Origin: an uncultured Caulobacterales bacterium | Lineage (GTDB): Bacteria > Pseudomonadota > Alphaproteobacteria > Caulobacterales > Caulobacteraceae | Reading direction: 5' to 3' | Length of the DNA: 64,000 nucleotides | NCBI GenBank assembly: GCA_903840435.1 | Contig: CAIMFV010000020.1 | Location: 1-64,000 of the forward strand | Part shown: positions 1 to 64,000 of the stretch, one piece after another | How the letters are laid out: every line of letters starts with the position of its first letter | Position numbering within the stretch: position 1 is the first letter of the stretch | Translations under genes and position numbers: made by a program | Notes under the pieces: model-generated | Told to the model about the DNA's origin: nothing | The model's input: only the letters and a program-made list of their open reading frames with translations | Databases searched by the model: none

Positions 1-260
1 ACCTTTCCACCGCTCATCCCGGCGCAGGCCGGGATCAAGAATGTGACCCGCAGACATTTGCAGTTGATCCCCTGGATACAGGCAATCGCAGGTCATGAGC
101 CGAACTTATTGAAATCACGCACCTTTCCACCGCTCATCCCGGCGCAGGCCGGGAACCAGGGCCGGGCCTGCTGAGGTTTGGAGATGATCCTCTGGATACC
201 GGCCTTCGCCGGTATGAGCGGAAGTTATTGAAATTACGCACCTTTCTCCCCCATCTCGCC
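1..260 (+). repeat. Tandem array of a 120-bp palindromic repeat, copy set A
   Basis: Two units start at positions 1 and 121 with the same 33 bases, and a third, decayed unit starts at 240. Each unit carries a GC-rich hairpin core (CCGGCGCAGGCCGGG type) and a second one of opposite orientation (ACCGGCCTTCGCCGGT at about 198-213). The reverse complement of the start of the unit is found at 9239-9262 in array B, so this is one family present in two orientations. The second hairpin of the first unit is degenerate. The array lies just past the 3' end of epmA and may continue left of the window. No coding potential is apparent. Confidence 0.85.
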
Positions 261-273
261 GACCCGCCTTTCC

Positions 274-1335
274 TCAAGGCGTCTCGGCCACTGGCGTCCA
301 GAGAACGTCTTCGATGTGGCGGGCATGGGTGAGCAGCATCACGAGCCGGTCAAAGCCAAGCGCCGCGCCGCTCGCGGGCGGCATCTCGGCCAAGGCTGCC
401 AGAAAGTCCTCGTCCAACGGATAGCGCTCGCCATACCGCCTCTGCCGTTCGTCCATATCGGCGGTGAAGCGGCGTCGCTGTTCGGCAGGGTCGGTTAATT
501 CGCCAAAGGCATTGGCGAGCTCGACCCCACAGGCATAAAGCTCAAACCGTTCAGCAAATCGCCGATCATCGGCACAAGGTCGGGCGAGCGCTGCTTCGAC
601 AACGGGGTAGCGGTCAAGCACGGTCAGACGCCCCTGGCCGAGGTTGGGCTCGATCCGCTCGACCAATACCTTAGAAAATATGTCCGACCAAGTATCGTCC
701 TCGGCCACCCGCACGCCAATCGCCTTTGCGCGCGCGGCAAGGTCGTCGCGAACGCAGGTCCCATCTGGCCGCAAACTGGCGCTGAGATCGATCCCGGCAT
801 GGCGCTGAAAGGCGTCTGCAACACTGAGCCGTTCCGGGGGGAGGAAGGGGTCGGCCTCCTGGCTCCGGAAGCGCAACCGGCTGACCTGCAGCGCTTGCGC
901 CAGAGCAGCAATCAGGTCGGCGCAGTCATCCATCAAAGCCGTATAGGGCGCCGCGCGGCGATACCATTCGAGCAAGGTGAATTCGGGGTGGTGCAGGGGC
1001 CCACGCTCGCGATTGCGCCAGACCTTGGCCAAGGTGAAGAGCTTCTCCTCCCCCGCCGCCAAGAGCTTCTTGCAGGCAAATTCAGGTGAGGTGTGCAGAT
1101 AGAGCCGATGGGCGCTGCCATCTGCGCTCAGGGCTTCTGTCGCAAAGGCGTGCAAATGGGTCTCGTTGCCAGGCGAGATTTGCAAGGCGGCGGTCTCAAC
1201 CTCGATAAAGTCTTGGCTGGCGAAAAAGCCGCGAAGGGCCGCCGTGGCGTGGGTGCGGGCCAAAAGGCGGGGCCGGCGCAGCGCGTGCCGCTCGCGGCTC
1301 CACCAGCGCGAGCCCTGGGCTTGCAAACCGTTCAA
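274..1335 (-). CDS. epmA: EF-P beta-lysylation enzyme EpmA (PoxA/GenX, lysyl-tRNA synthetase-like)
   Basis: EpmA is a paralogue of the class II lysyl-tRNA synthetase catalytic core that attaches (R)-beta-lysine to a conserved lysine of elongation factor P. The protein shows class II motif 2 in the form [20 protein letters not shown] and a C-terminal motif 3 ([10 protein letters not shown]). It lacks the N-terminal anticodon-binding domain, and about 353 residues fits EpmA rather than LysS. I chose TTG at 1335 because a GGAGGA (1350-1345 on this strand) lies 9 nt upstream; a TTG at 1356 has no such site. It is divergent from its substrate gene efp. EpmB, which makes beta-lysine, is not in the window. 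Confidence 0.9.
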
Positions 1336-1504
1336 ACCGCAGATTCCTCCGTGCAAACGACCGGGCGCCGATGATTTTTACCGTCGCACACTAGCGCACC
1401 GCCCCCCAAACACGGTAGGAGCCCTGATAAATAACTGTTTCGAGATCGGTATTGAGCGCCCAAAACGTGGCCGCGCCAAGACCCAAGGACAAGAAGGTTT
1501 CCCC

Positions 1505-2071
1505 GTGAAGGTCATCGCCAGTTCGCTTCGAAAAGGCAATGTCGTCGATATTGACGGCAAGCTCTATGTGGTCATGAACGCCGAAAACATCCACCCCGGC
1601 AAGGGCACCCCGGTGACCCAGCTGAATATGCGCCGGATTTCCGACGGGGTGAAGATTTCGGAGCGCTATCGCACCACCGAGCAGGTCGAGCGGGCCATTG
1701 TCGACGACCGGGAACACACCTTCCTCTATGCTGACGGCGACGGCTTCCATTTCATGAATCCGGAAAGCTTTGACCAATTGACCGCAACGGCGGATGTGGT
1801 CGGCGACGCTGCGCCCTATTTGCAAGAGGGCATGGCGGTCATGCTGTCGACCCATAATGACGTTCCCATCGCCATCGACCTGCCTCGCACGGCGGTGTTG
1901 GAGGTTGTCGACACCGAACCCAGCGTCAAGGGACAGACGGCCTCGTCATCCTATAAGCCGGCCATGTTGTCGAACGGTGTGCGCACGGCCGTGCCGCCCT
2001 ATATTTCCGTCGGCACCAAGATTGTCGTTTTGACCGAAGACGGCTCTTATCTTGAGCGCGCCAAGGACTAA
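1505..2071 (+). CDS. efp: Elongation factor P
   Basis: EF-P binds the ribosome next to the P site and relieves stalling at polyproline stretches. The 188-residue product has the usual three beta-barrel domains. The modification loop HPGKGTP places the acceptor lysine at residue 33, and the C-terminal part contains [10 protein letters not shown]. The GTG start at 1505 is preceded by AGAAGG at 1492-1497 with a 7-nt spacer and gives the family-typical N-terminus [11 protein letters not shown]. The open frame continues upstream to 1166, but that part overlaps epmA and is not EF-P. Divergent transcription with epmA puts the factor and its modifying enzyme under one intergenic control region of about 170 bp. 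Confidence 0.97.
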
Positions 2072-2173
2072 GGGCCCCCGCCTGACTGGCGAACTGTGCG
2101 CCGAGCGCAAGTTTGTGCGAGATCAAGGGCTAAGTCTCCGGGCAAGGTTAGAGCGGAAGCGCGGGAGAAGGCC

Positions 2174-3589
2174 ATGACCACCCATGTTTCGCCACCAGAC
2201 GCTGATCGCGCCCAGCGCGCCGCGCGGGTTGAAGCCCGTCTCGCCTCCCAGCTTGGCGAGCGCTTAACGCGCAACACCGCCTTGCGCGAACAACATGGGC
2301 GGGGCGAGGGCTTAAGGGATCTGGCCATGCCCGATCTGGTGGCCTTTCCCCTCTCGACCGAGGAGGTCGCCGACATTGTCCGCGCCTGTGCGGCGGAGCG
2401 CTTGCCCATTATTCCCTTTGGCGCGGGGACGTCGCTGGAGGGCCATGTCAGCGCGCCGTTTGGCGGTCTATCCCTCGATATGACCCGCATGGACAAGGTG
2501 TTGGAAATCAACGCCGAAAGCCTCGATTGTCGGGTGCAGGCGGGCGTGACCCGTCTTGGCCTAAACGCCGAGTTGAAAAGCCTTGGACTGTTCTTTCCGC
2601 TCGATCCAGGCGCCAATGCCACCTTGGGCGGCATGGCCGCAACCCGGGCCTCTGGCACCAATGCGGTGCGCTATGGCACCATGCGCGAGGTGGTGCTGGG
2701 CTTAACCGTTGTCACACCATCGGGCGAGGTGATCCAGACCGGCGGTCGGGCGCGCAAGTCGTCGGCCGGCTATGATCTGACCCGGCTCTATATTGGCTCG
2801 GAAGGGACGCTCGGCGTCATTACCGAGGTGGCGGTTCGGCTGTTCGGTGTGCCAGAGATGGTCTCTTCCGCCGTCTGCCAGTTTGCCGATTTGCAAAGCG
2901 CTGTGGGCGTGGTGATCCTGGCCCTGCAGATGGGCCTGCCCCTGGCCCGCATTGAGCTCGCCGACGCCACGACCATGCTGGGTTTCGCCAAGAGCGCTAA
3001 ATTGACCGAAATGGCGCCCCTGCCGACACTGTTCTTAGAATTTCATGGCGGGCCCAAGGCCGTGGCCGAACAGATCGAAAGCTTCCGCGACATCGCCGAT
3101 AGTTTTGGCGCTCAGGGCTTTCAGTTCGCTGAGCGCGAGGAAGATCGCACCCGGCTGTGGAAGGCGCGGCACGACGCCTATTATTCGGGCCTGGCGCTGG
3201 CGCCCGGCTGTGAAAGCTTGGTCACCGACGCCTGCGTGCCAATCTCGGCCCTGGCCGACTGTCTAAAGGACTGCGCGGCGGCGGCGGAAGCGTCTCGCCT
3301 CATCTGTCCGATTGTCGGCCATGTGGGCGACGGCAATTTCCATATGATGCCGCTCTTCCATCCAGATCACCCCGACGAGCGCGCCCGCGCCGAGGCGCTA
3401 GCTCAAGAGGTCGGCCGCATCGCCCAGGCCTATGGCGGCACCTGTACCGGCGAACACGGCATCGGCGTCCATAAGATCGACGCCCTGGTGCGCGAACACG
3501 GCCCCGCCGTCGCCGTCATGCAAGCCATCAAACACGCCCTCGACCCCCACGGCCTAATGAACCCCGGCAAGACCTTGCCGAGCGTGTGA
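2174..3589 (+). CDS. FAD-linked D-lactate/glycolate-type dehydrogenase
   Basis: The 471-residue protein has an N-terminal PCMH-type FAD-binding domain (FAD_binding_4; PFGAGTSLEGH near residue 80, then DPGANATLGGMAATRASGTN) and a C-terminal FAD-oxidase domain with the metal/substrate region VGHVGDGNFH and GEHGIGVHK near the end. This is the layout of cytochrome-linked D-lactate dehydrogenase (Dld/LDHD) and GlcD. The LDHD type is the better guess because no glcE or glcF follows. The ATG at 2174 has GGAGAAGG just upstream. It ends 11 bp from the convergent lpdA, with a G-rich hairpin (GTGAG/CTCAC, 3586-3604) across the junction. The true substrate cannot be read from the sequence. Confidence 0.85.
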   Translation: MTTHVSPPDADRAQRAARVEARLASQLGERLTRNTALREQHGRGEGLRDLAMPDLVAFPLSTEEVADIVRACAAERLPIIPFGAGTSLEGHVSAPFGGLSLDMTRMDKVLEINAESLDCRVQAGVTRLGLNAELKSLGLFFPLDPGANATLGGMAATRASGTNAVRYGTMREVVLGLTVVTPSGEVIQTGGRARKSSAGYDLTRLYIGSEGTLGVITEVAVRLFGVPEMVSSAVCQFADLQSAVGVVILALQMGLPLARIELADATTMLGFAKSAKLTEMAPLPTLFLEFHGGPKAVAEQIESFRDIADSFGAQGFQFAEREEDRTRLWKARHDAYYSGLALAPGCESLVTDACVPISALADCLKDCAAAAEASRLICPIVGHVGDGNFHMMPLFHPDHPDERARAEALAQEVGRIAQAYGGTCTGEHGIGVHKIDALVREHGPAVAVMQAIKHALDPHGLMNPGKTLPSV

Positions 3590-3600
3590 GTGGGGGGGGC

Positions 3601-5013
3601 TCACGCCTGCATGGTCCAGCCTTCGACGCCCATGGCGGCTTGGCGCAGGGCTTCGGAGCGGGTGGGGTGGGGGTGGCAGGTGCGGGCGACGTCTTCGGAG
3701 GCGGCGGAAAACTCCATGGCTACACAATATTCGCCAATCATCTCCCCGACCTGCGGCCCGATCATATGGGCGCCGAGGATGCGGTCAGTGGTGGCGTCGG
3801 CCAGCACCTTCACAAAGCCCTCCGCCTCATGATTGACCTTGGCGCGGCTATTGGCGGCAAAGGGGAATTTGCCGACCTTATAGGCAATGCCGGAGGCCTT
3901 TAGCTCTTCCTCGGTCTTGCCGACCCAGGCGACTTCGGGGCTAGTATAGACGACGCCTGGAATGACATCATAGTTCACATGGCCCGCCTTGCCGGCAATC
4001 AGCTCGATACAGGCCACGGCCTCGTCCTCGGCCTTGTGGGCCAGCATGGGGCCAACCGTGGCGTCGCCAATGGCATAGACGCCCGCCGCCTTGGTCTTGA
4101 AATGATCGGTGGGAATAAAGCCGCGCGGGTCAAGCTCCACACCGACCGAGGCGAGGTTAAGGCCTGCGGTAAAGGGCCTGCGACCCACGGCGACCAGGAC
4201 AGCGTCCACCTCTAAGGTTTCGGGCGCGCCGCCCTTGACCGGCTCGAAGGTTAGGGCAACGCCCGTGGTCTTCTTGCCCTTGCTGATCAACTTGGCGCCG
4301 GTGACCTTTTGGCCCAAGCGGAACACCATGCCCTGCTTGGTCAAGGATCTTTGAAACGCGGTGGCGACCTCGCCATCGGCGCCGGGGATCACCCGGTCGA
4401 GGAATTCCACCACCGTCACCTCCGCCCCCAAGCGGCGCCAGACCGAGCCAAGCTCCAGGCCGATCACGCCCGCGCCGATGACGGCTAAGGATTTGGGCGG
4501 GGACTTGAACGCCAGCGCGCCGGTGGAATCAACAATGAATTCCTGATCGATCTCGATGCCAGGAATACGGGTCGGCTCGGAGCCCGTGGCGATGACCACT
4601 GCCTTCGCCTCCAGCACCTGTTCGGCGCCATCGGCGGCAGTGACCGCCACCCGGCCGGGACCGTCCAGGCGACCCATGCCCTTGATCCAGTCGACCTTGT
4701 TTTTCTTGAAGAGGAATTCAATGCCCTTGGTCAGGCCAGTGACACTGTCGCTCTTTTGCGCCTGCATCTGGGTGAGGTCGAGCCCGACCTGTCCAGTAAT
4801 GCCAAGACCGGCAAAGTCTTTGCGGGCAATTTCATAAAGCTCGGAGGCATGTAATAGCGCTTTCGACGGGATGCAGCCGACATTGAGACAGGTGCCGCCG
4901 AGCGTGGCGCGCATCTCAACACAGGCGACTTTCAGCCCCAACTGACCGGCCCGAATGGCGGCATTATAGCCGCCCGGTCCGCCGCCGATGATTACAACAT
5001 CATATGCCGCCAT
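3601..5013 (-). CDS. lpdA: Dihydrolipoyl dehydrogenase (E3)
   Basis: E3 reoxidises dihydrolipoamide in 2-oxoacid dehydrogenase complexes and the glycine cleavage system, passing electrons to NAD+. The 470-residue product starts with the FAD dinucleotide fold GGGPGG (residues 10-15). It has the redox disulfide CLNVGC (Cys42 and Cys47), a second nucleotide fold ([13 protein letters not shown]) and the C-terminal dimerisation domain with the His-Glu pair in HPHPTRSE. No E1 or E2 gene is adjacent, so this copy is separate from its complexes or one of several. It is convergent with the FAD dehydrogenase gene. Confidence 0.96.
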
Positions 5014-5104
5014 GGTCGTATCCTAAGCCTGCCGTCGGGATGGTCACACGGGCTCTGATACCAGCGTTTGCGCAGGGCGGGCGACACCTTTTTTGCCAAA
5101 CCTC

Positions 5105-5557
5105 TCAGCGATTCGTCGAACCCTGTGATGGGCGAATCCAAATCCAGGTCTGGCTATCGCACAGACCGGCAAACACGCAGCCGGTCACCTTGAGGGTTTT
5201 GGTATCCACCACCTCAAGCTTGCCATCATAGGTATGGCCATCGAGCGGGCGATAGAGCTTGCCGCCTCGCCAGGTGGTCGGTCCCCCGGAAAGGGCCGAA
5301 ACGATGACCAGCCCCTTGATCTGGCGACTGCGCAGGGCGGTATTGGTATTGCGAAGATCCGCCGTCTCGGGGTGAGCCTTCAAGTGGTCAGAGCTTAACA
5401 GCCGCCCGCACAGCTTATCGCCGCAGTCAAACAGTTCTATCTCGGCATTATCATCTGGCGAGTGCCAGACGCCATCAACAGGCGATGCAACCGACCGGCT
5501 TCCGAGCGGGCAAAGGATGAGGGCGGCGAGGACAAAAGCGGGGATGGCGAGCTTCAT
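5105..5557 (-). CDS. Secreted DUF2147 family protein
   Basis: This 150-residue protein begins with a clear signal peptide (MKLAIPAFVLAALILCPLG, then an AXA-like SVA-SPV site). The mature part opens with DGVWHSPDDNAEIELFDCG and LCGRL, the usual start of DUF2147, a periplasmic lipocalin-like family of unknown role. Three to four cysteines could form disulfides. It lies 15 bp downstream of the LysR gene on the same strand and is probably co-transcribed with it. Confidence 0.75.
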   Translation of the reverse strand: MKLAIPAFVLAALILCPLGSRSVASPVDGVWHSPDDNAEIELFDCGDKLCGRLLSSDHLKAHPETADLRNTNTALRSRQIKGLVIVSALSGGPTTWRGGKLYRPLDGHTYDGKLEVVDTKTLKVTGCVFAGLCDSQTWIWIRPSQGSTNR

Positions 5558-5572
5558 GGTCGAGCGCGTCTC

Positions 5573-6478
5573 TTAAGCGGTTGCAACATAATCGCTGAGC
5601 GTGCTTACCAGATGGTTGAAAACAAGGCGAACCCGTGGATTATCGCGCAGGCTTTCATGAGTGACCACCCACATTTCTAGCTCGAAGCGCGCCAGGTCGG
5701 GCAAGACCCGGTGCAAGGTCGCATCAGCGCCCGCCAAGGGTACGTGGCAGACGCCAAGTCCGAGGCCAGCGCGCAGGGCCGCCAATTGGGCAAGGTCTGA
5801 ATCGGTGCGATAACGAAATCGATCAGCAAACGTCGCCCAATTGGCGCCGATGGAGCGTGCGCCGCCATCGTCTCGGTCAAAGCCGATCAAAGCGTGGTCG
5901 GTGAGGTCGGCAACATCTTGGGGGGCGGGCCGATGAGCAAAATAGCTCGCAGCGCCAAACAGGCCGAGCTCAACCTGTCCGATCCGGCGCGCCACCAGCG
6001 CCGCCTGAACCGGGCGCACCATGCGCACTGCAATATCGGCGTCGCGGCGCAACAGGTCTTGGGCTGAATTGGTGGCGACGAGCTCAAGGGTTAGGTTGGG
6101 ATAGGCGCGCATGAGGGGGGCCAGTCGCGGGGGCAGGACAGCGCCGCCGACAATTTCGCTGGTCGTAATCCGAACGACGCCCTTACCGGGGTCTGTGACG
6201 TCGCTGGCGCTGCGGGCCATGGCTTCCGCCGCCGCCGCCATGGCTTGGGCGTCCGGCAACAGGCGCGCGCCTGCTTCGGTGAGAACGAGGCCGCGCGAGG
6301 CGCGCAAGAAAAGCGCCACCCTCAAGCCTTGTTCAAGCCGATCAATCTGGCGACCAAGGGTCGGTTGGGTCAGGCCCAGACGCCGCGCTGCCGCCGACAG
6401 GCTGCCGGTCTCTGCCGCTGCCAAAAAGGCGCGCGCATGGGCCCAGTCACTCAAGGTCGGGTTCTTGTGCTCACTCAT
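5573..6478 (-). CDS. LysR-family transcriptional regulator
   Basis: This is a 301-residue LysR-type regulator. The N-terminal winged helix-turn-helix is clear (SLSAAARRLGLTQPTLGRQI, about residues 25-44) and is followed by a periplasmic-binding-protein-like effector domain starting near residue 95 (VRITTSEIVGGAVLPPRL). I placed the start at ATG 6478; ATG 6490, four codons upstream, is also possible, and neither has a strong ribosome site. The frame stays open to 6787, but that part crosses the divergent gene. The short AT-rich gap to the divergent membrane protein gene (6479-6589) is the natural binding region, so that gene is the likely target. The effector is unknown. Confidence 0.88.
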   Translation of the reverse strand: MSEHKNPTLSDWAHARAFLAAAETGSLSAAARRLGLTQPTLGRQIDRLEQGLRVALFLRASRGLVLTEAGARLLPDAQAMAAAAEAMARSASDVTDPGKGVVRITTSEIVGGAVLPPRLAPLMRAYPNLTLELVATNSAQDLLRRDADIAVRMVRPVQAALVARRIGQVELGLFGAASYFAHRPAPQDVADLTDHALIGFDRDDGGARSIGANWATFADRFRYRTDSDLAQLAALRAGLGLGVCHVPLAGADATLHRVLPDLARFELEMWVVTHESLRDNPRVRLVFNHLVSTLSDYVATA

Positions 6479-6589
6479 ACAAAAATGCATACCATATCTA
6501 CTATAATCGCCAATTTTATTTAGTCTCGGGTGCTGGGCAAATGCGGGCCGCGGGATCATCCTGTCTCGCCTATCGGATGGGGACATTTC

Positions 6590-7237
6590 ATGTTTGTCGG
6601 ACACTTTGCGGCAGGCCTTGCGGCCAAGGCGGCTGAGCCAAAGGCACCGCTGTTTCTCTATATTGCGGCGAGCCAATTCATGGACTGGGGCTGGAGTGGC
6701 CTTGTCCTGGCCGGAGTTGAGCATTTCCGCATGGCGCCGACCCTGCCGGGCAGTCCGCTCGATCTCTATGATATGCCCTGGACCCACAGCCTGCCGGGCG
6801 CGCTTGCCTGGTCAGTCGCCGGGGGCGCCATCGCCAAATATCTGTTCAAGGTTCCGACCCGCGCGGCGGCGTTTGTCGGGGCGGCGGTCTTTTCCCACTG
6901 GGGGCTTGATCTCTTGGTGCACAGGCCGGATCTGGAAGTCTGGCCCGGCGGACCCCGATTAGGCTTTGGATTGTGGAACCATCCAGTGCCGGAAATGATT
7001 GTCGAGATGGGGCTTTTGGCATTTGCAGCGCTCTTCTGGAGCGCCCAGCGCACCCGTGAGGGGCGCAGCACCTGGACCGCCGGGCTTTTCCTGTCGGGGC
7101 TCGTGCTTGTCCAATACATCTCAGTTGCCCTGCCAAAAGACGGCCCGCCTCAGGGCATGGCCTTGTCGGCCCTGGCCACCTATCTGATTGTCACGGCTCT
7201 AGCGTGGCTCTTGGATCGCAAACCGGCGTCTCTCTAG
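6590..7237 (+). CDS. Predicted multi-pass membrane protein, metal-dependent-hydrolase-like
   Basis: This 215-residue product begins MFVGHFAAGLAAKAAEPKAP and has four or five hydrophobic segments. The early His (GHFAAG), later Asp/His residues (DMPWTHSLPGAL, SHWGLDLLVHRPD) and overall shape recall small membrane-bound metal-dependent hydrolases of the YbcI/DUF457 sort, but I cannot name it. The ATG at 6590 is preceded by GGATGGGG. It is divergent from the LysR gene. It is convergent with the aminopeptidase P gene, whose stop codon overlaps its own. Confidence 0.65.
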   Translation: MFVGHFAAGLAAKAAEPKAPLFLYIAASQFMDWGWSGLVLAGVEHFRMAPTLPGSPLDLYDMPWTHSLPGALAWSVAGGAIAKYLFKVPTRAAAFVGAAVFSHWGLDLLVHRPDLEVWPGGPRLGFGLWNHPVPEMIVEMGLLAFAALFWSAQRTREGRSTWTAGLFLSGLVLVQYISVALPKDGPPQGMALSALATYLIVTALAWLLDRKPASL

Positions 7238-7242
7238 AGAGA
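7229..7242. other. 14-bp perfect palindrome holding two convergent stop codons
   Basis: TCTCTCTAGAGAGA is perfectly self-complementary. Its central CTAG provides the TAG stop of both the membrane protein gene (+ strand, 7235-7237) and the aminopeptidase gene (- strand, 7236-7234). As a result both proteins end in Ala-Ser-Leu. There is no T-tract, so this is not a classic terminator, although the RNA from either strand could form a short hairpin. Confidence 0.8.
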
Positions 7243-9045
7243 GGCGCAGGCCCCGTGCAGCCAATGGCGGACCTCGGTCTCGACGCGGGGGCCGATCTCG
7301 GCATAGACCTTGGCGTGATAGGCGTTTAGCCAGACGCGCTCTTCGGCGCTCAAATGCTCGACCGCGATCAGATTTCTGTCGATGGGGGCCAGGGTCAAAC
7401 TGTCAAAGCCGTGCATGGGCCGCTCGCCGCCCTCTGGGATGACCGCCTCAGTCACCACCTGCAGGTTTTCGATGCGGATGCCATAGGCGCCCTCTTTGTA
7501 GAAACCGGGTTCGTTGGACAGGATCATACCGGGTTGCAGGGCGGTGGTATTGGGCGCCTTGGCGATCCGTTGCGGACCTTCGTGGACCCCCAGATAACTG
7601 CCGACGCCGTGGCCTGTGCCATGATCATAGTCGAGGCCCGCCGCCCACAAGGCCATCCTGGCCAGGACGTCAAGGGCTGAGCCCGTGGTGCCGGGCGGGA
7701 AGCGAACGCGGGCGAGGGCAATATGGCCCTTCAGCACCAGGGTGAAGCGATGGCGCATCTCCGGGCTTGGCGTGCCAATGGCGATGGTGCGGGTCACATC
7801 GGTGGTGCCGTCGAGATATTGGCCGCCAGAATCGACCAATAACAGCTCTCCGGGCTTGACGCGCAAATTGGTCTTCGCGGTCGGGCGATAGTGGGTGATG
7901 GCGCCGTTCGGACCGGCACCAGCAATGGTATCAAAGCTTAAGTCTTGCAAGGCGCCGGTTGCAGCGCGGAAGCCTTCCAACTTGGTGACGGTTTCAATCT
8001 CGTCCGGCGGCGCGGTTTGGCCCTCGGTGGCCAGCCAATGGAGAAAGCGGGCGAGTGCCGCACCATCCCGGCGATGGGCTTCCTTCGACCCCTCGATCTC
8101 AACGGCGTTTTTGGTCGCGCGGGGTAGGGCGCAAGGGTCGGGCCCGCGGACAATCTGAGCGCCAGCTTGCTCAAGATGGGTGAAGTACCAGGCCGAGGCC
8201 AGGGCCGGATCGAGCAGCACCTTTTTGCCGCGCAGGCTGGTCAAGGCGGGGGCCAGATCGTCTGGCGTGGCGAGACTGACCTCATTGCCAAGCCAGGCTG
8301 GCAATTCGGCGCTGACCTTGACCGGATCGAGGAAGAGTTGTGCCTGACCGTCACGGCTGACAATCGCCTGACCCAGCGGCAAGGGCGTGCGAATGACGTC
8401 GCCGCCGCGCATATTGAACAACCAGGCGAGCGAGGCGGGTGAGGTCAGGACCACACAGTCCGCCCCCGCTGCCTCGACGCTTTGGCCAATCGCGGCGCGC
8501 TTTTCCGCTGCCGCCACGCCTGAAAAGCCCTCCGCATGGGGAATGATCTTCGCCTGAGGTTGGGCGGGACGGGTGGTCCAGGCCCGATCAACCGGATTAA
8601 CGTCGAGCGCCACCAGTTCGACCCCGCCGCGCCGGGCCGAGGCCTTTAGCCGGTCGAGTGCATCCGGCGCATGCAAGCGCGGATCATAGCCAATGCGCGC
8701 GCCGGACCCGGCTTCGCGCTCGAGATAGCCAGCAACCCCACCTTCGACCAGATCGTAATAGCCAAACAGGCTGGCATCGGTTTGGGCCCGCACCTGAAGG
8801 GTGTAGCGCCCATCGACGAAAAGCGCCGCCTTGTCGGCCATCACCACCGCCGCGCCCGCCGAGCCGGTAAAGCCCGTGGCAAAGGCCAGCCGCTCATTCG
8901 CCGCTGGCAAATACTCATTATTGTGCTCATCCTCATGCGGGATGATCACCCCATCCAAGCCCTGACGCGCCAACTCGGCACGGATCAAGGGCAGGTGCTT
9001 TTGCCCAAACGAGGGATCGGCGCTGTCTTCGAAATTCTGGAACAT
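7234..9045 (-). CDS. pepP: Xaa-Pro aminopeptidase (aminopeptidase P, M24 family)
   Basis: This 603-residue enzyme should remove N-terminal residues that precede proline. It has the three-part build of the long eukaryote-like aminopeptidase P (XPNPEP1 type): two creatinase-N domains up to about residue 310, then the pita-bread peptidase. Metal ligands are visible in LLVDSGGQYLDGTTDVTRT (two Asp), GTGHGVGSYLGVHE (His) and SNEPGFYKEGAYGIRIEN (two Glu). The length is much greater than E. coli PepP (about 440). It is probably cytoplasmic, as there is no signal peptide. The region upstream of its start is filled by repeat array B. Confidence 0.92.
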   Translation of the reverse strand: MFQNFEDSADPSFGQKHLPLIRAELARQGLDGVIIPHEDEHNNEYLPAANERLAFATGFTGSAGAAVVMADKAALFVDGRYTLQVRAQTDASLFGYYDLVEGGVAGYLEREAGSGARIGYDPRLHAPDALDRLKASARRGGVELVALDVNPVDRAWTTRPAQPQAKIIPHAEGFSGVAAAEKRAAIGQSVEAAGADCVVLTSPASLAWLFNMRGGDVIRTPLPLGQAIVSRDGQAQLFLDPVKVSAELPAWLGNEVSLATPDDLAPALTSLRGKKVLLDPALASAWYFTHLEQAGAQIVRGPDPCALPRATKNAVEIEGSKEAHRRDGAALARFLHWLATEGQTAPPDEIETVTKLEGFRAATGALQDLSFDTIAGAGPNGAITHYRPTAKTNLRVKPGELLLVDSGGQYLDGTTDVTRTIAIGTPSPEMRHRFTLVLKGHIALARVRFPPGTTGSALDVLARMALWAAGLDYDHGTGHGVGSYLGVHEGPQRIAKAPNTTALQPGMILSNEPGFYKEGAYGIRIENLQVVTEAVIPEGGERPMHGFDSLTLAPIDRNLIAVEHLSAEERVWLNAYHAKVYAEIGPRVETEVRHWLHGACASL

Positions 9046-9087
9046 GACATGATCTTAGCTCGGAAGGTGCGCAGGAGGAAAGAGGGG

Positions 9088-9412
9088 CTTTGCAGGCCCG
9101 TCCCTGGGTCCCGGCCTGCGCTGGGTTGGGCGGTGGAAAGGTGTGTGATTTCAATTATATCCGCTCATGACCTGTGAAGGCCGGTATCCAGGGGGTCATC
9201 CCCGAACGTCTGCGGCCCCGTCTCTGGATCCCGGCCTACGCCGGGATGAGCGGTGGAAAGGTTAGTGATTTCAATTACATCCGCTCATGACCGGCGAAGG
9301 CCGGTATCCAGGGGGGCATCCCCAAACCTCAGCAGGCTCGCCCCTGGACCCCGGCCTACGCCGAGGGGAACGCCGGAAAGGTGAGTGATTTCAATCCTAC
9401 CGGCTCATATCG
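9088..9412 (-). repeat. Tandem array of the 120-bp nested-palindrome repeat, copy set B
   Basis: The anchor GGAAAGG of the segment GG(T/C)GGAAAGGT occurs in units starting at 9132, 9252 and 9372, exactly 120 bp apart. The best unit has an arm at 9224-9253 (CTGGATCCCGGCCTACGCCG onward) and an inverted homologous arm at 9281-9312, separated by 27 nt that include GTGATTTCAAT. Each arm has its own GC-rich hairpin, so the unit is a palindrome of palindromes like a BIME. The orientation is opposite to array A at 1-260. The array fills most of the 403-bp gap between pepP and prmA; I see no gene in it. Confidence 0.88.
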
Positions 9413-9448
9413 ACCCATCTCGGACGCCGGACCCCGGCAAATCCCCGC

Positions 9449-10324
9449 TCACCGCACCCTTTGCAGCACCAGGGTCGCCCAGGCGTCGCGGTGGATGCGG
9501 AAGATCAGGCGAAAGCCGCGCGCTAGATAGGCGGCGCGAACCATGCGCTCTTGGCTGCGCAAAAGGCCAGACAGGATCACCACACCGCCGGGGCGGAGGG
9601 CCTTGCGGATTGCGGGCGACAGACTGACCAAGGGACGGGCCAAGATATTGGCGAAGACGAGGTCGTAAGGCGCGTTCGCTGCCACTTTTCGGTCGTTCAG
9701 GCCAAAGGCGTGGACGGCGTCAAACTCGGCGCCATTGATGGCCGCGTTCTCACGCGCGATCCGGACCGAGACGCGGTCAATATCGGTGCCGACGACGCAT
9801 TTTGCGCCGGTCTTGGCCGCTGCAATGGCCAAGACGCCGGTTCCGGTGCCGACGTCCAACACCTTGCCTGGCGCAAGGCCGCGTTTCAAAAGTGCATGAT
9901 AGGCGAGAAGGCAGCCCACTGTAGTGCCATGGTGGCCGGTGCCGAAAGCTGCGCCCGCCTCGATGCGCAGCTTGACAGCATTGACCGGCGCGCGTCCGCG
10001 ATCATGGACGCCAAAGATAAAGAACCGTCCCGCCCGCACAGGCGGAAGACCGGACAAGGCCATGGCGAGCCAGTCGGCGTCGGCCAAGGGGGCGCTGGTC
10101 ACCGTCAGCCGGGCAAAGCCTTGCAAGGTGTCATTTATGGCCTCCGCCTCGTCGATCAAAACCGGAAAGGCGTCGATCCGCCAAATTCCGCGATCTTCGT
10201 CTTCTTCTAAAATCGAATAGGTCGCGCCCTCGAGCAAGGGGTGGGCGTCAAGGGCTCGGGCGGCGGCTTCAGCGTCGGCGCGCGGGCCGCGGGCGATGAT
10301 TTGCAGGGCGGGGTCGAGGTGCAT
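9449..10324 (-). CDS. prmA: Ribosomal protein L11 methyltransferase
   Basis: PrmA trimethylates lysines and the N-terminus of ribosomal protein L11 with S-adenosylmethionine. The 291-residue protein has a weak N-terminal substrate-recognition domain (residues 1-110) and a class I methyltransferase fold. Motif I is [20 protein letters not shown], preceded by GTGHHGTT, and the post-motif NILARPL is the PrmA signature corresponding to N-(I/L)-L-A-x-P-L. It stands alone between repeat array B and the flagellar operon and is divergent from fliQ. Confidence 0.93.
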
Positions 10325-10441
10325 CTCGTTGATCTAGAGCGCGGCGACTAGGAATTGAAGCCTGAATCAGGGTCTAAGGCGTCAAAGGCGAGATGTAGAC
10401 GGTGAAATGACGGGCAGAGGTCGGTCGCGTCGGCCCCTGCA

Positions 10442-10461
10442 TTAACCCTTTTGTTAACCAT
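10442..10461 (+). promoter_or_regulatory. Candidate CtrA binding site upstream of fliQ
   Basis: TTAA at 10442-10445 and TTAACCAT at 10454-10461 form two CtrA half-sites; the second matches the consensus half-site exactly. The gap between the TTAA elements is 8 nt rather than 7, so this is a near-consensus site. It lies 48 bp before the fliQ start, and a CcrM site GAATC sits at 10364-10368. In Caulobacter the fliQR operon is an early (class II) flagellar operon activated by CtrA, which fits. Confidence 0.6.
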
Positions 10462-10508
10462 GTTTGTTTACCAGTTGCGAACCTTTCGCCAGCGGACGAG
10501 GACTTCTT

Positions 10509-10772
10509 ATGAACGGCGCACAGGTTTTGGACATCGGGCGCGATGCCATCTGGTTGGCGATCCAGCTCTCGGCGCCGATGATGCTTGTGGGTCTGGTGGT
10601 CGGTATCTTGGTCGGGCTGTTGCAGACCATCACCCAGGTACAGGAACAAACCCTCGTCTTTGTGCCCAAGGTGTTGTCGGTCTTTATCACCCTCTTGGTG
10701 GCCATGCCGCTGCTCGGCGCTTTGATGAGCGACTTCATGCACATGATTATGGGCCGTATCGCCTCGCTCTAG
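10509..10772 (+). CDS. fliQ: Flagellar type III export protein FliQ
   Basis: The 87-residue protein has two transmembrane helices (about residues 14-38 and 50-75) and the family motif TITQVQEQTLVFVPK between them. FliQ forms part of the FliPQR export gate at the base of the flagellum. The ATG at 10509 is preceded by GAGG at 10498-10501 with a 7-nt spacer. It is the first gene of the fliQ-fliR-flhB run. fliP is not adjacent, so the gate genes are split as in Caulobacter. Confidence 0.95.
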   Translation: MNGAQVLDIGRDAIWLAIQLSAPMMLVGLVVGILVGLLQTITQVQEQTLVFVPKVLSVFITLLVAMPLLGALMSDFMHMIMGRIASL

Positions 10773-10794
10773 CCAGGGAAGGGAGGGCGCAGTC

Positions 10795-11550
10795 GTGGAA
10801 CATTACGCCCTCGCCGCCCAGGTCTATGGTGTCGCGCTGGTTTTTGCTCGGCTGGGCGGATTTTTGATGAATATGCCCGGCGTCAGTGATCGCGGCGTGC
10901 CGGTCATGGTCAGGCTAGCCTTCGCTTTCACCCTCTCCTTAGCGCTCTATCCGGTACTGGCGCCCCTTCTGCCGCCCGAACCTAAGGAGCTTTCCGAATT
11001 GGCGGCTCAAATCGCCATCGAAAGCATTTTGGGCCTGATTTTTGGCCTCTTTCTGCAACTCTTCATGGGAGGGCTTGCGGTGGCGGGAGAGGTGATTTCG
11101 CTGCAAACCACGCTCGCCTTTTCCCAGACCGTCAATCCGCTCGAGGCCCAGCCCTCGACCTCGATCAATTCCTTCTTATCGCTGATTGGCGTGACCCTCA
11201 TCTTCGTTACTGACGTGCATCAGGTATTTCTGGCAGGGCTCGTCCGGTCCTACCACATGTTTCCAGCCGGTCATGGCTTGCCTTTGGTGGACCTAAACTT
11301 TTTGATGATCCGCACCTTTTCGGAGACCTTCACGCTGGGTCTTCAACTGGCTGCGCCCTTCATTGTCTTTTCGATGGTTTATCAAACCGCCCTGGGCTTT
11401 GTGGCCAAGACCATGCCGCAGTTCCAAATCTTCTTTATCTCGACACCTTTGACGGTCTTGTTCGGTCTATCCCTCTTGGCGCTGACGGTCGGCGCGATTG
11501 CAGGGGTGTGGATGGACCATTTGCGCGATTTCGCCGGGCAGTGGATCTAG
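10795..11550 (+). CDS. fliR: Flagellar type III export protein FliR
   Basis: The 251-residue protein has six hydrophobic segments and FliR hallmarks such as FARLGGFLMNMPG near the start and LQTTLAFSQTVNP in the middle. FliR closes the FliPQR export gate and packs against FlhB. The start is GTG at 10795 with a purine-rich GGAAGGGAGGG just upstream. It lies 22 bp after fliQ and 3 bp before flhB, so all three are one transcription unit. Confidence 0.95.
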   Translation: MEHYALAAQVYGVALVFARLGGFLMNMPGVSDRGVPVMVRLAFAFTLSLALYPVLAPLLPPEPKELSELAAQIAIESILGLIFGLFLQLFMGGLAVAGEVISLQTTLAFSQTVNPLEAQPSTSINSFLSLIGVTLIFVTDVHQVFLAGLVRSYHMFPAGHGLPLVDLNFLMIRTFSETFTLGLQLAAPFIVFSMVYQTALGFVAKTMPQFQIFFISTPLTVLFGLSLLALTVGAIAGVWMDHLRDFAGQWI

Positions 11551-11553
11551 CCC

Positions 11554-12666
11554 ATGGCGGAAGGCGCAGATAAGGCCTCAAAAACAGAACCGCCCAGTGG
11601 CAAACGGCTCGACGATGCGCGGGCCGAAGGGAAGATCCCCAAGTCCCCAGACATTCCGCCGCTGCTGGCGCTGGCCACCATCAGCTTTATGCTCATGGCC
11701 AATGGCGGACAAATGGCCCAGACCTTGGTCGCCGCCCTGACGCCGTTCTTCGCCCACCCTGACCAATTTGATTTGAGCGGCGACGGCGGTCGCGCCGTTA
11801 TGGTGATGGTGGCCAAGGCGGTCATTCCTTTCGGCGTCTTGATGTTGGCGGGCGCAGCGGCCGGCGCGGTTGGCAACATCGCTCAGCAAGGTTGGGTCTT
11901 TTCGCTTAGCCGGATTCAGCCAGACTTCTCGAAGCTCAATCCGTTCGGCGGGTTTTCACGGCTGTTCAGCATTGATGGCGTGGCTCAAAATGTGAAGTCA
12001 TTGGCCAAGCTCGCTATTGTCGCCATTGTTACTTTTATGATGCTCGCGCCAAAGGCGCCCTATGCGTTGGGCTTGGCCGGGCTACAGGCTGGCGCCATTT
12101 TGCCGCTAGCTGCGGAACTGATCCGACCGATCGTTACCGCCATCTTGGTCTTGCTCGCCGTCGTCGCCTTTGGCGATTGGTTCTGGCAGCGCTATCGCTT
12201 CATGGAAAACCTGAAGATGACCAAGCAGGAGGTGAAGGACGAACAGAAGGACATGGACGGCGACCCGCAGATTAAGGGTAAGCGCCGCCAGATTCGCTTT
12301 TCGCGCGCCAAACAACGGATGATGCAGGCCGTGCCCAAGGCAACCGTGGTGGTGATGAACCCGACCCACTTTGCCGTGGCGCTAAGATATGTTCAGGGCG
12401 AGGACGCCGCCCCGGTCTGCGTCGCCAAGGGGATAGATGCGGTGGCCTTGCGCATCCGCGCCATTGCCGAGGAAAACAGCGTGCCGGTGATCGAAGATCC
12501 CCCGCTGGCGCGCGCGCTCTTCGCCGCCGTTGAGATTGAAGAGACCATCCCACGGCAACACTTCGAGGCGGTGGCCCGTATCATCGGCTTCATCTTCGCC
12601 AAGGCGCGAGACCGTGCCAGGCCGGCGCGCATTCGGCCCTTAGGCGGCGCGCCTTCCGCATTCTGA
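11554..12666 (+). CDS. flhB: Flagellar export switch protein FlhB
   Basis: FlhB sits beside the export gate and switches specificity from hook to filament substrates by self-cleavage. The 370-residue product has an acidic/basic N-terminus, four transmembrane helices (about residues 30-210) and a cytoplasmic domain with the autocleavage motif NPTH at residues 269-272, the same number as in the Salmonella protein. An Arg/Pro-rich tail ends it. It starts 3 bp after fliR and is followed by cckA after 77 bp. Confidence 0.96.
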   Translation: MAEGADKASKTEPPSGKRLDDARAEGKIPKSPDIPPLLALATISFMLMANGGQMAQTLVAALTPFFAHPDQFDLSGDGGRAVMVMVAKAVIPFGVLMLAGAAAGAVGNIAQQGWVFSLSRIQPDFSKLNPFGGFSRLFSIDGVAQNVKSLAKLAIVAIVTFMMLAPKAPYALGLAGLQAGAILPLAAELIRPIVTAILVLLAVVAFGDWFWQRYRFMENLKMTKQEVKDEQKDMDGDPQIKGKRRQIRFSRAKQRMMQAVPKATVVVMNPTHFAVALRYVQGEDAAPVCVAKGIDAVALRIRAIAEENSVPVIEDPPLARALFAAVEIEETIPRQHFEAVARIIGFIFAKARDRARPARIRPLGGAPSAF

Positions 12667-12743
12667 ACGTTTCGGTAACCAAATAGTCTTGATTTCCCAC
12701 GATCCTATCCGCCTCATTCTGAGTTGGGAGGGGCGTTTGTCCC

Positions 12744-14876
12744 ATGAGTGATTCGCCGGTTCTCGACCTTGGCCTTGCCCCGCGGGCGCCGCAGCGGCGT
12801 CAGGTGTCGCGTGCCGATTTCGCCGCCATGGCGGCGGCGGGACTGTTCATGATCGCCGTTGTGGCGCTTGCCGTGCCTGTCGTGTTTGGCGCGCATGCGA
12901 GCAGTGCGAGCCTGGTGCTCTTGATCGGCGTGGCTGGCACATCTTTCCTTGGCGTCTTCGCCTTTGCCGCGGCGCACCAACCGCCTGCGCGCTCGCTTCA
13001 GCCAGCAGTGGAAGACCTCCTCGGCGCGCTCAGCGAGCCCGCTGCGACCGTTTCGGTTGAGGGGCGGATCAGCGCGGTCAACGCCCACTTTGTCGACATT
13101 TTCGGCGGCTGGGAGCGGCTGCCGCGCGACGGTGCGGAGGGGCAAGCGGTCTATCGGGCACTGCGCCAGGCCGAGCGGGGCGCAGAGGGCGTGGCCGAGA
13201 TCACCAGCGGCGCGAACCGCCACCGGTTGATCGCGACGCGAATAGATGCACGCCGGTTGCTCGTGCGCCTCAACCCCTTGACCAGCCCTGAACCTCCGGT
13301 TGAGACCCTCGACCATTCCATCGGCGTAGCGGTGCCTTCCGAAGGCTCGCCGCGGGCGGCTTTGGATGCCTTTGCGGGTGGATCACCTTTTGGCGCCGCC
13401 TTGATTGGCGCCTCCGAAGCCTTTGAAGGGGAGTTGCTTGAGGTCAACCCCGCCCTCGTCGCCTTGAGCGAAGGTGCGGCCAAGCCCGGTGTTCGTTTCA
13501 GCGACCTTTTCGATCCGGGCGCGATGGCAGATGCCAAGGCGAGCTTGGCGACGCGACCCGAAGGCCCGGTTGAGATCCGCCTTAAAGTCGCCGGTCGTGC
13601 GGCGGGACGGATCGTCCATCTCTATCTTGCACATCGATCCGAGGGCTTACAGACGGCTTACTTGCTCGATGTGTCGGATCAGAAACAGCTCGAAATGCAG
13701 CTGGCGCAAAGCCAAAAAATGCAGGCCATCGGCCAGTTGGCGGGCGGTGTGGCCCACGACTTCAACAATCTGTTGACCGCCATTCAATTGCGCTTGGACG
13801 AACTGTTGCATCGCCATCCGGTCGGAGACCCAAGCTATGAAGGTCTGACCGAAATCCGCCAGACAGGCGTGCGCGCCGCCGACCTTGTCCGCAAGCTATT
13901 AGCCTTCTCGCGCAAACAGACGGTTCAACGCGAGACGTTAGAGCTCGGCGAACTGATCAGCGAGTTTGAAGTCTTGTTACGCCGACTGCTGCGCGAAGAT
14001 GTCGGGCTCGTCACCGACTATGGGCGCGACCTGCCTCTGGTCCGCGCCGACAAGAGCCAGCTGGAGACGGCGGTGATGAACCTCGCCGTCAATGCCCGCG
14101 ACGCCCTGCGCTCGCATGGCACATTTGATGGTGGCAAGGGCGAGGTGCGCATCGCCACGCGCAGGCTCACCCAGGCCGAAGCCGAGAAGCTTGGCTATCC
14201 CGGTGCGCCAGCCGAGGGCTGTGCTCTGATCGAAGTGTCGGACAATGGCCCGGGCATGTCGCAGGAGGTGTTGAGCAAGATTTTCGAGCCCTTCTTCACC
14301 ACCAAGGCCGTGGGCGAAGGCACGGGCCTTGGACTTGCGACCGTCTATGGCATTGTCAAACAGGCGGACGGCTGGATCCATGTGGAGAGCGAGCCAGGGC
14401 GCGGCGCGGCCTTTCGGGTCTTTTTGCCAGTCTATGTCCCTTCGGCGGAAGAGGCTGCGGCCCCGGTCGTGGTCAAGGCGAAGCCCGTGGCGCGCGATCT
14501 TTCCGGTGCGGGGCGCATTCTGTTCGTCGAGGATGAGGACGTGGTGCGCGGCGTCGCCGCCCGGCTGTTGCGCGCGCGCGGCTATGAGGTCATCGAGGCG
14601 GGCGATGGTGAGGAAGCCTTGATGCTCGCCGAAGAACATTCTGGCCAGATCGACCTCTTGATCTCCGACGTCATCATGCCGGGCCTTGATGGTCCTACCC
14701 TGTTAAAAAAGGCCCGGGCCTTTTTGCAGGACGCGCCCGTCATGTTCATTTCCGGCTATGCCGAGGCTGAGTTTTCCGACCTGTTGGAAGGCGAGCCAAA
14801 CGTGTCCTTCCTGCCAAAGCCGCTCGACATCAAGGTCTTGGCCGAGCGGGTCAAACAGCTCTTGCAACCGGCTTAA
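12744..14876 (+). CDS. cckA: Hybrid sensor histidine kinase CckA (cell-cycle kinase)
   Basis: CckA is the bifunctional kinase/phosphatase that, through ChpT, phosphorylates CtrA and CpdR in alphaproteobacteria. The 710-residue protein has two transmembrane helices (about 27-50 and 54-77), two poorly conserved PAS-like regions (about 85-185 and 205-315), a HisKA domain with the phospho-acceptor His338 in [11 protein letters not shown], an ATPase domain ([29 protein letters not shown]) and a receiver domain with Asp642 in [10 protein letters not shown]. Caulobacter CckA has the same build and position next to flhB. CtrA boxes elsewhere in this window are the expected end point of the pathway. 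Confidence 0.93.
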
Positions 14877-14957
14877 GGCGCAAATTCCACAATCGCGCTT
14901 GGCGTCGCGCCGATCTCGGTCAACACTGCCTTCCAGAGAAAAAGATGGGAGGACAGA

Positions 14958-16391
14958 ATGGCTAGCGGACCGATCGCGTTTGAAGACTATGCGCGCCATG
15001 ATGGGCTGGCCTTGAGCGCTGGCGTGCGTAAGGGCGACTTTTCAGCATTGGAATTGGTCGAGACCGCCATTGCCCGGCTAGAGGCGGTCAATCCCAAGAT
15101 CAACGCAGTGGCGGTGCCAATTTTTGAGGCGGCGCGCCAGCGGGCGGCGGGGCCGATTTCAGGTCCTTTTGGTGGCGTGCCCTTCCTGATGAAGGACCTG
15201 AACCAGGGGATGAAGGGCGTCCGCTTGACCAATGGCAGCCGGGCCTTTGCCGACAATGTTTGCAGCGAGGATTCTGAATCCGCCCGGCGATTTTCAGCCG
15301 CGGGCCTGATTACCATCGCCTCCACCACCTCGCCAGAATTTGGCCTGACGGTGACAACCGAAAGCCTGTTGTTTGGCAAGACGCGCAATCCCTGGAACCT
15401 CGACCGCATTGCGGGGGGGTCGTCTGGCGGGTCGGCGGCGCTGTGCGCGGCGGGTGTCGTACCCTTGGCCCACGCCACGGACGGCGGTGGCTCGATCCGC
15501 GTCCCGGCATCCTGTTGCGGCCTCTTTGGCCTCAAGGTCTCACGCGGCAGGACCCCCGTCGGCATGGGCCGGACCGAGGGCTGGAATGGCTTGGGCGTCA
15601 GTCACGCCGTCACGCGTTCGGTGCGCGACAGTGCGGCCTTACTCGATGCGACACACGGTCCAGAGGCTGGTTCGCGAACCGTTGCGCAGCCGCCGAAGGG
15701 AACTTTTCTGGGCGCGCTGGAGCGACCGGCCAAGCGCTTGCGGATCGCCTTGCAACGCAACGCCTTCACCGGCGCCGAACCCCATCCCCACGTCTTAGCG
15801 GCTGTTGAAGCTGCGGCCAAGTTGTGCGCCGACCTAGGCCACGAGATTGTCGAGGACCTGCCGCTGTTCGACGCCCAGGCGGTCCGCCGGGCCTTGATGA
15901 TCCTGATCAGCGCCCATACGGCCGCGACAGTCGACCAGCGGGCTCAGGCCTTGGGACGTCCGATCCGCGATGATGAGATTGAACCCGTCACCGCCGCCAT
16001 TGTCGAAAACGGACGCCAACTCAAGGCGACCGACATGGTGGAGGCAGACCTGATCTGCATGCAGGCCGCCGAAGCCATTGGCCGCTTCCTTGAGACCCAC
16101 GACGCCATTCTCTCGGCAACCAATGCCGATCCCCCGCCTTTGCTCGGCACGCTGTCGCTTGATATCGATCCGCGCCAAAACGGCTTGGCGGTTGGCCGCT
16201 TCTCGCCCTACACCGCACTCTATAACCAAACCGGCCACCCCGCCATGTCGGTTCCGTTGGGCTGGAGCCAAGACGGCCTGCCGATAGGCGTGATGTTTGC
16301 CGGGCGGTTGGGCGACGAAGAAACCTTGCTCGCTCTCGCCGGACAGCTGGAAACCGCGAAACCCTGGTTTGATCGCCTGCCACCGCTTTAG
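14958..16391 (+). CDS. Amidase signature family hydrolase
   Basis: The 477-residue protein carries the Ser-cisSer-Lys triad of the amidase signature family: Lys in FLMKDLN, the Gly/Ser-rich loop GGSSGGSAAL and the nucleophile Ser in DGGGSIRVPAS. No extra domain is present. The family includes GatA, fatty-acid amide hydrolases and nylon-oligomer-type amidases. GatA is unlikely because no gatB or gatC is adjacent. The ATG at 14958 is preceded by GGGAGGA. Substrate unknown. Confidence 0.85.
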   Translation: MASGPIAFEDYARHDGLALSAGVRKGDFSALELVETAIARLEAVNPKINAVAVPIFEAARQRAAGPISGPFGGVPFLMKDLNQGMKGVRLTNGSRAFADNVCSEDSESARRFSAAGLITIASTTSPEFGLTVTTESLLFGKTRNPWNLDRIAGGSSGGSAALCAAGVVPLAHATDGGGSIRVPASCCGLFGLKVSRGRTPVGMGRTEGWNGLGVSHAVTRSVRDSAALLDATHGPEAGSRTVAQPPKGTFLGALERPAKRLRIALQRNAFTGAEPHPHVLAAVEAAAKLCADLGHEIVEDLPLFDAQAVRRALMILISAHTAATVDQRAQALGRPIRDDEIEPVTAAIVENGRQLKATDMVEADLICMQAAEAIGRFLETHDAILSATNADPPPLLGTLSLDIDPRQNGLAVGRFSPYTALYNQTGHPAMSVPLGWSQDGLPIGVMFAGRLGDEETLLALAGQLETAKPWFDRLPPL

Positions 16392-16508
16392 GCAGGGGAG
16401 GCCTATACATCTCCATTGTCGTCATCTACCGCGTTGGTAAATCCATTTAACGCAACAGCTGAAGCGGGTTTAAATTTTGCTGCCCGCCGCTACCAAGAGG
16501 TTAAGGTG

Positions 16509-16706
16509 ATGAAACTGGTGCCGTTCAAAGAATATGCGATTTTAGGCATTTCCATGTTTCTGAGTATTATTGTTGGGTGGGCGTTGAATATTTTTATAAT
16601 TGAATTATTCTCACCGGTTATTGGTTGCGGCATACTACTAGGCTACAGAATTTATAATCGATTTTTCCGAGAACCACCTGAGCCGAATGGAAAAACGGGA
16701 TCATGA
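16509..16706 (+). CDS. Small hypothetical membrane protein in an AT-rich island
   Basis: I do not recognise this 65-residue protein. It has one long hydrophobic stretch (about residues 9-45, ILGISMFLSIIVGWAL onward) that could make one long or two short membrane helices, then a basic/polar tail ending FREPPEPNGKTGS. I chose ATG 16509 because AAGAGG lies 8-14 nt upstream; the frame is open back to a TTG at 16416. Local base composition is clearly more AT-rich than the neighbours, which suggests acquired DNA. Confidence 0.5.
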   Translation: MKLVPFKEYAILGISMFLSIIVGWALNIFIIELFSPVIGCGILLGYRIYNRFFREPPEPNGKTGS

Positions 16707-16910
16707 TTTCAGGCCGACCTTATTCTGTAGCCCAAGCGGGCCTCAATATTTGAATGTATCCCACAAAAACGTCTGATATCATTTAGGGAATTTGCTCAGA
16801 AACGCATTTCATTTAGGGACTACGTTTTTTCAAGTATTCCATCTTCAAATGATCTCATTCAATGATAGTTCGAAAGACTGAAAAGGCGATGCCTTAAGAG
16901 GGGAAGGACT

Positions 16911-17196
16911 ATGAGAAGGCGTGATGGTGAACCCGTCCCGCTGGATTTTCTGGACCAACCGAATCCGCTTGAGGCGGTCCTCGCCGAGGACGTCGACCTC
17001 AAAGACATGCCGCAGGTGCTGGACGGATCGAGCGCATTGCGGGGAAAAATTTTTACCGCCGATCAAAAATCCTTATTCGCTACGTCTGGATGAGCATGTG
17101 GTGGCGTGGTTTAAATCGCGAGGCGGCTGTAATCACATCCGCATCAACGCAGCCTTCCGGGAATTTATTCGGAGCCCGACCAAGACCCGCCCCTGA
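16911..17196 (+). pseudogene. Frameshifted BrnA/DUF4415-like antitoxin remnant
   Basis: One frame from ATG 16911 reads MRRRDGEPVPLDFLDQPNPL and continues to a stop at 17093. The overlapping +1 frame, ending at 17196, carries SLRLDEHVVAWFKSRGG followed by HIRINAAFREFI. The latter is the ribbon-helix-helix core of BrnA-type (DUF4415) antitoxins, whose usual order is an N-terminal arm then RLD-x-x-V-x-x-WFK-x-x-G-x-x-x-x-x-RIN. Joining the two frames near the A/T runs at 17045-17054 would give one normal antitoxin of about 95 residues. No brnT toxin gene is found upstream (16707-16910). The break could be a true pseudogene or a homopolymer error. Confidence 0.55.
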
Positions 17197-17252
17197 GCCC
17201 CTTCAGGACCATCCGCTCCCTCAAGACCGGCACATTTCGGGAGGACTAATCC

Positions 17253-20200
17253 GTGCAAACCGATCCTCGGCCCGTCCGCCGAATTCTGATCGCCAACCGC
17301 GGCGAAATCGCGATCCGGATTGCCAGAACCTTGAGCGAGCTCGGTCTGACGCCCTTGGCGGTCTATGCGCCTGAGGACGGTGAGAGCCTGCATCTGCAAG
17401 CCTGTGAGGCGGTGGTGCGACTGCCCGGACAGGGTGTTGGCGCCTATCTGGATGGGGCCGCCTTGATTGCCGCCGCCCATTCGCTGGAGGCCGATGCGAT
17501 CCATCCGGGATATGGCTTTTTGAGCGAAAGCGCCGCGTTTGCCCAAGCTTGCCAAGATGCGGGCCTGATCTTCATTGGTCCCTCGCCCCAGACGATGGCG
17601 CTGTTTGGCGACAAGGTGGAGGCTATCGCCCTGGCGCGGCGATTGGACCTGCCAACCTTGGCGAGCCGCGTTGGCGATGTCACGCTGGCGGAGGGGCAAG
17701 CGTTTTTGCACGCCCTTGGCTCCCCGATCATGGTCAAGGCGCTGGGCGGCGGTGGCGGGCGCGGTATGCGCCGAGTGGACGTGGCGTCTGACCTCGAGCC
17801 CGCGCTGAAACTGTGCCGCTCCGAAGCCTTGGCCGCCTTTGGTGATGGTCGGCTGTTTCTCGAACAAGCCGTCGTCTCAGCCCGCCATGTTGAGGTGCAG
17901 TTGATCGGCGACGGGGTGTCGGTCCTGGCGCTTGGGGATCGCGATTGCACCCTGCAACGCCGGGGGCAGAAGCTGATGGAGAGCGCGCCCGCTCACGACC
18001 TCTCCCCCCCGCTTCGCCAGCGCCTTCACGCCGCCGCCGAAACCCTCGGCCGAGTGGCAGGCTTACGGGGCCTCGCCACCGTTGAGTTTCTGCTTGATCG
18101 TAATGCCGACCTCGCGCCTTATTTTATTGAGGTCAATGCCCGTTTGCAGGTCGAGCACACCGTCACAGAGGCCGTGACCGGACTTGACCTTGTTCAGCTC
18201 CAGGTCGAGATCGCCGGGGGCGCAAAGCTTACTGACCTTTTTCCGCAAGGAACGCCGCCGCAAAGCAAAGGCCTTGCCATCCAATTGCGGGTGGCGTTGG
18301 AGCGTCTCGACGCCGAAGGTCTTGTCCATCCGGGCGAAGGTCGGATCAGCGCCTACGCGCCACCCAGCGGGCCCGGAATTCGGGTCGATGGGTCAGGCTA
18401 TCGTGGATACCTCCCGCCCCCTGGCTTTGACAGTTTGATCGCCAAGCTGATCGTGGTGACGCCGGACGAAAGCTGGTCGCGGGCCCTGGCCAAGGCCCGC
18501 TGGGCGGTCAGCGCCTTTCGGCTGGAGGGGCCTTGCTCAAATCTTGGTCTGTTGCAGGTCTTGCTCAATGACCCGCAGGTCCAGGGCCGCACCCTCGACA
18601 CCCGTTATCTCGACACGCACACGTCAGACCTTGTGGCGCGACTGCCTGCGCCAGACTTGGATCGTCCTGGAGATAAGGGTGATGAGGCGGCACCCCCGTA
18701 TCCCAATGCCCAGCCCCTTCTGGCGCCCATGAGCGGCATCCTCGTGGCCCGCGCCGCAGATCCGGCCGCAGCAGACCGAAGCGTCACCCTGCCAAAGGGA
18801 GTTGAAGTCGCGGTGATTGAGGCGATGAAGATGCATCATCCCATCGCCATGCCAGCGGCGGGGCGGATCGTGCACTGGGATGTTGAGGTGGGGGCGGCAA
18901 CCCTTGTCGGGCGGCGCTTGGGCTGGTGGGTCCCTGGCGACGGGGCGGATACTGTTGAAAATGGCCCATCCCGCGATCTTGATGCGCCCCGGGCCGACCT
19001 TACCCGCATTGATCACCGTCACGCCTTGATCACCGATGCGGCGCGGCCCAAGGCGATTGAAAAGCGCCACGCAATGGGTCTGCGGACCGCACGGGAAAAT
19101 GTCGCCGACCTCTTGGACCCGGGCTCGTTTCAAGAAATCGGCGCGTTGGTGGTCGCCGCCCAAAGGCGTCGCCGCAGCCGCGAGGACCTGCAGGCCAATA
19201 CGCCCGCCGACGGCATGGTTGCAGGCCTTGGCATGGTCAATGGCGATCTGTTTGGCGAGCAGGCGGCCTCGGTCGCCGTGCTCGCCTATGACTATACGGT
19301 GCTGGCGGGCACCCAGGGCTATTTCAATCACAAAAAGACCGACCGGCTGCTCGATATGGCCGACCACTGGCGATTGCCAGTCGTATTTTATGTCGAGGGC
19401 GGCGGCGGACGGCCCGGCGACGTGGATGCGGGCACCCTTATCGCGTCCTCGCTCGACACCACCAGTTTCACCGCCTTTGCGCGGCTGTCGGGCAAGGTGC
19501 CGCGAATTTCGATTGTTGCGGGCCGGTGCTTTGCCGGAAACGCGGTCTTTCTGGGCTGCGCTGATATCGCCATTGGGGTGAGGGGCGCCAATATCGGCCT
19601 GGGTGGCCCGGCCATGATTGAAGGCGGTGGGCTTGGGGTCACAACGCCTGATCAGATCGGACCGGCGGAGGAACAGTTCGCGCTCGGCGTACTTGATCTC
19701 CTCTGCGCTGACGAGGCCGAAGCCACCGCCCAGGCGCGGGCCTTGCTGGGGATTTTCCAAGGACAAACGCCGCCGGGCGCGGTCGCTGACCAACGCCGGT
19801 TGCGCCACGTGATCCCAGAGGACCGTCTGCGCATCTACGATGTGCGGGCGGTGATCGAGACCTTAGCAGATGCAGGCAGCTTCATCGAACTGCGCCGCGC
19901 TTATGGGGCGGGCCTGATAACGGGCTTTGTGCGCATTGACGGCTGGCCGTTCGGGCTGATCGCGAATGACCCCAAGCATTTGAGCGGCGCGATCGATGCC
20001 AGTGGCGCAGAGAAGGGCGGGCGCTTCTTACGTCTGTGCGACGCCTTCAACATTCCGGTGCTGTCGCTTTGTGACACGCCTGGTTTTATGGTCGGGGTGG
20101 AGAGTGAGCGAACCGCAGCGGTGCGGCGGGGCTCGCGCCTTTTTGTCGCGGCTGCGTCCCTACGCGTCCCGATCTTCACCGTGGTGACCCGCAAGGCCTA

Positions 20201-20552
20201 TGGACTTGGCGCCCAAGCCATGGCGGGCGGCGACCTAACCGCCTCGGCCACGGTCTGCGCCTGGCCGACGGGCGAATTCGGGCCGATGGGCTTGGAAGGG
20301 GCGGTCAGGCTTGGCTATCGCAAGGAGTTGGAGGCCGAAACCGATCCGACAGCGCGCCAAGCTCTGTACGAAAAGCTTGTCGCCCATCTCTATGCCAAGG
20401 GCCAAGCTGAACAGGTGGCCGAGGTGTTGGAAATTGATGCCGTCATTGATCCGGCCGCAACGCGCGACTGGATCTTACGCTCCTGGCGGGCCGCCCGTCA
20501 GGGAATGGCAAACGGACGCCCGGCCCCGTCGGCCTTTGTCGACGTCTGGTAG
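17253..20552 (+). CDS. Single-chain biotin-dependent acyl-CoA carboxylase (BC-BCCP-CT fusion)
   Basis: This 1099-residue protein joins all three functions of an acyl-CoA carboxylase. Residues 1-450 are biotin carboxylase (ILIANRGEIAIRI, GGGGGRGMR, FIEVNARLQVEHTVTE). Residues about 490-560 are the biotinyl domain with the biotin-acceptor Lys526 in EAMKMHHP. Residues about 600-1099 are both halves of a carboxyltransferase (LCDTPGFMVGVESE, KAYGLGAQAMAG). This order resembles the single-chain long-chain acyl-CoA carboxylases described in Mycobacterium and Pseudomonas, but the substrate (acetyl-, propionyl- or longer acyl-CoA) cannot be told from sequence. The start is GTG with GGGAGGA at 17239-17245. 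It stands alone. Confidence 0.88.
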   Translation: MQTDPRPVRRILIANRGEIAIRIARTLSELGLTPLAVYAPEDGESLHLQACEAVVRLPGQGVGAYLDGAALIAAAHSLEADAIHPGYGFLSESAAFAQACQDAGLIFIGPSPQTMALFGDKVEAIALARRLDLPTLASRVGDVTLAEGQAFLHALGSPIMVKALGGGGGRGMRRVDVASDLEPALKLCRSEALAAFGDGRLFLEQAVVSARHVEVQLIGDGVSVLALGDRDCTLQRRGQKLMESAPAHDLSPPLRQRLHAAAETLGRVAGLRGLATVEFLLDRNADLAPYFIEVNARLQVEHTVTEAVTGLDLVQLQVEIAGGAKLTDLFPQGTPPQSKGLAIQLRVALERLDAEGLVHPGEGRISAYAPPSGPGIRVDGSGYRGYLPPPGFDSLIAKLIVVTPDESWSRALAKARWAVSAFRLEGPCSNLGLLQVLLNDPQVQGRTLDTRYLDTHTSDLVARLPAPDLDRPGDKGDEAAPPYPNAQPLLAPMSGILVARAADPAAADRSVTLPKGVEVAVIEAMKMHHPIAMPAAGRIVHWDVEVGAATLVGRRLGWWVPGDGADTVENGPSRDLDAPRADLTRIDHRHALITDAARPKAIEKRHAMGLRTARENVADLLDPGSFQEIGALVVAAQRRRRSREDLQANTPADGMVAGLGMVNGDLFGEQAASVAVLAYDYTVLAGTQGYFNHKKTDRLLDMADHWRLPVVFYVEGGGGRPGDVDAGTLIASSLDTTSFTAFARLSGKVPRISIVAGRCFAGNAVFLGCADIAIGVRGANIGLGGPAMIEGGGLGVTTPDQIGPAEEQFALGVLDLLCADEAEATAQARALLGIFQGQTPPGAVADQRRLRHVIPEDRLRIYDVRAVIETLADAGSFIELRRAYGAGLITGFVRIDGWPFGLIANDPKHLSGAIDASGAEKGGRFLRLCDAFNIPVLSLCDTPGFMVGVESERTAAVRRGSRLFVAAASLRVPIFTVVTRKAYGLGAQAMAGGDLTASATVCAWPTGEFGPMGLEGAVRLGYRKELEAETDPTARQALYEKLVAHLYAKGQAEQVAEVLEIDAVIDPAATRDWILRSWRAARQGMANGRPAPSAFVDVW

Positions 20553-20589
20553 GGTCGAAGCCCTTGCCTTAGGGCGCGAGTCGGGAGAA

Positions 20590-20607
20590 TTAACGGGCAT
20601 TAACCAT
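20590..20607 (+). promoter_or_regulatory. Candidate CtrA site upstream of the flagellin gene
   Basis: TTAA at 20590-20593, then 6 nt, then the exact half-site TTAACCAT at 20600-20607. The spacing is 6 rather than 7. A CcrM site GAGTC lies at 20578-20582, 8 bp before it. It is 82 bp upstream of the flagellin start, a plausible promoter position. Confidence 0.55.
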
Positions 20608-20659
20608 AAATGTGGCTGCGCGTCTCAGAAGTTTCGGCAGTCGCTAGGTGAACGCACTC

Positions 20660-20674
20660 CGGGCTTGAAGCCCG
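20660..20674 (+). promoter_or_regulatory. Leader hairpin in front of the flagellin ribosome binding site
   Basis: CGGGCT-TGA-AGCCCG is a perfect 6-bp stem with a 3-nt loop that ends 3 nt before the GGAG (20678-20681) of the flagellin gene. In Caulobacter the flagellin fljK mRNA leader is structured and is the target of FlbT-mediated decay, so this hairpin is a candidate for similar control. That link is inference. Confidence 0.5.
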
Positions 20675-20689
20675 ATCGGAGACGTGCCC

Positions 20690-21523
20690 ATGTCGACCAG
20701 TTCGATATCCAACAACCCATCGGCTCTGATTGCGCTTAGCACGCTTGAGCAGGTTACGGCGCAGCTTCAAACCACCCAGTCCCACATCTCGACCGGCCTG
20801 CAAATCGCCAACCCGCAGGATAATCCGGCCGTCTGGACGGTGACACAAGGACAATCCGCCGCAGTCACAGCCCTCGATTCCGTTACCACCTCGCTCAACC
20901 GGGCTCAGTCTGTCCTTGATGTTGCCATCAGCGCCGGACAGACGATTTCCGACCTGTTGCAAAAAATCCATTCCGACGTCGTGTCGGCGTCGGACCCGTC
21001 GCTTGAGACAACCGCCAGACTGGCTTTGAACGTCGATGTACAAAGCCTGATTTCTCAAATTAAACTCACCGTGGATCAGGCGAGTTTTAACGGCATCAGT
21101 CTGATCCAAACCGGTGCCACAGGCTTTGCAACGCTTGCCGACCCAACCGCCAACGCCTCAACAGTCACGGTGCAGCCAGTGTCGCTCGCCGTGGGCGGCC
21201 CCAATATCAGCTTCACCCTCGGGTCGAGCTTCACAACGGTGAGCCAGGCTGCGGCGCTGCTCACCTTGGTCAACGCCTCTGTCCAGTCGGTCAATTCGGC
21301 TGTCGGCGGGCTTGGCGTTCAGTCCAACACCCTGTCTGCCCACCTGACCTTGGTTTCGACCTTCCAAGATACCCTCATCTCAGGAGTCGGCGACCAGGTG
21401 GATGCCAATCTTGGTAACGAGAGCGCAGCCCTCAGCGCCCTGCAACTGAAGCAACAATTGTCGACACAGACCCTCTCAATCGCCAACTCGACCAGCAGCG
21501 TCCTGCTTGGATTGTTTAAATAA
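20690..21523 (+). CDS. Flagellin
   Basis: The 277-residue protein has the conserved flagellin N-terminal coiled region (ISTGLQIANPQDNPAVWTV, a variant of the usual S-S-G-x-R-I-x-x-x-x-D-D-A-A) and a matching C-terminal helix ending STSSVLLGLFK, with a short central domain (about 145-200) suited to a small alphaproteobacterial flagellin. ATG 20690 has GGAG 8 nt upstream; an in-frame GTG at 20684 is less likely. No other flagellin, flaF or flbT lies nearby. It sits just before ftsW, away from the export genes. Confidence 0.85.
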   Translation: MSTSSISNNPSALIALSTLEQVTAQLQTTQSHISTGLQIANPQDNPAVWTVTQGQSAAVTALDSVTTSLNRAQSVLDVAISAGQTISDLLQKIHSDVVSASDPSLETTARLALNVDVQSLISQIKLTVDQASFNGISLIQTGATGFATLADPTANASTVTVQPVSLAVGGPNISFTLGSSFTTVSQAAALLTLVNASVQSVNSAVGGLGVQSNTLSAHLTLVSTFQDTLISGVGDQVDANLGNESAALSALQLKQQLSTQTLSIANSTSSVLLGLFK

Positions 21524-21543
21524 TCGTTGCCTAGGGCTCAGGG

Positions 21544-21559
21544 TTAAATTCAGCTTAAC
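21544..21559 (+). promoter_or_regulatory. Perfect-consensus CtrA box upstream of ftsW
   Basis: TTAA at 21544-21547, exactly 7 nt, then TTAAC at 21555-21559. It lies 74 bp before the ftsW start and 20 bp after the flagellin stop. A CcrM site GAATC is at 21612-21616. The sequence match to the Caulobacter consensus is complete; binding is inferred. Confidence 0.65.
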
Positions 21560-21633
21560 TCTCGGCGAAGGATAGTCCGCCTCGGGTCATGCGGCGCATC
21601 GGCCCGATGTTGAATCGCGGGCGGGCGACCTGA

Positions 21634-22806
21634 ATGAATTTCCAATCGCAACCCTTTGCGCGCACGGACAGGTCGCGCCTTGGTCTGTGGTGGTGGACCA
21701 TGGATCGGTTCCTGCTCGGCGCCGTGCTGATCTTGATCGGCATTGGCGTCGCGCTATCCTTTGGAACCAGCCCGGCCGCCGCCGCCCGAACGGGGATGCA
21801 TGACCCCTTCCACTATGCGATCCGCCAAAGCCTGTTTGGCGTCTTGGGGGCGAGCCTCTTGGTTTCCATCTCGATGTTGTCGCCCCGTGGGGTGCGGCGG
21901 GTTGCCTTTGGCGTCTATTTGGTGGCGATCCTCGTCATGATGACCCTGCCCTTGGTCGGCCATGCCGCCAAGGGGGCTGACCGATGGCTGCAGTTCGGCG
22001 GCCTGTCGCTGCAACCGTCGGAATTTATGAAGCCGGCGCTGATCGTCCTTTGCGCCTGGATGTTTGCCGAAGGTCAGAAGGGCGAGGGCGTTCCCGGCGT
22101 GTCGATTGCCTTTGGGCTTTATCTGTTAGCGGTGGCCCTATTGCTGCTGCAACCCGATGTCGGCCAGACCATTTTGATCACCTCAGCTTTCGGCGTCGCC
22201 TTCTTCATTGCGGGCGTACCCCTGCGGTGGATTTTCGCCCTGGCGGCCTTGGCCAGCACCGGCATGATCGGCATCTATTTCACCTTCTCCCACGTCTATG
22301 AGCGGGTGCATAAGTTCTTGCAGCCTGCGCGCAGCGACACCCACCAAATCGATAAGGCTACCCAAGCCATCGCCTCTGGCGGTCTCTTTGGGCGCGGACC
22401 GGGGGAGGGGCTGTTGAAGCGACAGGTGCCCGATGTGCACACCGATTTCGCCTATGCGGGTGCGGCGGAGGAGTATGGCTTGGCCTTTTCACTCTTGCTG
22501 ATTGGCCTATTTGCCTTTGTGGTGTTGAGGGGCTTGCAAAGGGCCATGCGGATGGCCGACCCGTTCGAGCAGGTTGCCGCCGCCGGTCTCTTCGTGCTGG
22601 TCGGGCAACAGGTCTGCATCAATGTGGCGGTGAACTTGAACATCATTCCGACCAAGGGCATGACCTTGCCCTTCATCTCCTATGGCGGGTCTTCCATGCT
22701 GGCCATGGGGCTGACCTTGGGCCTGGCCTTGGCCCTGACCCGCCGACGTCCAGGGGCCTATACCCAGCCGGACTCGCTCGCTAAAGCCGGCGCCGCCCTC
22801 CCGTGA
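21634..22806 (+). CDS. ftsW: Septal peptidoglycan polymerase FtsW (SEDS family)
   Basis: FtsW polymerises septal glycan strands from lipid II together with FtsI. The 390-residue protein has about ten transmembrane helices and SEDS landmarks: AAKGADRWLQFGGLSLQPSE before helix 4 and a late PTKGMTLPFISYGGSS loop. It starts at ATG 21634 behind a CtrA box and overlaps murG by 4 bp (GTGA, 22803-22806), so the two are coupled. In most alphaproteobacteria murD precedes ftsW; here a flagellin gene does. Confidence 0.96.
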   Translation: MNFQSQPFARTDRSRLGLWWWTMDRFLLGAVLILIGIGVALSFGTSPAAAARTGMHDPFHYAIRQSLFGVLGASLLVSISMLSPRGVRRVAFGVYLVAILVMMTLPLVGHAAKGADRWLQFGGLSLQPSEFMKPALIVLCAWMFAEGQKGEGVPGVSIAFGLYLLAVALLLLQPDVGQTILITSAFGVAFFIAGVPLRWIFALAALASTGMIGIYFTFSHVYERVHKFLQPARSDTHQIDKATQAIASGGLFGRGPGEGLLKRQVPDVHTDFAYAGAAEEYGLAFSLLLIGLFAFVVLRGLQRAMRMADPFEQVAAAGLFVLVGQQVCINVAVNLNIIPTKGMTLPFISYGGSSMLAMGLTLGLALALTRRRPGAYTQPDSLAKAGAALP

Positions 22807-23906
22807 GCGAAAAGTGCGCCGTTCTCGCCGCCGGGGGCACGGGCGGCCACATGTTTCCGGCCGAAGCCCTGGCGCGCGTGCTGCAGACGCGGGGCTGGCG
22901 CATCGTGCTCGCCTCCGATGCGCGGGGCGACCAATATGCAACCCAGTTTCCGTGCGAGGCGCGCCTGTCGCTTGACGCAGCGACCTTTGGTCCTCGCGAT
23001 CCGATTGGGATGGTCAGGGCGGGTGTACGGATTTCGCGCGGTGTGATGGGGGCGATGACCGCCTTCCGGAGCCTTAATCCGAATGTGGTGGTTGGCTTTG
23101 GCGGCTACCCGGCCTTTCCCGCCTTGGTGGCCGCACGGCTTGCGGGCCTTGCCAGCGTCATCCACGAGCAGAATGCGGTCCTCGGGCGCGTCAACCGGGT
23201 CATGGCCCCTGGCGCCAGCCGGGTCGCTTGCGCCTTTCCCACCCTGCGGCGTGCCTCGCCGGATGTGCAAGGCCGTGTGCGCGTGGTCGGCAATCCGGTG
23301 CGGCCAGACATTGTGGCGCTCTATCCTCACCCCTACGCCCCGCCTGAGCAGGAGATCGAGATCTTGGTCACCGGCGGCAGTCAGGGCGCGCGCCGCCTGT
23401 CACAGGCGGTTCCCGACGCGATGGCGTTTTTGCCCGAGGACTTGCGGCTACGCTTGAAGATTGTCCAGCAAACGCGTCCCGAAACGGCCGACTATGCCCG
23501 CCAAACCTATGCCAAGTTCGGCGTCGCGGCTGAGCTCGCGCCGTTTTTTCGCAACATGGCCGAACGCTTGTCTTCGGCCCATTTGGTGATTGGTCGGGCC
23601 GGGGCGTCGACGGTCTCTGAACTGGCAATGGCCGGAAGGCCCGCCATTCTCGCGCCCTTAAAGACCGCGATGGATGACCACCAAACAGAAAATGCGCGGT
23701 TGCTCACCGATTGTGGCGCGGCCATCGCTATCGCTGACGATCACCTGTCCGGCGAAAGCCTAGCCAAGGCGTTGAGTGAGATGGTTGCAACGCCGCAGGG
23801 GCTGGCGCGTCGCGCTGCCCTTGCCCACGGCGCGGCGATTGTTGATTCTGCCGAGCGTCTCGCTGATCTGGTCGAGGAGGCGGCGCTGCACCCGCAAAAG
23901 GCTTGA
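22803..23906 (+). CDS. murG: UDP-GlcNAc:lipid I N-acetylglucosaminyltransferase MurG
   Basis: MurG adds GlcNAc to lipid I to make lipid II on the inner face of the membrane. The 367-residue GT-B enzyme shows the N-terminal AAGGTGGHMFPA, the central VTGGSQGARR and the C-terminal GRAGASTVSELAMAGRPAILAP with the donor-binding region DHQTENA. It uses GTG 22803, which overlaps the ftsW stop codon. murC follows after 72 bp. Confidence 0.97.
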   Translation: MSEKCAVLAAGGTGGHMFPAEALARVLQTRGWRIVLASDARGDQYATQFPCEARLSLDAATFGPRDPIGMVRAGVRISRGVMGAMTAFRSLNPNVVVGFGGYPAFPALVAARLAGLASVIHEQNAVLGRVNRVMAPGASRVACAFPTLRRASPDVQGRVRVVGNPVRPDIVALYPHPYAPPEQEIEILVTGGSQGARRLSQAVPDAMAFLPEDLRLRLKIVQQTRPETADYARQTYAKFGVAAELAPFFRNMAERLSSAHLVIGRAGASTVSELAMAGRPAILAPLKTAMDDHQTENARLLTDCGAAIAIADDHLSGESLAKALSEMVATPQGLARRAALAHGAAIVDSAERLADLVEEAALHPQKA

Positions 23907-23978
23907 CCCGCGACGGGCGAAGGTCAGCCCAATATCCCCGCCTCTTGCCCCCCATCTCTGAACGCGCAAAAAGAAACC

Positions 23979-25400
23979 ATGGCTCCTAAACTTCGTCCCA
24001 CGCCGTTCGACATCGGCCCGGTTCATTTTGTTGGCATTGGCGGCATCGGCATGAGCGGCATTGCCGAAATCATGCTGCGCATTGGCTATACGGTCCAAGG
24101 CTCTGACGCCAAGGCGTCGGCCAATACCGAAAGGCTGGCGGCCCTCGGCGCGAAGATTTTCGTCGGCCATGACGCCTCCCACGTCGAGGGGGCGTCGGCC
24201 GTGGTCTTTTCGACGGCAATCAAGGCGGACAATCCCGAATTCGCCGCCGCGCGGGCCCGGCGTATTCCCTTGGTGCGGCGCGCCGAAATGCTGGCAGAAT
24301 TGATGCGCTTACAGTTTTCGATTGCTGTCGGCGGCACCCATGGCAAGACCACCACCACCTCGATGATCGCCACGCTGTTGGACGGCGGGGGTCTTGATCC
24401 AACCGTGGTCAATGGCGGGATCATCAATGCCTATGGCACCAATGCCAAGGTCGGCAATGGCGATTGGATGGTGGTCGAAGCCGATGAGAGCGACGGCTCA
24501 TTTTTGCGGCTAAAATCGACAGTTGCGGTCGTGACCAATATCGACCCCGAACACCTTGACCACTATGGCGATTTCGACGCGGTAAAGCAGGCCTTCGCCG
24601 CCTTTGTCGAGAATATTCCCTTCTATGGGTTTGCAGCCCTGTGCGTCGACCATCCCGAGGTGCAGGCCTTGGCAGCGAGGATCGAAAACCGCCGACTGAT
24701 TACCTATGGCGTCAATCCTCAAGCCCAGGTGCGGGCCACGGCCATTAAGGCGGGCGCCGAAGGCTCAACCTTCGATGTGACGCGAAGCCTCGGCCATGGC
24801 GAGGTCGAGGTGCTCGCCAACCTGACCTTGCCCATGCCCGGACGGCACAATGTGCTGAACGCCCTGGCAGCGATTGCGCTCGCCCGCGAGCTGGGCGTGT
24901 CCATCGCAGCCATCCGAACCGCCTTGGCGGGATTTGGCGGCGTCAAGCGACGCTTCACCACGACGGGGCACTCTCAAGGTGTGCGCATCGTTGATGACTA
25001 TGGCCACCACCCGGTGGAGATTGCCGCGGTCTTGAAGGCGGCGCGCGATGTCCAGGACGCCACGGGCGGTAAGGTTGTGGCGGTGGTTCAACCGCACCGC
25101 TATTCGCGACTGCGCGACCTGTTTGATGAGTTCTGCGCCTGTTTCAACGATGCGGATGTGGTGGTGGTTGCCGATGTCTACGCAGCGGGAGAGGCCCCCC
25201 TAGAAGGTGTCGGTCGGGACTCTCTGGTCGAGGGCCTGCGCCGATTTGGTCATCGTCGCGTCATTCCGCTCGACGGCGTCGCCGCACTGCCCCGCCTCAT
25301 TCGCGAAGAGACGAGCGCCGGTGATTTGGTCGTCTGTCTTGGGGCGGGCGATATCACCGCCTGGGCCTATGCGCTTCCCGGCCAACTTGAGGCGCTGTGA
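23979..25400 (+). CDS. murC: UDP-N-acetylmuramate-L-alanine ligase
   Basis: MurC adds the first amino acid, L-alanine, to UDP-MurNAc. The 473-residue protein has the three Mur-ligase domains: an N-terminal nucleotide fold ([16 protein letters not shown]), the ATP loop [17 protein letters not shown] near residue 115, and a C-terminal domain with [10 protein letters not shown]. The TGA at 25398-25400 is followed after one base by the ATG of the GFA-type gene, so translation is likely coupled. Confidence 0.97.
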
Positions 25401-25401
25401 G

Positions 25402-25854
25402 ATGACGACGCCCTCGTGGACCGGCGGCTGCCAATGCGGGCGGGTTCGCTATCGCCTCGCGAGCGCGCCGACAGGAGCCCATTTCTGCCATTGTCGCATG
25501 TGCCAAAGGGCGGTCGGTGGTCCCTTTGCCGCCCTGACCTCCGTCCCGACCGGGGAGCTGACCTGGACATCGGGTGCGCCGAAGTGGTTTGCCAGTTCCA
25601 ATCTCGCCAAGCGCCCGTTCTGTGGAGATTGCGGCACGCCCTTGGGGTTTCAGTATGAGGGATCGCCGCGCATCAACGTCTCGATTGGCAGCCTCGATGA
25701 TCCAGAGCAAGCGCCGATCTCAACCCACTATGGCGTCGAGTCCCGCTGGTCATTTGTGAAGATGTGCGATGCGCTACCCGAAGTGACAACGGCGGACGAT
25801 CCCGATTCACCGATCAGCCTTTCGGCATTGATCTCAAACCAAGGTGCGCCGTGA
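25402..25854 (+). CDS. GFA (glutathione-dependent formaldehyde-activating)/CENP-V-like zinc protein
   Basis: The 150-residue product has the zinc-binding cysteines of the GFA family: [10 protein letters not shown] at the N-terminus, [14 protein letters not shown] in the middle and [12 protein letters not shown] later. Members are small beta-rich proteins, often without a proven reaction; the original member, Gfa, was proposed to aid S-hydroxymethylglutathione formation. I took ATG 25402, one base after the murC stop; the frame is open further upstream but lies within murC. Its TGA is shared with the GTG start of murB. A role in wall synthesis is not known for the family. Confidence 0.85.
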
Positions 25855-26786
25855 GCGATTGGCGCGATGATTTGCCGCCCGTGCGTGGGCGCTTGCTGCG
25901 GGACGAGGCCCTTGCGCCCTTCACCTGGTTGCGGGTTGGCGGACGTGCCGATCTGGTGTTTTTGCCCGCCGACATCGAAGACCTCGCACAGTTTTTGCGG
26001 GCTTTGCCCAAGGCGACGCCCGTGACGCCTTTAGGGGTTGGCTCCAACACCTTGGTGCGCGACGGCGGGGTTGAAGGCGTGGTGGTGCGGCTGGGTAAGC
26101 CATTTGCTGAAATCCGACACATCGGCGAACATCAACTGTTTGCTGGCGCGGCAGCGCTGGATCAGCATTTGGCCAAAGCCGCTGCGGAATGGGGTGTGGC
26201 AGGTCTTGAGTTTCTCTCAGGCGTTCCTGGCAGCATTGGCGGGGCGCTCGTGATGAATGCAGGCTGCTATGGGGCCGAGACCAAGGATGTTTTGGTCGAG
26301 GCCTATGCGGTCACTCGAGATGGCGAAACCCTAACACTTGCGGTCGATGCGCTTGACTACAGCTATCGCCGATCCGGCCGGTCCGCGCGAGGAGATCTCA
26401 TCTTTACCGGAGCGCTTTTCCAAGGTCACGTCGAGGCGCCAGAGACCCTCCAGGCCAGGATCGCCGCCATTACCGAACGGCGCGAGGCCAGTCAGCCCAT
26501 TCGAGCCAAGACCGGCGGCTCGACTTTTAAGAACCCGCCAGGGAAGTCAGCCTGGGAGTTGGTCGACGCGGCGGGTTGGCGCGGCAAAAGGTTCGGGGGC
26601 GCCATGTTCTCGCCGCTGCACGCGAACTTTTTGATCAATGCCGAAGACGCGACAGCCGCCGACCTCGAAGGTCTGGTCGAACGGGTCCGGACCGATGTTT
26701 TGGCGAAATTTGGCGTTGAATTGGAGTGGGAGGTCAAGCGGATCGGCAGGCCTGCCGCCGCGACCCCGCCGCCGCCACGCCCCTAG
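25851..26786 (+). CDS. murB: UDP-N-acetylenolpyruvoylglucosamine reductase
   Basis: MurB reduces enolpyruvyl-UDP-GlcNAc to UDP-MurNAc with NADPH and FAD. The 311-residue protein begins [20 protein letters not shown] and shows the FAD site ([18 protein letters not shown]), the catalytic loop [20 protein letters not shown] and a late [13 protein letters not shown], whose Ser is the proton donor of type I MurB. The GTG at 25851 overlaps the preceding TGA (GTGA), which fixes the start. An ATG at 25764 in the same frame lies inside the GFA gene. A short Pro-rich tail ends the protein. Confidence 0.95.
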
Positions 26787-26840
26787 ATGCAAGCGCCAGG
26801 GCCGACCGAAAGGGGGCCTGGAGCGAATGGAGGTCTTCCC

Positions 26841-27794
26841 ATGTCTGACGCTGCCAAAGCCGCGTGGCGCGCCAAGCCCCTTGTCGGGCGCAAAATCGCT
26901 GTGCTGCTCGGTGGGTTGAGCCCAGAGCGCGATGTCAGCCTGATCAGTGGGCGCGAATGTGTCGCCGCCTTGACGCGGCTTGGGGCCGAGGTGGTGGCGG
27001 TGGATGCTGGCCGCGATCTGGCGGAGCGACTCGGTGCGATAAAGCCCGACCTCGTCTATAATTCCTTGCACGGGGCCTGGGGCGAGGATGGCTGCGTCCA
27101 GGGCGTGTTGGAAACCCTGCAACTTCCTTATACCCACTCAGGCGTCTTGGCCTCAGCGCTGGCCATGGACAAGGCCAAGGCCAAGGCCGTTTTGGCGGCG
27201 GCGGGGGTGAAGGTGCCCGGCGGCGACTTGTTTGATCGCCACATTGCAGCCCGGGAGCATGTCATGGCGCCGCCCTATGTGGTGAAGCCGAACGCGCAAG
27301 GCTCGTCCGTCGGCGTGTTTTTGGTCTTCGAAGGTGCCAACCGACCGCCGCAGGAGCTGGCAAGCAAAGATTGGACGTTCGGCGAAGAGGTCATGATCGA
27401 GCCCTATATCGCTGGCAAGGAGCTCGCGGTTGCGGTTCTGGGCGACCGGGCCTTGGCCGTCACCGATATCCAGCCCCGGACGGGCTTCTATGATTATGAG
27501 GCAAAGTACGGCGAGGGCGGCTCCTTGCATGTCATCCCGGCCCCCATTCCCGATCAGGTTCGCGACGCCGCCATGCGGATGGCCGAGCGCGCCCACGCGG
27601 CATTAGGTTGCCGAGGTCTTACGAGATCGGACTTCCGTTATGACGGCGTTAAGGACGATCTGGTTCTTCTAGAGGTCAACACGCAACCTGGGTTCACGCC
27701 GACTTCGCTCGCACCGGAGCAGGCCGCCCATGTTGGAATGGAGTTTGACGAGCTGGTGATGTGGATCGTGGAGGACGCCGGATGCCCGCGATAG
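26841..27794 (+). CDS. ddl: D-alanine-D-alanine ligase
   Basis: Ddl makes the D-Ala-D-Ala end of the wall peptide. The 317-residue ATP-grasp enzyme shows [20 protein letters not shown] at the start, [29 protein letters not shown] and the metal site [17 protein letters not shown] 26841 has GGAGG at 26829-26833 with a 7-nt spacer; the in-frame ATG at 26787, directly after the murB stop, lacks one. The gene overlaps ftsQ by 13 bp. Confidence 0.96.
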
Positions 27795-28696
27795 TTCGTG
27801 GACAGGCCGTGCAGGGGGCGAAAGCCGCCAAAGCAAAGCCGAAATCCCAAGCGTCTGCGGCCTCGCGGCGGCGGGCTGCGGCGACCTATGCCCAATCTGG
27901 GCTCTTTACGGGTATTCCCCCCCAACTGGCGGCCTATGGCGCGCTTGGCGTCCTCAGCCTGACACTGGTCGCAGCACTCGCGACCGGGGGCCGGGGCCGG
28001 GCTCTGGCCAATATGGCGACAGGCGCTGTGGTGGATGCTTTTGAGCGCACAACCGTTGGGGCCGGATTTTTTGTCCGAGAGGTAGATATTGAGGGGGCGA
28101 CCCCAACCAGCCAAGCCGACTTGCGTCGGGCCATCGGGGTTGAGATCGGCAAACCCATCTTGACCCTCGATCTGGCAAAGATTCGCAAGTCGGTTGAAAG
28201 CGTTGGGTGGGCAAAGGCCGTCAAGGTGGCGCGCTATCTTCCCGGCGAAATCAAGGTTGTGGTCACGGAGCGCGTGCGATCTGCGGTGTGGCAGCATTCT
28301 GGCCGCTTCGCGGTCATTGATAATGAAGGCCAGATCATTCCCGAGGCCGATCCGGCACAGTTCCCGAACCTGCCTTTGGTGGTCGGCGAAGGGGCGAACG
28401 GTCCGGCCTACAGTCTCATCTCATCTCTGCAAACCCGGCCAAAACTATTGGGCCTGATCGACGCCATCATCCGGGTCGACGGGCGGCGGTGGGATTTACG
28501 ACTTCACGACGGTGGCCTGATCCAATTGCCAGCCGAGAATGAAGACGCAGCCCTCATTCAATTGGATCGCTTGGATCGCGACCATGAGGTTTTGAATCTC
28601 GGATTTTCCCGCATTGATCTGAGGACGGGGGATCCAATCGTGCGGCCAAAAGGCGCGTCTGACGCAACAGTGCAATCGACAGCGAGTGTGGGATGA
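27782..28696 (+). CDS. ftsQ: Cell division protein FtsQ
   Basis: FtsQ is a bitopic scaffold of the divisome. The 304-residue protein has a basic, Ala/Lys-rich cytoplasmic tail of about 45 residues, one transmembrane helix (about 50-72), a POTRA domain ([20 protein letters not shown] onward) and a beta domain. ATG 27782 has GGAGGA at 27770-27775 inside the end of ddl with a 6-nt spacer. Its stop overlaps the ftsA start (ATGA, 28693-28696). Confidence 0.94.
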
Positions 28697-30012
28697 CGAA
28701 GGACGTGGATCGGCGCGACGCGGGGCGGAAAGGCCTTGGAGGGCGCGCGCCTCATCTGGTGGCGGCAGTTGATCTTGGCGCGTCGAAGGTCGGGTGTTTC
28801 ATCATGCGCCCGGACGGCGTTGATCGGCAGGAGCGCACGGTGCGCGTGGCCGGTGTCGCCCATGTTCGCTCGCGGGGTGTCCGGGGCGGTGCGATTGTCA
28901 ATGTCGGCGAAGCGGCGGAAGCCATGGCCCACGCTGTCGAGCAGGCTGAGCGCATGGCGGGCGCCAGTGTCTCCGGTGTGGTGCTGACCACATCCTGCGG
29001 CGGGCTGGCCAGCGGGCGGCTGCAAGCGGCAATCTCGCTTGGCGCGCGGCCGATCAGTGATCATGACCTGTCGCGCTGTATCCAAATGGCGCTTGCCCAG
29101 GCCCGGACACCGGGGCGTCGCATCATCCATCTCTTGCCAATCGCCTGGTCGGTTGACCGGCAGCGCCCGGTAAAGGACCCCCGGCGGCTGCACGGTCGTG
29201 AATTGGCGCTCGAACTGCTTGTGGTTACCATCGCCGAAACCACCTTCGCTACCTTGGGGCACTGCGCAGACCTTGCGCACCTCTCCTTAGACGGCGTTGT
29301 GGCCGCGCCATTCGCTTCGGGCCTCGCAGCGCTAGAAGACGACGAAATGGACCTCGGCGCGGTCTGTATCGACATGGGGGGAGGCGCCACCTCGGTGTCG
29401 GTGTTCAGCGAAGGATCGCTGGTTCATGTGGACAGCCTGCCGGTCGGCGGCGGCCACGTGACGGCTGATATTGCTCGCGGGCTGTCAACCACCCTTGCGG
29501 GGGCTGAACGTATCAAAACCTTGCATGGCTCGGCCATCGCCTCGGCGAATGAAGACCGGGATATGGTCGAAGCCCCGCCACGGGGTGACGATCCCGCCGC
29601 AGGGCCGGTTGTCGTGGCCCGCTCGCTGTTGAAGGGCGTTATCGCGCCACGGGTTGAGGAAACTCTAGAACTCGTCCGCGAACGCCTGCGCCTCAGCGGC
29701 GCGCCGATCCCTCCCGGTGCGTCGGTGGTCTTGACCGGTGGCGCGAGCCAGCTGTCCGGGGTTCGCGAATTGGCAGTCCGCGTCTTTGACCGTCAGGTGC
29801 GGTTGGGCAGGCCCAGGCGCGCGCCGCATTTGGCGGACTCGGCCTCCGGACCCGCATTCTGCGCCGCGATTGGCGTATTGCAACGGTCGGCCTTTGGCCC
29901 GCGTGAGGCGGTTTCTGACCGTTCGCTTGCCGCCCGTCCGCGAGACGAGGGGCAGGGAGCGGACGGCGGCGTCCTCAGCCGCGCTGTTGGATGGCTGCGC
30001 GTCAATCTTTAG
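28693..30012 (+). CDS. ftsA: Cell division protein FtsA
   Basis: FtsA is the actin-like ATPase that tethers FtsZ to the membrane. The 439-residue protein has AAVDLGASKVGCFI (phosphate 1), IDMGGGATSVSVF (phosphate 2), VVLTGGASQLSG (adenosine) and a C-terminal amphipathic helix ending SRAVGWLRVNL for membrane attachment. Compared with E. coli FtsA it is slightly long. It overlaps ftsQ by 4 bp. A 350-bp gap with its own control signals separates it from ftsZ. Confidence 0.95.
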   Translation: MTKDVDRRDAGRKGLGGRAPHLVAAVDLGASKVGCFIMRPDGVDRQERTVRVAGVAHVRSRGVRGGAIVNVGEAAEAMAHAVEQAERMAGASVSGVVLTTSCGGLASGRLQAAISLGARPISDHDLSRCIQMALAQARTPGRRIIHLLPIAWSVDRQRPVKDPRRLHGRELALELLVVTIAETTFATLGHCADLAHLSLDGVVAAPFASGLAALEDDEMDLGAVCIDMGGGATSVSVFSEGSLVHVDSLPVGGGHVTADIARGLSTTLAGAERIKTLHGSAIASANEDRDMVEAPPRGDDPAAGPVVVARSLLKGVIAPRVEETLELVRERLRLSGAPIPPGASVVLTGGASQLSGVRELAVRVFDRQVRLGRPRRAPHLADSASGPAFCAAIGVLQRSAFGPREAVSDRSLAARPRDEGQGADGGVLSRAVGWLRVNL

Positions 30013-30362
30013 AGCGCGGGCTTTAAGGCGCAGGCCAGCAAAGCGCGACCGCTTGGGTCTGCTGCGACAAATTCACCTCGATTTAAGCCGAAATGGGGGC
30101 CTCCGGAGGAAATGGGCACCTTAACGGATGCCCGAATCTTGCTAGCTTGGGCAAACTGATCGGTGGCTGCGTAAAAAGTAAACGCACGTTAAGCCGAAAA
30201 GCTCATCAAAAACATGCAGATCGGACAATTCCGCCTCGCGCGGTGCCCGACTCGGCGTATCAACGTTAACTGTGACTTAACGATAATTGCTTCCAATGAG
30301 CTTTCGGTGCCGTGCCACGTGACTCGCGCGGACGAACTTCAAGGAGGCAGTTGGTCAGGACG
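30013..30362 (+). promoter_or_regulatory. ftsA-ftsZ intergenic control region with CcrM sites
   Basis: No gene is visible in these 350 bp. Three GANTC sites for CcrM methylation occur at 30134-30138 (GAATC), 30249-30253 (GACTC) and 30321-30325 (GACTC). TTAAGCCGAAA occurs twice (about 30083 and 30189). A perfect CtrA box lies at 30266-30281. AAGGAGG at 30341-30347 is the strongest ribosome-site-like motif before ftsZ. In Caulobacter the ftsZ promoter is repressed by CtrA and responds to GANTC methylation. Confidence 0.6.
30266..30281 (+). promoter_or_regulatory. Perfect-consensus CtrA box upstream of ftsZ
   Basis: TTAA at 30266-30269, exactly 7 nt, then TTAAC at 30277-30281, a full match to the CtrA consensus. 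It lies about 80-90 bp before the ftsZ coding start and 13 bp after a GACTC. CtrA repression of ftsZ through such a site is established in Caulobacter crescentus; here it is inferred from the match. Confidence 0.7.
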
Positions 30363-31979
30363 ATGAAGCCCATGGCGATTTCCCTGTCGGCGCCCCGCGC
30401 CACCGAACTGAAACCACGCATTGTGGTGTTTGGCGTTGGCGGTGCTGGGGGCAATGCGGTCAACAACATGATCGACGCTGGATTGCAGGGCGTTGAATTC
30501 GTCGTGGCCAATACGGACGCCCAACAGCTCCAGTTTTCAAAAACCGAGAAGCGCATCCAACTCGGCGCTGAGGTCACGCAAGGGCTCGGCGCGGGCGCGC
30601 ATCCGGAAATCGGAGCCAGCGCTGCTGAGGAATCCATCCCCGAGATTCAAGAGCATCTCGATGGCGCCCACATGGTGTTCATCACCGCTGGCATGGGCGG
30701 TGGAACGGGAACGGGCGCCGCGCCTGCGATTGCCCGCGCCGCCCGCGCGCAAGGCATTTTGACAGTCGGCGTCATCACCAAGCCCTTCCACTTCGAAGGC
30801 CGCCACCGTATGCGTCTGGCTGACCAAGGCGTCGCTGAGCTGCAGCAAGTCGTCGACACCTTGATCGTCATTCCAAACCAAAACCTGTTCCGGATCGCCA
30901 ATGAGCGGACCACCTTTGCCGAGGCTTTCGGCATGGCCGATCAGGTGCTTCATTCGGGTGTCCGTTCGATTACGGACTTGATGGTCCTGCCGGGATTGAT
31001 CAATCTCGATTTTGCCGATGTCCGCACCGTAATGACGGAAATGGGCAAGGCTATGATGGGCACGGGAGAGGCGACCGGCGAAGACCGCGCGCTGATGGCG
31101 GCGCGCAATGCAATCCAAAATCCCTTGCTCGACGAAGTGTCGTTGAAAGGCGCGAAGGCCGTCCTGATCAATGTCACGGGCGGTCTCGACATGACCTTGC
31201 TCGAAGTTGACGAAGCGGCGAACGCCATTTCGTCCGAGGTTGACGCTGACGCGAATATCATTTTCGGCGCGGCCTTCGATCCCGACCTTGAGGGCAAGAT
31301 CCGCGTGTCTGTTGTTGCGACGGGTATGGACGCCGAAGCGATGCGGGGGCAGGAGCCGACCATCCATCGTGCGCAGCCCGCGCCCGCAACGGCGGCCCGC
31401 CCGGCTGCGCCTGCCCCTCGGGCGCCGGAGCCTGTGCGCCAGACCTATGCGCGCACGCCCTTGCCGCCGATCCGCACGGCTACCGCACCTGCGCCCTTGG
31501 CGGCGCCTCCGCCGACCTTCTCGCCTGCGGCAAGCTTTGAAAACGCTGCGACCAGCCAAACCGCCACGGCGGAGACGGCTGCCGAAGCCGAGGCACTAAC
31601 TGCGCCTGCGGCGATCATCTCGCAAGCGCCCCGGGCGCCAGAGGCCGATGCGCCCGTCGCGCGGAAAATTGTCGACCCCTTAGCCGCCGAAGATGGCGAT
31701 GAGCTCTATATCGAGCGGGCCTCCTTGCCCCCGGTGACGCGCTCTGTCACCAACCGCACCTATACCAAGCCCGGCGCCCCCCCCTTGCCAGACCCCAATC
31801 ATGTCGATCAGGCAAAAAAGGCGGGCTGGCTCAGCCTATTTGGCTCGCGCCCCCGCTACGCGCCACCTTCGGCCAGTAGCTCGGCGGCAACGGCTGAAAA
31901 ACTAGAGGCCGCGCCGCAAGCCGATGAGGCCCACGACGACTTGGAAATCCCCTCCTTCCTGCGTCGTCTGGCGAACTAG
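30363..31979 (+). CDS. ftsZ: Cell division GTPase FtsZ
   Basis: FtsZ polymerises into the division ring. The 538-residue product has the tubulin-like core ([40 protein letters not shown]) up to about residue 330. A Pro/Ala-rich linker of roughly 190 residues follows, then the C-terminal peptide [13 protein letters not shown] that binds FtsA and other partners. The start is not settled: ATG 30363 gives [12 protein letters not shown] and ATG 30372 gives MAISLSAPR, the form I remember for Caulobacter. AAGGAGG at 30341-30347 is 15 nt from the first. The open frame back to GTG 30312 is unlikely to be used. Confidence 0.97.
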
Positions 31980-32094
31980 GGCCGACGTTACATTTCGAAA
32001 CAGGAGTTGCGTTGCACTGCAGCATGACCTGTTTCTAAGGTAACCTTGAGCTTAAACCCCGTCGTGCGGGGGCGAAGACAAGGTCGCTTTTGAA

Positions 32095-32988
32095 ATGTAC
32101 TCACAGCTTGTGCAACACACCCTCCTGGGTTCGGCAGTCTGCTCCGGCGTTGGGGTCCATTCTGGCCGCTCAGTGAGTTTGAAGGTGCGCCCGGCCCCGA
32201 GCGATACGGGGATCGTGTTCGTTCGCACCGACGTGTCTGATCGCAATAATCGCGTGGCTGTGCACCCGGAAGCGGTTGGGCGCACCCAACTGAATACGGA
32301 AATCGTCAATAGCGACGGCGTCGGCGTCTCAACCATCGAACATTTGATGGCTGCCTTTTGTGCGCTGGGCGTCGATAATGCCATTGTTGAAATTGACGGT
32401 GCCGAGGTGCCGATCATGGACGGTTCGGGCTTGCCTTTTGTCCAGCTTCTAGATCGGGCCGGTCGTCGTCCTCAGGAAGAGGCGCGGCGGTTCATTGAGA
32501 TTGTTGAAACCGTCCAAGTCGTCGACGGCGATAAGATGGCTCAACTCTCGCCGTGCGAACGGTTTGAGGTCCGGTTCGAAATTGATTTCAAGAGCGCGGC
32601 GATCGGGCGGCAATCTGTTGATCTGGCCCTGACCGAGACCAGCTTCCGCAAGGAGCTTTCGGCGGCGCGCACCTTTGGTTTCTTGCATGAGGTCGAAGCG
32701 CTGCGGGCCATGGGCTTGGCGCGGGGCGGCGGTCTTGAGAACGCCATTGTCATCGATGGCGACCATATCCTCAATCCGGAAGGCCTGCGAATGGAGAACG
32801 AATTTGTTCGCCATAAGGCCCTCGACGCCGTCGGCGACCTCTATGTCCTCGGCGCTCCGCTGCTGGGTCGATTCGAAGGGCGCTATGCCGGGCACGCCTT
32901 GAATAACCGCTTGGTCCGGGCGCTGCTGGCCCGTCCATCGGCTTATCGGATGGTGTCTCTGAGCCAAGGCCTCGCCGAAGCGGTCTGA
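32095..32988 (+). CDS. lpxC: UDP-3-O-acyl-GlcNAc deacetylase LpxC
   Basis: LpxC performs the committed step of lipid A synthesis. The 297-residue zinc enzyme shows ligand His in STIEHLMAA, His and Asp in EFVRHKALDAVGD and the catalytic His in YAGHALNNRL. It also has the GSGVPxM-like loop here as IMDGSGLPFV. The gene follows ftsZ after 115 bp, the standard order, placing outer-membrane and division genes together. Confidence 0.96.
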   Translation: MYSQLVQHTLLGSAVCSGVGVHSGRSVSLKVRPAPSDTGIVFVRTDVSDRNNRVAVHPEAVGRTQLNTEIVNSDGVGVSTIEHLMAAFCALGVDNAIVEIDGAEVPIMDGSGLPFVQLLDRAGRRPQEEARRFIEIVETVQVVDGDKMAQLSPCERFEVRFEIDFKSAAIGRQSVDLALTETSFRKELSAARTFGFLHEVEALRAMGLARGGGLENAIVIDGDHILNPEGLRMENEFVRHKALDAVGDLYVLGAPLLGRFEGRYAGHALNNRLVRALLARPSAYRMVSLSQGLAEAV

Positions 32989-33131
32989 CACAGTTTCGCC
33001 TTCGCGGTTTTGTTTAAGTCGGGCATAAGCGCGGCTGTGGCGGCGCAGCGCGGGCTGGTGTAGAGAAGACGCCGGTCAGACGCGGTGCCGATTGCCGCGC
33101 GTCTCAGGCTGGACACGAAGGAACCGAACTT

Positions 33132-34016
33132 TTGCGCCGAAATCCGTTGTCTTTCCCCGTGGCCGCCCGTCGCGCTGCAGTCAATGCTCTGGTCGTTGTT
33201 GGATTGGTCGCTGCAAGCGGGCTCGCAGGCTGTGCTGGCCATAAAAAGCCCGCAACGACTCTCTCCTATCAAGAGCGACCCGCGGAGGTGCTTTATGCGG
33301 TCGGCGCGAAGCGTTTGGATGCTGGCGCTTGGGGCGAGGCGACGCAATATTTTGACGAGGTGGAACGTCAACACCCCTATTCGGAGTGGTCGCGCCGCTC
33401 GATCCTGATGGAAGCCTATGCCCATTATCGCGCCGATCAGTATGAGGACGCGATTGCCACGGCGGATCGGTTTATTCAGCTCTATCCCGGCAATCCCTCG
33501 ACGCCTTACGCCTATTATCTCAAGGCCCAGTGCCTGTTCGAGCAGATTGTCGATGTCGGTCGCGACCAGGGAACGACGGAGGCTGCGCTGGCGGCACTGC
33601 GCGACGTGCAAAGGCGCTTCCCCAACACCCAATATGCCGTCGACGCGAAGCTGAAGATTGAACTGGTGTATGACCAGTTAGCGGGTAAGGAGATGGCGGT
33701 TGGTCGCTACTATCTGCGTAATGGCGAGCCTCTGTCGGCCATCGGTCGCTTCAGGACCGTCATCGACCGCTACCAAACCACCTCCCACACGCCCGAGGCG
33801 CTTTATCGTTTGGTCGAAGCCGACATGACGTTGGGATTACATGAGGAGGCGGTGAAAAACGCTTCGGTGTTGGGCTTCAACTTCCCTGGCGAGCGCTGGT
33901 ACGCCGAAGCCTATAAGTTGCTGCACGCCAAGGGTCTCAAGCCGTTCCAGCCGCCGGTCTCGCGTCCCGTCAACGGAGTGGGTAGCGAATTTACCCGACT
34001 CGGGCGAGGGTCCTAG
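33132..34016 (+). CDS. bamD: Outer membrane assembly lipoprotein BamD
   Basis: BamD is the essential lipoprotein of the BAM complex that inserts beta-barrel proteins. The product (294 residues) has a lipoprotein signal with lipobox LAGC (after LVVVGLVAASG) and a run of TPR repeats (ERPAEVLYAVGAKRLDAGAW onward). The TTG at 33132 is supported by AAGGAA about 7 nt upstream and by the length of the signal peptide. It lies between lpxC and recN as in Caulobacter. Confidence 0.93.
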   Translation: MRRNPLSFPVAARRAAVNALVVVGLVAASGLAGCAGHKKPATTLSYQERPAEVLYAVGAKRLDAGAWGEATQYFDEVERQHPYSEWSRRSILMEAYAHYRADQYEDAIATADRFIQLYPGNPSTPYAYYLKAQCLFEQIVDVGRDQGTTEAALAALRDVQRRFPNTQYAVDAKLKIELVYDQLAGKEMAVGRYYLRNGEPLSAIGRFRTVIDRYQTTSHTPEALYRLVEADMTLGLHEEAVKNASVLGFNFPGERWYAEAYKLLHAKGLKPFQPPVSRPVNGVGSEFTRLGRGS

Positions 34017-34152
34017 AGCTTAATCGCCACGAGCGGTCTCCGAAGATCGGGACCTGTTTTTCGGAAAATGACGCTGGTCTATTTAACGTTTTGAGCATGC
34101 GCTGCTTTCTGCCTGCCAGACCATGCGCGAAGGGCGCGCCCGCACGAAGATC

Positions 34153-38003
<3,851 letters not shown>

Positions 38004-38069
38004 CGCAAGCCGGTTGAAAACTTGCTAGGGACGGCGGCAAGCCGTCTTGAGCGATTCGGAGCCTTTTCT

Positions 38070-38723
38070 ATGCAACTCTTCCTCGACACCACCGACACCG
38101 CCACCCTGCGCGCGCTGGCGGAAACCGGATTGGTCGACGGCGTCACCACCAACCCCACCTTGATCGCCAAGTCCGGCCGCAACATGACGGAGGTGATCGC
38201 GGAGATCTGCGAGATTATCCAAGGCCCGGTCTCAGCCGAGGTCACGGCCGTCGAGGCAGCGGCGATGATTAAGGAAGGCGAGAAGCTGGCCGCCATTGCA
38301 CCCAATGTCGTGGTCAAGGTGCCCTTGACCGTCGAGGGTCTGAAAGCCGTGCAGACCTTCTCGCAATCGGGGATTATGACCAATGTCACCCTCTGTTTCT
38401 CCGCCCTGCAAGCTCTGATGGCCGCCAAGGCGGGCGCGACCTTTGTGTCGCCCTTTGTCGGTCGCCTGGACGACCATGGGGCCGAGGGCATGGGCCTTAT
38501 TCAAGAAATCCGTACAGTCTTCGACAATTATGACTTCGATACCGAAATCCTGGTGGCATCGGTTCGCAGCCTCTCCCACCTGAAAGAGGCGGTGCTGATC
38601 GGGGCCGATTGTGCGACCTTGCCGCCTTCGGTGTTTCAGGACATGTTTAAGCATCCTTTGACGGATCGTGGGCTCGACGCCTTTCTCGCTGACTGGGCGA
38701 AGACGGGCCAATCGATCCTTTAG
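38070..38723 (+). CDS. fsa: Transaldolase-like fructose-6-phosphate aldolase (TalC/FSA family)
   Basis: The 217-residue protein is a short TIM-barrel of the TalC/FSA subfamily. It begins [20 protein letters not shown], has [11 protein letters not shown], the Schiff-base Lys in VVVKVPLT and [11 protein letters not shown]. Such proteins act as transaldolase or as fructose-6-phosphate aldolase, which sequence alone does not settle. ATG 38070 has GGAG 8 nt upstream; the frame is open to 38022. Same-strand neighbours follow closely. Confidence 0.9.
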
Positions 38724-38747
38724 CGCTCCCCCAACCCTCGGAACCGC

Positions 38748-39440
38748 ATGGACAAGGGACCGGAAAGCCAAAACCTGAGCACTGACCTGGATTGGTTGGA
38801 ATTTCGCGGGAAAATGCTGGCCTCGCGAGAGCGCATTGTTGCGGATGACGACCTGTTGGATCGGCTCGGCGTTAAAGCCATCGTTCCCAATGTGGTGGAA
38901 TTTTTTCCGGCAGCCCTTGCCCGGCTGGAAGCGGCCCATGCCCGCGAGCAGACAGCGCGTCAAGAAATTGAGTCGCTGGTCAAGGCAAATTTCGAAGCTC
39001 AAGCCCAAACCAATGCGCTCGTGCTCAATCTGCTGGAATCGCGCAACAACTCCGATCTGGCGCGACGCCTGGATGAGGCGGCGAAGGGGGCATTTGGCTT
39101 GCAGGCGGGCGTGCTCGCCTGTGAAACCGAGGTTGGAGAGCGTCGGACCCCATCCGGTTGGGAAGCCCTGCCCGTAGGCGGAGTTGACGCCTTGCTGGGC
39201 GAAGGTCGCGAAACCCGCCTTGGCGCCTGCTACCCAGCCCGCGATGTCTTTCCCAATACCGACCTTCCGGTGCGCAGTTGCGCGCTTATTCGCATCTCCT
39301 TGTGGACCGAGGAGCGACCGGGGCTTTTAGCCTTCGCCTCAGCGGATCCGGAAGGATTCACGCCGAGCATGGGCGTTGAGCTTATTGGTTTCTTGGCCAG
39401 GGTCAGCGAGCGGATCGCCGCCCGCTGGCCGTGTCTTTGA
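38748..39440 (+). CDS. DUF484 family protein (GAF-like)
   Basis: This 230-residue protein starts with a helical part (about 1-100, with LLDRLGVKAIVPNVVEFFPAA and a coiled-coil stretch) and continues with a GAF-like fold. DUF484 proteins commonly precede xerC in proteobacteria, as here, where xerC starts 9 bp later. Function unknown; a link to XerC-mediated recombination is only suggested by position. Confidence 0.82.
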   Translation: MDKGPESQNLSTDLDWLEFRGKMLASRERIVADDDLLDRLGVKAIVPNVVEFFPAALARLEAAHAREQTARQEIESLVKANFEAQAQTNALVLNLLESRNNSDLARRLDEAAKGAFGLQAGVLACETEVGERRTPSGWEALPVGGVDALLGEGRETRLGACYPARDVFPNTDLPVRSCALIRISLWTEERPGLLAFASADPEGFTPSMGVELIGFLARVSERIAARWPCL

Positions 39441-39449
39441 AACCAAGCC

Positions 39450-40397
39450 GTGTCCGCCTCTGAAGGTTCAGACGATCCGATCCGCACCGCCCGCCAAGCC
39501 CAAATTGCGTGGGTTGCTTTTCTTGCTCATGAACGACGCGCTTCACCCCGCACGCTGGAAAGCTATGGCGCGGTCGTCACCCAATTGATTAGCTTCCTTG
39601 AAGGCCACCTCGGCGAAACGGTGACGCTTGAGGCCTGTGCAGGGCTAAAGGCGGCGGATTTTCGCGCTTGGCTCGCCTCGCGGCGATCCGGCCCGTCTCC
39701 CTTATCGGCCCGTTCGCTCAGCCATTCCCTCTCCGCCGCGCGGGCCTTTTTTCGTTACCTGGATCGACGGCTGGGCGTGGCCAATGCTGAGATCACCTTA
39801 GTGCGCGGCCCTCGCGTACGCCCCAGTCTGCCACGGCCGGTGAGTGAAGGCGCTGCCTTTGATCTTCTGGCAGAGGCAGCGGGCGACGAGGATCGCCTGC
39901 CTTGGGAGCGGGCCCGCGACGCCGCTGTCTTGACCCTGCTCTATGGCTGCGGCCTGCGGATCTCCGAGGCGCTTTCCTTGACCGCTGCCGTGGCGCCGCT
40001 CGGCGATACCTTGTTTGTCACAGGCAAGGGCGGCAAGACCCGCCTCTGTCCGATTTTGCCTGTCGTCGCTGAGGCCGTGGAGACCTATCGCCGCCTGTGT
40101 CCCTATAGTTTGCCCCCGCAAGACCCGCTTTTTCGCGCCAAGCGGGGCGGGCCCTTGTCGCCGCGCGCCGTGCAGGGGGAAATGGCTAAGTTGCGCGGCA
40201 GGCTGGGTCTGCCGGACAGCGCGACGCCGCACGCTCTGCGCCACGCTTTCGCCACCCACCTGTTAGGGGCGGGTGCGGATCTTCGCGTCATTCAGGAATT
40301 GCTCGGTCACGCCAGCCTGTCGACCACGCAAAAATACACCGCCGTCGACGCGGACCGCTTGTTAGCCATCTATAACCAAGCCCACCCCCACGCTTAG
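39450..40397 (+). CDS. xerC: Tyrosine recombinase XerC
   Basis: With XerD, XerC resolves chromosome dimers at dif. The 315-residue protein has the SAM-like N-terminal core-binding domain (about 20-110) and the catalytic domain with Arg in GCGLRISEAL, HALRHAFATHL (His and Arg), GHASLSTTQKYTAVD with the His and the Tyr nucleophile. It starts with GTG 39450, 9 bp after the DUF484 gene, so the two are co-transcribed. No dif-like site was recognised nearby. Confidence 0.93.
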   Translation: MSASEGSDDPIRTARQAQIAWVAFLAHERRASPRTLESYGAVVTQLISFLEGHLGETVTLEACAGLKAADFRAWLASRRSGPSPLSARSLSHSLSAARAFFRYLDRRLGVANAEITLVRGPRVRPSLPRPVSEGAAFDLLAEAAGDEDRLPWERARDAAVLTLLYGCGLRISEALSLTAAVAPLGDTLFVTGKGGKTRLCPILPVVAEAVETYRRLCPYSLPPQDPLFRAKRGGPLSPRAVQGEMAKLRGRLGLPDSATPHALRHAFATHLLGAGADLRVIQELLGHASLSTTQKYTAVDADRLLAIYNQAHPHA

Positions 40398-40411
40398 CCG
40401 CTGCCGCTCGC

Positions 40412-41554
40412 TCAAGGCTTCGCGTTCAAGCGCGCCGCCAAGGTTTCAGCCATGGCGATGAAGCGTTGTGAAATTGGATGCTGCGGGTCTGTGGCCACCA
40501 AAGGGCGGCCATCGTCGCAGGCTTGGCGCAGCGCTATGTCAATGGGCACCTCGCCCAAAAATGGCGTGCCGAGATCGTCGGCCGTGCGGCGGGCGCCGCC
40601 TTCGCCAAAGATCGGCACCTTCTCGCCTGTGCTCGGATCAACAAAATAGGCCATGTTTTCAATGACGCCCAAAATGGCGACGCCGGTTTTTTGAAACATG
40701 ACCGCCCCACGCCGCACGTCGATCAAGGCAATCTCTTGCGGTGTTGAGATCAGGACCGCACCGTCGAGGGAGAGCTTTTGGGCCAGGGTCAGTTGAATAT
40801 CGCCCGTGCCCGGTGGCAGGTCGATGATGAGGATGTCGAGCGGGGCCTCGGCTGAGCCCCAGGCCACATCATGAATGAGCTGGTTCAGCGCCGAGCTCGC
40901 CATGGGGCCACGCCAGATCATCGGCGCGCCTTCGTCGACAATGAAGCCAATCGACATGGTTTTTAGCCCAAAGGCTGCAATAGGTTCGAGCTTCTTGTCG
41001 GCATTGACCTTGGGATCGGCGTCGGAGCCCAACATTCGCGGGGCGGACGGGCCATAAATATCGGCGTCCAACAGGCCGACCGTCCAGCCGAGATGACGAA
41101 AGGCGCAGGCGAGCGACACTGCGGCGGTCGATTTTCCCACGCCGCCCTTGGCCGAGGCAATGGCCACAATATGTTTCACATGGGCGGGGTTTTCGCCCTT
41201 GGAGGGAGGACGGGCGGGTGTCATTCCGGCCTTGGCTTCGTCGCTCAGCCGCGCGCCTCGCCGGACGCGCACGGCGCCTTCTGGCGGGGTGTAGGGCGCG
41301 GGGTCCGCTTGCGAGGTCAAAACCACCTGGGCCCGTTCAATTCCCGGCAGGGCGGCTAAAAGCGTCTCAGCCGCCAAGCGTACAGGCTCATAGAGTGCAA
41401 TATCGCCTGCTCCGACTTCAATCATAAAGCCCGCCCGCGACGCCGAAAGCGCCAGCCCCTGGACGAGCCCCGCTGCAGCGAGACCCTGGCCGGACTTGGG
41501 ATCAACAATCTCATTCAGACGGTCGAGGACGTGCGCGCGATCAATCATAGCCAT
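40412..41554 (-). CDS. mrp: Iron-sulfur cluster carrier ATPase Mrp/ApbC
   Basis: Mrp-type P-loop ATPases bind and deliver Fe-S clusters. The 380-residue protein has an N-terminal MIP18/FeS-assembly-P domain (about 1-90), a variable linker and a deviant Walker A ASAKGGVGKSTAAV typical of the MinD/Mrp class. Further motifs are DADIYGPSAPRML, DLPPGTGDIQLTL and IENMAYF. The usual CPxC pair is replaced by a stretch without cysteines (AYFVDPSTGEKV), which is seen in some alphaproteobacterial members. It ends close to xerC, convergent. Confidence 0.93.
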   Translation of the reverse strand: MAMIDRAHVLDRLNEIVDPKSGQGLAAAGLVQGLALSASRAGFMIEVGAGDIALYEPVRLAAETLLAALPGIERAQVVLTSQADPAPYTPPEGAVRVRRGARLSDEAKAGMTPARPPSKGENPAHVKHIVAIASAKGGVGKSTAAVSLACAFRHLGWTVGLLDADIYGPSAPRMLGSDADPKVNADKKLEPIAAFGLKTMSIGFIVDEGAPMIWRGPMASSALNQLIHDVAWGSAEAPLDILIIDLPPGTGDIQLTLAQKLSLDGAVLISTPQEIALIDVRRGAVMFQKTGVAILGVIENMAYFVDPSTGEKVPIFGEGGARRTADDLGTPFLGEVPIDIALRQACDDGRPLVATDPQHPISQRFIAMAETLAARLNAKP

Positions 41555-41560
41555 GCCCGA

Positions 41561-42466
41561 TCATATGGTGGCGAACTCCTCGCGCCGGTAGCCTTGAAAA
41601 TAGAGGGCGGTCGTCAGGTCGCCGTAATAGATGGCAGCCTTCGCGCGCTCGGCGACAATCGGTTTGGCGCGATAGGCAAGTCCAAGACCAGCGGCTTCAA
41701 TCATCGCCAGATCATTGGCGCCGTCGCCAAGGGCAAGGGTCTGAGAAAGGTCCACTCCAAGCCCGTCCGCTTCCTCTTGCAAGGCGTGCAACTTGGCTTC
41801 CCGGCCAAGAATAGGCGCGACCACCTCGCCGGTCAGCGCTTCGCCATCGTCTTGCAGGCGATTACCGCGATGGGCGTGAAAGCCCGCCCGTTGCGCCACC
41901 CTTGAGGTGAAATACTCAAAGCCGCCGGAGACCAAGACAGCCCGCGCCTGGTGCTTGGCCATGGTCTTGACCAAGATTTCAGCGCCGGGATTAAGCTGAA
42001 CGCGGGTGTCGTAGCAGGCCCTTAAACTGGTGAGCGCCAGGCCACGCAGGCGGGCGACACGGGCTGTCAGAGCCGCTTCAAAATCAATTTCGCCACGCAT
42101 GGCCCGTTCAGTGATGGCGGCGATCTCGGTTTTCAGCCCGGCAAAGTCAGCCAATTCATCGAGGCATTCGCACCCGATAATGGTTGAATCCATATCGGCG
42201 ACCAACAGCGCCTTGCGCCGCCCGACGTCCCGCTGAACGCAACTGTCAACCGGTCTGCCGGATGTGGCGATGGTCACCGACGATCCGAGCTGTTCAATTC
42301 GGTGGGCAGTGGTATGAAATTCACACGCGTCAGGGCCAAGCGCCGACCACGACGTGACGTCTGGCGCATGACGACGAAGGTCCGCGCTGGCGGCCTCCAA
42401 TGCTGCAGGGTCTGGGCTCACCAGGGTGATGACAAAGCGGGGCGAAGACAGGGCGAAAGGCTCCAA
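41561..42466 (-). CDS. serB: Phosphoserine phosphatase
   Basis: SerB makes the last step of serine synthesis. The HAD-family core shows the nucleophile Asp in VADMDSTIIGCECLDELA, SGGFEYFTSRVAQ, the Lys region AKLHALQEEAD and GDGANDLAMIEAAGLGLAY. An ACT-like N-terminal part (FVITLVSPDPAAL) precedes it. I placed the start at TTG 42466 (LEPFALSSPRF), giving 301 residues; the frame is open to 42583, but that part lies under miaA. Even so the first codons overlap the divergent miaA by about 38 bp. mrp lies downstream after 6 bp. Confidence 0.93.
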   Translation of the reverse strand: MEPFALSSPRFVITLVSPDPAALEAASADLRRHAPDVTSWSALGPDACEFHTTAHRIEQLGSSVTIATSGRPVDSCVQRDVGRRKALLVADMDSTIIGCECLDELADFAGLKTEIAAITERAMRGEIDFEAALTARVARLRGLALTSLRACYDTRVQLNPGAEILVKTMAKHQARAVLVSGGFEYFTSRVAQRAGFHAHRGNRLQDDGEALTGEVVAPILGREAKLHALQEEADGLGVDLSQTLALGDGANDLAMIEAAGLGLAYRAKPIVAERAKAAIYYGDLTTALYFQGYRREEFATI

Positions 42467-43394
42467 AGATGAGGATGCGCCGGGGGTCTGGCTGATCGCC
42501 GGTCCGACCGCAAGTGGCAAATCGCATTTAGGCTTGGATCTGGCCAGAAGGTTCAACGGCGAAATCATCAATGCCGATTCCATTCAACTCTATCGCGATT
42601 TTGAAATCCTGACCGCCCGGCCCGGTCCGCAAGACCTGGCATCTGTACCGCACCATCTCTATGGGACCGTCGACGGCCAAGAGGCTTGGTCGGTTGGACG
42701 CTGGTTGCGCGAGACAGCCTCGCGGTTGGATGAGATCGCGACGCGCGGCAGGCGGGCCATTATTGTCGGCGGTACCGGTCTCTATTTTCTCGCATTGACG
42801 CGGGGGCTGTCGGACGCCCCATCCGCACCGCTGGAGGTGCGCGAGCGGGCCAAGGCCCAATTAGCAGAAGTGGGCGAGGCACGGTTTCGGCAGAGTCTGG
42901 CCGAGGTCGATCCTGAGGCGGCGGCGCGCATCTTGCCGGGCGACCGTCAGAGATTGACCCGGGCATGGGAGGTTTATCTGCATACGGGTAAGCCGCTCAC
43001 CGCATGGTGGGGGGAGGCGAGGCCCCTGCTGACTGCACCACCCGCCCTTGTGCTTGATCCCCCCCGAGACGCGCTCTATGCCCGCTGTGACGCACGCCTG
43101 CATGCCATGGTCGCGCAAGGGGTGTTGGCAGAAATTGAGGCTTGGCAGGCGCGTGGCCTTTCGCCGGACGCCCCGGTCTCGAAAGCTGTCGGGTTGCGTG
43201 AATTGGCTGAAGCGGTCGAAGGCCGCGTGACACTCTCGGACGCATTGGAGCTGGCGGCCCAGGCCACACGCCGCTACGCCAAGCGACAGGCGACCTGGTT
43301 TCGTCACCAAGCGCCAAGCTGGCCGAGACTGACCTGTCTTGATCCCGACGAACAGCTGGCAGAGGCGACGGCAATTTTGATGAGGACCGGATGA
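42429..43394 (+). CDS. miaA: tRNA dimethylallyltransferase MiaA
   Basis: MiaA adds the dimethylallyl group to A37 of tRNAs reading UNN codons. The 321-residue protein shows the P-loop IAGPTASGKSHLGLDLA, INADSIQLYRDFEI, GGTGLYFLALTRGL, and the C-terminal KAVGLRELAE and TRRYAKRQATWFRHQ. No start codon lies between ATG 42429 and the P-loop, so the start is nearly fixed. This forces an overlap with the 5' end of serB on the other strand. It shares ATGA with the next gene. Confidence 0.95.
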   Translation: MTKRGEDRAKGSKDEDAPGVWLIAGPTASGKSHLGLDLARRFNGEIINADSIQLYRDFEILTARPGPQDLASVPHHLYGTVDGQEAWSVGRWLRETASRLDEIATRGRRAIIVGGTGLYFLALTRGLSDAPSAPLEVRERAKAQLAEVGEARFRQSLAEVDPEAAARILPGDRQRLTRAWEVYLHTGKPLTAWWGEARPLLTAPPALVLDPPRDALYARCDARLHAMVAQGVLAEIEAWQARGLSPDAPVSKAVGLRELAEAVEGRVTLSDALELAAQATRRYAKRQATWFRHQAPSWPRLTCLDPDEQLAEATAILMRTG

Positions 43395-43957
43395 AAAAGA
43401 TCGAAACCGTGTTTCTGGCCGGACCCGATGCTTGGTCGCCTGACGCGGCGGAGGGACTCGCTGTCCGCGAAGATGTCTGTCAGGCCATGGGCTTTCGTGG
43501 CGTCTCGCCAAAACTGGGCGCTGGACTGGAGGAAGAGCAGCGGAGCGAGGTCACCGGTCGCCGTCTCTATGCCGACGCCTTGGCGCTTCTGCGCAGCGCC
43601 GATGCTCTGGTGGCCAATCTCACGCCGTGGCGGGGCCCCAACTGTGATCCGGCCACCGCCTATTTGATGGGTTTCGCCTCGGCCTTGAATAAGCCCGTCG
43701 CCGCCTATCTCAATGTTGCAGATGAAGAAGAGGCCGATCTGCGCTCGCGTGTCGAAGCCTGGTATGGCGCGGGGCCCGACGCGACAGGCCGCTGGCGGGA
43801 CGGGCAGGACTGTGAGGTCGAAGACTTCTACCTACCAGAAAATCTGCTGCTCTGGGCCGAGGCGCGCCGGTTCTACGTCATCGTCACACCCAACCCCATG
43901 AGTGACGTCCAGGGTCTACACCTGTGTCTTGAGGCGCTGAAACTCTATTCGGAGTAA
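43391..43957 (+). CDS. Nucleoside 2-deoxyribosyltransferase-like protein
   Basis: The 188-residue protein resembles the nucleoside 2-deoxyribosyltransferase family. It has a start motif TVFLAGPDAW, the segment SADALVANLTPWRGPNCDPATAYLMGFA (Asp and Glu-like site replaced in part) and a Rossmann-like build. These enzymes exchange or hydrolyse the base of (deoxy)nucleosides or nucleotides. The family's catalytic Glu is usually in a G-x-x-x-E-x-G context; here the match is ATAYLMGFA, so catalysis is doubtful. The start overlaps the miaA stop (ATGA), so it is co-translated with a tRNA modification gene. Confidence 0.72.
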   Translation: MKKIETVFLAGPDAWSPDAAEGLAVREDVCQAMGFRGVSPKLGAGLEEEQRSEVTGRRLYADALALLRSADALVANLTPWRGPNCDPATAYLMGFASALNKPVAAYLNVADEEEADLRSRVEAWYGAGPDATGRWRDGQDCEVEDFYLPENLLLWAEARRFYVIVTPNPMSDVQGLHLCLEALKLYSE

Positions 43958-44776
43958 TTAGCCCTCGTCCCAGCCCAACGCCGTTTCGCCCCGTGCGAGC
44001 GCCTTGGCGTGCGCAGTGTCGCCGTCTGGGTCGCGGGTACGTAAGACGAGGGCAGGCAGCAGCACCAAGGGCGCTTTGCCGGTCTTCACGGCCCGCACCA
44101 GCACCCGCTTGGCCGGGGCGTCCGCGAAAGGCTGGATCGGGCGGATGCGAAACGAGCCTGCTTTGGTGGAAAGGAGGCTCAAAATGTCGGCGAGCCGGTC
44201 GGCGCGGTGAATTAGGGTGATCCGCCCCCCCTCCTTGACCGCCTTTAACAAGAAGTGCGTCCACACCTCAAGGCCGCCTTCGGCAATCCAGGCGTCTCGC
44301 CTTGCCGGATGCGGGGCGCGAAGGGTGCTCTCATCATCGAAATAGGGTGGATTGGCAAAGGCCGCGTCAAACGGCGCGAGCCCTAAACTCGAAAACGGGT
44401 TTCGGATATCGAGCGACCTGACCTGCACGCGCGCGCTGAGCTGATTGGCGAGGATGTTCTGTTGTGCCAGCGCCAGTGCGTCAGGCGCACGTTCAACGCC
44501 GATCAGTTGGGTTTCTGGATAACGCACAGCCGCTTGCAACAGGGCAGCCCCAACGCCGCACCCGGCTTCAAGCGCCCGCTCTCCAGCTTGGAGCCCGAGC
44601 GATGAGGCCAGGAGTGTCGCGTCGAGGCCAGCGCGATAGCCGACCTTGGGCTGTAGCAAATGCACGCGCCCGCCCATGGCGGCGGTTTCCTGCACGTCCG
44701 AGAAAGTGTGGGCGTCGGGGGCGTCTGAGGCGGTGGTTTCAGGCTCCGACGAAGAATTTTGCATTTTCATCGCCAT
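43958..44776 (-). CDS. tRNA1(Val) A37 N6-methyltransferase-like enzyme (TrmN6/YfiC family)
   Basis: The 272-residue protein is a class I methyltransferase with motif I ERALEAGCGVGAALLQAA and the amino-methylation signature NPPY in FDAAFANPPYF, typical for enzymes that methylate adenine N6. The N-terminal LLQPKVGYRAGLDATLLA fits the TrmN6 (YfiC) group. It faces the deoxyribosyltransferase-like gene end to end and is divergent from the polyprenyl synthase gene, a pairing common in alphaproteobacteria. Confidence 0.85.
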   Translation of the reverse strand: MAMKMQNSSSEPETTASDAPDAHTFSDVQETAAMGGRVHLLQPKVGYRAGLDATLLASSLGLQAGERALEAGCGVGAALLQAAVRYPETQLIGVERAPDALALAQQNILANQLSARVQVRSLDIRNPFSSLGLAPFDAAFANPPYFDDESTLRAPHPARRDAWIAEGGLEVWTHFLLKAVKEGGRITLIHRADRLADILSLLSTKAGSFRIRPIQPFADAPAKRVLVRAVKTGKAPLVLLPALVLRTRDPDGDTAHAKALARGETALGWDEG

Positions 44777-44901
44777 TTCGACCGCTTGACCCTAACTCGT
44801 CTCGACACCATTGTGCCGCGCAACTATTGCACTGCGCCAGAGCCAATGTCATGGCGCTCGGCGAGCACAGCGTCGCGCCGCAGTAGGCTGGCGAAAGAGA
44901 G

Positions 44902-45918
44902 ATGGGTTTGAGCACAGTGGACGCGCCTGTCGCCCCGAAGGCTGGGGGCATTGATCTCCTCCTGCACCTCGGCGCGGCCGACATGGTGGCGGTTGACGCG
45001 CTTGTGCGTGAACGGATGCAAAGCGATGTGCCGCTGATCCCGGCACTAGCCGAACATCTGATCGCGGCGGGCGGCAAGCGTTTGCGGCCGCTTTTGACCG
45101 TTGCGGCGGCAAGGCTGTGTGGCCAAGGCCTACCCAATGCCCGCAAGCTCGCCGCCGCCGTGGAGTTCATTCACACGGCGACCTTGCTGCATGATGATGT
45201 GGTCGATGGGTCGTCCTTGCGGCGCGGCAAGGTGGCCGCCCACCTGATTTGGGGCGGCGCCTCAAGCGTGCTGGTCGGAGATTTTCTGTTCAGCCGCGCC
45301 TTTGAATTGATGGTTGAGACCGGCTCCTTGCGCGCGCTCAATATCCTCGCCACCGCAAGCCGGGTGATTTCGGAGGGTGAGGTTTTACAACTGACTCGCT
45401 CTCATGACTTAAATCTCGATCAGAAGGTCTATCTTGAGATCATCTCGGCCAAGACCGCAGAATTGTTCGCCGCGGCGGCCGAAGCTGGCGCGGTGGCGGC
45501 AAATGCGAGCGAGGTCGAAGTCGCAGCGCTACGGAGTTTTGGCCAGAAGCTAGGCTTAGCTTTCCAACTTGCCGATGACGCGCTCGATTACGGGGGCGTG
45601 ACGGCGGCGCTGGGCAAAAATGCTGGTGACGATTTCGCCGAAGGGAAGGCGACCTTGCCGCTGCTCCTCGCCGTGCATCGTGCGTCGGGTGAAGATGCGG
45701 CGTTTTGGGCCCGCACCGTGGGCGAGCGACGCCAGGAGGAGGGGGACTTCGCCCGGGCGCGCGGCCTTGTCTTGGCCACCGGGGCGCTGCAAGCCACAGT
45801 TGATCTTGCCCAAACCTATGCGAACGAGGCGAAAGCGGCTCTCACGGTATTTTCACAAGGGCCTTGGCGTGCCGCACTCGAAGCAGCGGCGGATTTTTCG
45901 GTTAGCCGGACCGCTTGA
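44902..45918 (+). CDS. Long-chain polyprenyl diphosphate synthase
   Basis: The 338-residue trans-prenyltransferase should build the octa- to decaprenyl side chain of ubiquinone. It has the two Asp-rich motifs: LLHDDVVDGSSLRRG (FARM-type DDxxD) and LADDALDYGG (SARM). Chain length cannot be read reliably; decaprenyl (DdsA/IspB type) is usual in alphaproteobacteria. Start ATG 44902 follows a purine-rich GAAAGAGA. Its 3' end overlaps the convergent glycosyltransferase gene by 17 bp. Confidence 0.92.
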   Translation: MGLSTVDAPVAPKAGGIDLLLHLGAADMVAVDALVRERMQSDVPLIPALAEHLIAAGGKRLRPLLTVAAARLCGQGLPNARKLAAAVEFIHTATLLHDDVVDGSSLRRGKVAAHLIWGGASSVLVGDFLFSRAFELMVETGSLRALNILATASRVISEGEVLQLTRSHDLNLDQKVYLEIISAKTAELFAAAAEAGAVAANASEVEVAALRSFGQKLGLAFQLADDALDYGGVTAALGKNAGDDFAEGKATLPLLLAVHRASGEDAAFWARTVGERRQEEGDFARARGLVLATGALQATVDLAQTYANEAKAALTVFSQGPWRAALEAAADFSVSRTA

Positions 45919-46930
45919 CCTGACGGTCGGTCCACAGCCAACTGGCGATGCTGCAGGCGAGCGCTATCGCAAACAAAAGCGCGTGGAACCGAACCGGTGT
46001 GGCCAACATGACCAAGCCAGTGGTCCCGGCTAACATCATCATCCGCCAGGTGCGTAGAGCAACCCGCGCATGGCTGCGGGGCTTGGCCAATAGCCAGCGC
46101 TGAAAAAGGTGTTCGCGATGGGCGTCAAGCAGGCTCAAGCCCCGTCGCGCGCGGGACAACAGGGTGAGGAAAACGTCAGTCAGCAGCGGCAATAGGGCCA
46201 GGGGTCCAAACCAAACGCTGAGCCCAGCCTCGCCACTCGGACCTGCCCCCACCAAGACGAGGCCTGCGAAAAGCCCGCCCGAGAACAGTGCTCCGCAATC
46301 CCCTTGAAATATCCGCCCACCCGGGAGGTTCCAGGGTAAAAAGCCTGCTCCGGCTGCGGCGGCGATGAAGCTGAGCGCGGCTATGGGTCGCTCGCCGCTG
46401 TGGACTGCCGCGAGGCCAAGGGCAATCTCGGCGATCATCAGCGCGCCGGCGGCCAGGCCATTGACGCCGTCCATAAAGTTGACGGCGTTGATCGCCACCA
46501 CAATCCAAAGTGCTGAGCCCAGGACGCCGCCGACGGGCCCAAGGTCTAGGCCGCCAAATGGCGTGGACAAGGACTCCACTCGGACGACGAAAGCGCAAAA
46601 GATCAGCGCCGCCAAGGCTTGGAGCGCCAGCTTCGCCTTGGCCGGAACGCCGAACATGTCGTCGACCAGACCCAGGACCCCGAAAAGGCTCGCCAGAATC
46701 AACGGGGCCGCGAGGCGCTTTTCGACGAGGGACGGAAAAAAGACCGCTGTGAGGATGACGCCAAGCCCAACGGCCAGCAGGATCGCCACGCCGCCGCTGG
46801 TCGGTGTCGGGCGGCTATGCAGCCCCCGGTCTTTCGGCGGGTCACACGGCGCCGACAGGGTCCCAAGTCCCGTCGCAGTTGCGGCGACCGCGCCGATTGA
46901 GGCGGCAAGTAACAGCGGACCAAGCGCCAT
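45902..46930 (-). CDS. WecA/MraY-like glycosyl-1-phosphate transferase
   Basis: This 342-residue protein has ten or so membrane helices and the marks of family 4 polyprenyl-phosphate transferases: the SRPTPTSGGVAIL start, LVDDMFGVP (Mg-binding Asp pair), NAVNFMDGVNGLA and FQGDCGALFSGGL, and a late HREHLFQR. It probably moves a sugar-1-phosphate to undecaprenyl phosphate for O-antigen or other glycans. MraY itself is unlikely because the dcw neighbours are absent. It is downstream of the aminotransferase, same strand, 16 bp. Confidence 0.87.
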   Translation of the reverse strand: MALGPLLLAASIGAVAATATGLGTLSAPCDPPKDRGLHSRPTPTSGGVAILLAVGLGVILTAVFFPSLVEKRLAAPLILASLFGVLGLVDDMFGVPAKAKLALQALAALIFCAFVVRVESLSTPFGGLDLGPVGGVLGSALWIVVAINAVNFMDGVNGLAAGALMIAEIALGLAAVHSGERPIAALSFIAAAAGAGFLPWNLPGGRIFQGDCGALFSGGLFAGLVLVGAGPSGEAGLSVWFGPLALLPLLTDVFLTLLSRARRGLSLLDAHREHLFQRWLLAKPRSHARVALRTWRMMMLAGTTGLVMLATPVRFHALLFAIALACSIASWLWTDRQVKRSG

Positions 46931-46946
46931 GTCGACCTGTCAGGGT

Positions 46947-48233
<1,287 letters not shown>

Positions 48234-48252
48234 CTAGACTTTTGGGACAGTT

Positions 48253-48272
48253 CGGGAAAGTCGCTTTTCCCG
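48253..48272. other. Inverted repeat between hypothetical gene and aspC
   Basis: CGGGAAA (48253-48259) and TTTCCCG (48266-48272) form a 7-bp stem with a 6-nt loop. On the minus strand, the direction of both flanking genes, no T-run follows, so it is not a clear terminator. It could be an operator or a weak processing signal. Confidence 0.35.
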
Positions 48273-48280
48273 ACGATCGG

Positions 48281-49135
48281 TCAGCGTGGCGTACCGGTCA
48301 CGGTCTCAGGTGCTTCCGTCCCCGGGCGAGACCGCATCATCTCGCTCAGAATATCCGAATTGGCCAATAGCCGTTTCGCGGCGGTTTCACACCGGGCGGG
48401 CAACTCCCATCCCAACCAACTCCACATGCGGTCGGTCGGGGGGGCGCTGCGAACGGGGATCCACATTCTCAAGCCCTGATCCTTGGCCGCCTCACCCCGG
48501 GCGAATTGGGCGCCCGCATTGGTCTGGTCGAACGCTTGGCGCGCCTTGGTGTAGAGGGACAAATAGTCGCGGCCTGCCGCCAACTGCTCGGCGTCAAGCT
48601 TGGCGTTCGATTTCGCCTCATCACCCTGTTCGAGGGCGTCGAGTTGCGGTTTGACCAGTTCATAGAGCGCCATGTGGCCGCTGAGCGCGCCTTGGCACCA
48701 ACTGACAAGGCCATAATCGTCCTGAGGCGCCCCGCTTGGAATGTTGGAGGGGTCGTCTTCGGCGCGGGCGGCTGGCGCTGGAGTTGGAGGCGTTTGCGGT
48801 TGAGCGTCTGCGACAGCACCGGTCGATTCGGCAACCGCAGGCACAGCATCGCCAAGGCCCTTCGACGTCCTCTCCATCGTGTCAGCAACCGGCGGAGACG
48901 AGGAAGCAGCGGGCTCGGCGGAGGGTGGTGCGGCCGTGGCGACTTGGGGCTTGGAATGTGCCCGCAAGGCCTTGGCTTGCAGCTTTGAGGTGGGGTGTTT
49001 GGCGCGCGGTTTGGGGAGGACCCCCTTGGTCCGCACCGTCGCCGCAGGGCTGGGGAGGTCGATGCTCTCTTCGTCGCGCAAACGCGGAGGCGCATCGGAC
49101 ATGGCAAGGACTGCCGCGACAATCACAAACATCAA
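48281..49135 (-). CDS. Hypothetical secreted or membrane-anchored protein
   Basis: I do not recognise this 284-residue protein by name. It starts with a short hydrophobic segment (MMFVIVAAVLAM) that could be an anchor or signal. A low-complexity Ala/Pro/Ser-rich region follows (about 30-135), then a compact C-terminal domain from about residue 140: DDYGLVSWCQGALSGHMALY, then an acidic helix and WSWLGWELPARCETAAKRLL with two Cys. The C-terminal domain looks like a conserved alphaproteobacterial periplasmic domain of unknown role. It lies upstream of aspC on the same strand and is divergent from the DnaJ-like gene. Confidence 0.6.
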   Translation of the reverse strand: MMFVIVAAVLAMSDAPPRLRDEESIDLPSPAATVRTKGVLPKPRAKHPTSKLQAKALRAHSKPQVATAAPPSAEPAASSSPPVADTMERTSKGLGDAVPAVAESTGAVADAQPQTPPTPAPAARAEDDPSNIPSGAPQDDYGLVSWCQGALSGHMALYELVKPQLDALEQGDEAKSNAKLDAEQLAAGRDYLSLYTKARQAFDQTNAGAQFARGEAAKDQGLRMWIPVRSAPPTDRMWSWLGWELPARCETAAKRLLANSDILSEMMRSRPGTEAPETVTGTPR

Positions 49136-49211
49136 TGGGGTCTGTCCCGAAGCAAAGGTGACGGCGAATTCATTTGCCCGCCTGTCTCCCCAGTCCTAAT
49201 AATAAAATCCA

Positions 49212-49958
49212 ATGGCATTGCTAGACCCCATCGCCAAGCTTTTCCAGCCCAAGGCTGAAAAGGACATCACGTCGCAGGCTGTTGCAGGCGCGGACGGTGC
49301 GCTTGTTTCTGCGACTGAAAATGATTGCGAGCGCCAGGGGCAAATTTGGCAAGACGGCGCCTATTCCACAGCCGTGACCGCCCTGAGCGCCAAATTAGCC
49401 CGCGCGGAAGGGCCGCAACGCCCCAACGAGTTCGAGGCCTTCGCGGCCATTTTTGCACCGCGCCCCGCTGCGGAGGCCGATATTCGGCGCCTCTACCGCT
49501 TGGCCCGGCAAACGACGCTTGGCTATGAAGGTTACGCGCACAAGCTGGCGGTCCGATATGGACGCTGTCCGGTGGTGCTCGAACGGGTGTTGGATGGCCT
49601 TTATCGGCTAGCCTTGGCCGACGGGGTTGTCAGTGAACGGGAAACGGCCTTTCTCGACTCAGTCGCCGCGGCCCTTGGCTTGCCAATGGAAACCGCCCGC
49701 TCGGTTCGCGCGAGGCGATTAGGCATTCTCGACGACGACCCTTATCGCGTGCTGGCTGTTGATCCTACGGCGTCGGATGAATTGGTGCGCGCGGCGTGGC
49801 GCAAAGCCTTGGTCGAATCCCATCCTGACCGCGCCATTGCGCGGGGTCTGCCTGCCCACCTCGTGGCCCGGGCCCAGGCTCAGGCTCAGGCCATAAATGC
49901 GGCCTTTGATCGGGTGATGAGCGAGCGACGGGGTGGCCTTGCAACTGGACCCGCCTAA
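49212..49958 (+). CDS. TerB/DjlA-like co-chaperone with a C-terminal J domain
   Basis: The 248-residue protein has a TerB-like helical region in the middle (VVLERVLDGLYRLALADGVV onward, about 115-165) and a J domain at the C-terminus (DDPYRVLAVDPTASDELVRA, then HPDR in SHPDRAIARG). This resembles DjlA without its membrane anchor. The HPD tripeptide is intact, so it should stimulate a DnaK ATPase. The first 60 residues show no known domain. It is transcribed toward a small membrane protein and an AmpD gene. Confidence 0.82.
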   Translation: MALLDPIAKLFQPKAEKDITSQAVAGADGALVSATENDCERQGQIWQDGAYSTAVTALSAKLARAEGPQRPNEFEAFAAIFAPRPAAEADIRRLYRLARQTTLGYEGYAHKLAVRYGRCPVVLERVLDGLYRLALADGVVSERETAFLDSVAAALGLPMETARSVRARRLGILDDDPYRVLAVDPTASDELVRAAWRKALVESHPDRAIARGLPAHLVARAQAQAQAINAAFDRVMSERRGGLATGPA

Positions 49959-50069
49959 TCCTGCATCAGAACGATAAAAATTAACGAGTTTGCGCTCTCA
50001 TCAGTTGACCTGCTCGTCACTGGCCCCAATGTGAGATTCAAGAGCCCAAACCTAATCAAGGTGTTCGCC

Positions 50070-50375
50070 ATGACCCATCTGGCTGATACGCAGGCTGTTG
50101 CAAGCGCGACGCGGGGCAGGGGCGTGCTCGGCGCGCTGCGGAGCACCGCCAATATGGGCCTTGCCCTGGCAGCGGGCGCGATCGGCGTGGCGCTGACCTT
50201 GGTGGTTGCCACCTTTCTTGCGCTGCTGACAATTCTGGCCAGCGCCTTTCTGGCCCTCTTTAGTCTGGCTTATCGCCTCAGAGCGCCGATGCGTCGGGCT
50301 GACCCGAGCCTGATCGAAGCCCGCAAGATCGGTCATGCATGGGTCGCTTATGGATTTGATCGTCCGCATCCCTAA
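50070..50375 (+). CDS. Small hypothetical membrane protein
   Basis: The 101-residue product has a long hydrophobic stretch from about residue 30 to 65 (LALAAGAIGVALTLVVATFL onward), enough for two membrane helices with little loop between. A basic tail follows, then a conserved-looking end (IGHAWVAYGFDRPHP). I used ATG 50070; the frame is open to 50031. No family recognised. It sits between the J-domain gene and the amidase gene on the same strand. Confidence 0.55.
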   Translation: MTHLADTQAVASATRGRGVLGALRSTANMGLALAAGAIGVALTLVVATFLALLTILASAFLALFSLAYRLRAPMRRADPSLIEARKIGHAWVAYGFDRPHP

Positions 50376-50433
50376 GCTAAGCTGAACGGGCGCGCCCGTC
50401 CCGGCGCACGCGGTTTCAAGCGCTCAAGGCCCA

Positions 50434-51177
50434 ATGTCTAGTCTGCTCATTCAAGACCACCCGTCGCCCAATTTCGATCAACGGCGGACACCGCCGGACA
50501 TGCTCGTCATCCACTATACGGGCATGCCTTCTGCGAGCGAGGCCCTGACGCGCCTGACGGACCCGGCGGCCAAGGTGTCGTCGCACTATTTGATCGATGA
50601 GGATGGGGCGATCCTGCGCTTGGTGCCGGAGGAGCGCCGCGCTTGGCATGCCGGACGTTCCTACTGGAAGGGAGAGCGGGACTGTAATTCGGTCTCGGTT
50701 GGGATCGAGCTGGTCAATCCCGGTCACGAGTGGGGATATCGCGCTTTCCCCGCGCCGCAGATCGACGCGCTCAAGGCCTTGATCGACGAGATTCGCAGCC
50801 GTTGGACCATCCCCAATGGCCGCATTGTCGGTCACTCCGATATTGCGCCGGACCGCAAAATTGATCCGGGCGAATTGTTTCCTTGGCAGGAGCTGGCCAA
50901 GGCAGGCCATGGTCTTTGGGTAGATGTCGCTGCCGCACCGGGTGCGCCCTTGAGCCTCGGGGATGAAGGGGTAGGGGTTTTTGCGCTGCAAGCTGGCCTT
51001 TATCGCCTGGGCTACGATACGCCGCCGTCTGGACAACTGGACGAGGAGACCTTGGTCAATCTGCTAGCCTTTCAGCGCCATTGGCGGCCAGATCAAGTCG
51101 ATGGCGTCGCCGATGGCGAGACCCGCGCCCGCTTGGTGGCGCTCTTGCGGCAAGGCGCGATTGCCGAGGCTGTATAG
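50434..51177 (+). CDS. N-acetylmuramoyl-L-alanine amidase (AmpD type) with peptidoglycan-binding domain
   Basis: The 247-residue protein has an Amidase_2 domain (about 5-150) with zinc-binding His in VIHYTGM and GHSDIAPDRKIDPGE, and a PG_binding_1 domain (about 175-240, VFALQAGLYRLGYD onward). It cleaves the MurNAc-L-Ala bond. No signal peptide is visible, so it is likely cytoplasmic and used for recycling anhydro-muropeptides, as AmpD; AmiD, which has the same two domains, is an outer-membrane lipoprotein. No ampG, ampC or ampR is adjacent. Confidence 0.88.
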   Translation: MSSLLIQDHPSPNFDQRRTPPDMLVIHYTGMPSASEALTRLTDPAAKVSSHYLIDEDGAILRLVPEERRAWHAGRSYWKGERDCNSVSVGIELVNPGHEWGYRAFPAPQIDALKALIDEIRSRWTIPNGRIVGHSDIAPDRKIDPGELFPWQELAKAGHGLWVDVAAAPGAPLSLGDEGVGVFALQAGLYRLGYDTPPSGQLDEETLVNLLAFQRHWRPDQVDGVADGETRARLVALLRQGAIAEAV

Positions 51178-51510
51178 GCCGCTATTGGCTTGGCCAGGTT
51201 GAGATATTTTTGTCAGCCAGCGGCGTGCGGTAAATAGTAAATTTCTGGTCATCTTAAGACGAACAGATGTTTGACCTGATTTTCTGAGGCTTTCGCTTGG
51301 CCTGAGCGCAATTCTCAGCCCCTGGGTGCGAGGTCGCCTTGGCTTGCCAAGCTGATTTTTGCCGCGGGAGATGAATTCTTGGCAATCTTGCGCATCTTAC
51401 AAAGAATTCACGGGTCTTTTGGGCCGGAGTCTGGTCTTTAGTCTGTCAACGGAAGACACGACTTCGCCCGCCATTGCAGCGGCCCCGGGGTCGAACTGGA
51501 GGATTTTGAG
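51178..51510. other. 333-bp intergenic region with inverted repeats
   Basis: No gene is visible. Three inverted repeats occur: CTGAG/CTCAG (51302-51318), CTTGGC-TT-GCCAAG (51338-51351) followed 4 nt later by a run of five T, which could be a weak terminator for the amidase gene, and GAATTCTT/AAGAATTC (51373-51380 and 51402-51409) with a 21-nt gap, which could be an operator for the next operon. GGAGGA at 51498-51503 is the ribosome site of the DUF6249-like gene. Confidence 0.45.
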
Positions 51511-51915
51511 ATGAGTGACGACGCCCTTGTTCCCATTGTCATGTTTGGCTCCATTGCCGCCACGGTGATTGCCTATCGCTATTTTCGCCATAAGGAGCGG
51601 ATGGAGGCACAGCAACTGCTGCGTACCGCCTATGAAAAGGGCCAGCCCGTCTCGCCGGATATGTTGCGGGCGCTCGAGACCCCGCCGCCGCGTCGGAATT
51701 GGGGCTTTTACGGTCCGGAACGGGATTTGCGGCGCGGCATTTTGGGGCTCGGCTTTGCCTGCGCTTTTCTGGCTGGCGGCTGGTTGCTTTACCGCTACGA
51801 CCCCAGCAATGACGCAACCGGCGTCCTCGAGTGCATTGCAGCCTTTCCAGGCTTCGTCGGCGTCGCCCACCTCGTCAACTACGCGCTTCTCCGAAATCGC
51901 CCCCCCGAGCGCTGA
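51511..51915 (+). CDS. DUF6249-like small membrane protein
   Basis: The 134-residue protein has an N-terminal helix (about 5-23, ALVPIVMFGSIAATVIAYRY), a cytoplasmic loop with PPRRNWGFYGPERDLRRG, then two more helices (about 72-90 and 105-125). The KERMEAQQLLRTAYEKGQPV segment is typical of small membrane proteins encoded next to ECF sigma genes. The start has GGAGGA with a 7-nt spacer. It lies 27 bp before the sigma-like gene and is probably in its operon. Confidence 0.65.
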   Translation: MSDDALVPIVMFGSIAATVIAYRYFRHKERMEAQQLLRTAYEKGQPVSPDMLRALETPPPRRNWGFYGPERDLRRGILGLGFACAFLAGGWLLYRYDPSNDATGVLECIAAFPGFVGVAHLVNYALLRNRPPER

Positions 51916-51942
51916 GCCACAGCCTGACACGGGAGACAGCCC

Positions 51943-52896
51943 ATGGGGGGCGATACGGAGGACGAGGCATCAGCGCGTTCCGGCGCGCCGAGAGCCTTGG
52001 TCACATTACACGATGTCGACCTGGCGCGACGGGTTCTGAGCGGCGACAGGCTGGCCTTTGTTGAGCTTGCGCGGCGTCATGGCTCGGCGCTTCGGGTATT
52101 CTTTGCTCGGCTGGGTGTACGACCGGCACAGATCGACACCTTTGCGCTGGAAACCTTCTCGACTGCGCTGGCCGACATTTCGGAGTTTCGCGCCGAGCAA
52201 CCCTTTTTGATGTGGTTGAAGACCAAGGGGGCCCGTCACCTTATGCGGCGCGGCGGCCTTGGCGGTGACGGGCCTCTAGGCCCCTGGCCCGCTTTGCCGG
52301 AAGAGAATCTAACCGCGCTTGATATTGCACTCGAACCGCTCAGCTCAGAGGCCCGCGCCGTTGTTGGCTTGGTTCATGGCGCGGGCATGGCCGTGCAAGA
52401 CTGCGCTGAGGTCTTGAGCAAGGACCTGTCGACGGTAAGGGCCTTGCGCCGCCAAGCCATCGCCGACTTGGGCGCCCGCCTGAACGACGCCGCGGCGATG
52501 TCGGAAAATGACAGGGTTGCCGAAATCGAGCGCCTTTATGAGGCAACGCCCGCTCTTATCGATGCCGACCTCTTTGCCCGGGCCGTCGCGCTTCAGGTGG
52601 ACCGAGGCTGGGAAGCGCGCCGGTTGGTGATTAGCGTTCTGGGACTGGCGGGGGGCTTGGTCGCTGTTATCGACCTAGCAGGACCAAACCTTCTGTCGCG
52701 GTTGAACCTGATCAGCCAAACCTCTGCTGCGGCGGCCTCGCGCGGCGTCCATTCCGCCCCGGTCCTAGCTAATCTCACTGGGCGCGTCATTGCCATGCTG
52801 GGGGCGCCCTATGGCGTCGAGGTGGCGTGGCTGGTGGTCGGCTTGTTAGTGCTCGCCGGCGGCCTGATCGTCGCCCGCCTCATCGAAGAGATTTGA
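51943..52896 (+). CDS. ECF-sigma-like protein fused to a two-helix membrane domain
   Basis: The 317-residue product reads as two parts. Residues about 20-185 look like an ECF sigma factor: a region-2-like segment (AFVELARRHGSALRVFFARL, FALETFSTALADISEFRAEQ) and a region-4-like helix-turn-helix (MAVQDCAEVLSKDLSTVRAL). From Met186 (52498) the frame continues into SENDRVAEIERLYEATPAL, a membrane helix at about 227-246 and another at 292-312, which resembles the separate anti-sigma-like protein usually found next to such genes. The join is in frame, with no ribosome site before Met186. Both domain calls are by eye and moderate. Confidence 0.62.
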   Translation: MGGDTEDEASARSGAPRALVTLHDVDLARRVLSGDRLAFVELARRHGSALRVFFARLGVRPAQIDTFALETFSTALADISEFRAEQPFLMWLKTKGARHLMRRGGLGGDGPLGPWPALPEENLTALDIALEPLSSEARAVVGLVHGAGMAVQDCAEVLSKDLSTVRALRRQAIADLGARLNDAAAMSENDRVAEIERLYEATPALIDADLFARAVALQVDRGWEARRLVISVLGLAGGLVAVIDLAGPNLLSRLNLISQTSAAAASRGVHSAPVLANLTGRVIAMLGAPYGVEVAWLVVGLLVLAGGLIVARLIEEI

Positions 52897-53069
52897 CGGA
52901 AGGCCGCCTTGGTCAAAATTCGGTCACGGGCGCAGCCCTAATGGGGTAAGCGGAGAAAAGCGTCGACCGCATTGCTCCCGCATTGCTCCTTGACGCCGAA
53001 GCCGATAGTTTGCCGCGTCCTTGCCGGCCGACCGGACTTGGACCTAAGGAAAGCGGAGCCGAAAACAGC

Positions 53070-53831
53070 GTGGCCGATATTTTTGAAGAAGTCGAAGAGC
53101 AACTCCGCTCCGACCGTTATCTGACCCTGGTCAAGAAATCCTGGCCCTTCGCGGCAGGCGCCTTTGGCGCAGCCTTGGCGATCGCGCTCGGGCTCTGGGC
53201 CTGGGATAATTATCAGGCCGGGCTGCAAGCCAAGGCGTCTGAAACCTATAATCAAGGCCTTGAGGCGCTGGAGCGCGGTGACAAGCCGTCAGCCGAGAAG
53301 GCGTTTAGCGGTGTGGCCCAGTCGGGTCCGCGTGGATATCGGACCCTTGCCCTGATGCAGGAAGCCGCGCTGCGGCTGGACGATCATAAATCCGCCGAGG
53401 CCATCTCGCTGTTTGAACAGGCGGCGAATGCCGCGCCCGACAAGGTGCTCGGAGATAATGCACGCTTCAAGGCCGCGCTGGTCGCCATGGACAATGGCGA
53501 AGCCCTGCCTCAGATCGAGGCGCGGTTACAACCTCTGACCGCAGCCGACCGACCCTTCCGGCTGGCGGCCCGCGAGGCGCTGGCGCTCGCCCGCTTGGCG
53601 GCGGGAAAGACCGACCTTGCCAAGGCTGACTTCACCGCCTTGTCCCTGTCGCCGGACGCCAGTGAAACCGCGCGGGCCCGGGCTCAAGCAGCCCTGACCC
53701 TGATCGCTTCTGGTTCTGCCTCGAGCATACCCCAAGCCCTGAAGATCGCGCGGACCCTGCCGCCCCCGCCGCCGCAAGCGGCAAACCCCCTCGCGGCCAT
53801 GATGGCGGCTCAAGCTGGAGCCGGCCAATGA
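53070..53831 (+). CDS. YfgM-like membrane-anchored TPR protein
   Basis: The 253-residue protein begins VADIFEEVEEQLRSDR, has one transmembrane helix (about 30-48) and a periplasmic TPR_21-type region. That is the form of YfgM, a partner of SecYEG and periplasmic chaperones in E. coli, and yfgM-bamB-der is the usual order. I used GTG 53070; the frame is open to 52983 but the family start fits here. It overlaps bamB by 4 bp (ATGA). Confidence 0.85.
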   Translation: MADIFEEVEEQLRSDRYLTLVKKSWPFAAGAFGAALAIALGLWAWDNYQAGLQAKASETYNQGLEALERGDKPSAEKAFSGVAQSGPRGYRTLALMQEAALRLDDHKSAEAISLFEQAANAAPDKVLGDNARFKAALVAMDNGEALPQIEARLQPLTAADRPFRLAAREALALARLAAGKTDLAKADFTALSLSPDASETARARAQAALTLIASGSASSIPQALKIARTLPPPPPQAANPLAAMMAAQAGAGQ

Positions 53832-55186
53832 TGCGAACATCTACTCTGCGTCGCGTCGGCGCGGCACTTGGGCTTAGCCTGGCCTTGGCGGCGGGCCTGA
53901 GCGGATGCGGTCTGAAAACGCCGCATGTTCCCTTTACTGGCGCGAAAAAAGTCGAGCCCAAGATCAAGGGCGAACGGATTCCGGTCTTAAGCTTGAACCA
54001 AAAGCTTGAGGCCTCGCCCGCCTTGAAGGATATCGGCTTCGCGCTTGGGGCACCCACGGCGCAAGCCAATTGGCCCGTCTCCGGCGGTAATGCTGAGCAT
54101 GCAATCGAACATGTCCAGGCTGGCGATCAGTTCAAGATTGCTTGGCGGCGAAAGATTGGCGCAGGCGACAGCCGCACCACGCGCATCATTGATCAGCCGG
54201 TTGTCTCCGACGGCGTCCTCTACGTGCTCGATGGCAAGGCCAAGGTCAGCGCGCTTGATGCGGCGAGCGGCAAGCCGATCTGGTCAACGGACCTCGCCCC
54301 GCACAAGGGACGCGATCAAGAAGCCTTAGGCGGCGGCTTGGCGGTCGATGGCGGACATGTGCTGATGGCGTCAGGCTACCGCTTCGCCGCCAGTCTCGAC
54401 GCCAAGACCGGAAAATTGGAGTGGAAAACCGAGACCGCTGCGCCTCTGCACGGAGCGCCTGCGATTGGCGGCGGACGGATCTATGTGGTCGATACCTTGG
54501 ATCAGTTGCACGCCTTTGATGAAGCCACAGGCGTTGAGAGCTGGAGCTACCAAGCCCTGGAAGAACCGGCCCGCATTGAAATCGCCTCCAGCCCAGCCAT
54601 ATTCGGTGACCTCGTCATTGCGCCGTTTGCGTCCGGGGAACTGACGGCGTTGCGGGCCAGCAATGGCAATGATGTGTGGTCCTATGTGCTTTCGCTGACC
54701 AATCGCAACAATGCCTTGTCGGAAATTCGCGACATTGCCGGACTTCCGGTGGTCTTTCGTGGCCAAGTCATTGCCGCAAGCCATTCCGGTGTCATGGCGT
54801 CGGTGGATATCAAGTCTGGCCAGCCGCGTTGGAGCCAGCCGATTACCGCCATTTCGACTCCTTGGGTGTCTGGGGACGTTGTCTTCATCATGGACCTGTC
54901 GGGCCAGCTGATGTGCCTTAGCCGTGAATCTGGCCAAGCCTATTGGATCAAGTCCTTGAACGGTCCCTTGCGGAAGAAGTTCCGCGCCAGCTGGTCTGGC
55001 GTCATCTTGGCGTCGAACCGCTTGGTGGCGGTGTCGTCCAAGGGTGAGCTCCGCGGATTTGATCCGAAGACCGGTGATAAGGTGGCGTCTTTGCGCATCG
55101 GTGAAGGGGCAACGCTTGCGCCCATCGCCGCCGATGGCTTGCTCTATGTCGTCACTGACCAAGGCGACGTGGTGGCGGTGCGCTAA
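53828..55186 (+). CDS. bamB: Outer membrane assembly lipoprotein BamB
   Basis: BamB is a beta-propeller lipoprotein that supports the BAM complex. The 452-residue protein has a signal ending with lipobox LSGC (residue about 28) and seven to eight PQQ-like blades (VLYVLDGKAKVSALDAASGK, GRIYVVDTLDQLHAFDEATG and others). It is somewhat longer than E. coli BamB (392). bamD is also in this window, 20 kb away. Confidence 0.93.
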   Translation: MMRTSTLRRVGAALGLSLALAAGLSGCGLKTPHVPFTGAKKVEPKIKGERIPVLSLNQKLEASPALKDIGFALGAPTAQANWPVSGGNAEHAIEHVQAGDQFKIAWRRKIGAGDSRTTRIIDQPVVSDGVLYVLDGKAKVSALDAASGKPIWSTDLAPHKGRDQEALGGGLAVDGGHVLMASGYRFAASLDAKTGKLEWKTETAAPLHGAPAIGGGRIYVVDTLDQLHAFDEATGVESWSYQALEEPARIEIASSPAIFGDLVIAPFASGELTALRASNGNDVWSYVLSLTNRNNALSEIRDIAGLPVVFRGQVIAASHSGVMASVDIKSGQPRWSQPITAISTPWVSGDVVFIMDLSGQLMCLSRESGQAYWIKSLNGPLRKKFRASWSGVILASNRLVAVSSKGELRGFDPKTGDKVASLRIGEGATLAPIAADGLLYVVTDQGDVVAVR

Positions 55187-55252
55187 GTCATTGACCTTCG
55201 GGGATGTCTTCGAAGGTCGGACACCGACACTCATTTTAGGAAGGCCTGCGCT

Positions 55253-56935
55253 GTGGCGCTAAAGCTCGCCATTATCGGCCGACCCAATGTCGGCAAATCG
55301 ACGCTGTTCAATCGGCTGGCCGGGAGACGCTTGGCCATTGTCGACGACAGGCCCGGCGTGACCCGCGACCGGCGCGGCGCCGAAGGGCGGTTGGGCGATG
55401 TGGATCTGCACCTGATCGATACGGCAGGCTTTGAAGACGTTGACGACGAAAGCCTGGAATCGCGCATGCGCGCCCAGACGGAAGTGGCGATCGACGAGGC
55501 CGATGTCTGCCTGTTCGTTATTGATGCCAGGGAAGGCGTCACCGCCCTCGACATGATCTTTGCCGACATCCTGCGGCGTAAAAATCGGCCTGTCATCTTG
55601 GCGGCCAACAAGTCGGAGGGCAAGGCGGGCGTGATCGGCGCCGCTGAGGCGTTCAAGCTTGGCTTTGGCGAGCCCGTCGAAATTTCGGCCGAGCATGGTG
55701 AAGGGATGGGCGACCTCTATCAGGCCCTGTTGCATATCGCTCCCGACCTGACCGCCGTCGAAGCCGATGATGCGGACGACTTCGCTGAAGTGGTGGAAAT
55801 GGCGGACGAAGACGCCGGGCCAGATTTGAAAAAGCCGGTTCTGATCGCGATTGTTGGGCGTCCAAATGCGGGCAAATCAACCCTGGTCAACCGATTGATT
55901 GGCGAGGAGCGGCTGCTGGTTGGCCCCGAGGCGGGCATAACTCGCGACGCCATCCCCGTCGATTGGACCTATCAGGGGCGACCCGTGCGCCTCGTTGATA
56001 CGGCGGGCTTGCGCCGCAAGGCGCGAGTAAACGAAAAGCTCGAAAAGCTCTCCACCGGCGATACCTTGCGCACCATCACCTTCGCCGAGGTGGTTATTCT
56101 GGTCATGGACGCCGACAATGCGTTCGAGACCCAAGACCTGCAAATCGCTGATCTGGTCGAGCGTGAGGGCCGGGGGCTGGTCTTTTGCATTTCCAAATGG
56201 GACCTGATCGAAAATCCCGGCGTCAAGCTCGCCGAATTGCGCGAAACCGCTGAGCGCATGTTGCCTCAGGTGCGCGGCGCGCCCCTCATCGCGCTATCAG
56301 CCGAAACCGGTCAAAACTGCGATCGGCTCATGCCTGCAGTGTTTAAGCTGCACGGCGATTGGTCGACCAAGGTCAAAACCCGCGACCTAAACGATTGGCT
56401 GGCCATGGCTGTGCAGCGTCACCCGCCACCGGCAGTCGACGGCAAGCGCATCCGGCCAAAATATATGGCGCAGACCAAGGCACGCCCGCCCACCTTTGTG
56501 CTGTTCGCCAGTCGGGCTGCCTATTTGCCGGAAAGTTATCGGCGCTATCTGATCAATTCCCTGCGAGAGAGTTTTGATCTGCCGGGCGTACCCTTGCGCA
56601 TTACCATTAAGTCTGGCGTCAACCCCTTCGCCCAAGCCGTCGACCCGAGCGATGGCCGCGCCCGACCCTTGACCAAGAAGTTCCGTGGCGCGCACCCGTC
56701 CTCCTCGCGTCATGCGGCGCCTTCAAAGCCCAAACCTGCCGCCGCCGCCGCGCCCAATCCGGTCAAACCCACAAGCCCAGCTAAACCCAAACCCGTTTCA
56801 AAGCTGAAAAGTGGATTTGGACCTAAGCCCTCCGGTCCGGCCAAAAGACAGCCAAATCGAGCCCCCACCAAAGCCAGCGCCTCCGCCAAACGCGCGCCGG
56901 GGGGCGGGCGACCGAAGGGTGGCCCAAAACGGTAG
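55253..56935 (+). CDS. der: Ribosome assembly GTPase Der (EngA)
   Basis: Der is an essential GTPase with two G domains for 50S assembly. Here are P-loops GRPNVGKSTLFNRL (residue about 8) and GRPNAGKSTLVNRL (about 205), then the KH-like domain. The 560-residue length exceeds the usual 450-490 because of a C-terminal extension of about 85 residues rich in Pro, Lys and Ala. Start is GTG 55253 after a GGAAGG (55240-55245). It follows bamB after 66 bp. Confidence 0.96.
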   Translation: MALKLAIIGRPNVGKSTLFNRLAGRRLAIVDDRPGVTRDRRGAEGRLGDVDLHLIDTAGFEDVDDESLESRMRAQTEVAIDEADVCLFVIDAREGVTALDMIFADILRRKNRPVILAANKSEGKAGVIGAAEAFKLGFGEPVEISAEHGEGMGDLYQALLHIAPDLTAVEADDADDFAEVVEMADEDAGPDLKKPVLIAIVGRPNAGKSTLVNRLIGEERLLVGPEAGITRDAIPVDWTYQGRPVRLVDTAGLRRKARVNEKLEKLSTGDTLRTITFAEVVILVMDADNAFETQDLQIADLVEREGRGLVFCISKWDLIENPGVKLAELRETAERMLPQVRGAPLIALSAETGQNCDRLMPAVFKLHGDWSTKVKTRDLNDWLAMAVQRHPPPAVDGKRIRPKYMAQTKARPPTFVLFASRAAYLPESYRRYLINSLRESFDLPGVPLRITIKSGVNPFAQAVDPSDGRARPLTKKFRGAHPSSSRHAAPSKPKPAAAAAPNPVKPTSPAKPKPVSKLKSGFGPKPSGPAKRQPNRAPTKASASAKRAPGGGRPKGGPKR

Positions 56936-57020
56936 GGGGCGTGTTGGCTTGATTGCGCCAAGCCTTGCCGAGGTCTAGACTCCCAGGTGTCGACGTCTTG
57001 TCGATGAGGAGTTTTTTAAC

Positions 57021-57887
57021 ATGAGCGGTTCGTCGAGAGTGGCCTTGGCCCGGAACACCCTGCGCGGCGCGGCGGTGGTCGGCGGGGTGTTTGTCATCGG
57101 CGCCTTTTTGCTTGCGTCCTGTGGGCAGGTGAAGCCGGGGCATGTGGGTATTCGGGTCAATCAGTTTGGCAGTGATGCAGGCGTCGACGCCCATGCCTTG
57201 GGGGTGGGAACCTATTTCAAGCCCTTTGGCACCATGATCTATGAGTATCCGGTTTTCACCAACACCTACACCTATACCCACTCGGTGACCGAGGGTGCGC
57301 CGAGCGACGAGGAATTCAATTTCCAAGATCGCAATGGCTTGGGCTTGAGCGCTGATATTGCCGTCAGCTATTCCGTCAGCGCCCAGCTGGCCCCACGCCT
57401 ATTCCAAAAATACCGGACGGACACATCGGGCATTATTGCCGGTCCATTACGCAACGCCATCCGCAATGCCTTGGTCAACCGAGCGGCGGCCATGGGCGTT
57501 GAAGAAATCTATGGCCCGCGCAAGCAAGAATTGCTCAGCTCGGTTCAGAACGATGTCGCCGCCTATTTCGCGCCCTTTGGCCTCGTGGTTGAAAAGCTGT
57601 TTTGGGCCGGAAATATCCGCGTGCCGGAAGTTGTTCTGACCCAGATCAACAATAAGATTGCCAATGAGCAGCACGCGCTTGCGGCCCAAGCCCAGGTCGC
57701 GACGGTTCAGGCCGAGGCCCAGCAACGCATCGCTTCAGCCGAGGGGGAGGCAAAGGCCATTGCTCTGCAAGGCGCAACACTGCGGGCCAATCCAGAGGTT
57801 TTGCGTCTGCGCGCCATCGAGAAGTGGGACGGGCATTTGCCACAAGTCACCTCGGGCGGCACACCCTTTATCGAGTTGAATAAATAG
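57021..57887 (+). CDS. SPFH/prohibitin-like membrane or lipoprotein
   Basis: The 288-residue protein starts with a hydrophobic signal ending LLASCGQVKPGHVGIRVNQF, in which ASC is a lipobox, so it may be a lipoprotein. It then has an SPFH/Band 7 domain (about 40-220; HSVTEGAPSDEEFNFQDRNG) and an Ala/Glu-rich helix (AAQAQVATVQAEAQQRIASA) for assembly into rings. Prohibitin-like proteins organise membrane domains; partner unknown. Ribosome site AGGAG lies about 10 nt before ATG 57021. Confidence 0.8.
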   Translation: MSGSSRVALARNTLRGAAVVGGVFVIGAFLLASCGQVKPGHVGIRVNQFGSDAGVDAHALGVGTYFKPFGTMIYEYPVFTNTYTYTHSVTEGAPSDEEFNFQDRNGLGLSADIAVSYSVSAQLAPRLFQKYRTDTSGIIAGPLRNAIRNALVNRAAAMGVEEIYGPRKQELLSSVQNDVAAYFAPFGLVVEKLFWAGNIRVPEVVLTQINNKIANEQHALAAQAQVATVQAEAQQRIASAEGEAKAIALQGATLRANPEVLRLRAIEKWDGHLPQVTSGGTPFIELNK

Positions 57888-57910
57888 GCGGCCAAAGAGG
57901 CGTTCCTCAG

Positions 57911-58135
57911 ATGGGCGACATCCAACAGGGTTCAAATTCTGCGGCGGGGGCGCGGCGAATGCGTGTGTGGAAAGTGCTCGGCCTTGGCATTGCGGCCTTT
58001 GGTCTGGCAGCGATTGTCGGGCCGAGATTGGTCAATCTGCACCAAAACCTCGCCCTGATCGGCGGGGTGGTTTGTTATCTGCTCGCGATCTTAGCGGCTG
58101 GCGCGGCGATTAACCTCTGTCTGCGCCGACGCTAG
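57911..58135 (+). CDS. Small hypothetical membrane protein
   Basis: The 74-residue product has two predicted membrane helices (about 22-39 and 48-68) with a short loop RLVNLHQNLAL and ends in basic residues (LCLRRR). It follows the SPFH gene by 23 bp and could be its partner. Its TAG overlaps the stop codon of the convergent dehydrogenase gene, again through a central CTAG. No family recognised. Confidence 0.55.
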   Translation: MGDIQQGSNSAAGARRMRVWKVLGLGIAAFGLAAIVGPRLVNLHQNLALIGGVVCYLLAILAAGAAINLCLRRR

Positions 58136-58869
58136 CCCTCGCTCCGTAATGTGTCGAGGAAGCGGACGCGCGGCGGCGGTTTGCGGTCCGGTCGGGAAAG
58201 CTCGACAATCAGGGGGCCAAGCACTGACGGGTCATCAAGGCTATCTGGGTCTTCGCCCGGAAAAGCCGCCGCGCGCATCTTGGTGCGCAAGGGGCCGGGG
58301 TCGAGAAGACAGGTGCGGATCGCAGTTGTTTCGGTTTCGTCAGCATAGACCGCCAGCATGGCTTCCAGGCCCGCCTTCGACGCGGCATAAGCGCCCCAAA
58401 AGGCCCGCGGCTTTGCGGCCAAGGAGGAGGTGAGCACGATGAGCCGGGCGGCTTCTGCCCGACGGAACAGAGGATCAAAGGCGCGAACGAGGCGCCAATT
58501 GGCGGTGAGGTTGACGCCAACCACCATGTCCCAGGTCTTGATGTCCATATGGCCAAGCGGCGTGATGACGCCGAGCGCCCCCGCAGCAGCGATCAGAATA
58601 TCGAGCTTGCCAAACCGCTCAAATAGCGCCGCGCCCAGAACGTCCGGAGCCTTATCATCGCACAGATCCATCGGCACAAGTGTCGCCCGCTCGTGGCCCG
58701 CTGCCCGCAGCTGATCATCAAGCTCTTCAAGCCCTGCTTTGGTCCGAGCCACCGCCACCACATGGGCACCCGCCGCTCCCAAGGCCAGAGCCGCCGCTCT
58801 GCCAATACCGCGCGAGGCGCCCGTGACAACCGCGACGCGGCCCGCCAAGGGAAGGGTCTTTGAAGGCAC
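58132..58869 (-). CDS. Short-chain dehydrogenase/reductase
   Basis: The 245-residue protein is a classical SDR: NAD(P)-binding VVTGASRGIGRAAALALG at the N-terminus, a dinucleotide support AAAGALGVITPL and the catalytic YAASK (Tyr and Lys) near residue 155. Substrate unknown. It follows purF on the same strand, an arrangement known in Caulobacter relatives (cvpA-purF-SDR), and may be co-transcribed with it. Confidence 0.9.
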   Translation of the reverse strand: MPSKTLPLAGRVAVVTGASRGIGRAAALALGAAGAHVVAVARTKAGLEELDDQLRAAGHERATLVPMDLCDDKAPDVLGAALFERFGKLDILIAAAGALGVITPLGHMDIKTWDMVVGVNLTANWRLVRAFDPLFRRAEAARLIVLTSSLAAKPRAFWGAYAASKAGLEAMLAVYADETETTAIRTCLLDPGPLRTKMRAAAFPGEDPDSLDDPSVLGPLIVELSRPDRKPPPRVRFLDTLRSEG

Positions 58870-58915
58870 GAGGATCTCGATTTGTCAGAAAGGGAAAGGG
58901 AAGAGCGGGGCGCGC

Positions 58916-60424
58916 TTAGCGGGAGACCAGGAGTGACAATTGCCGCTCGCTTTGGTCGTCGTCGCCTTGGTCGGTTTCGCGGTCGAGCAGACGCGTGGGA
59001 TAGTCGCCGGTAAAATAGTGATCGGTGAATTGCGGGCAGGCCGGATCGCGGGGGCCAACTTCCATGGCGTGATAAAGCCCCTCGACCGACAAAAAGCCAA
59101 GGCTGTCGCACTCAAGCATTCGGCGCATTTCTTCAAGCGACTTATTGGCGGCAATCAGCTTGTCACGGTCGGGCATGTCGATGCCGTAAAAGTCTGGCCA
59201 TTTAATCGGCGGCGAGGCGGAGCGCAGATGCACCTCTGTGGCGCCCGCTTCGCGCACCATGCGCACGATCTTTACCGACGTGGTGCCGCGCACAATCGAA
59301 TCGTCAATCAGGATCACCCGCTTGCCCGCCAGCACGCTACGGTTGGGGCTATGTTTCATCCGCACACCCATTTCGCGCACGCCTTGGGTGGGTTGAATAA
59401 AGGTGCGGCCCATATAGTGGCTGCGAATAATCCCAAGCTCATAGGGAATATTGCTGGCTTCGGCATATCCCAGTGCAGCGGGAACGCCGGAATCGGGCAC
59501 AGGAACCACCACATCGGCGACCACGCCTGTTTCTTGCGCCAGCCTCGCCCCCATGCGCTTACGCACCTGATAGACGGATTTGCCATTGACCACCGAATCC
59601 GGTCTGGCGAAGTAAACATATTCGAACAAACACGGTCTGGCCTTGGCGGCGGGAAAGGGCCTGAGGCTCTCTATGCCCGTATCGGAAATCACCACCACCT
59701 CGCCATGGGCGATGTCACGCACAAAGCGCGCACCAATGCCGTCGAGCGCACAGGTTTCTGAGGCGAGCACCGGGCGGCCATCGAGATCGCCCAAAACCAG
59801 CGGGCGGATGCCCAAGGGGTCGCGCGCGCCAATTAGCTTCTTATTGGTCAGGGCGACAAGGGCGTAACCGCCCTCAATCTGCGCCAGGGCGTCAATAAAG
59901 CGGTCGACCACGCGGGGTTTCCGCGAGCGGGCGATCAGGTGCAAAATAACTTCGGAATCCGAGGTCGATTGGAAAATCGCCCCTTCTGACACAAGGCGGC
60001 GGCGAAGGTGCAAGAAATTTGTCAGGTTGCCATTGTGGCCCAGCGCAATGCCCCCTGCCTCCAGGTCAGCGAACATCGGCTGAACATTGCGCAACAGACT
60101 GCCGCCAGCGGTTGAATATCGGGTATGGCCGATGGCTGCATTGCCGGGAAGGCGGCGGGAAAGGTCGGCGCCGGTAAAGGCTTCACCGACCTGGCCCATA
60201 TGCCGCTCGGTGTGGAATTTTTGGCCGTCGAAGGAAGCCATGCCACAGGCTTCTTGTCCGCGATGCTGCAATCCGTGCAGGCCAATGGCGACAATGCTGG
60301 CGGCTTGCGGATGGCCAAACACGCCAAACACGCCGCACTCGAGGCGTAATTGATCAGACCGAAGCTCGGCGTCTGGGCGCTCTGCCACAGAGCACCACAG
60401 GCTGGCATGATCCACCTCTGTCAT
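58916..60424 (-). CDS. purF: Amidophosphoribosyltransferase PurF
   Basis: PurF makes phosphoribosylamine, the first step of purine synthesis. The 502-residue protein has a propeptide of 29 residues, then Cys30 in LECGVFGVFG, which becomes the N-terminal nucleophile of the glutaminase domain after processing, and the PRPP-binding VILIDDSIVRGTTS in the second domain. Cysteines in the C-terminal part may bind an Fe-S cluster as in B. subtilis. It overlaps cvpA by 4 bp. Confidence 0.97.
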   Translation of the reverse strand: MTEVDHASLWCSVAERPDAELRSDQLRLECGVFGVFGHPQAASIVAIGLHGLQHRGQEACGMASFDGQKFHTERHMGQVGEAFTGADLSRRLPGNAAIGHTRYSTAGGSLLRNVQPMFADLEAGGIALGHNGNLTNFLHLRRRLVSEGAIFQSTSDSEVILHLIARSRKPRVVDRFIDALAQIEGGYALVALTNKKLIGARDPLGIRPLVLGDLDGRPVLASETCALDGIGARFVRDIAHGEVVVISDTGIESLRPFPAAKARPCLFEYVYFARPDSVVNGKSVYQVRKRMGARLAQETGVVADVVVPVPDSGVPAALGYAEASNIPYELGIIRSHYMGRTFIQPTQGVREMGVRMKHSPNRSVLAGKRVILIDDSIVRGTTSVKIVRMVREAGATEVHLRSASPPIKWPDFYGIDMPDRDKLIAANKSLEEMRRMLECDSLGFLSVEGLYHAMEVGPRDPACPQFTDHYFTGDYPTRLLDRETDQGDDDQSERQLSLLVSR

Positions 60425-61107
60425 GGCGAAATCTCCTGGTCGCGAATCGACGCCTTGGGTTTGGTGCGACGATGGGGCGGCGCGCCGTTATCTAGGCCCT
60501 CTTCGGGGTTCGCGATAGAGGGGGAGGGGAAGGGATCGGTCAAACCTGAGCCTTGGGGCTCCGAATCCGCTCCGAATACGCCCTTTTTCACCCGGCGGGT
60601 AATGTCGTCCGTGACGCCGTGGGTAAGGGTCATGGCTTTGGGTGCCGCCAGCTTGAGCACCGAGGCCGCACCCCGCGCCAAGGGATAGGTCTTGGCCGTG
60701 ACAATCCAAGCCGGTCGCAGATCCCGCGGCGTGACAGTGTCGAACAGCAGGGCAAAGACGCCCATAAAGACCAACGCCCGCACCACCCCGAAGGCGAGGC
60801 CGATCATGCGGTCGAGCACGCCGAGCGCGGTGGACTTGGCGAGGCTTTTGGCGATCGCATCGCCTGTCACACGGATCACCATATAGGCGAGCACGAAGGC
60901 CACCACGACGGCAGCGGCCGATCCGGCCCAGGCCGGATGCACAACCCGACGAAGCACAGGCCCGGTGAAAGGCAGTGCATAGGCCGCGATAAGGAGGGCG
61001 AGCGTGAAAGACACAAGGCTGACCATCTCCCGCACGCCACCGCGCGCCCATCCGGCAAAGCCAGACAGGATCAGCAGCCCGACCGCGATCATGTCAAACA
61101 AGGTCAC
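60421..61107 (-). CDS. cvpA: CvpA family membrane protein
   Basis: The 228-residue protein has four membrane helices (FDMIAVGLLILSGFAGWARG first) and the conserved Gly/Arg loop GWARGGVREM. CvpA is named for colicin V production and is a broad-acting membrane protein of uncertain role, often encoded before purF as here. A Pro/Lys-rich cytoplasmic tail of about 70 residues ends it. The 4-bp overlap with purF suggests coupling. Confidence 0.9.
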   Translation of the reverse strand: MTLFDMIAVGLLILSGFAGWARGGVREMVSLVSFTLALLIAAYALPFTGPVLRRVVHPAWAGSAAAVVVAFVLAYMVIRVTGDAIAKSLAKSTALGVLDRMIGLAFGVVRALVFMGVFALLFDTVTPRDLRPAWIVTAKTYPLARGAASVLKLAAPKAMTLTHGVTDDITRRVKKGVFGADSEPQGSGLTDPFPSPSIANPEEGLDNGAPPHRRTKPKASIRDQEISP

Positions 61108-61217
61108 CTGTTTACCCGCACCTCAGACCGACGATTCCACGTGATTCGAAACCTCAACTGCAATGGCGGCCCCTGGGTTTAATCGCTTAGGGTTTGCCAT
61201 TTCTAAATCCGCCACAC

Positions 61218-62591
61218 TTAAGACCAATCGGCGCGCTCGATGCGGGACATGGCTTCCGACAGACGCGAGGCGCCAAACACCCGCATGACGCCTGCCTCCT
61301 CGGCGGAGCGGGGTGCCAGCGCCGAGGAAAACCCGAGCTTAGCCGCTTCTTTCAGTCGGCTTTCTGCGCGGCCGACAGTGCGCACGTCGCCGGAAAGGCT
61401 GATCTCACCAAAGACGACGCAATCCTGGGGCAGCGGTTGGTCAAGCGCAGAAGAGGCGAGGGCGGCGGCGGCGGCGAGATCCGCAGCGGGCTCGGTAATC
61501 CGCATTCCCCCGGCCACATTCAAATAGACGTCGCGGTCGCCAAGGCAAAGCCCGCAGCGCGCCTCAAGCACGGCAAGCACCATGGCAAGCCGCCCATTAT
61601 CCCAGCCGACAACCGCCCGGCGCGGCGTGCCATAGGCGGACGGCGCAACAAGGGCCTGGAATTCAACCAAAACCGGCCGCGAGCCTTCAATGCCTGCAAA
61701 GACGGCTGCGCCCGCCGCTCGCGATCCGCTCTCGTTCAAAAACAGCGCACTGGGGTTGGCCACTTCGCGCAAGCCCTGGTCGCCCATTTCAAACACGCCA
61801 ATCTCGTCTGTGGCGCCGAAGCGGTTCTTGGTGCCGCGCAAAATGCGAAACGGATAGCCGCGCTCGCCCTCGAAGGACAGGACCGCGTCGACCATGTGCT
61901 CGACCACGCGCGGCCCGGCAATCTGGCCATCCTTGGTGACGTGACCGACGAGGATGACCGCCGCCTTGGTCTTCTTGGCCAACCGTACCAATTCCCCCGC
62001 CGCCGCCCGCACCTGGGTGACCGAGCCGGGTGCGGCCTCCATCTGATCGCTCCACATGGTTTGTAGGGAATCGATCACCACCAACTCGAACCGCTCGCGC
62101 TTCAAACCGTCAATCACCTCCCGAAGGCTGGTCTCGGCGGCGAGCAGCAAAGGCGCTTCTGCCAGCCCCATGCGCTGGGCGCGGGCGCGCACCTGTTCAA
62201 TCGCCTCCTCGCCGGACACATAGGCGGTTTTTACCCCGCGCAAGGACGCGTGCGAGGTGACCTGCAACAACAGGGTTGATTTGCCGACGCCAGGATCGCC
62301 AGCTACCAACAGGACCGAACCCGGCACCACGCCGCCGCCGCATACCCGGTCAAATTCGGCCACGCCCGTCACCAGCCGAGGCGGTGTCGGCGTCTCGACA
62401 TCGAGGGTTTCAAACGCCAGCCCTTGACGTCCGCGCGTGGCTTTGGAAGGGGCCAGCGCACCTGGCGGACGCGGCGCCGACACCTCCTCAACCAAGGTAT
62501 TCCAGGCGCCGCAAGCCGGGCATTGCCCCGCCCACTTGGCCTGCACCGCACCACAGGTCTGACAAACATAAAGGGCGGCGTCGCGAGCCAT
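61218..62591 (-). CDS. radA: DNA repair protein RadA (Sms)
   Basis: RadA is a RecA-like helicase that extends recombination intermediates. The protein (457 residues from ATG 62591) has an N-terminal zinc finger (CQTCGAVQAKWAGQCPAC), Walker A in VAGDPGVGKSTLLLQ, the family KNRFG motif in GTKNRFGATDEIG and a C-terminal Lon-like domain. ATG 62591 (MARDAALYVCQ) fits the family; ATG 62603 adds four residues. It is divergent from parD. Confidence 0.95.
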   Translation of the reverse strand: MARDAALYVCQTCGAVQAKWAGQCPACGAWNTLVEEVSAPRPPGALAPSKATRGRQGLAFETLDVETPTPPRLVTGVAEFDRVCGGGVVPGSVLLVAGDPGVGKSTLLLQVTSHASLRGVKTAYVSGEEAIEQVRARAQRMGLAEAPLLLAAETSLREVIDGLKRERFELVVIDSLQTMWSDQMEAAPGSVTQVRAAAGELVRLAKKTKAAVILVGHVTKDGQIAGPRVVEHMVDAVLSFEGERGYPFRILRGTKNRFGATDEIGVFEMGDQGLREVANPSALFLNESGSRAAGAAVFAGIEGSRPVLVEFQALVAPSAYGTPRRAVVGWDNGRLAMVLAVLEARCGLCLGDRDVYLNVAGGMRITEPAADLAAAAALASSALDQPLPQDCVVFGEISLSGDVRTVGRAESRLKEAAKLGFSSALAPRSAEEAGVMRVFGASRLSEAMSRIERADWS

Positions 62592-62701
62592 AAGCGCATC
62601 CAAGCAAAGGAGGCAAACAGTGGAGCGATTCGTGTCGAAGCGGGTGAAGCGCTATCCGCCGGGAATAGGGGCATTGACTGACGGTAAGAAGCGATGGCTT
62701 A

Positions 62702-62728
62702 GTATGTGTAAGTATGAATATCGCATAC
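62702..62728. promoter_or_regulatory. Candidate operator of the parDE module
   Basis: GTATG at 62702-62706 and 62712-62716 and the inverted CATAC at 62724-62728 give GTATG-N5-GTATG-N7-CATAC just before parD. TTGACT at 62674-62679 may be the -35 element. Ribbon-helix-helix antitoxins commonly bind such short repeats to repress their own operon; binding here is inferred. Confidence 0.45.
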
Positions 62729-62746
62729 GAACTGGCGGAGACGACG

Positions 62747-63025
62747 ATGGCGAGCATTGAACGGATGACGGTGGTCGTCCCCGAACCCATGGCGGCAAAG
62801 ATTCGCGCGGCGGTTGCGAGTGGAGACTACGCTTCAACCAGCGAGGTTGTTCGCGATGCCATGCGGCTCTGGAGCGATCGCAGGGAGTTCCGACGCGAGG
62901 AGTTGGAGGCGCTTCGGAACGCTTGGGACGCAGGAAAAGCCAGCGGCGTCGCTGGGCCGCTCGACATGATTTCGATCATTGGTGAAGCGCGGGCAGAGGC
63001 ATCAGCTAAGGGTGGGCATGACTGA
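62747..63025 (+). CDS. parD: ParD-type ribbon-helix-helix antitoxin
   Basis: The 92-residue protein begins MASIERMTVVVPEPMAAKIR and has ASGDYASTSEVVRDAMRLW, the standard ParD/CopG-like start; the rest is a helical toxin-binding tail. I prefer ATG 62747, which has GGAG at 62737-62740, over ATG 62714 upstream. Its stop overlaps the toxin start by 8 bp. Confidence 0.88.
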   Translation: MASIERMTVVVPEPMAAKIRAAVASGDYASTSEVVRDAMRLWSDRREFRREELEALRNAWDAGKASGVAGPLDMISIIGEARAEASAKGGHD

Positions 63026-63311
63026 GCTCGTCGTTTCGCGGCGCGCACGAGACGATTTAAAGCGGATATGGCGCTATATTGCGCTCGACAATGCGAATGC
63101 TGCTGACAAATTGCTTCTCGCATTAGAGGTGAAGGTTGCACGCTTGAAAACCCACCCTGAAATCGGAGCTCCCCGTGACGAAATTCGCCCAGGTGCTCGG
63201 GTGCTGGTCCACGGCTCCTACCTCATTTTGTACGAATTTTGCGGCAAGGAGGATGTTGTTGAGGTTGTCGCCATCGTTGAAGGAAGGCGCGATCTCGGAC
63301 ACATGTTCTGA
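63018..63311 (+). CDS. parE: ParE-type toxin (RelE/ParE superfamily)
   Basis: The 97-residue protein begins MTELVVSRRARDDLKRIWRY and has the RelE/ParE fold signs (AADKLLLALEVKVARLKTHP, then RVLVHGSYLILYEF). ParE toxins inhibit gyrase; the RelE group cleaves mRNA, and sequence alone favours ParE because of the ParD partner. ATG 63018 lies within the parD stop region. The frame seems complete and intact. Confidence 0.87.
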   Translation: MTELVVSRRARDDLKRIWRYIALDNANAADKLLLALEVKVARLKTHPEIGAPRDEIRPGARVLVHGSYLILYEFCGKEDVVEVVAIVEGRRDLGHMF

Positions 63312-63383
63312 CCCGACGTCCGGGGTCAGTGGGGCGGTGGCGTCCGGCTTGCCATTTCTGGCGCGGCCAACGGCAACGGGGCT

Positions 63384-64000
63384 TCACACCTCGGGTCGAA
63401 TAGGTCCGTCGGCGCGGCCGTGGACGAATTGGTCGACATAGGGGTTGCCGGTGCGGTCGATCTCGGCGGCGGGTCCGCGCCAGAGGATCTTACCCTTATA
63501 GAGGAAGGCGATCTCGTCGCCGATTTTGCGGGCCGAGGCCATGTCGTGAGTGATCGAGACGGCGGTGCAGCCGAGCCGTTTCACCTGCTCGACAATCAGG
63601 TCATTGATGACATCGGCATTGATCGGGTCGAGGCCCGTGGTGGGCTCGTCGAAAAACAAGATGTCGGGTGTCGCCGCCACCGCGCGGGCGAGGCCAGCAC
63701 GCTTTTGCATGCCGCCGGACAATTCAATCGGATAGAGCTCGGCGACCGAGGCGGGAAGGCCAACGCGGGCCAGGCTCTCAATGGCCCGGGCCTTAGCTTC
63801 TTTGCGGGCCACCTTATCGGCGTTCAACAGGCGAAAGGCGACATTTTCCCAGATGGTCAAACTGTCGAACAGGGCCGCGCCCTGAAACAACATGCCAAAC
63901 TTGCGATTGTTTTCAGCTCGGGCCCGTTGCGATAATTCGGTCGTGTCGGCGCCATCGACGGCCACATATCCGCTGTCGGGCCGCATCAGGCCGATGGCGA
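63384..64000 (-). CDS. mlaF: ABC transporter ATP-binding protein MlaF (partial)
   Basis: The 5' end lies beyond the window; the visible part covers the last 205 or so residues. It has the Q-loop (FGMLFQGAALFDSLTIWENV), the signature ELSGGMQKRAGLARAV, Walker B ILFFDEPTTGLDP and the switch His (SITHDMASARKI). The ATPase fits MlaF of the phospholipid-transport system that keeps outer-membrane asymmetry. mlaE and others should lie to the right. It is convergent with the toxin gene. Confidence 0.88.
   Translation of the reverse strand, partial: AIGLMRPDSGYVAVDGADTTELSQRARAENNRKFGMLFQGAALFDSLTIWENVAFRLLNADKVARKEAKARAIESLARVGLPASVAELYPIELSGGMQKRAGLARAVAATPDILFFDEPTTGLDPINADVINDLIVEQVKRLGCTAVSITHDMASARKIGDEIAFLYKGKILWRGPAAEIDRTGNPYVDQFVHGRADGPIRPEV

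Follow-up and report, generated by a model that had tools for sequence, protein, structure and literature searches.

A degenerate ECF sigma domain fused in frame to its membrane partner in a single lineage of Caulobacteraceae

Proteins in which a sigma factor and an anti-sigma factor share one polypeptide are known as switches. IutY of Pseudomonas putida (ECF243) unites the two in one chain (PMC5411451, PMC8999054), from which the active sigma is freed by Prc and RseP (PMC5411451). ECF36, ECF48, ECF52, and ECF53 also carry fused transmembrane anti-sigma portions (PMC8999054). A sigma domain can, moreover, outlive its role in transcription, as in PhyR, where a degenerate one lives on as a mimic (PMC8103513). 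Sigma/anti-sigma fusions and degenerate sigma domains are thus known separately; the combination of both, recent and confined to a single lineage, would be new. Among the papers listed by our literature search, which is no proof of absence, none showed a degenerate sigma fused to its own anti-sigma.

The locus described here lies in a 64,000-nucleotide stretch of DNA (hereafter, the window) from an uncultured Caulobacterales bacterium (GenBank assembly GCA_903840435.1, contig CAIMFV010000020.1, positions 1 to 64,000). Its fused protein is like IutY in having an N-terminal ECF sigma part and a C-terminal, anti-sigma-like membrane part, that is, one chain from two functions. As far as IutY is described in these sources, it crosses the membrane once and carries a FecR-like domain in the periplasm, whereas the window protein has two hydrophobic segments and no recognizable FecR domain; the IutY sigma is active, whereas the sigma half here is degenerate. 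The joining of an ECF domain to membrane helices is shared with ECF36, ECF48, ECF52, and ECF53. However, ECF48, ECF52, and ECF53 are described as actinobacterial, with a zinc-finger-type anti-sigma domain, whereas residues 186–226 of the window protein contain no Cys or His, i.e., no zinc-binding motif. ECF36 is described as an N-terminal fusion with three to four helices and DUF2275, whereas the window fusion is C-terminal. As in PhyR, the ECF fold is apparently kept while the promoter and polymerase contacts are degenerate, but PhyR, which includes a receiver domain, titrates NepR, a distinct anti-sigma protein, whereas the window domain forms one chain with its own membrane partner, and no receiver was found. 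With moderate confidence, we think that the fused protein is a membrane-tethered sigma relic that has kept its fold and whose membrane half retains a function independent of sigma.

The fusion of the sigma and its partner is real. The initial annotation placed it at 51511–52896. There is indeed a single stop-free frame in which a sigma-like half passes into one bearing two hydrophobic segments, but it is confined to the second of two genes within that interval (Table 1), and a single-frame translation of the whole hits stops at the end of the first. The first gene encodes the small membrane protein that had been noted next door, and it can be assigned to DUF6249 (Pfam E 1.8e-10; 41.1 bits vs a cut-off of 33); in the literature set that we searched, this family brought up a single, unrelated paper. 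A scan of the whole window against Rfam gave no match. Elsewhere in the window, a 120-bp unit with a CCGGGAT-type palindrome occurs in 2.5 tandem copies (9092–9395), and a DjlA-like protein carries a TerB domain and a C-terminal DnaJ domain (49212–49958).

Table 1. Positions of the fused gene, its parts, and its neighbors in the window.
Feature	Position	Strand	Details
First promoter-like box, remnant	51397-51410	+	TTACAAAGAATTCA; 12/14 matches to TTACGAAGATTTCA; overlaps right repeat arm
Site of lost second box	51422-51427	+	GGCCGG; relatives GCATCC or GCATCT
DUF6249 small membrane-protein gene	51511-51915	+	134 aa, ends TGA; Pfam match; neighbor conserved in relatives
Fused gene, degenerate ECF sigma half plus membrane half	51943-52896	+	317 aa plus stop, one open frame
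Sigma-derived half, residues 1-185	51943-52497	+	Profiles, synteny, residue counts, predicted fold
Region 2.2 remnant, residues 64-72	52132-52158	+	IDTFALETF; relatives (A)DDLAQDAF
Region 4.2 recognition-helix remnant, residues 161-171	52423-52455	+	DLSTVRALRRQ; relatives PLGTVKSHVKR
Seam, residues 181-186 (NDAAA-M)	52483-52500	+	Net 34 nt shorter vs congener G005; without SD or stop
Membrane-partner half, residues 186-317	52498-52893	+	Cytosolic helices ~188-225, two hydrophobic helices
First hydrophobic segment, residues 228-246	52624-52680	+	Kyte-Doolittle
Second hydrophobic segment, residues 292-310	52816-52872	+	Kyte-Doolittle
Downstream syntenic genes, whole block	52983-56935	+	Synteny with relatives
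TPR_21 protein gene	52983-53831	+	Synteny
BamB gene	53828-55186	+	Synteny
Der GTPase gene	55253-56935	+	Synteny

In the relatives examined, the two halves are separate genes. The gene order DUF6249–sigma–partner–TPR_21–BamB–Der is common to the window, its congeners, and other genera, where contigs reach that far. Queried with the window protein, 47 of 60 genomes gave a match at E ≤0.001; within the genus, six of six genomes matched (its own among them). In a search of 390 Caulobacteraceae genomes, 384 had a match at E ≤1e-12. The ancestral unit is thus family-wide and fusions of this kind are in print (PMC5411451, PMC8999054), so that to call this an undescribed regulatory unit, as was done at first, claims too much. 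The sigma stop at the seam is present in all 29 relatives read there; in 24 of these, the partner start codon precedes the sigma stop by 5 nt, giving an 8-nt overlap. We also compiled a set of 80 loci, kept from 559 confirmed candidates among the matches listed by an alignment scan, in which 78 have a separate partner, two have no detectable partner, and none is fused. This set overlaps with the 29 relatives, since some contigs occur in both (e.g., L046 and G003:C110, each of 5398 bases). A scan of genome contigs with the window protein as single query produced 27 pattern matches, none confirmed, while the alignment scan did find relatives.

Among the matches listed from the 390-genome search, three extend past model position 210: that of the window, which is stop-free, and those of two relatives, G411 and G016, each of them interrupted by one TGA. 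In G411 (locus L131), sigma and partner share a frame and the lone TGA stands directly before the partner ATG, one stop short of fusion. The partner of G016 (locus L012) seems to shift frame internally: it starts in the overlapping frame, but its C-terminal part is read in that of sigma; this could be an assembly slip or another disturbed partner. No sigma–partner fusion was found in the 29 relatives, in the 80 loci, or among the matches listed from the 390 genomes, and the search for relatives with two unjoined halves turned up separate, overlapping genes. In the examined relatives, a stop divides the syntenic locus into two genes, so the fusion goes beyond a chance arrangement.

A comparison with the nearest congener, G005, locates the change at the seam. 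In G005, 49 nt lie between the last conserved sigma helix and the partner ATG, which is preceded by AGGAAG and followed by an overlapping TGA, vs 15 nt in the window. Relative to G005, a net loss of 34 nt took away the sigma tail, the sigma stop, and the ribosome site of the partner, and thereby moved the partner into the sigma frame. The lack of a ribosome site at Met186, which was remarked on at the outset, holds: the 25 nt before this ATG contain no Shine-Dalgarno-like run.

The N-terminal half goes back to an ECF sigma factor, as first proposed, but falls short of the family profiles. Its origin is supported by synteny and by the predicted fold. In profile searches, residues 1–185 proved sigma-like, though weakly and under the Pfam sigma cut-offs, and residues 186–317 matched nothing in Pfam or NCBIfam. 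The sigma half matched PRK12513 in NCBIfam (E 1.1e-9, far under the cut-off of that model), and its best PDB sequence match was CnrH (E 1.8e-7). Pfam region 4 was detected at E 0.0075, with 16.3–17.7 bits for PF08281 (cut-off 25.7) and 14.0–15.3 bits for PF04545 (cut-off 24.1), and region 2 (PF04542) was absent from the window protein even at E ≤1. By comparison, 18 of 18 relatives match both Pfam sigma regions at E ≤0.001, and region 4 is above its cut-off in all five congeners. Since it reaches neither of the two defining profiles, we do not place the fused protein within the ECF sigma family as such. In its own genome (G000), Sigma70_r2 matches five other places, the window locus not included; Sigma70_r4_2 matches four places there and 14, 4, 10, 7, and 12 in G001 to G005, respectively.

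The degeneracy of the sigma half shows in its overall identity: it is 36–39% identical to the congeners, whereas congeners G002 to G005 share 72–93% among themselves and 58–66% with three other genera. The window has lost residues mainly in region 2.2, which in sigma factors makes the contact to core polymerase, and in region 4.2, which recognizes the -35 element. Of the 39 residues that do not vary among 18 relatives, 23 persist in the window and 16 are gone. By our own assignment of region borders, it keeps nine of ten in the N-terminal part with region 2.1, four of five in region 4.1, and five of eight in regions 2.3–2.4, but two of five in region 2.2 and three of 11 in region 4.2. Across the 80-locus set, these 16 positions are intact in 71 loci, while four loci lack one, four lack two, and one lacks three. 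Region 2.2 of the window retains D65 and F72 and is still acidic at residue 70; its losses include D62 to T and Q65 to L (congener numbering), the original residue being present in 80 of 80 loci in each case.

The sigma half is nonetheless predicted to fold as sigma2–sigma4. For structure prediction, we used two separate alignments (A5 and A6); a combined alignment of window, sigma, and partner (A4), which MAFFT misaligned, was set aside. With sigma rows, AlphaFold2 gave a mean pLDDT of 78.4 and a pTM of 0.66, with pLDDT above 90 across most of residues 21–100 and 131–180; A6 yielded a poor model (pLDDT 67.7, pTM 0.31). The top solved-structure match of the sigma half is CnrH bound to CnrY (Foldseek E 2e-4; VIA-align Z 12.6, rmsd 5.4, 153 aligned), a Z value to be read with care because for helical folds scores under about 13 can be unspecific, although almost every match in this case is a sigma domain. 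Next in rank come other ECF sigmas in complex with anti-sigmas, and the sigma-like domains of PhyR score lower (Z about 9). CnrY has a short cytosolic anti-sigma segment ahead of a membrane helix, a topology that the window partner would share. CnrH and CnrY are encoded by separate genes and work with the sensor CnrX, unlike the single chain of the window.

Relatives share a promoter-like block upstream of DUF6249 that is degraded in the window. The pattern TT(C/A)A-N11-GC(A/C)TC(C/T) occurs there exactly in 28 of 29 relatives. Within 1.2 kb of the sigma ORF, the exact two-box pattern is present at 66 of 76 loci (the 80-locus set minus four with short upstream DNA), vs 0.25 expected from mononucleotide shuffles; an earlier, stricter promoter regex, with three substitutions, was matched at 30 of the 76 only. 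Genome-wide, a longer pattern allowing up to three mismatches was found in 25 of 28 genomes, all but G000, G018, and G034, and a reversed control in 0 of 28. Upstream of the window locus, there is no exact two-box pattern. The block may be the sigma's own promoter. Eight further motif sites were seen in relatives (six with three or two mismatches), some of which may be due to chance. Copies in L126, L127, L128, and L130 precede genes that look secreted or membrane-bound, judged by eye from their translations. It is possible, from these sequence matches, that such copies mark a small regulon of the intact sigma.

An 8-bp inverted repeat had been reported at 51373–51409. It exists, and is in fact 9 bp long, with arms at 51372–51380 and 51402–51410. 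Taken by itself it is weak evidence, since 13% of 300 mononucleotide shuffles of the 333-bp stretch hold at least one 8-bp repeat (mean 0.17; observed, three overlapping or nearby pairs). Its right arm is part of the conserved promoter-like box, and its left arm was not seen in the upstream stretches of five congeners. We therefore rejected the repeat as an operator.

The initial annotation reasoned that a sigma chained to its inhibitor would need cleavage or a conformational change to act. A working sigma of this kind, held at the membrane until proteolysis as in IutY, which operates by such release (PMC5411451), is unlikely to be what the window encodes. It would account for the predicted retention of the sigma fold, and a new promoter specificity could lie behind the fast change in region 4.2 and the disappearance of the old promoter box. 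However, a change of promoter would not call for the losses in region 2.2 at positions that all 80 loci keep. Region 4.2 is itself reduced to a minority of its invariant residues, and the Pfam sigma cut-offs are not reached. With 16 of 39 shared residues gone and the second promoter box lost as well, the idea of a sigma awaiting release is not supported.

The rate of evolution has risen in the sigma half, and only there. We counted relative-rate changes with two outgroups and three congeners, i.e., six comparisons per gene (G001, G003, and the outgroup G028 left out). The sigma half has 55–65 window-only changes vs 3–9 congener-only changes (ratio 6.9–19.7; p ≤7.3e-11), while the partner half has 15–23 vs 12–18 (p ≥0.19), and DUF6249, TPR, BamB, and Der show no difference (p ≥0.17). 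Within this single reading frame, the rate rise is thus limited to one half. The family of the partner is in general fast-evolving, with 54–59% identity among congeners, the close pair G003/G004 aside.

These rates bear on a second alternative: a pseudogene in the making, in which the deletion inactivated the sigma and the whole ORF now drifts, still open by chance. A sigma half that changes 7 to 20 times faster than in congeners, behind a degraded promoter-like block, would fit such decay. In a substitution-only neutral simulation to 51% identity, 185 codons stayed stop-free in about 10% of 400 runs, so that an open frame alone is compatible with decay of the whole ORF. Yet the rate has not gone up in the partner half of this ORF, the window is still hydrophobic at 34 of the 39 sigma columns that are hydrophobic throughout, and the 317-codon frame is intact, with codon-position GC still uneven (0.71, 0.51, 0.71). 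Residue retention also climbs with conservation, from 0.22 to 0.59 across five bins. Retention at family-conserved positions (23/39) is marginally higher than at positions conserved in the genus only (35/87; Fisher p 0.056), which falls short of proving constraint on the sigma relic. We consider the pseudogene rather unlikely; together with the releasable sigma, it is the chief alternative to a tethered relic.

Trees do not place the cassette with its congeners, and its vertical descent therefore rests on synteny. In FastTree, the sigma half groups with L026 (support 0.63) and the partner half with L007 and L025 (0.87). The window sigma branch, at 2.13, is the longest (others: median 0.37, maximum 1.49), and its partner branch, at 1.01, is ordinary to long (median 0.63, maximum 1.14). 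The placement probably reflects long-branch effects. It could also be explained if a divergent cassette of another lineage had taken the place of the original one, with no decay after vertical descent. In keeping with replacement, the sigma half is about equally far from congeners (36–39% identity) and from other genera (35–37%). However, a branch of such length makes placement unreliable, the MGG start is common to the window and its congeners and absent from the other three genera in that alignment, and a functional divergent ECF should pass Pfam, which the window sigma half does not. We regard replacement as very improbable. Even less credible is a sequencing or assembly error joining two intact genes at the seam: the species is represented by one genome, but that assembly is 99.9% complete with 0 contamination, a net loss of 34 nt that includes the Shine-Dalgarno and the stop is unlike a single-base slip, and the sigma half is degenerate along its length, with the promoter box lost too.

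The C-terminal half comes from the membrane protein encoded directly behind sigma. This much of the original description stands; the anti-sigma role that went with it is an assignment from gene order and topology, by analogy with which the partner is a putative anti-sigma factor. Kyte-Doolittle maxima over 19 residues are 2.35 (residues 228–246) and 2.46 (292–310), vs a maximum of 1.24 within residues 1–185. Helices are predicted at 188–200 and 208–246 with moderate confidence, and no homologue was found for the partner. Residues 186–317 match no Pfam or NCBIfam family, so that no FecR-like or receiver domain is recognized, and no solved structure matches the partner convincingly. The best hit of a partner profile against the PDB (E 0.13) and all Pfam matches of partner rows (E ≥0.01) were rejected as chance, and there was no sequence match to CnrY. 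By tblastn, the window partner half found no match in five of the 29 relatives (L005, L018, L024, L026, and L027), nor in G028, although a membrane ORF comes after sigma there.

We return to the reading of the fused protein as a tethered relic. In the ancestor, the short cytosolic helices of the partner would have held sigma at the membrane, and its release would have switched on the operon. The net loss seen against G005 would then have made one reading frame of sigma and partner by removing what separated them. The residues conserved in relatives for binding core polymerase and recognizing promoters may have been lost after the fusion or already before it, with the fold kept. The fused sigma would no longer read its own promoter, now without a second box, nor would it probably bind polymerase. 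We infer that the relic sits in cis on the cytosolic helices of its partner, permanently tethered and never released. The membrane half and the DUF6249 protein would keep a membrane function without need of a working sigma; a decayed sigma half beside a normally evolving membrane half hints that the job of the membrane protein no longer requires an active sigma. More tentatively, the partner might have a function of its own that outlives sigma, with the polymerase-blind sigma acting as a cap in cis that holds the partner in the state it takes when sigma is bound; the protein would then be a sigma mimic that arose by joining a sigma to its own inhibitor. This we consider possible but doubtful.

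The conserved operon and its promoter-like signature in Caulobacteraceae are apparently little studied. A fusion with a degenerate sigma in one lineage, set against two genes that are apart in nearly every genome of the family, provides a natural experiment. Should selection still act on the membrane half although its sigma is dead, the many small membrane partners that are filed only as anti-sigmas may have a second job.
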